Positions 1 through 24,357 of a DNA stretch of 24,357 nucleotides are shown here, in pieces. Source of the stretch: a virus; the IMG/VR virus record IMGVR_UViG_3300047490_000285, positions 1 to 24,357 of that record; one strand, written 5' to 3'. Made by a program: the position numbers and the translations under genes. Below the pieces are notes generated by a model. The model had not been told where the DNA came from and did not search any database. It saw only the letters and a program-made list of their open reading frames with translations. The first letter of the stretch is position 1, and the number at the start of each line of letters is the position of its first letter.

Positions 1-536
1 TCGGCGCATGCACGAAGATCGTCGACGGCACGCACGAGGCGAGTGTCGTGACTGCCGCTGCCGGCAACACTTCGGCTCTGACTCTCGACATCGACGACCT
101 GATCGCCTGTGCAGGCCGGCTTCCGCGTTACAGTCGTGCCAATGCGAAGTGGTACGTGAATCCGGCGGTCTTCGCGGCAAGCGTGCAGCGTCTCGGTCTC
201 GTGAACAACGTCGGACTCGCCGGCGGCAACACGGCAGCGAACCTCGCGGCTCCGGCCGAACTTCGTCTGCTCGGTGCGCCGGTCGTGTTCGTGCACACCA
301 TGTCCAGCGTGATCGGCACGGACCCGGGCGTGGTCAAGTTTCTGTACGGCGACCTCTCGCAGGCCGCCATGTACGCGACTCGTCGGGGCCTGACGATCAA
401 GAAGTCCGACGAACGGTACATCGAGCAGGATCAGTCGTTGGTGGTCTGCACCATGCGTTTCGATGCCGTCACGCATGACTGCGGCGACAACGTCAAGGCT
501 GGACCGATCGTGGCTCTCAAGACTGCGGCTTCGTGA
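1..536 (+). CDS. Major capsid protein, HK97 fold, C-terminal part (5' truncated)
   Basis: The reading frame is open from the window edge (codons start at base 3) and stops at 536, so the true start lies upstream. The visible 177 residues look like the C-terminal half of an HK97-fold capsid subunit: a WYVNPAVFAAS segment, a LLGAPVVFVHTM segment like the usual 'G.PV' strand of the A-domain, then GDLSQAAMYATRRGLTIKKS and a final strand with MRFDAV. That order (GD..., Y...R.G..I..S.E...., then R.D) is typical of the capsid family. It would form the icosahedral shell. Its position just upstream of connector and neck genes fits. The GTG at 48 is internal, not a start. The family call is from recognisable pattern, without an alignment. 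Confidence 0.8.
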   Translation, partial: GACTKIVDGTHEASVVTAAAGNTSALTLDIDDLIACAGRLPRYSRANAKWYVNPAVFAASVQRLGLVNNVGLAGGNTAANLAAPAELRLLGAPVVFVHTMSSVIGTDPGVVKFLYGDLSQAAMYATRRGLTIKKSDERYIEQDQSLVVCTMRFDAVTHDCGDNVKAGPIVALKTAAS

Positions 537-558
537 TAACTCTCTGGAGACTCTGAAC

Positions 559-984
559 GTGAATCATACGGAAGGCACCAAGACCGTCGCGAAGATCGCA
601 ACCGTGGCCGCCGACGGCGGATCGTTCTCGCACGAGATCGACACGCTCTACAGCGACTACGTCACGATCGACGTCGTCTACTCGACGCTGACCGCGACCG
701 CGGCGGCGTACTCGACGAGCCTGAAACTCCAGCAGAGCGACTCGGCGGGCAGCGGCCAGACGGACATCGGCGGCGTGTTCACCGTGACTCCGGTCGCTGG
801 CGTGACCACCGGCAACCACATCTGCCGGTTCAATGTCGACATGCGTGGGAAGAAGCGATACCTCACGGTCGTCGCCAATCCCGCCAAGCCGGCGACGGTG
901 GCGAGTGTCGCGCACCTGTCCAAGACCGAGGACATGCCGACGACCGCTGCCAAGGCTGGCGTGAGCAACTACGTCAGCGGCTGA
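559..984 (+). CDS. Small virion-type protein, unknown (possible head decoration protein)
   Basis: 141 residues from GTG 559, chosen because GGAGA at 545-549 sits at good Shine-Dalgarno distance; the frame is open further up to 463 but that part overlaps the capsid gene. The protein is rich in Thr, Ser, Ala and Val, with alternating patterns such as YVTIDVVYSTLTATAAAYST and FTVTPVAGVTTGNHICRFNV that suggest a beta-sandwich. There is no signal peptide, membrane segment or catalytic motif. It lies 22 bases after the capsid stop, where many siphoviruses place a head-decoration or minor structural protein. I do not recognise a family, so a virion role is inferred from position and composition only. 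Confidence 0.6.
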   Translation: MNHTEGTKTVAKIATVAADGGSFSHEIDTLYSDYVTIDVVYSTLTATAAAYSTSLKLQQSDSAGSGQTDIGGVFTVTPVAGVTTGNHICRFNVDMRGKKRYLTVVANPAKPATVASVAHLSKTEDMPTTAAKAGVSNYVSG

Positions 985-1003
985 TCGCAGAGACTCTAGG
1001 TCG

Positions 1004-1052
1004 AGCCAAGGACGGCTAGGCCACGGAGGGTCATAGCGGGCAAGGACGCCCG
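1004..1052 (+). promoter_or_regulatory. Twin hairpins with identical AAGGAC loops in the glycosyltransferase leader
   Basis: Two perfect short stems lie in the 97-base gap before the glycosyltransferase: AGCC/GGCT (1004-1007 with 1014-1017) and CGGGC/GCCCG (1037-1041 with 1048-1052). Both enclose the same hexaloop AAGGAC. A/N-GGA in a hairpin loop is the known recognition form for CsrA/RsmA, and paired sites are common there. Between them is CCACGGAGGG (1021-1030), a Shine-Dalgarno-like stretch with no start codon at usable distance. The stems are directly visible; a CsrA or other RNA-binding role is inference. Confidence 0.35.
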
Positions 1053-1081
1053 AGCCGTTTCCTCACAGGCTCAGGGCACCT

Positions 1082-1870
1082 ATGCGCATCATCGTCGGCA
1101 ACGTCGAGCATGACATCAAGATCGCGGCGGTCCTCTCGGCCCCGCGACTTGGTTTCATGGATAACTACTACTGCTCCGTGCAGGCGTTCACCCAGTACCA
1201 GATTCCCATCACGAAGGGGACTGGCGCGTTCTGGGACCAGACCATGTCCCGCCTGCTCGACGAGGCCTCGAAGCCTGAGCATGGCAACACGTTCGTGGTC
1301 ACGATGGACTACGACTCCGTGTTCGAGCCCGAGTGCGTCTCGCGTCTCGTCTCGACTGCCCTGATCTCTGGATTCGACGCCGTGGCGCCGCTTCAGACGA
1401 AGCGAGACGACCAGAAACTCATGTTCACGCCGTCCGGCATGGCCGGGCACACAGGCGAGGTGACACTCCCGCTGGACTGGTGGGAGAAGCCCGCGCAGCC
1501 GGCCGACACGGCCCACTTCGGCCTGACCGTCCTGCGATGCGAGGCAATCCGACGACTCCCGAAGCCGTGGTTTCTCGGCACGCCCAATAGTCGTGGAGAC
1601 TGGGGCGACGTCGGCGAAGGCGACACGGCGAGGTGTGACCCAGATATCCACTTCTGGCGCCAGTGGCGAGCCTGTGGGAACACGCTGGCTATCAGCCCGC
1701 AGATTTCAATCGGCCATGCCGAACTCGTGATCACATGGCCCGACCAGCGACTCAAGGCGATCCATCAGTACCCGACGCACTACTGGCATTCGGGCGGCCG
1801 GAGACCGGCTGAGGCTTGGGGCTCGCCAGAGCACGCAGCCGTGTCGTCACAGAAGCGAGGAGGTGAATGA
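1082..1870 (+). CDS. Phage GT-A-fold glycosyltransferase-like protein
   Basis: 262 residues. The N-terminal part resembles the nucleotide-binding half of a GT2-like (GT-A) enzyme. FVVTMDYDSVF carries a DYD triad at residues 76-78, the place of the DxD motif that binds the metal and nucleotide-sugar. Further on, DPDIHFWRQWRACGN and ISPQISIGHAEL put a His at 212, where many GT-A enzymes have the metal-coordinating His. It would transfer a sugar from a nucleotide donor to an unknown acceptor. There is no signal peptide or membrane segment, so it is cytoplasmic. Its end overlaps the next gene by 4 bases, so it is co-translated with the head-completion genes, an unusual place for such an enzyme. 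Start is ATG 1082 with weak AGGG upstream. Donor and acceptor cannot be read from the sequence. Confidence 0.7.
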   Translation: MRIIVGNVEHDIKIAAVLSAPRLGFMDNYYCSVQAFTQYQIPITKGTGAFWDQTMSRLLDEASKPEHGNTFVVTMDYDSVFEPECVSRLVSTALISGFDAVAPLQTKRDDQKLMFTPSGMAGHTGEVTLPLDWWEKPAQPADTAHFGLTVLRCEAIRRLPKPWFLGTPNSRGDWGDVGEGDTARCDPDIHFWRQWRACGNTLAISPQISIGHAELVITWPDQRLKAIHQYPTHYWHSGGRRPAEAWGSPEHAAVSSQKRGGE

Positions 1871-2088
1871 TGCAGATGCGAATGCTTCGCGACTGGTCGT
1901 ATCACAAGCAAGGCGACGTGGTCGAGGTGTGGGAGCCCACGGCGCAGAACTGGATGCTGAATGGCATCGCTGAGCCGGCCCCGGCGGTCGCCGTTCCTGA
2001 GCCGGCCCCTGAGCCCGTGGTCGAGGCCGCCGAGGCGATCGAGCCGGAGGACGTCGAGCGGGCTGACCGACGCCCGAAGCGGAAATGA
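1867..2088 (+). CDS. Small acidic/proline-rich protein, unknown
   Basis: About 70 residues. A strong AGGAGG at 1858-1863 precedes a run of start codons: ATG 1867 overlaps the preceding stop (ATGA), but 1870 or 1876 have better spacing to the Shine-Dalgarno, so the true start may be 1-3 codons later. The first 35 residues (RDWSYHKQGDVVEVWEPT, then WMLNGIAEPAP) look like a compact beta domain. The rest is a low-complexity tail of Ala, Pro, Glu and Val ending in a basic KRK. Short proteins of this shape are common between capsid and connector genes in phages, but I do not recognise a family. It overlaps the connector gene by 4 bases. Confidence 0.65.
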   Translation: MMQMRMLRDWSYHKQGDVVEVWEPTAQNWMLNGIAEPAPAVAVPEPAPEPVVEAAEAIEPEDVERADRRPKRK

Positions 2089-2711
2089 ACTCGTATTTCG
2101 TGTCTGGGATCGGGCCGTTTCGCTACCGCTCGCTCACTGTCGCGACGCCGCCGGCGATCTACCCAGTCTCGCTCGCCGAGGCCAAGTCTCACCTGCGAGT
2201 GGACGAGGACTTTCTCGACGACGATTCATACATCCAGTCACTGGTCGCAGCCGCGACCGACCACGTCGAGGGAGTGTCCGACCGGTCTCTGATTCGGCGT
2301 CAGTACCGCATGCGATTCGACCTGTTCCCAGCGTGGGACATTCCGCTCCCGAGGCCTCCGATTGCCTACGGCCCGATCGAGGTCACGTACGTCCCCTCGG
2401 ACGGCGTGTACTCGCCTGTGGCCTACACGAACTTCCGCGAGGACCGCGACGCGACGCCGGCAGTCATCCGCCCGCAGTGGAACGGGACGTGGCCTACAAC
2501 CCGCGGTGCCGAGAACGACGTGACGGTGACCTACTGGGCCGGATACGGCGAAGACTCGATCTCATGCCCTGCCCCGGCGAGGCACTGCATCTTGATGATC
2601 GCGTCGCACTGGTACTCCACGCGAGAGTCCGTGATTCAAGGTGGCATGAATCCGGTGCCCATGGCTGTCGAGGTTCTTCTCGGGGCTATTAACTGGGGGC
2701 AGTACCGCTGA
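2085..2711 (+). CDS. Head-tail connector protein, gp6-like / phiE125 gp8-type
   Basis: 208 residues from ATG 2085, overlapping the previous stop as ATGA. Residues ~27-63 (YPVSLAEAKSHLRVD, then DDDSYIQSLVAAATDHVE) are the hallmark of the gp6-like connector family: 'sLaeaK.hLRvd...dD..I..li.AA...vE', an alpha-helical N-terminal half. The C-terminal part holds VTVTYWAGYG, matching the usual 'v.v.y.aGyg' strand, then a helix (ARHCILMIASHWYSTRESV) that is also typical. These proteins form a ring under the portal that extends the channel for the tail. The length matches the phiE125 gp8 family. It sits directly before the head-closure protein, the expected order. Confidence 0.85.
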   Translation: MNSYFVSGIGPFRYRSLTVATPPAIYPVSLAEAKSHLRVDEDFLDDDSYIQSLVAAATDHVEGVSDRSLIRRQYRMRFDLFPAWDIPLPRPPIAYGPIEVTYVPSDGVYSPVAYTNFREDRDATPAVIRPQWNGTWPTTRGAENDVTVTYWAGYGEDSISCPAPARHCILMIASHWYSTRESVIQGGMNPVPMAVEVLLGAINWGQYR

Positions 2712-3052
2712 TGGAGAGGCCACTGCGTGCGGGAGACTTGCGAGAGTCGGTCATTATTGAGCAGCCGAGCGAAGCGACGAACGACTACGGGGAGACGACC
2801 GCGTCGTGGTCGATCAAGGCACGCCGCCGGGCTGCGATTCGGGGGCTTCGCGTCGACGAACTCATGTCTGCGCAAGGGCCGTATACAGTCGCCACGCACG
2901 AAGTCGAGTTTCGGTATGTCGCTGGCCTGACGAACGCGATGCGACTGATTTGGACGAGCCGCAGCCCAATCAGAACGCTCGACATCGTCTCCGTGACAGA
3001 AGTGAATAACCGCGAATACCACAGGCTGGTCGTCAAGGAGCAGGTGGGATGA
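2711..3052 (+). CDS. Head-closure / head-tail adaptor protein, SPP1 gp16-type
   Basis: 113 residues. The start overlaps the previous stop by one base (TGATG) and is preceded by a GGGGGCAG Shine-Dalgarno-like run. The opening (RAGDLRESVIIEQPSEATND, then YGETTASW) is the signature of the Phage_H_T_join family: 'aG.l..rV.i..p....d..G....w'. The end (RTLDIVSVTEVNNREYHRLV) matches the family's last strands, with '.i..v...n......l.v.'. The role is to seal the connector after packaging and bind the tail terminator. Length and neighbours fit. It overlaps the next gene as ATGA. Confidence 0.85.
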   Translation: MERPLRAGDLRESVIIEQPSEATNDYGETTASWSIKARRRAAIRGLRVDELMSAQGPYTVATHEVEFRYVAGLTNAMRLIWTSRSPIRTLDIVSVTEVNNREYHRLVVKEQVG

Positions 3053-3462
3053 CGAGATCGATCGTTCTTGAGGGAAGCACGCAAGTCATCGATTCCCTTC
3101 GCGGACTCGTCGAGTCTTTGGACGTCCCCTCCGCGATCGAGGACGGGGCTTCTTGGTTTGCGGAGAAAGTGCGAGAGAAGACACCTCCCGGGTACTCCGG
3201 GAAACTTCCAGAGTCCGTGTTGTACGAGGTCGACGACGACGGCGCGTATGTAGGCTTCGACGCAAGCGTCGAGACGGCGGGAATTGCGGCCCTCGACAGC
3301 GTAACCAGACCAAGAACCCGCGGCAGGAGCGTTCTCAGTCGCCCTGCGAAAGAGTGGGTTCAAGCAGAGGAACTGGCAAGCGTGCTGGAGCAATCGTTCG
3401 ACGACTATTCCTCCGAGGCAGCATCCGTAATCGAAGATGGCATCTCCAGAAAAATGGCTTAG
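3049..3462 (+). CDS. HK97 gp10-like neck / tail-completion protein
   Basis: 137 residues. The pattern fits the gp10-like family: an N-terminal helix region (QVIDSLRGLVESLDVP), an amphipathic helix (DGASWFAEKVREKTPPG) containing the conserved 'a..v...akalaP..tG.L..si' shape, here KTPPGYSGKLPESVLY, and a C-terminal acidic helix (LASVLEQSFDDYS). Such proteins act at the head-tail interface. The gene starts with an ATGA overlap, and its last 26 bases overlap the next gene in another frame. The family call rests on the central motif and gene order. Confidence 0.72.
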   Translation: MTRSIVLEGSTQVIDSLRGLVESLDVPSAIEDGASWFAEKVREKTPPGYSGKLPESVLYEVDDDGAYVGFDASVETAGIAALDSVTRPRTRGRSVLSRPAKEWVQAEELASVLEQSFDDYSSEAASVIEDGISRKMA

Positions 3463-3844
3463 AAGCCGAATCGACGGCGCAACAACGGCCGGCGTGCACC
3501 CGATTCTGGCACCCCAGAACGCCCCGCTTCCGCTCGTCGTGTACAGACGAACCGGAACCCGGCGGGAACGCGACATGATCAAGGGCGTCGGGCGTCCTGT
3601 GGCGTCCTTTTTGGTGTCTCTTGTCTCTGAGACGTACACGGAAGTTAAAGACATCGCAGACGCTGTACGGCTCGCCGTCGACAACTTTACGGGCACGCAT
3701 TCTGGCGTGACAATTGTAAATACATCGCTTGTTTCCGAATCGGACAACATGGAGCGTCCAAACGAGGGGCAAGCGAAGCCGCTGTACAGGGTCGATCAGG
3801 TCTACGAGGTGCGGTTCCACGAAAGCGTCCAAGGAGGGGCGTGA
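3437..3844 (+). CDS. Tail terminator / tail-completion protein (gp17-like, DUF3168-type)
   Basis: 135 residues. The start ATG 3437 lies inside the preceding gene; no strong Shine-Dalgarno is seen, suggesting translational coupling. The layout matches the tail-terminator family: an N-terminal helix (MASPEKWLRSRIDG), then 'v.pi.AP.n.plP.vvY.r' seen as VHPILAPQNAPLPLVVYRR, a central strand VASFLVSLVSETYTEVKDIAD that fits '..v.v...s.....v..i...v', a short helix, and a final strand RVDQVYEVRFHE. The protein would cap the tail tube and join it to the neck. It is followed after a strong AGGAGG by the tail-tube genes. Confidence 0.75.
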   Translation: MASPEKWLRSRIDGATTAGVHPILAPQNAPLPLVVYRRTGTRRERDMIKGVGRPVASFLVSLVSETYTEVKDIADAVRLAVDNFTGTHSGVTIVNTSLVSESDNMERPNEGQAKPLYRVDQVYEVRFHESVQGGA

Positions 3845-3847
3845 CCA

Positions 3848-4219
3848 ATGGCCTACGAGTCGTCGCAGGGAATCAGTTTCGTCTTCTCGGGCTCTGAGTT
3901 TTTGCTCACGTCGATTTCCGTGAGCAAGGGCGCCGCGGAGGTCGACACGTCGGACCTCAAACTGCCATACGGTTCGCAGCGGTCGTACCGCATCTCGCCG
4001 CTTCGCGACGGTGCGGAACTTCAGGTCGAGTTCTTCGGGCTGAATCTCCCGCAGCAGACCGCAACCGGCGCGATTACGTGGTCGGTTGATGGCAGCGGCA
4101 GCAATGCGCAGTTCACGACGGGCCTCCCCACCGCCGCGCTGTGCACGTCGGCGTCAGTGCAGGCGGCTGCCGGTGAACTGATTCGTGGCTCCGCTACTTT
4201 CCGGCTGACCTCGACCTGA
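3848..4219 (+). CDS. Tail-tube-like protein A
   Basis: 123 residues from ATG 3848 with AAGGAGG at 3831-3837. The sequence is beta-rich, without helices or membrane segments: GISFVFSGSEFLLTSISVSK, a VDTSDLKLPYG turn, ELQVEFFGL, and a closing IRGSATFRLTS strand. This is the shape of a small siphoviral tail-tube subunit ('G..i.i.g..l..t..s.......iD.t...', '...vef.G', 'g.v.g.aTf..t'). It lies between the tail terminator and the tail chaperone, where the major tail protein is expected. The following gene is clearly related, so either or both may form the tube. Which is the major subunit cannot be told from sequence. Confidence 0.75.
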   Translation: MAYESSQGISFVFSGSEFLLTSISVSKGAAEVDTSDLKLPYGSQRSYRISPLRDGAELQVEFFGLNLPQQTATGAITWSVDGSGSNAQFTTGLPTAALCTSASVQAAAGELIRGSATFRLTST

Positions 4220-4222
4220 CCG

Positions 4223-4672
4223 ATGACCCGGATCACGTCACAGGGCACGGTGGTGGTCTGGGCGGGAGTGGAACTGGAGGCGACCTCGGTCACCTACTCG
4301 GCATCTGCCGGCGACGAGATCGACATTACGTCGCTCGCGTCGTCGGTGAGGACAGACCCAAGCAACTCGCTGCGGAAGTTTGTCACACGAGAGTACGACT
4401 CGTGCTTCGCCGGCGAGGCTGCCGAACTGAGCGTGGAGTTTTTCGCGGCAGCCGGTGCGAATCTCGCAGAACTTGTCGGACACAAGAGGCCACTGTCCGT
4501 AGCGATGCCAAACAACGAGACGGGCGTATCGGTAACGACCATAACGAATCAGCCGTCGAGCCCAGCAAACGCATTTGCATGGTCCCGCGACGCGATACTC
4601 GCGAACCTGCAAATCACAGCGACCACCGGTGAGTATGTCAGGGGAACAGCGACGTTTCGGATGACGGGGTAG
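4223..4672 (+). CDS. Tail-tube-like protein B (paralogue of the preceding gene)
   Basis: 149 residues, three bases after the preceding stop and without a visible Shine-Dalgarno, so probably coupled. It shares landmarks with the gene before it, in the same order: an opening strand (VVVWAGVELEATSVTYS), EIDITSLASSV versus VDTSDLKLPYG, ELSVEFFAA versus ELQVEFFGL, and a closing VRGTATFRMTG versus IRGSATFRLTS. An extra segment (~residues 85-125, KRPLSVAMPNNETGVSV onward) makes it longer. The likely role is a second tail-tube subunit or a tube-tip or minor tail protein. The relation is seen in the sequence; the division of labour is unknown. Confidence 0.72.
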   Translation: MTRITSQGTVVVWAGVELEATSVTYSASAGDEIDITSLASSVRTDPSNSLRKFVTREYDSCFAGEAAELSVEFFAAAGANLAELVGHKRPLSVAMPNNETGVSVTTITNQPSSPANAFAWSRDAILANLQITATTGEYVRGTATFRMTG

Positions 4673-4686
4673 ATAGGCAGAGTTTC

Positions 4687-5031
4687 GTGGCACTGAGCAA
4701 GGCGGCCATTCTGGCCGCGGACGACAAGAAGTCGATCGAGATCGACGTCCCTGAGTGGGGCGGATCGGTTCGTCTTCGCGTAATGACCGGGAGCGAGCGG
4801 GACAAGTTCGAGGCCGACTTCGTCGACGGCAAGAAGAGCGTCGAGATGGTTCGCGCCAAACTCGTCGCCAAGTGTCTCGTCGACGAGCACGGCGAGCGAC
4901 TCTTCGCCGAGACGGAGATTCCGAGCCTCAGTGACAAGTCGGCGAGCGTGCTCGACCGGCTCTTCACCGAGTGCATGCGGCTGAACCGCTTCTCGAAGGG
5001 TGACGTCGAGGAACTGGCGGGAAACTCCTAG
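4687..5031 (+). CDS. Tail assembly chaperone, gpG-type
   Basis: 114 residues from GTG 4687 with AGGCAG a few bases upstream. The body has the usual shape of siphoviral tail assembly chaperones: EWGGSVRLRVMTGSERDKFE, a helical middle, then GERLFAETEIPSLSDKSASV and LDRLFTECMRLN, ending DVEELAGNS. The family's common pattern is 'w...V.vr.m.g.erd....', '.LF.d.di..L..k.......l.....lN.......e...gN'. It coats the tape measure and recruits tube protein during tail assembly. The gene ends six bases past a GGGAAAC slippery heptamer, and the -1 frame is open beyond the stop, so a longer G-T product is expected (next entries). Confidence 0.85.
   Translation: MALSKAAILAADDKKSIEIDVPEWGGSVRLRVMTGSERDKFEADFVDGKKSVEMVRAKLVAKCLVDEHGERLFAETEIPSLSDKSASVLDRLFTECMRLNRFSKGDVEELAGNS
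5019..5025 (+). promoter_or_regulatory. -1 ribosomal frameshift slippery heptamer GGGAAAC
   Basis: In the gpG frame the heptamer reads G-GGA-AAC, an exact X-XXY-YYZ slippery site (lambda uses GGGAAAG at the same point of its G gene). Slipping back one base moves ribosomes to the frame that stays open to 5321. The zero-frame stop TAG is at 5029-5031, one codon past the site. The product would be 113 gpG residues plus 98 from the T frame, 211 in total. Confidence 0.9.
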
Positions 5032-5321
5032 ACCGCCCACGACGCCTGTTCGAGTTTCGTCTCGCTCTCGCGTTGGGGCGGTCGCATGCCGAACTTCTTG
5101 AGTCGGTCGATGCGGCCGAACTCGCAGAATGGGAGGCATACTGGACAATAGAACCATGGGGAGATGAGTGGCGACAGGCCGCTCGTCTCGCCACGGCTCT
5201 GTGCACGGCATGGGGCGCGAAGGGTCTCAAGGAGGAGACGCTCATGCCAAGCCACCGCAAGCGTCGCCAGACTGCTTCTGAGATGTTTTCCGAACTCGCC
5301 CGACTCGGAGGCGAGAAGTGA
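5025..5321 (+). CDS. T domain of the frameshifted tail chaperone (G-T fusion)
   Basis: This is the -1 frame continuation after GGGAAAC. The 98 residues start LLDRPRRLFEFRLALALGRS, then AELLESVDAAELAEWEAYWT and IEPWGDEWRQAARLAT. That matches the T-domain type of phage tail chaperone ('...R.ala.g.t..eL...m...El..W.ay...eP.g..r.d...a.i'). The first start-like codon is TTG 5073, without a Shine-Dalgarno, and it would omit the conserved RLALALG part, so expression by frameshift is the better reading. The G-T product is thought to recruit tail-tube subunits to the tape measure. The stop overlaps the tape-measure start as GTGA. Confidence 0.85.
   Translation, partial: LLDRPRRLFEFRLALALGRSHAELLESVDAAELAEWEAYWTIEPWGDEWRQAARLATALCTAWGAKGLKEETLMPSHRKRRQTASEMFSELARLGGEK
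5031..5083 (+). promoter_or_regulatory. Putative frameshift-stimulating stem-loop
   Basis: GACCGCCC at 5031-5038 is perfectly complementary to GGGCGGTC at 5076-5083. The stem begins five bases after the slippery heptamer, the distance expected for a -1 stimulator. The 37-base loop contains a second small hairpin, CGAG/CTCG (5051-5054 with 5061-5064). Pairing is read by eye; its stability was not calculated. Confidence 0.7.
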
Positions 5322-8300
5322 CCATCGGAAGCATTCGCGTTGCTTTTGAGTCTGACCTTGACGACCTTCAGACGGGCGTCGAGGAGTCGATCGAACTCAT
5401 CGAGTCGCTCAAGGACGCCGTCGACGAAGTCAGCGAGGCCGTCGAGCAGATCGAGAAGAGTCGTGTCGAGGTGACGACGGCCGTCGACAAGTCCGAGTTC
5501 GATGCCGTCAGTAAAGAAATCGAAGACTCTTCCGCGACTATGGCCGTAAAGACGGTCATTGACCAGTCTCCTGTGGATCAGGCGAAGGACGATATCGAAA
5601 ACCGCCCTGCCGCGAGACTGGAGATCAAGATCGACATCCTCGCGGTCGAGAAGATTCTTGACGTAATCAACGGGTTCGTTGACAAGGTTAAGGAATCCAT
5701 CGAGGCGATAGGGTCAAATCTGCTGTCCGAGGTCGGCAAGTCGATATTCAAGTTCCTTGGCCCGCTCGGCGCAGCCTTCAAGGTGACGGGCGTTCTGACC
5801 GGCTCGTACGAGAAGCAACTGCACCAAGCCGCAGACGCCACCGAAAACTTAGTGAACCTCTCTGAGCGTTTCGGAGTCACGTACAACGCAATGGAACGCA
5901 TTGCGGAGTCGGCCTCAGCCGCCGGCGTGTCGATGTCGATGCTCGCCAAGGCGCAGACCACGCTGTTGCAGAATGCGTCAAAGGTCAAGATCGGTCAGGT
6001 AGACAGCGAGAACGCCAGAGAGGCGCAAATCTCGTTTAATCGACTTGGCATTTCGCTGGATCAACTCAGGACTCTCAGTCCCGACCAGACGCTCGAACTC
6101 GTGGCAAGCCGCATCACGGCCGTCGAGAACGCGAGCGACCGGGCGGCCATCGCGTTTGATCTCTTCGGCAAGACAGGCGCCGCAATTCTTCCGGCCCTCA
6201 AGGGCATTGAACAGGCCCGGAAGGATATGGAGAGGTTTGGGGCCGAAACGAGCAAGGTCAACCTCAAGCGGCTCGAAGGCCTCGACGAATCATTCGACCG
6301 GCTCTCGATGGCATCGAAGGCACTGTCTGGGACGATGCTATCGCCGCTCGTTCCGATTCAGACCGGCTGGAACAATCTCCTCGCCGACATCAAGGGCGGA
6401 TTCAACAAACTTCTGACTCCACTCTCGACGGGTCTTGCTTCGGCGCTTACCGGCTGGCAAGTGTTTTTCGAGGTGGTCGGCAGAGGCGTAAACATTTTGC
6501 TGCGACTCGCCGGCGCTGCTGCTGAGGTTGCGGTTGCGTTTTCCAATGCGCCTGTGCTCGCCGTCGGCTGGCAGGCGCTTTCGAGCGCGATTATGGACGT
6601 GTACGCGCTCGTTGAGCGACTCGTCGTCGTCGTTGAGGCGGTTGCTTCCTCTATTTCGTCGGCCCTTACTCCGGCAGCCGAGAACTTCAAGAAGTTCGTC
6701 GACATTTCCGCTCCGGCCGGCTCTGTTGCGGACTGGGGGAAAAAACTACTCGTCGCGGCAGGGTACCTCGGCAGCGTCATTGTTACGCTCGGCATCGGCC
6801 AAGCAGCCGTCACGGCATTCGGAGGTGCGTCCGCGGTTAGTTCCGCGAAGGTCGTCGCCGGCAACCTGCTGGCAAGCCTCTCGTTTTCCGGTCTTATGAA
6901 GTCGGCCATTGCGGCCTTTCGGTTCGTGACCATCGGCGCGACCGGCATGGCCGCCAAGTATGTGTCCCAGATGATTCTCATGGGAACATCAACGCTTGCG
7001 TCTTTCATTGCGCCGTTTCTGGCAGGCGTTGCCTCGTTCGTGACGGGCAGTGCTGTCATGGCAACGTCCGCGACAGTCACGGGCTACGCGATGGCTGCCG
7101 CTTGGATCATCGGAACCCTCGGAATTGCCGCAATCATTGTCGCAATTATCGCGGTCATACAGAACTTTGGCACGCTCTATGACTACTTCGCTAACTTCAG
7201 CGAGAACGCCGAGCGGCTGTTCACGCTCGACGGTCTCGCCGAGGCAGCCAAGGCAGTGGCAAAAGCGATTCTTGACGCTTTCGTTGGTGTCGTGAAGGGC
7301 ATCGGCGGCATTGTCGGCAATATCATCAAGGCGATCATCGGCGGGCTCACTGGAATCAAGACCCCTGAGTCAGTAAACGCCGCGAAGGCCGACGCCGAGG
7401 AGATTGCCGCCGCCAGAAAGCGAGAGCAGGAGGCAGCGCTCGCGAGAGAAAAAGCGATCGCCAAGGTTAAGGCTGACATCTCAGGGCTCGGAGTCGTCTC
7501 GGCTGGCCTCGGCGCTCTTGGCGACCTGACTGGAATTGAAGAACTATCCGACGCGGCAGATAACATCAAAAACGCTTATGACGGGATCGCCGCAGGGCCG
7601 GCAGCGGTCGCCGACGAGACAGACAAGGTGATCGAGGTCGTGAACTCTGCGAGAGACTCGCTCAACTCAGCCGTCGTTGATGCTGCTAGGTTCGGCGATG
7701 CTGGCAAGGAAGCGGCGATCGAGGCGAGCGATGAATTCAAGAAATTGCAGCAGCGGTTTGCCGAGAACAAACTCAGCCCGGAGCAGTTCGAGGCGGAGGC
7801 TAAGAGAATCCGCGACGCACTTGAGCAGAACATCGGCAACCTCGACGTCCTGACGGACAGCGACATATTCGATTTCTCGAAGAAGGTCGCAGACGCAGGA
7901 AAAGAAGCCAGAGCAGAGATCGCCAAGATCGGCCGCGGACAAGACCTCGGCAGCACGTTTTCGACAGACCGTTTCTTTCCTACGTCGGACGCAATCAAAG
8001 AGGCGGGCAGTAAGTTTCAGAAGGATTTCGAGGAGCGAAATAAGGAGATCGCCAAGAAACTCGCATCCGGCGAGTTTGGCGACGGGCAGGCCGCCAAGGA
8101 TGCAGCGGCTGATGCGTTCGCTGCCAGCAAAGAGCAATTCGATCGAGACCTCGGCAAGATCAATGCCGACGTTTCTTTCGCGTCCGATATCCGCAAAGCC
8201 CTCGAAGACGCGTTCCTCACTCCTGCCGATATGTTCGAGAAGCGGCTGAAGGAGATCGCCGAGAACAAGTCGCTGACTGACATCGAGAAGAAGCAGGCGG

Positions 8301-9544
8301 CCGCCATGGAGGGCCGCAAGTTTGTCGAGTCGCAGTTCGGAAAGACCGCCGGAGAGAGCCTGCGAGAGAAGTCTCAAGCGATCGACGTGGCGGCGGCGGC
8401 TGGAGCCTTCGAGCCCGGACGAGAAGCCGTCGAGCGACGCAAACTTGCGATGGAGAAAAAGCAAGCCGCGGGTCTTGACGCGACGGCCGGAGAGCAAGTG
8501 CAGTCCGGCGTCGACAAGATCAACGACGCCTTCGGTGTGACCGGCAAGACGATGGCCGAGATACAAGCCACGCTGTCGCCGAAGGAGTTCGAGGAGTATC
8601 AGAAAGCCATCAAGAACAATGCCGACAAGGTGAAGGAGAGCCTCGGCGTCGAAAAGACCGGGGCGCAGAAACTGGCCGAGTCTCGCGAAAAACTCGATCA
8701 GGCGTTCCAAGACGGCGTCATCACTGCCGACGAGCGAGACAAGGCGCTGAAGAAGCAGAAGGACTCACTGCTGTCGTCGCTGGGAATCAGCAAGTCGCCG
8801 GCCGAAGACTTCCAAGCCGCCGTGGATCGCATCAAGGAGAACGCCTCTGCGTTGTCTCCCGACGAGATCGCGAAAGGCCTGAAGGAGGCCAAGGACAAAC
8901 TGCTGTCCGCCCTCGGCATCGACAAGTCGCCAGCGCAAGCAGCGGCCGAGTCGCTGCAAAAACTCAACGAGGCGTTCTCGAAGGGCCAGATTTCGCAGGA
9001 GGAGTTCGCGAAGGGAGCCCAGAAGGCTCGCGACACGCTCCTTCAGAGCCTTGGCATCCCTCTGGACCCAGTCAACGCACTCCGCGATCGCATGGACGAC
9101 CTCCGCGAGGCTTTCTCTCGGGGCCTGATCACTCAAGAGCAGTTCGCGAAGGGGCAGGAAGAGGCCCGGCGATCGATGCTGCCCGGCGGTGAGGCCAAGA
9201 GTCCGGTCGCTCAGTTCCGGGAAGACCTCGACGCCGTGAATCGCGCGGTGTCCGAGGGTCTCGTCAGCGAAGAGGAGGGAGCCGCCAGACGACTCAACTT
9301 GCAAGCCGACCTTCAGGAGAACCTGAAGCCCGCTCTCGACAACCTCCAGCAAGACCGCAGGCAGGTCGGTGCGTCGGACGTTCGCAGCCGCGAGGGCGTG
9401 GATACGTTCTTCCGCATTCTCCAAGGGCGAGACAACCCGTCGCTGAAGGCTCAATTGGAGATCGCGAGAAACACGCGACTGCTCGCGCAGGCGGCCCAAG
9501 ACCCAGACGCCGCGCCGGTCATCGCACAACTCTCAGCGAGATGA
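5318..9544 (+). CDS. Tape measure protein
   Basis: 1408 residues from GTG 5318, overlapping the T-frame stop. It runs right after the G/G-T chaperones, where the tape measure always lies. The N-terminus (~1-70) is a charged heptad-rich coiled coil. Residues ~135-365 carry the Ala/Leu-rich region typical of phage tape measures (for example LFGKTGAAILPALKG). Two hydrophobic blocks, ~380-445 and ~475-620, hold several potential membrane segments (WIIGTLGIAAIIVAIIAVIQ among them), as used for DNA entry into the host. Residues ~690-1050 are a long charged helix. About 1055-1337 is a run of ~45-residue repeats (separate entry). The protein sets tail length and is ejected at infection; by the usual length rule it implies a long tail, about 200 nm. 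No lysozyme or peptidase motif was recognised. Confidence 0.93.
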   Translation: MTIGSIRVAFESDLDDLQTGVEESIELIESLKDAVDEVSEAVEQIEKSRVEVTTAVDKSEFDAVSKEIEDSSATMAVKTVIDQSPVDQAKDDIENRPAARLEIKIDILAVEKILDVINGFVDKVKESIEAIGSNLLSEVGKSIFKFLGPLGAAFKVTGVLTGSYEKQLHQAADATENLVNLSERFGVTYNAMERIAESASAAGVSMSMLAKAQTTLLQNASKVKIGQVDSENAREAQISFNRLGISLDQLRTLSPDQTLELVASRITAVENASDRAAIAFDLFGKTGAAILPALKGIEQARKDMERFGAETSKVNLKRLEGLDESFDRLSMASKALSGTMLSPLVPIQTGWNNLLADIKGGFNKLLTPLSTGLASALTGWQVFFEVVGRGVNILLRLAGAAAEVAVAFSNAPVLAVGWQALSSAIMDVYALVERLVVVVEAVASSISSALTPAAENFKKFVDISAPAGSVADWGKKLLVAAGYLGSVIVTLGIGQAAVTAFGGASAVSSAKVVAGNLLASLSFSGLMKSAIAAFRFVTIGATGMAAKYVSQMILMGTSTLASFIAPFLAGVASFVTGSAVMATSATVTGYAMAAAWIIGTLGIAAIIVAIIAVIQNFGTLYDYFANFSENAERLFTLDGLAEAAKAVAKAILDAFVGVVKGIGGIVGNIIKAIIGGLTGIKTPESVNAAKADAEEIAAARKREQEAALAREKAIAKVKADISGLGVVSAGLGALGDLTGIEELSDAADNIKNAYDGIAAGPAAVADETDKVIEVVNSARDSLNSAVVDAARFGDAGKEAAIEASDEFKKLQQRFAENKLSPEQFEAEAKRIRDALEQNIGNLDVLTDSDIFDFSKKVADAGKEARAEIAKIGRGQDLGSTFSTDRFFPTSDAIKEAGSKFQKDFEERNKEIAKKLASGEFGDGQAAKDAAADAFAASKEQFDRDLGKINADVSFASDIRKALEDAFLTPADMFEKRLKEIAENKSLTDIEKKQAAAMEGRKFVESQFGKTAGESLREKSQAIDVAAAAGAFEPGREAVERRKLAMEKKQAAGLDATAGEQVQSGVDKINDAFGVTGKTMAEIQATLSPKEFEEYQKAIKNNADKVKESLGVEKTGAQKLAESREKLDQAFQDGVITADERDKALKKQKDSLLSSLGISKSPAEDFQAAVDRIKENASALSPDEIAKGLKEAKDKLLSALGIDKSPAQAAAESLQKLNEAFSKGQISQEEFAKGAQKARDTLLQSLGIPLDPVNALRDRMDDLREAFSRGLITQEQFAKGQEEARRSMLPGGEAKSPVAQFREDLDAVNRAVSEGLVSEEEGAARRLNLQADLQENLKPALDNLQQDRRQVGASDVRSREGVDTFFRILQGRDNPSLKAQLEIARNTRLLAQAAQDPDAAPVIAQLSAR
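8480..9333 (+). repeat. ~45-residue repeats in the tape-measure C-terminus
   Basis: About five to six degenerate units of 41-46 residues follow one another, the clear ones from 8663. The shared pattern is 'SPA..f...l..l..AF..G.Is.eeFakg...aR..LL.sLGI'. Examples are LDQAFQDGVITADERDKALK, LNEAFSKGQISQEEFAKGAQ and LREAFSRGLITQEQFAKGQE, linked by LGISKSP, LGIDKSP and LGIPLDP. The AF..G.I..EEF core resembles short helix-turn-helix hairpins such as SHOCT-like segments. Repeat units usually alter tail length or flexibility. Confidence 0.75.
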
Positions 9545-9547
9545 GCC

Positions 9548-10525
9548 ATGCCAGAGAACAACTACACGACGGTCTGGACGCCGAACATTCCCGGGATCGT
9601 CGACTGCCGCGAACTGTATCGAGGCCGCGCGAGAACGGCCAATCTCGAAGGCACGCCGACGTACGTGCGTGACTTCCTCGTGCGAACGTCCACCGGCGCG
9701 CCGAACATGCGGCTCGTGGCCGCGGCCCCCGGCCCGAACTGGCGAGACCCGTATCCCGACGACGCGAACTGCATCCTCGTCGATAGCAATGTCAGGCAAG
9801 ACGGCGAATCGCCGTTCCACTACCGGGTCACCTTCACCTACAGGTTTCTCGACGAAACGGACCGCATTCCATGGCTTCGGCCGTCCGTGTTCTCGTTCTC
9901 TGGCTCGCTCGCGAGTGCTCCGGCGTTCTGGTACTACCCGAACGCTGGCGACAATGCCACGAAGCGGGTCATCACGAACACTGCTGGCGATCCGCTGTCT
10001 GGGCTTGATCGCGACGAGGGCGAGTTCAATGTCACGATCTCGTACAACCAGCGACCTCCGTTCAATTTTCAGCGAGCCCAACTCTACGTCGGCGCGATCA
10101 ACTCAGACACATGGAGCGGCGGGGCTCCAAAAACTTGGAAGGTGATGAGCATCACCGCGAACCAGAAGTACGAACTCATCCAGCCGAACACGCCGAACGA
10201 CAGCCCTGTGAAGGGCTACTACTGGGAGACGCAGATCACTCTCGGGTATCGCAACACGGGCTGGGACTTGCAGACGTGGGACGTCGGATTCAACGAGATC
10301 GTGGGCGGGCAGCGACGAAAGATTCTTGCCGGCAGCGAGCCGGTAAGCGAGCCTGCGGCCCTGACGAACGGCGTCGCGAAGACACCGGGCCAGCCGCCGG
10401 ACCTTCTCGTGTTTCGTATCTATCCGATGCTTCCGTTCACCGGCATCTTCGAGCCGATCCCCGACACGGCTCGGTATCCGAACGCGTTCCCGTACAACGT
10501 CCTCGCGAACTACTACGGGTGGTGA
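9548..10525 (+). CDS. Putative tail-tip / distal tail protein, unknown family
   Basis: 325 residues, starting three bases after the tape-measure stop. The sequence is beta-rich and aromatic: PFHYRVTFTYRFLDE, FNVTISYNQRPPFNF, YYWETQITLGYRNTGWDLQT, ending LANYYGW. Strands such as KGYYWETQITLGY resemble those of virion jelly-roll or galectin-like domains. There is no signal peptide, membrane segment or catalytic motif that I recognise. The position after the tape measure is where distal-tail (Dit) or tail-associated proteins usually lie, which is the only basis for the role. Size and strand content fit a Dit-like protein, but no diagnostic motif was found. Confidence 0.6.
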   Translation: MPENNYTTVWTPNIPGIVDCRELYRGRARTANLEGTPTYVRDFLVRTSTGAPNMRLVAAAPGPNWRDPYPDDANCILVDSNVRQDGESPFHYRVTFTYRFLDETDRIPWLRPSVFSFSGSLASAPAFWYYPNAGDNATKRVITNTAGDPLSGLDRDEGEFNVTISYNQRPPFNFQRAQLYVGAINSDTWSGGAPKTWKVMSITANQKYELIQPNTPNDSPVKGYYWETQITLGYRNTGWDLQTWDVGFNEIVGGQRRKILAGSEPVSEPAALTNGVAKTPGQPPDLLVFRIYPMLPFTGIFEPIPDTARYPNAFPYNVLANYYGW

Positions 10526-10527
10526 CA

Positions 10528-10917
10528 GTGAAGCAGAGGAATCAGCCGTCGAACCGCGGAGATCAGCCGGTCACGTTTCGCCACAGCGATGCACAGAGAA
10601 TCGCAAACGCCGTGGCGGCACACGAGGGCGGGCGGCGAGATCGCAAGCCAAGCCAGTTGCCGAGGGCAGCGGGCGGCGGCGGCGGTGGCTCTGAACTCAG
10701 AACGGCGACGTTTCTTGGTGGCTGGCTTAGAGGAACCTATCGTGTGATTAACTTTGACGGCCATAACGTGGCATTTGGTTCGACCAACACGGCCGTGTGT
10801 CTCAATATCACCAATCACATATACGGCGTCGGCTCTTCGACCGCGGCGAGGCGGTGTTTCGTGACCCTTGCTCCGACAACCGTTGGAGACTACTTGCTCG
10901 TCAGCGCTCAGCACTAG
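10528..10917 (+). CDS. Small tail-region protein, unknown
   Basis: 129 residues from GTG 10528; GTG 10522, overlapping the previous stop as GTGA, is an alternative. GGTGG just upstream is a weak Shine-Dalgarno. The N-terminus (TFRHSDAQRIANAVAAHEGG) is a basic amphipathic helix. A six-glycine linker (~residues 52-57) separates it from a beta-rich domain (FLGGWLRGTYRVINFDGHNV, ..., YLLVSAQH) that could be a small virion-surface domain. The longer frame upstream to 10111 lies inside the preceding gene and is not real coding. It is eight bases from the start of the giant tail protein, so probably in the same operon and acting with it. I do not recognise a family. Confidence 0.6.
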   Translation: MKQRNQPSNRGDQPVTFRHSDAQRIANAVAAHEGGRRDRKPSQLPRAAGGGGGGSELRTATFLGGWLRGTYRVINFDGHNVAFGSTNTAVCLNITNHIYGVGSSTAARRCFVTLAPTTVGDYLLVSAQH

Positions 10918-10924
10918 GGCAGCA

Positions 10925-13900
10925 ATGAACCCGCAGGACACGTCACGCTCGTGCCATTCCGGCGAGGCTGGCTTTTTGTCTGCCGGAGATCAACGCGCGT
11001 ACGAAAACACCCGGGCGCTGGCGTCGCATGGCAGGCTCGTCGACAGGGTCACTGGCGACAGAAAAATTCCGCACAGCGAAAACGCCCAGTGGAAAAAACT
11101 CTCCACAAACGGCCTGACTCATTGCGGAATCGCCGACGACGGATCGCTGTGGGCTTGGGGTGCCCCTCCGCTCGGAGATGGGACGATAACGGGCAGCGAA
11201 CAACCGCGACTAATTAGCAGCGACAAGTGGATCGACGTAAGCGTCGGTCGTGTTGACAAAACCCGCGGCGCGCAAGTACTCCAAAGCACCACGGTGTACA
11301 GTTCTCCTGTCGCATATCAATGGCCGGTTGTCTCGTTTGAGAACTCCGATAACCCCGATTGTCGCGCGACTTATGTTCTTGCCATAAGAGAGTCTGACGG
11401 CTCTCTGTGGGGCTGGGGCAGTAACGTGGGTGGAGTCCTTGGGAACGGAAAGGCTGCCCCCGGCCTCTTGGAAATCCGCCCCCGTGTGTATTTGTCTGGG
11501 TCGGTGTCTTCTGTTACTCCACTTCCGGCTTCTCCAGTTGAAATTTTCTTCAACTCCATCGACCCGTACGGCAATCTCACGGTGAAGTCCGATGACCCGG
11601 AAGGAGACTCGTTAGTCACTCGGAGGGCAGTCATAAAGCCACGCATCCGTACGGAGTTCGTCACGCCCGGAGGTGATTTGTTTGTCAACAACTACGGAGA
11701 GTACAGGTCGACGCCCACTATAGAGACTTACATCGTCGACGAAAGTGGAAACGAAATCACAGCGAGCGACGAGACGCAGCATGCGTCGTTCGATGCAGCC
11801 ATCATGTATAGCGTCGTTGGCGTGACAGTAGTAAGCCAGTCGGCGCCGACGAGAGGGCCTGTCGTGGTAAGTTTCTCTGGAAGAAGGCTTCCGGACTCGT
11901 CGCACGCCTCCGCCGAATGCACGGTGGATGCAGCGGGTTACGTCACATCTATCAGCGTGCTGGACGGTGGTTTGTACGAAGAGCCGCCCAAGGCGGCTGT
12001 CAACGCTTCTGGGGCGGAAGTCCAAGTCAGCGTCGTTCTGGCGGCCAAGGTCAGGGGCGTGCGAGCCAAGACACGAGGCGTCTACTATGACCGCTTTGAT
12101 CGCATAAGAGTGAGGGCAAAAGCGCCTCCGGCGGACGTCATCTCGGAGGCGGTCATAGTTCTCCCGCTCGATGCGCCATTCTTGAGCGTGTCGTATGAGT
12201 CCTTTGAGGTTCTCGACGGCGGGGACGGATATACGGTTATTGACGGGCTCGAAGGCACCGGACCCGGAATGTCATCGCATCGGCTGACTGCAAGAACGCC
12301 GCCCACATCGAACGTGATAGCGCCGCAGGGCTTTCAAGTTGGCCTGTGCTCGCTGGCTCCATCGCCCACGAGAGGCCTGTCGCTAACGCCGACAACAACC
12401 GCATCAGCGTTGACTACCGCAACACGAATTATCACAAGCAGTCGATACGGCCTCTACTCGCTGCCGTACGCGACGACGAGTCAGACCATTCTCGTGGGAT
12501 CGTATTTTTCGTCCTCGCCTCCGCCGGCCGTCACGGCGAGGGTTATCTGGATAGGCTCAGACCGCACGCCCGTGCCGTGCACAACCGCGTGGTCGCTGTT
12601 TTATGGCAATATCTATCGACTAAGAGTGGTTGTACCTTCGATCTACGACCCCGTCAGAGACTCTACGCCCGTTATTGAGGTGAACGTCCCGACGATGGTA
12701 GTTGACGACCAAGACGACGGGAACGTCACTGGCGGAATAGAGAAAGAGATTGGCACGTTCGGAGGGGCTATGCGATATTGGAGCCCCGGTGCGGTGTACA
12801 CGGGCGCTGGCGAGGTAGAGCGGACCTTCGCAGGCGGTGATGTCTGGCGCCCCGCCGACTCCTCGGGCATACCCAGAACATTTAAGAAGTACTGGGAATA
12901 CGTGCCCAATAGCGTTGCCGGTGGAGGTGGTCGGTGGTATCCGGTCGCGCAACAAAAAAGTTTACTCCGCGTGGTGACTACAACTCCGGCGCATACTCGC
13001 CTTGTTGGCTTTGACCTGCACCCATCCGGCATCGGCAACAGGCTTGAATACTTCCCGCAGCGTGGCTTTGAAGTGCAGCCTCTGTCTATTGCGTGGGCAG
13101 GCGGAGAAACAGGCACAAGAAGGGTGTCCATGTCGGCGACACACTCAGCGACAGAGCGCGACACTGTGAGCATTACGGTTTCGATCGACGAGCAAGGGGC
13201 GGGGTACGAAACCGAGCCGCTTCCGGTCATTACAAACCTAGTGCTTTCGTTGTCGCCGAGCGACAATGCGAGGCAGTATACGAGCGTCTGCGCGATGACG
13301 CTCGCCAACCGCTCGGCAGCGGTTTCTGGCGGCCGTGTATATGAATGGGGCGAGCAAAGTCTGACAGGCTTGTATCGCCCGTCGCTTCGGCCGTACTCCC
13401 TTTCGATAAAAGCGCCTGACTACCCGACGCATATCTCGCTCGTGTCGCCGTCTGTATGGATAAACGCATGGCTGAGCGGCGTCTCGAAGCCGATCGTTCC
13501 GGTGTGCGCCATGTTTGGCGGCTCCCCCGCATACGCCATTCGCATGCCAAAAGATGAGTTTCCTGAAGAGGTGATGCTTTCTCGCTCGGTTGAGTTTTAT
13601 GGACCGTCAGGAGTCAATTCGCAATCCGGTGGAGGCATTGGGCTCGATCGCTCGCCCACAGGCCTTGAGGTTATTTTCCCCCCGACTGGCGGCGGGTGGA
13701 TTACTGCCCCGCCGTCAACCGACGAGTACTCCTGCAAGGTCATTAAGCCTGCCGAGCCGGTCAAGGCTATCTCTAGGAGGCAATCTCGACCGCCGCCCGA
13801 CATTAACTCGCTCAATCTTTTTCGCGAAACAAACGACCTGATAGTGGTCGACGCGAATGATGACACTTGGATTCTGAGAGAAGACCCAGTTCGCGACGCC

Positions 13901-16900
13901 GGAAACGTCTATCCGAGAGACGGCGCTGTTAATTTGAGCGACCATACAGCGCAACTGCGCTCAACTCGCATTGGGCCTCCAGTCCTGACGAAAGTCTCGG
14001 AATCGCTTCCATCGGTCAAGGCTTCCTTCGCAGTCGCGCCCGAGTTTGTGATCACTGGCGGCGACGGCAAGACTTATCAGCAGTTCGAGTTCTGGGACCG
14101 CACGCAGAGCGTTTCGCTGAAGACATCATCATTGCCACCTGCATATTTGTTCTGGGGCTACGACCCCATCGAGTCGTGGGATGAGAGCGATCACTATGTC
14201 GTTCTCGAACCCTCGTCGGAGTCATACCCTTTTATTTCCTTGGACAGTAAAAGCGCAGTCACTCTCAAAAGAACAGGCGGGGAATACGCCCGCGTCACTG
14301 TGGGCGCCCAAAAACTTGATGGTGCATGGGACATAACCTACTCCACCGCAGATAAGACACAGAGTTTGACGAGCGGAATCGTATCTGCGTCCGGGACCGT
14401 GCATTTGCAGCCCTCGACACTCACATACACGCAGTTGCCAAAATATGAAGCATCAGTCTCGGCCGAATGGGACAACAACACGCTCAGCGTGTCGCTTTGC
14501 AATGGCAAGATAGAGAACGTGTACTCCTCGTCGATTGACATGATAATATCGTCTCGTCCGGTAAATTCTAGTTCCTTTGACTTCTACTGGACGCAACTTC
14601 CGTCATTTGAATTGTCTGTAAATGGAGTTGCTATACCGCTTTCGCTCGTGACATACAGACTCGACAGGTTCGTTGGCGATGCAGTCAAGATTCACAAACC
14701 TACCGTGTCATTGAAAGCGCATCCGGAAGTTGCTGACTTTGCGATCATGCCCGATGGCACTGCCCAATTCATAACAGACGGCTTTTTCGGAATGCATCGG
14801 CAAGCGGCGTCGGCAAGCGGCGTCACGTCTCTTTCGGCGTCCGGTTTTATCTCATGCGACGGAGGAGTCCAGTACTGCGGGGCAAATTCGTATTCGACCT
14901 ATCGAGTCCTGACAATTGAAGGAAATGCCTACCTCAGCAACATAGACATCGACGTGACAGACGGCGGTGAGGACTACACTGAGGTGCCGTTGGTCACTCC
15001 GTCGTTTGTGCCGAATGGCATTGCTCATGTCGAAGCCACGATAGACGGAAAGGTGGAGTCCATCGGCCTTGAGAAGAAGGGCTCTGGCTTCAAAACCCCA
15101 CCCACTGTCGTCTTCTCTGGCGGAGAGGGCAGCGGCGCGGAAGCCGAGGCAAAAATCGAAGGGCCGCTCGGCGAGATTGCCGTCGCCAATGCCGGCAGTG
15201 GCTATGACGTGCCGCCGGAGGTCCGGCTCGTGGGAAGAGGCATAGCCGCCATGGCAACCGCCCGCGTCTCGGGCGGCGCGGTTCAGGCGATAGACATCTC
15301 CTACGGAGGCCTCTATCAAGTCTTGCCAACTGTGCAGTTTGTTTCTAGCAAGCGAGTGGTTTCAATCTCTGTCACAGACGGCGGCGACGGCTACTCGTCC
15401 GCGCCGAGCGTTGTTGTGTGCGGCCGCGGCTCAGGCGCGGCTGGCTTTGCCGTGATCTCCGCCGAACTGAGTGATGTAATCATCGAGTCTGGCGGCGGCG
15501 GATACGACGCAAGTCTTCCGCCATCGGTGGAGGTCGTCTCAGTCGACGGATTCGGCTCCGGCGCGGAAGTGTCTCTAGTCGTCGATCCGGAGACTGGCAT
15601 CGTCTCGTCGGCGACGATCAACTCGCCCGGCAGCGGATATCGCCTTCCGCCGCAGTTGATCGTGTCTGGCGGTGGTGGATGCCGCCTTGTGGCGAAGATA
15701 TCGGGCTTCGTCGAGTCCGTCGTTGTCACCGCTGGAGGACACGGCTACAAAACTCCGCCTGTTGTCTTGTTTCAGGGAGGGGGCGGGAGTGGTGCAACGG
15801 CCACTGCCTCAACCCAAGACATCGGCAGCGGAGCGACGGCGTCGGCGACGCTCAATGGATATGTCTATGGCGTTGTGGTGACAAACAAAGGCTCCGGTTA
15901 TCAACACTCGCCAGATGTGTTCCTTGTCGGCGGAGGCAACGCCACCGCTGCGGCTGCTTACAGTGCCTTGCAGGCAGGCGACATCTCTCGCAAGGCATAC
16001 AACGACACGCCGTCCGTTGCCGTGGCTCAGGCACGGATAGAAGGCAGGATGTCGAACCTTACGGTGGTCTCTGGTGGCAGCACATATTCATCGCTTTTCA
16101 ATGGCGGCAGCCTGAAGCGTGAGACTGACTATCGCCGGTCTCACGCAACCGGCATAGACCCGGTTTTCTTCTCATTCGGACCTCGTTTCCAGTCGACTGC
16201 CGTGCCCGGAGACAGTTTTTTTTGGAACGACACACGCGACGATCAAGCGAGGATGCTGCATCCATCGTGGCTTATGGTTCGCGAACTGAACGCCGGCCTG
16301 CTCCTTGCAACAGACAAATATCCTGACGGCAGCGTATACGCCACTGGCGGAACAGAGAGCGTGCAGGATGTGTTTTTCCAGCGACCGCTGATTGTTCCGT
16401 GCAACGGCCATCTGTTCTATGTTTCGGGAATTGAGGGCAGCAGGACGGTGTCTGCCGCTGTTCGCTCGCCATACACTTTCAGTTTGTCGCGGGCGTCAGC
16501 AAATTACGGCATCGACGTTCTAACGGCCAGCGCGATGAATGTGTTTCGGTGCGAAGACCTTACCGGCAAAACACTAACAAGAGCGGTTATCGATGGCTAC
16601 AATGCGGGGCTCTCTGGATACTACGGGCAAGGCGTTAGGCTCTCTAGCGGAATGATTCTTAATCACGTTCGCTTTTCTGCGCCGCCGGTTTTTGTTCTCT
16701 CAGACCCCGCAGGCACGGGCGCATCTGTGCAGTGTTCACTCGACGAAAGCGGGAAGATAGTTTCGCTCGACGTCGCTGCGCAGGGCGCCTCGTATACGGA
16801 GAAGTGCGTTGTTGCAATGTCTTCGTGCAACGTGAAGAAAGCAGCGTGCGAGTGCGAGTGCGTCGTGTCCGCATCTGGCTCGATCTCACACATAGTCGTT

Positions 16901-17704
16901 ACGTCGCCGGGCAATGGGTTTATTTCGCCGGTTGCTGTTATTCACGGGGGCGGTGGCTCTGGAGCAAACTGCCGCGCTGTTACCGTCTTGTCGGACTCGC
17001 CCTCTGGAATTGCCGCTGTGACGGTCATAGACGGCGGCAGTGGATACTCGCAGCAGAGCCCGCCATCCGTGTATATCTACGACGCGATCGACGTTGATGC
17101 GAAAATCGCTGAGGAGTTCTCTGCCGCGGCCCGCGACTTCCCGTTGAGGTCGAGCCCGAAGACTCTGTTGGAATCTGGCGCTCAACCGTTCGGGCCGACC
17201 TTCTCGTACGGCAAGACGTGCGGCTGGTTCACGGGTGCGACGATTAGGCACTGCGACCCCGAAAGAATAGACTTGGCGGCCACCGACGCGAGTTCGCGTG
17301 CTTTCTTCAACTCATTCGACGTGCAGCACGACGGGTTCGACGGGCTTCTGTCTCACGATACCCCTGACAGTTTCTACGCACGTTACGGTTACGGCTTCCA
17401 TGGTGGCAACAATAGCGGCGTCTACGACGAGACAGAAGTCCCTAAAAGACCGCGATTTCATCTCTTCAAGAGATTCAACAAGATAACAAGCGTTCGGCAT
17501 GTGTCCCCGCCGTACTATCGCATTCCGTCAAGCACGAGCGGCATCTTGCCTGCGACGGCCGCGCCGTACACATCGATGCCTGCCCTGTCTTTTCAAGGCG
17601 CGACCTCGTCGCGGCCCCCATCTGTCTCAGTGTCGGAGGCGAAGTTCGACAGCGGCGTTTCTGACGTTGGGCTCGGGACTTTTCTCATCAAGAGGAAGTC
17701 GTAG
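10925..17704 (+). CDS. Giant tail/adhesin protein with RCC1-like and GSGY-type repeats
   Basis: 2259 residues from ATG 10925; the frame is open to 10868 but that part overlaps the previous gene. The N-terminus has RCC1-like motifs: HCGIADDGSLWAWGAPPLGD (~62-81) and RESDGSLWGWGSNVGGVLGN (~152-172), as in beta-propeller blades. Similar pieces recur (MTLANRSAAVSGGRVYEWGE ~792, LLLATDKYPDGSVYATGG ~1793). Long blocks of GG.GY..PP.V..GGG.GA repeats lie at ~1338-1690 and ~1944-2056, and five Cys cluster at ~1961-1979. There is no signal peptide or membrane segment. Size, repeats and place after the tape measure suggest a host-recognition tail-tip or fibre protein; this is inference. Codon use is more A/T-rich than the flanks (one 60-base line, 14581-14640, counts 43% GC against 70% at 23761-23820), hinting at separate ancestry. 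No depolymerase or peptidase motif was recognised. Confidence 0.75.
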   Translation: MNPQDTSRSCHSGEAGFLSAGDQRAYENTRALASHGRLVDRVTGDRKIPHSENAQWKKLSTNGLTHCGIADDGSLWAWGAPPLGDGTITGSEQPRLISSDKWIDVSVGRVDKTRGAQVLQSTTVYSSPVAYQWPVVSFENSDNPDCRATYVLAIRESDGSLWGWGSNVGGVLGNGKAAPGLLEIRPRVYLSGSVSSVTPLPASPVEIFFNSIDPYGNLTVKSDDPEGDSLVTRRAVIKPRIRTEFVTPGGDLFVNNYGEYRSTPTIETYIVDESGNEITASDETQHASFDAAIMYSVVGVTVVSQSAPTRGPVVVSFSGRRLPDSSHASAECTVDAAGYVTSISVLDGGLYEEPPKAAVNASGAEVQVSVVLAAKVRGVRAKTRGVYYDRFDRIRVRAKAPPADVISEAVIVLPLDAPFLSVSYESFEVLDGGDGYTVIDGLEGTGPGMSSHRLTARTPPTSNVIAPQGFQVGLCSLAPSPTRGLSLTPTTTASALTTATRIITSSRYGLYSLPYATTSQTILVGSYFSSSPPPAVTARVIWIGSDRTPVPCTTAWSLFYGNIYRLRVVVPSIYDPVRDSTPVIEVNVPTMVVDDQDDGNVTGGIEKEIGTFGGAMRYWSPGAVYTGAGEVERTFAGGDVWRPADSSGIPRTFKKYWEYVPNSVAGGGGRWYPVAQQKSLLRVVTTTPAHTRLVGFDLHPSGIGNRLEYFPQRGFEVQPLSIAWAGGETGTRRVSMSATHSATERDTVSITVSIDEQGAGYETEPLPVITNLVLSLSPSDNARQYTSVCAMTLANRSAAVSGGRVYEWGEQSLTGLYRPSLRPYSLSIKAPDYPTHISLVSPSVWINAWLSGVSKPIVPVCAMFGGSPAYAIRMPKDEFPEEVMLSRSVEFYGPSGVNSQSGGGIGLDRSPTGLEVIFPPTGGGWITAPPSTDEYSCKVIKPAEPVKAISRRQSRPPPDINSLNLFRETNDLIVVDANDDTWILREDPVRDAGNVYPRDGAVNLSDHTAQLRSTRIGPPVLTKVSESLPSVKASFAVAPEFVITGGDGKTYQQFEFWDRTQSVSLKTSSLPPAYLFWGYDPIESWDESDHYVVLEPSSESYPFISLDSKSAVTLKRTGGEYARVTVGAQKLDGAWDITYSTADKTQSLTSGIVSASGTVHLQPSTLTYTQLPKYEASVSAEWDNNTLSVSLCNGKIENVYSSSIDMIISSRPVNSSSFDFYWTQLPSFELSVNGVAIPLSLVTYRLDRFVGDAVKIHKPTVSLKAHPEVADFAIMPDGTAQFITDGFFGMHRQAASASGVTSLSASGFISCDGGVQYCGANSYSTYRVLTIEGNAYLSNIDIDVTDGGEDYTEVPLVTPSFVPNGIAHVEATIDGKVESIGLEKKGSGFKTPPTVVFSGGEGSGAEAEAKIEGPLGEIAVANAGSGYDVPPEVRLVGRGIAAMATARVSGGAVQAIDISYGGLYQVLPTVQFVSSKRVVSISVTDGGDGYSSAPSVVVCGRGSGAAGFAVISAELSDVIIESGGGGYDASLPPSVEVVSVDGFGSGAEVSLVVDPETGIVSSATINSPGSGYRLPPQLIVSGGGGCRLVAKISGFVESVVVTAGGHGYKTPPVVLFQGGGGSGATATASTQDIGSGATASATLNGYVYGVVVTNKGSGYQHSPDVFLVGGGNATAAAAYSALQAGDISRKAYNDTPSVAVAQARIEGRMSNLTVVSGGSTYSSLFNGGSLKRETDYRRSHATGIDPVFFSFGPRFQSTAVPGDSFFWNDTRDDQARMLHPSWLMVRELNAGLLLATDKYPDGSVYATGGTESVQDVFFQRPLIVPCNGHLFYVSGIEGSRTVSAAVRSPYTFSLSRASANYGIDVLTASAMNVFRCEDLTGKTLTRAVIDGYNAGLSGYYGQGVRLSSGMILNHVRFSAPPVFVLSDPAGTGASVQCSLDESGKIVSLDVAAQGASYTEKCVVAMSSCNVKKAACECECVVSASGSISHIVVTSPGNGFISPVAVIHGGGGSGANCRAVTVLSDSPSGIAAVTVIDGGSGYSQQSPPSVYIYDAIDVDAKIAEEFSAAARDFPLRSSPKTLLESGAQPFGPTFSYGKTCGWFTGATIRHCDPERIDLAATDASSRAFFNSFDVQHDGFDGLLSHDTPDSFYARYGYGFHGGNNSGVYDETEVPKRPRFHLFKRFNKITSVRHVSPPYYRIPSSTSGILPATAAPYTSMPALSFQGATSSRPPSVSVSEAKFDSGVSDVGLGTFLIKRKS
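14938..15990 (+). repeat. Tandem GSGY-type beta repeats (nine units)
   Basis: About nine degenerate units of ~25-50 residues run in tandem. Each reads roughly 'V.sI.V...GsGY..PP.V.f.GGGGSGA.A.A'. Clear cores are KKGSGFKTPPTVVFSGGEGS, NAGSGYDVPPEVRLVGRG, DGGDGYSSAPSVVVCGRGSG, SPGSGYRLPPQLIVSGGGG, AGGHGYKTPPVVLFQGGGGS and NKGSGYQHSPDVFLVGGGN. The motif class is widespread in virion proteins of environmental phages. Confidence 0.85.
16755..17100 (+). repeat. Second GSGY-type repeat block (three units)
   Basis: Three further units of the same repeat: a degenerate first one (VSLDVAAQGASYTEK) that carries most of the cysteine cluster, then SPGNGFISPVAVIHGGGGSG and DGGSGYSQQSPPSVYIYD. About 760 bases of unrelated coding separate it from the first block. 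Confidence 0.75.
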
Positions 17705-17709
17705 CGCCC

Positions 17710-17985
17710 ATGAGAGACCACCACTTCCTCCTGAACGGACTCCGCTGGCTCTGGCGATACTCGCCGCTCAAGGGCACGGCAGACGGCTGGACCGAGTTCT
17801 CGAAGCGGAAAGTCTTGATTGACTCAAGACTCAACGGCCGCGCGAGGCTCGAAACCGAGTGCCACGAAGCACTCCATGCCATCCTCGGGCCCGACATCGT
17901 GTCGGAGGAGTGTGTGACGCGATCGGCCCACGAACTGTCTCGCGTCCTCTGGTCGCTCGGCTATAGGTTGCCGCCGGACCCATAG
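17710..17985 (+). CDS. HExxH mini-protein, putative zinc-binding peptidase-like
   Basis: 91 residues, five bases after the giant gene, with GAGGAAG at about 17692-17698 upstream. The central helix ETECHEALHAILG holds HEALH at residues 52-56, an exact HExxH zinc motif, followed by an EE pair at 66-67 that could give the third ligand, and a closing helix AHELSRVLWSLGYRL. This shape, 'E..HE.LHa.......EE.v...a..l..vL..lG', is that of small phage metal-binding proteins related to minimal zinc peptidases. No substrate-binding domain is present, so activity alone is uncertain; it may bind metal without cutting. It shares direction with the tail operon but may belong to the following early genes. Confidence 0.6.
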   Translation: MRDHHFLLNGLRWLWRYSPLKGTADGWTEFSKRKVLIDSRLNGRARLETECHEALHAILGPDIVSEECVTRSAHELSRVLWSLGYRLPPDP

Positions 17986-17997
17986 TCTGGGTACACT
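17968..17997 (+). promoter_or_regulatory. Possible sigma70-type promoter for the dNMP kinase gene
   Basis: TTGCCG (17968-17973), an 18-base spacer and TACACT (17992-17997) precede the kinase gene. The match is moderate and partly inside the upstream gene, so this is a weak call. The spacer contains the 9-mer ATAGTCTGG, which recurs ahead of two other genes. Confidence 0.35.
17982..17990 (+). repeat. ATAGTCTGG motif, copy 1 of 3
   Basis: The same 9-mer occurs at 20224-20232 and 20941-20949, always on the plus strand and in the few dozen bases before a gene start. Two copies include the stop codon of the preceding gene. Function unknown. Confidence 0.4.
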
Positions 17998-17998
17998 C

Positions 17999-18021
17999 AC
18001 CCTCTCGTCACCACGGAGGGT
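17999..18021 (+). promoter_or_regulatory. Hairpin covering the dNMP kinase ribosome binding site
   Basis: ACCCTC (17999-18004) is complementary to GAGGGT (18016-18021), an 11-base loop between. The right arm contains most of the GGAGGG Shine-Dalgarno (18015-18020) seven bases before ATG 18027, so folding would mask translation. Pairing is visible; regulation is inferred. Confidence 0.4.
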
Positions 18022-18026
18022 TTCTC

Positions 18027-18797
18027 ATGCACACCATCGTCACGGCTGTCGAAGGCGGCCACGTCACCGACCTCACCGCGTCGAACGCCGTCATACGGCA
18101 GATCGTCGAGGCCAGAAACAGGCAGCGTGCGATCGACACTGATGAGGACGGTGAGGTGCTGGGCGACGTCGAGCAGGCGTCGGACATGAGCGCGTCGCCC
18201 GTGCCCGGTGACATCGAGTACAGGTCTGATCCGTACTCTGAGTGGGTGCCGCCGACGCGACAGCGAGCCCTCGTCATCGGCATTGCCGGTCGTGCCGGTG
18301 CAGGGAAGAATCTCGCCGCATCGATGATCCCCGGCGCGGTGTCCGTCGGCCTCGCCGATCCGCTCTACGCAGGCATCTCGGCGATGTTTGGCGTTTCGGA
18401 GTCTGTGCTCCGGGCTCGCTCGCTCAAGGAGCGGCCTCTCCCGCCGTTCGGCGTGACGGTGCGGCGGCTGCTCCAGACGCTTGGGACCGAGTGGGGCCGC
18501 GACTCCATCGCGACTGACATCTGGATTCGCCTGCTCGATCAACGCATCGCAGACCTCGAATCGCGAGGCGTTCAGGTCGTCGCGGTCTCGGACGTGCGGT
18601 TCGCCAATGAGGCCGAGTACGTGAGGCGACGCGGCGGCGTCGTGTGGCTCGTCCGAAGGCCCGGCACCGAAGCACCCGCCGATCACTCCAGCGAGGCCTG
18701 CGGAATCGACGCCGACGTCGTCATCGACAACGCCGGCACGGCCGAAGACCTCCGCGGGCAAGTCACTGCGGCATTCCTCCGGGCCACGCAGCGATGA
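18027..18797 (+). CDS. Deoxynucleoside monophosphate kinase (phage dNMP kinase)
   Basis: 256 residues, ATG 18027 with GGAGGG at 18015-18020. From residue ~80 the sequence is a P-loop kinase like T4 gene 1: LVIGIAGRAGAGKN (P-loop, residues 88-95), LADPLYAGISAMFG, then RRLLQTLGTEWGRDSIATDI, VVAVSDVRFANEAEYVRRRG and VVWLVRRPG with DHSSE. The 'LGTE.gR' and 'sDvRf.nE...i...GG..w.v.R' patterns are diagnostic. It phosphorylates dNMPs to dNDPs with ATP, supplying or adapting precursors for phage DNA synthesis. The first ~78 residues are an extra acidic region of unknown use, rich in Asp/Glu (DTDEDGEVLGDVEQASD). It overlaps the next gene as ATGA. The kinase call is strong; whether it serves a modified base is not shown. 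Confidence 0.85.
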   Translation: MHTIVTAVEGGHVTDLTASNAVIRQIVEARNRQRAIDTDEDGEVLGDVEQASDMSASPVPGDIEYRSDPYSEWVPPTRQRALVIGIAGRAGAGKNLAASMIPGAVSVGLADPLYAGISAMFGVSESVLRARSLKERPLPPFGVTVRRLLQTLGTEWGRDSIATDIWIRLLDQRIADLESRGVQVVAVSDVRFANEAEYVRRRGGVVWLVRRPGTEAPADHSSEACGIDADVVIDNAGTAEDLRGQVTAAFLRATQR

Positions 18798-19075
18798 TAT
18801 CGGACGAGACGCTCGCCGTGATGGAGCAAGCCGCGCGTCGGTTCTCCGGTGCGTGGACCGGGACGTCGGGGACTCTCGCCGCGTACGTCGTGCACCTGAT
18901 CAAGGAATACCGTCGATCCGAGGCAGCACGTCGCATGGCGGAGGACCGGTGTCGAGCAGACGAGGATCGAGGTAGTACTGCTGGGTCGTGCGGGTGCTGC
19001 TGTGGTCGAGCAGGCGTGCGGCCGCCTCGATCCCGCCTCCGAGTCTCGCGTAGTGTGTCGCGGCCGCTCGTCTGA
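18794..19075 (+). CDS. Small protein overlapping antisense integrase; C-terminus possibly replaced
   Basis: 93 residues, starting by ATGA overlap with the kinase. The first ~57 residues (DETLAVMEQAARRFSGAWTG, then LAAYVVHLIKEYRRSEAARR) are an ordinary helical small phage protein. From about 18960 the reading becomes Cys/Arg/Ser-rich (GSCGCCCGRAGVRPPRSRLR), which is what antisense of the integrase C-terminus would give. The gene and the integrase (minus strand, ending at 18900) overlap by 176 bases tail to tail. The simplest reading is that the integrase segment joined here and supplied a new 3' end to an older gene. Function unknown. Confidence 0.5.
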   Translation: MISDETLAVMEQAARRFSGAWTGTSGTLAAYVVHLIKEYRRSEAARRMAEDRCRADEDRGSTAGSCGCCCGRAGVRPPRSRLRVSRSVSRPLV

Positions 19076-19796
19076 TCGCGTGGAACTTGTTCCGACGGTC
19101 ATTCGGCAATCCGGCTCGCTCGATGATCAGGCTGAACCTCGCCCAGAGGTACACGTACGCGAGCGGCCAATGGAAGAGCGACCTGCCGGCGTTGGCCTGC
19201 GACAGAACGTCGAGCATGTCGCAGCACGTCGGCGAGAGGCTGTAGAGCCGATCTGACCTTCGTCCCTTGCGATGCTCCGCCGTCACGAGGAGCCGAGGCC
19301 TCATGTAGTCCTCCGCCGGCGTCGCGAGTATGGCACCGACCCTCTCGGCGCTTTCCCAGAGCGTCAAGGCGAGACCGGTCCAGAAGACTCTCGCCGGCAC
19401 GTCACCGATCGTGCCCGGCTCTGTCTGCGTCGCTGCCACGAGCGACTTGAGTTGCTCGATCGTCCACGCGCGAGGCACGCGGCGAGGAGTTGGCGCCGGC
19501 GGTACGCACGGTCGCGTCCTTCGGATGCCGAGGTCGGACGAGAGCCTCGCGAGCGCGAGGAGTTGCGTCCGCTCCTTCTCCGCTGTCAGCGGCGATCGCG
19601 TCTCCGCGCGGTGCGAGAGGTACCGGGAGACGACGAGGTCGTCGAGGTCTTCGAGTGTCGGAGATCGCTCAAGCCACCTCGCGAACTGCCGGATCGTGTT
19701 GCCGTAGAGTCGAGCCGTCTGCTGCGATCGTCCTCGCAGCCTCAGCGGCTGATACGCATCGCGGAAAAAATCCGCGAGCGTCGTGTTGGTCTGCAC
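18900..19796 (-). CDS. int: Tyrosine recombinase integrase
   Basis: 298 residues from GTG at 19796, selected because GGAGG (complement of 19804-19808) lies seven bases before it; a start at 19850 would add 18 unlikely residues. Residues ~1-95 form the core-binding SAM-like domain (LADFFRDAY, TARLYGNTIRQFARWLE). The catalytic domain keeps the whole set: R152 (ESAERVGAIL), K177 (HRKGRR), H239 and R242 (FHAIRRAAATHY), H265 (RLLDHSSTRTT) and Y274 (QQYYLD), with the His-to-Tyr distance of nine seen in XerC/D-like enzymes. It would insert the phage at an attachment site and, with helpers, excise it. It runs opposite to the surrounding genes and follows a small gene under a leftward promoter. The enzyme looks intact. 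No att site could be identified from this window alone. Confidence 0.9.
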   Translation of the reverse strand: MQTNTTLADFFRDAYQPLRLRGRSQQTARLYGNTIRQFARWLERSPTLEDLDDLVVSRYLSHRAETRSPLTAEKERTQLLALARLSSDLGIRRTRPCVPPAPTPRRVPRAWTIEQLKSLVAATQTEPGTIGDVPARVFWTGLALTLWESAERVGAILATPAEDYMRPRLLVTAEHRKGRRSDRLYSLSPTCCDMLDVLSQANAGRSLFHWPLAYVYLWARFSLIIERAGLPNDRRNKFHAIRRAAATHYARLGGGIEAAARLLDHSSTRTTQQYYLDPRLLDTGPPPCDVLPRIDGIP

Positions 19797-19871
19797 AATC
19801 GCACCTCCGTTGGGGAGTGTGCGGGTCCATCCGCGGGTAGAAACCCCCACGCGTCGCTCAATTGCGGGGGG

Positions 19872-20057
19872 CTACTCTTCCTTTTGTATGGTTCGTGACA
19901 GGTCCGCAAGCCGTGACAGCAAGGACTGTCCATGCTGATGCAGTCGCGGCACTTTCGTCGGCGGCAGCCTCTCTATGAACTGCTCGATGGCTTCCTCCAG
20001 CAGCCACAACTGATCGCGGTGATCGATTGCGAGGGACGTGTCGATCCGGCCGTCCAT
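19872..20057 (-). CDS. Small helical protein upstream of integrase, unknown
   Basis: 61 residues on the minus strand from ATG 20057, preceded by AGGAG at good spacing (about eight bases), which makes it a real gene despite its size. The protein is charged and helical: LWLLEEAIEQFIERLPPTK and QSLLSRLADLSRTIQKEE, without an obvious DNA-binding or membrane motif. It lies 75 bases upstream of integrase on the same strand, so the two probably share the leftward promoter at 20107-20135. Genes in this place often control integration or excision (for example directionality factors), but nothing here proves that. The 75-base gap that follows holds the integrase ribosome binding site and no other feature I can support. 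Confidence 0.6.
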   Translation of the reverse strand: MDGRIDTSLAIDHRDQLWLLEEAIEQFIERLPPTKVPRLHQHGQSLLSRLADLSRTIQKEE

Positions 20058-20106
20058 GGCGATTGCTCCTGATATGTGAGTGCCGCGGCCAATGCGGACA
20101 GAGCAA

Positions 20107-20135
20107 TAATCCTGTCCCCGCCATTAAGTTTCAAG
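20107..20135 (-). promoter_or_regulatory. Leftward promoter for the integrase operon
   Basis: On the minus strand TTGAAA (complement of 20130-20135), a 17-base spacer and GATTAT (complement of 20107-20112) form a good sigma70-type match. It points to the small gene at 20057 and then integrase. Its -35 box touches the dyad at 20134-20168. Confidence 0.5.
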
Positions 20136-20170
20136 CCCGGTCGGCAAAAAATTCGCCGGCCGGGCTTTTG
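20134..20170 (+). terminator. Long GC-rich dyad with T run between divergent promoters (terminator or operator)
   Basis: AAGCCCGGTCGGC (20134-20146) pairs with GCCGGCCGGGCTT (20156-20168), 13 pairs with one G-U, around a 9-base A-rich loop; TTTT follows at 20167-20170. The form is that of an intrinsic terminator. However, no gene reads into it from the left, and it lies exactly between two divergent -35 boxes, so an operator role is equally possible. Confidence 0.5.
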
Positions 20171-20197
20171 ACCCGCGAAAAACGCGGGGGTACCGTT
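20169..20197 (+). promoter_or_regulatory. Rightward promoter with palindrome in the spacer
   Basis: TTGACC (20169-20174), a 17-base spacer and TACCGT (20192-20197) form a moderate promoter facing the HTH gene. Overlapping the -35 box and filling most of the spacer is a perfect palindrome, CCCGCG-AAAAA-CGCGGG (20173-20189), the form of a repressor operator. Confidence 0.42.
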
Positions 20198-20242
20198 CAG
20201 GGAAGTCGCCCCTCTTTGGAGCGATAGTCTGGAGACGCGAAC

Positions 20243-20668
20243 ATGCGACGTCCAATTTCGATCGCGGAGGCCTCCGATCACCTCGGCATCAGCAAGGTCG
20301 CCGTGCTGAAGCGAATCAACCGCGGCACGCTGCTCGCCGTGCCCTTGTCGAACAAGGGCTGGATGGTCTGCCACGAGGCAGTGCTCGGCGAGCCGGTCGA
20401 CGAGAAGGCCTTCCGCCGCATGTGCAGCGGCTACATCTCTGTGCCGGAGGCGTGCGACATCGTGTGCGTGACCGACGGCATGGTCGGGCGAATGCTCGCC
20501 GCCGGCGTGCTCGATGGCTTTCGGCTCAACGAGAAGTCGTGGGCTGTGTCCCGCCGCTCGTGCGAGGACAACCTCCGCGAGTACCTCGCCTATGCGAAAG
20601 GCGTCGGTCGAAAACGGCGGGTCGGGGAGCCTCGGCGGCCCGTCAAGCGGACGCGTCCCAAGCGTTGA
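20243..20668 (+). CDS. Tandem helix-turn-helix (excisionase/MerR-like) DNA-binding protein
   Basis: 141 residues, ATG 20243 with GGAG at 20231-20234. Two similar winged-HTH units stand in series. Residues ~4-50 read PISIAEASDHLGISKVAVLK, then INRGTLLAVPLSNKGWMV; residues ~64-105 read YISVPEACDIVCVTDGMVGR, then MLAAGVLDGFRLNEKSWAV. The shape 'isv.EA...lgvs...v...i..G.l.....n..w.v' is that of excisionase/MerR-type (HTH_17-like) domains. The C-terminus is basic (KRTRPKR). It is divergent from the integrase operon across a 185-base control region with dyads. It may regulate that switch or act as an excision helper; both are inference. Confidence 0.7.
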   Translation: MRRPISIAEASDHLGISKVAVLKRINRGTLLAVPLSNKGWMVCHEAVLGEPVDEKAFRRMCSGYISVPEACDIVCVTDGMVGRMLAAGVLDGFRLNEKSWAVSRRSCEDNLREYLAYAKGVGRKRRVGEPRRPVKRTRPKR

Positions 20669-20692
20669 CCGACGTTGGCGTGCCCGTACAAT
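20665..20692 (+). promoter_or_regulatory. Promoter for the small membrane protein and downstream sugar genes
   Basis: TTGACC (20665-20670), 16 bases and TACAAT (20687-20692), a good sigma70-type match beginning at the preceding stop codon. It may also drive the tightly packed genes to 23306. CTCGGC/GCCGAG (20693-20698 with 20712-20717) could fold across the GGAGG Shine-Dalgarno at 20708-20712. Confidence 0.5.
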
Positions 20693-20719
20693 CTCGGCTT
20701 GCCCCACGGAGGCCGAGAG

Positions 20720-20944
20720 ATGCCGAAGAGTCGCGGACTGGCCGATGCATTGATCGCGTTCGTCTGCGCAGTCAGCGTCGCAGTGGTCATGCTGGGCGTG
20801 TGCGGCGTCGCACTGTCGTGGTGCTGGCATCGCTCCGCCGTGGCGGCGTTCGGTGCGCCCTCGCTCAACTGGCGAGAGTCGACGTACCTGCTGCTGTCCA
20901 TCTGGCTGATGGGCATGCCCGTGTATCCAGCCCTGCGAAAATAG
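20720..20944 (+). CDS. Small two-TM membrane protein, unknown
   Basis: 74 residues from ATG 20720, chosen for the GGAGG eight bases upstream; the longer frame from 20675 lacks such a site and overlaps the promoter. Two hydrophobic helices are clear: residues ~9-33 (LIAFVCAVSVAVVMLGVCGV) and ~54-71 (YLLLSIWLMGMPVYPAL), with a short loop between. It would sit in the inner membrane. The size could suit a holin or a superinfection-exclusion protein, but no endolysin is near it and no motif decides this. It precedes the GDP-fucose genes in the same direction. Confidence 0.55.
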   Translation: MPKSRGLADALIAFVCAVSVAVVMLGVCGVALSWCWHRSAVAAFGAPSLNWRESTYLLLSIWLMGMPVYPALRK

Positions 20945-20951
20945 TCTGGAT

Positions 20952-23105
<2,154 letters not shown>

Positions 23106-23118
<13 letters not shown>

Positions 23119-23306
23119 GAAAGCGTCCGACGACGCAGACGTACCGCGACTGGCTCCAGCGGCGAATTCGCAACTCCGAGGTCGTCGCGGCCACGGGCAA
23201 ATTCATCACGACTCGCGAGGCGGCAGCCGCCCGAGCCAAGGCGTACCGCGAGGTCTTGCGAGTCATGGAGCGGTCCAGCCTCGACCTGCGGGAGCGTGTC
23301 CTCTAG
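23106..23306 (+). CDS. Small basic protein, unknown
   Basis: 66 residues from GTG 23106, with GAGGAG eight bases upstream; GTG 23115, overlapping the previous stop, is an alternative. The frame is open further upstream inside fcl, which I do not count. The protein is helical and basic (KRPTTQTYRDWLQRRIRNSE, then TREAAAARAKAYREVLRVME) with no recognised motif. It closes the sugar-gene block. Because it is followed by a dyad and a fresh promoter, it is likely the last gene of its transcript. Confidence 0.55.
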
Positions 23307-23312
23307 CCAAAA

Positions 23313-23341
23313 ACCCCTGTTGTGGGCCGAGAAACAGGGGT
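23313..23341. terminator. Dyad upstream of the AAA+ promoter (possible terminator or operator)
   Basis: ACCCCTGTT (23313-23321) and AACAGGGGT (23333-23341) form a perfect 9-bp inverted repeat with an 11-base loop, just after the stop at 23306. On the plus strand no T run follows; on the minus strand TTTT follows, but no minus gene reads into it. The right arm ends one base before the -35 box at 23343, so it is also well placed as an operator. Confidence 0.5.
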
Positions 23342-23342
23342 G

Positions 23343-23371
23343 TTGACACTAGCCGCGTCGTCGCGTATTCT
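23343..23371 (+). promoter_or_regulatory. Strong sigma70-type promoter for the AAA+ ATPase gene
   Basis: A perfect TTGACA (23343-23348), a 17-base spacer and TATTCT (23366-23371), the best promoter match in the window. It leaves an untranslated leader of about 55 bases before ATG 23432. It suggests that a new, probably early, transcript begins here. Confidence 0.7.
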
Positions 23372-23431
23372 TCTGGTGTCGATCGGGTCATGTGACTCGA
23401 CGACTCACACCCAGCAGAGAGACGCAGAAAC

Positions 23432-24357
23432 ATGGCTACCGCATCTGTGCCGGCTTGGAAGAATTACGCCGTCGGTTCGACCGTCGAGGTCAACGGTGTC
23501 TCGTGGGTCATCACGAACGTCGCGACCCGGATCACCGAGAACGGTCGAAAGGGCCGCGTGTTCACGCTCGTGTCGCCGACCGGTGACCGGGTCGTGAAGA
23601 GCAGCCGCGGCATCACGCTGTGGGCTGCGACGGGCGGCCCGCCGGTCTCGGTCCAGCACGAGGCCGCCCACGAGGGCGTCGAGGAGGTCGTCGAGCCGCT
23701 CCCGTCGCTCGCCGAGTCCTCGCTCGGCAAGGTGCTCGCCGAGGTGATCGAGCCGTACCTCGACAGCCGGGGGCTCACGAACGCGATCGACCGTGACGAG
23801 GTGCTCCGCCTCGTCGACGAGCGGCTCGCCGACGTTGCCGTCCGGCGCATCGAGGTCGTTCGAAGCGAGGCGCCGCCGGTCGACGTCGGCGTCCAGCACC
23901 AGAGGTTCGACTCGCTCCTGTCGACGATCTCGTGCCGGCTCAACTCGTGGCTCGTCGGTCCCGCCGGCAGCGGCAAGACGTCGGCGGCCAAGGCTGCCGC
24001 CGACGCTCTCGGCCTGCCGTTCTATGCCCTGTCGGTCGGCCCGCAGACGACCCAGTCGCAATTGACTGGGTACAACAACGTGAGCAATGGCGACTACGTC
24101 TCGACGCAACTGCGTCAGGCGTACGAGCACGGCGGGGTGTTCCTCCTCGACGAGGTCGACGCCGGCTCGCCGGCGGTCCTCGTGACCATCAACGCCCTGC
24201 TCGCGAACGGCCACGCGTCGTTCCCCGACGCGGTCGTCGAGCGTCACCCGGACTTCGTGCTCGTGGCGGCGGCGAACACGATCGGCCTCGGTGCCGACCG
24301 TCAGTACGTCGGGCGGCAGCAGGTCGACGCGGCGACGCTCGACCGGTTTGTCTTCCT
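23432..24357 (+). CDS. AAA+ ATPase, CobS/MoxR-like (3' truncated by window end)
   Basis: 308 residues visible from ATG 23432; the gene runs past the window. The first ~70 residues form a small beta domain (VGSTVEVNGVSWVITNVATR), then an acidic helical linker to ~155. The ATPase starts with LVGPAGSGKTSAAK (Walker A, residues 176-183) and has VFLLDEVDAGSP (Walker B, D240-E241), ALLANGHASFPD and FVLVAAANTIGLG with the sensor-1 Asn282, then YVGRQQVDAATLDRF. This order, and the 'aa.Nt.g.g....Y.gr..ld.a.ldRF' pattern, is that of the AAA_5/CobS/MoxR group, which remodels protein complexes and often pairs with a von Willebrand-type partner gene. The partner, if any, would lie beyond 24357. It has its own strong promoter. 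The substrate in this phage is unknown. Confidence 0.85.
   Translation, partial: MATASVPAWKNYAVGSTVEVNGVSWVITNVATRITENGRKGRVFTLVSPTGDRVVKSSRGITLWAATGGPPVSVQHEAAHEGVEEVVEPLPSLAESSLGKVLAEVIEPYLDSRGLTNAIDRDEVLRLVDERLADVAVRRIEVVRSEAPPVDVGVQHQRFDSLLSTISCRLNSWLVGPAGSGKTSAAKAAADALGLPFYALSVGPQTTQSQLTGYNNVSNGDYVSTQLRQAYEHGGVFLLDEVDAGSPAVLVTINALLANGHASFPDAVVERHPDFVLVAAANTIGLGADRQYVGRQQVDAATLDRFVF

Follow-up and report, generated by a model that had tools for sequence, protein, structure and literature searches.

What kind of protein closes the tail module of an uncultured phage family, and is it a beta-propeller whose blades have been drawn apart by repeat arms? The question is raised by virus record IMGVR_UViG_3300047490_000285, which comprises 24,357 bases, is possibly a fragment, and was analysed over its whole length (hereafter the window). 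A sequence-only reading had described a 2259-residue open reading frame at 10925-17704 and proposed for its product a propeller with blades separated by beta-repeat arms, possibly a new architecture for host recognition. The open reading frame is as described, with an ATG at 10925 and a stop codon ending at 17704, and the frame is open already from TTG 10868. Its product is called P0001 here.

Position of the giant gene in the tail module and in its phage family

The gene of P0001 is the final gene of a siphovirus-type tail module. Upstream lie, in order, genes for a head-tail connector, a head completion protein, a tail terminator and two tail-tube-like proteins (assigned by position and mutual similarity, without a family match), followed toward P0001 by a tail assembly chaperone, a tape-measure protein, a conserved 325-aa protein and a small protein. 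Downstream are a small HExxH protein and then a nucleotide kinase, and P0001 therefore closes the module. The features used here are:

5318..9544, + strand: tape-measure protein, 1408 aa, indicating a long-tailed phage and a tail-tip place for P0001
9548..10525, + strand: conserved 325-aa neighbour, the query for finding the phage family
10519..10917, + strand: small protein in the interval between the 325-aa neighbour and P0001, proposed start codon at ~10519
10925..17704, + strand: gene of the giant tail-tip protein P0001 (2259 aa, followed by a stop codon), assigned by open reading frame and module position

Several other genes of the window deserve mention. The small HExxH protein (HEALH, 17710-17985) has a weak likeness to a phage metalloprotease family (E 0.026). 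The two adjoining tail-tube-like genes (3848-4669) resemble paralogues, with 29% identity in a cross-match via relative L005. A 262-aa protein in the head-tail module (1082-1870) has no Pfam match but reads like a glycosyltransferase, and is 100% identical in L002. At 21230-23115, a GDP-mannose 4,6-dehydratase (E 2e-141) is followed by a GDP-fucose synthase-like epimerase (Epimerase E 2e-51), possibly a phage-encoded sugar-nucleotide pathway.

Megablast of the record against the phage collection gave no match, and P0001 as query found no close relatives in viral or genome contigs. P0001 is too divergent for direct search, and the family was therefore reached through the conserved 325-aa neighbour, which recovered 42 viral loci. 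In about 24 of them a giant open reading frame follows the tape measure and its neighbours in the same slot, shares the GSGY block and/or blades with P0001, and encodes 1.6-2.9 thousand residues where complete. The slot is occupied by a different large protein without recognisable RCC1 blades in L020, L025, L035, L036 and L038, and L018/L019 have no large open reading frame there after the 325-aa neighbour gene. The 325-aa neighbour was found neither in cultured phages nor in sampled bacterial genomes, and the search for a host by prophage or cultured phage gave no match.

A predicted RCC1-type propeller discontinuous in sequence

The sequence-only reading had placed 'DGSLWAWG' motifs over the whole protein, which is an overstatement: the exact motif (DG[ST]LW[AG]WG) has only two copies, at residues 72 and 158, both within the first 165 residues, and the sole other near-motif strings are GGRVYEWG (802) and DGSVYATG (1801). 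In Pfam, full-length P0001 yields RCC1 only, below threshold (E 0.009), and its residues 36-445 yield RCC1_2 at 23.7 bits (cutoff 22) and RCC1 at 22.8 bits (cutoff 21.7); RCC1_2 is found in 15 of 15 family members. A profile of the family matches PDB sequences of HERC1 (8e-27), UVR8 (3e-26) and RCC1 (3e-19). A blade profile built from relatives only recovers blades 1 and 2 of P0001 (best of 20 shuffled sets, 7.7 bits), and under profiles made with the window excluded, blades 1, 2 and 3 reach 50, 46 and 20.9 bits, the match to blade 3 covering residues 780-812 (E 1.6e-8). The best of 200 shuffles scored at most 5.7 bits, so that none of the 200 reached the score of any of these blades. With the same profiles, blades 4-6 are not detected in P0001 by sequence alone; the sequence-recognisable blades thus number three, all inside the first 36% of the protein. 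The blades and insertions are as follows:

11084..11218, + strand: RCC1-type blade 1, residues 54-98 (50 bits; AlphaFold2 strands at pLDDT 87-95)
11228..11458, + strand: RCC1-type blade 2, residues 102-178 (46 bits; Pfam RCC1 above cutoff on the segment; AlphaFold2)
11459..13174, + strand: residues 179-750, the long insertion that parts blade 2 from blade 3; its G.GY units (e.g. at 337-374 and 422-437) are degenerate
13241..13360, + strand: RCC1-type blade 3, residues 773-812, with GGRVYEWG (20.9 bits; AlphaFold2 pLDDT 84-95)
13361..13726, + strand: residues 813-934, the insertion that separates blade 3 from blade 4
13727..13876, + strand: blade 4, residues 935-984, with DANDDTWIL (alignment position; AlphaFold2 pLDDT ~48-84; inside the RCC1-fold structural match)
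14708..14938, + strand: residues 1262-1338, tentatively blades 5 and 6 (evidence from the family alone)

The alignment of about 24 relatives contains up to six ordered blade positions. Against a profile of classical blades only, the six blade columns (25 sequences) score 53, 73, 40, 18, 16 and 21, and none of 43 control windows exceeds 9.1; the positions were chosen from matches in one member, L015, and these scores therefore include some selection. A seventh blade is at most partial and occurs in few members, and neither ring closure nor a seventh blade of P0001 is seen in the alignment or the models. An N-terminal CC.P..Y.W-like motif ahead of blade 1 occurs in L024, L026, L027, L029, L031, L033, L123 and others, and is missing from P0001, L002 and L006; it is possibly a ring-closing strand.

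Structure prediction by segments, which had been proposed as a check, was carried out with AlphaFold2 for residues 40-1040 of P0001 and residues 15-1214 of the relative L015. The P0001 model is only moderate overall (mean pLDDT 61.1, pTM 0.56), and the L015 model (mean pLDDT 48.8) is unusable past blade 4, where pLDDT falls below 50. The absence of propeller blades from models had been named as evidence against the sequence-only reading, and both models show blades: blades 1-3 are four-stranded and confident, and blade 4 is moderately confident. Within the insertions, residues 259-379 between blades 2 and 3 are modelled at pLDDT ~85-91, and an insert of ~30 residues in blade 2 (114-143) has low confidence. 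For both models the top PDB matches in Foldseek are RCC1-fold proteins, and no named nozzle protein is among the structural matches listed for the P0001 model. In VIA-align, positions 6..955 of the P0001 model superpose onto 3090..3294 of HERC2 7q40_A (Z 19.9, 3.0 A, 185 residues); the same model matches UVR8 4d9s_A with Z 20.1 (2.8 A, 186 residues), and 41..829 of the L015 model superpose onto 117..312 of UVR8 4d9s_A (Z 23.6, 2.6 A, 180 residues). In the models, blades 1-4 of P0001 pack like consecutive RCC1-fold blades across gaps of ~570 and 120 residues. Since the superposed ranges span the inserts, the chain is predicted to exit the ring after blade 2 for ~570 residues and then return. 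A weak match of the whole of P0001 to a sugar methyltransferase (E 0.04) was judged to be chance.

Taken from profiles and models, P0001 very probably contains an RCC1-type propeller that is discontinuous in sequence, and the proposal of blades separated by beta-repeat arms is borne out to this extent. The first 1,000-1,340 residues would form one RCC1-type beta-propeller, with the chain running through blades 1 and 2, a 570-residue beta-rich insertion, blade 3, a further insertion of 120 residues and blade 4, to which the family would add two more blades and then a long GSGY repeat block. On this reading, the wide spacing of the blades along the chain would come from the repeat-rich arms that intervene.

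In blade sequence and predicted fold, P0001 resembles the propellers of RCC1, UVR8, HERC1/HERC2 and BLIP-II; the exchange-factor, E3-ligase and light-sensing roles of eukaryotic RCC1 proteins are not transferable to it. Whereas classical RCC1 proteins have a blade every ~50 residues, only blades 1 and 2 of P0001 sit close together and its later blades are 120 to 570 residues apart. The same blade profile also found stand-alone RCC1-like phage proteins (viral contigs L042-L115). Unlike P0001, these are uninterrupted propellers of ~380-460 residues or long contiguous runs, with repeats ~50 residues apart and mostly without GSGY units between blades. Such stand-alone proteins are known from phage phAPEC6, which encodes eleven of them (PMC7247149). 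Among the viral contigs, L042, L046, L049, L074, L089 and L106 carry single open reading frames of ~2,900-3,700 residues in which RCC1-type repeats, ~50 of them or more, follow one another without a break, and L047, L052, L054, L055, L058 and L073 each carry several paralogous stand-alone propeller genes in tandem.

GSGY repeats at blade junctions and beyond the predicted propeller

Blocks of GSGY repeats had been placed between the blades by the sequence-only reading. This holds for the degenerate units between blades 2 and 3 and for a unit before blade 3, whereas the main block lies after the blades. The G.GY..P repeats lie chiefly in residues 1339-1723, as eight strong units and weaker ones, scoring up to 49 bits. 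The relevant features are:

13175..13234, + strand: G.GY..EP unit abutting blade 3, residues 751-770 (40 bits jointly with blade 3)
14939..16093, + strand: residues 1339-1723, main GSGY block and best conserved stretch of P0001
16673..17083, + strand: second GSGY block, residues 1917-2053, several units
16805..16861, + strand: five-cysteine stretch, C1961, C1968, C1975, C1977 and C1979

In the stretch from blade 2 to blade 3 the units are degenerate, and two of them, at 13.5 and 10.7 bits, score higher than the best of ten shuffles (8.6). Immediately ahead of blade 3, 21 of 24 sequences match the pattern of a G.GY..P unit and the others have related forms; the G and P of this unit are invariant in the alignment and its E is nearly so. 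A similar unit stands ahead of blade 4 in many relatives, and in the family alignment the GSGY block continues directly from blade 6. G.GY..P units would thus mark blade junctions and carry on past the propeller to form a long stretch of repeats.

The main block matches phrog_701 (E 1.8e-38) and is ~26-33% identical to virion proteins of T4-like cyanophages. The likeness to these proteins (phrog_701, phrog_19630, phrog_708, phrog_460) is limited to the repeat itself, and no propeller blades were matched in them. No phage record covers 80% of P0001; the best covers 18%, residues 1330-1727. By sequence, a solved homologue was found neither for the GSGY block nor for the 325-aa neighbour.

The five cysteines at 1961-1979 had been suggested to bind metal or form crosslinks. 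Their positions are confirmed, but not one relative has all five together, the pair C1975 and C1979 recurs in only four relatives, and the positions are mainly occupied by small residues, e.g. Ala, Gly, Pro and Thr. A conserved metal-binding or crosslinking feature was accordingly rejected.

Divergence of the giant gene and the role of its product

Between viruses whose neighbouring genes are almost identical, the gene of P0001 has been exchanged or has diverged strongly. The backbone common to relatives stops within the small protein at 10519..10917. Against L002, the closest relative of the window by backbone, the flanking DNA is 90.6%, 93.4% and 93.5% identical, and nothing is alignable over 10688-17716. 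Most neighbouring proteins have 90-100% identity, compared with 25-35% in local matches of P0001. L005 has the whole tape measure in common with the window, with DNA 94% identical up to position 10800, and the beginning of its giant protein is only 48% identical to that of P0001. The protein most similar to P0001 is instead that of L006 (identity of 32-36% in the C-terminal two thirds); this mismatch between giant protein and backbone is consistent with gene exchange, and fast divergence is a possible alternative from these sequence comparisons. Within the giant protein, mean identity is 0.42-0.54 for insertions and 0.55-0.65 for blades, a modest gap over 14 related pairs of moderate similarity, and L012 and L015 (83% identical) differ by a 176-residue indel within the arm between blades 2 and 3. 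DGR-driven variation would call for a reverse transcriptase, and RVT_1 had no match in the window or in ten relatives' contigs, all of which may be fragments.

Elsewhere in the window, the tape-measure gene has a second swapped region that makes up its N-terminal two thirds (5383-8465), with no DNA alignable to L002, L004 or L006 and 94% identity to L005; the L006 tape-measure protein has ~1861 aa. A 137-aa protein (3049-3462) is 52% identical to its L002 counterpart, and most surrounding genes are ~90-100% identical.

As the last and most divergent gene of the tail module, P0001 is the best candidate for host binding, and its tail-tip position and divergence make a receptor-binding role moderately probable. 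The whole reading that we consider likely is that P0001 is a host-recognition protein made of a propeller scaffold and variable arms. P0001 would be part of the virion, with the propeller as a rigid ring or scaffold at the tail tip, and the arms and GSGY region would reach outward, offer variable surfaces and bind a surface receptor.

The main rival casts P0001 as a structural hub or a nozzle-like scaffold, in which a propeller with beta domains inserted in it would make up or line the tail tip and carry other receptor binders. In the nozzle protein of SU10 (T7 gp12 type), a propeller of seven blades has its nozzle domains inserted after blade 2 and before blade 3, and these domains rearrange during infection (PMC9509320). 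By the blade numbering used here, this is also the site of the largest insertion of P0001, and GSGY repeats are found in baseplate-wedge and virion structural proteins; as they also occur in structural baseplate and neck proteins of cyanophages, they need not bind a receptor. The likeness of P0001 to the SU10 protein is one of arrangement only, a propeller with domains between its blades: the SU10 inserts are Ig-like whereas the repeats of P0001 are GSGY units, and SU10 is short-tailed with its nozzle protein on an adaptor, whereas the tape-measure protein preceding P0001 implies a long tail rather than one of the nozzle type. Furthermore, P0001 is the most divergent gene in the module, and in the window, itself possibly a fragment, no other recognisable receptor binder precedes the downstream nucleotide-metabolism gene. 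We regard a hub or nozzle as unlikely. A propeller in a siphophage receptor-binding protein has a precedent in Gp45 of phi11, where the propellers carry the presumed receptor site (PMC4901313). That protein shares with P0001 a propeller in a siphophage, host recognition being the inferred role of P0001, but it is trimeric, with a five-bladed propeller and a helical stem, and is not of the RCC1 type with long inserts.

It is very improbable that the RCC1-like part is a short fragment limited to blades 1 and 2, the remainder being an unrelated beta-repeat protein with no ring across the insertions. The restriction of the exact motif to these blades, the full-length Pfam result below cutoff and the failure to detect blades 4-6 in P0001 alone all fit this explanation, but the score of blade 3 at 780-812 with the window left out, the packing of blades 1-4 as consecutive RCC1 blades in both models and the six family columns, all above the 43 controls, argue against it. 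Least credible is a propeller enzyme, e.g. a surface-glycan hydrolase placed on its substrate by the arms, for although endosialidases are among phage propellers (PMC4901313) and one weak structure match is to a protein named endosialidase (E 0.011), the propeller of P0001 is of the RCC1 and not the sialidase type and no catalytic family was found in P0001.

The claim of a new architecture stands only in part. Each element is already known: phages have RCC1 propellers, virion proteins have GSGY repeats, phi11 Gp45 is a receptor binder with a propeller (PMC4901313), and the SU10 nozzle is a propeller into which domains are inserted (PMC9509320). The literature and databases searched held no instance of their combination, an RCC1 ring opened by GSGY-bearing arms at several junctions and encoded by a hypervariable tail-tip gene. 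The literature search also returned no RCC1-type phage receptor binder, and several text matches to 'RCC1' were locus tags or strain numbers.

P0001 links in one protein RCC1 blades and GSGY repeats, both very common yet poorly understood in phages, and proposes a place for each, the blades as ring and the repeats as arms. Automatic annotation misses such a discontinuous propeller, as the sub-threshold RCC1 match of the full-length protein illustrates, and would have to be directed at split propellers. If the arms set host range, the uncultured phages of this family would become comparable arm by arm. More speculatively, and with a low probability in our view, the propeller may be a modular docking ring in which the GSGY units at the junctions are exchange points for whole beta-repeat arms; host range would then evolve by change of arms, while the ring and the remaining virion stay constant.
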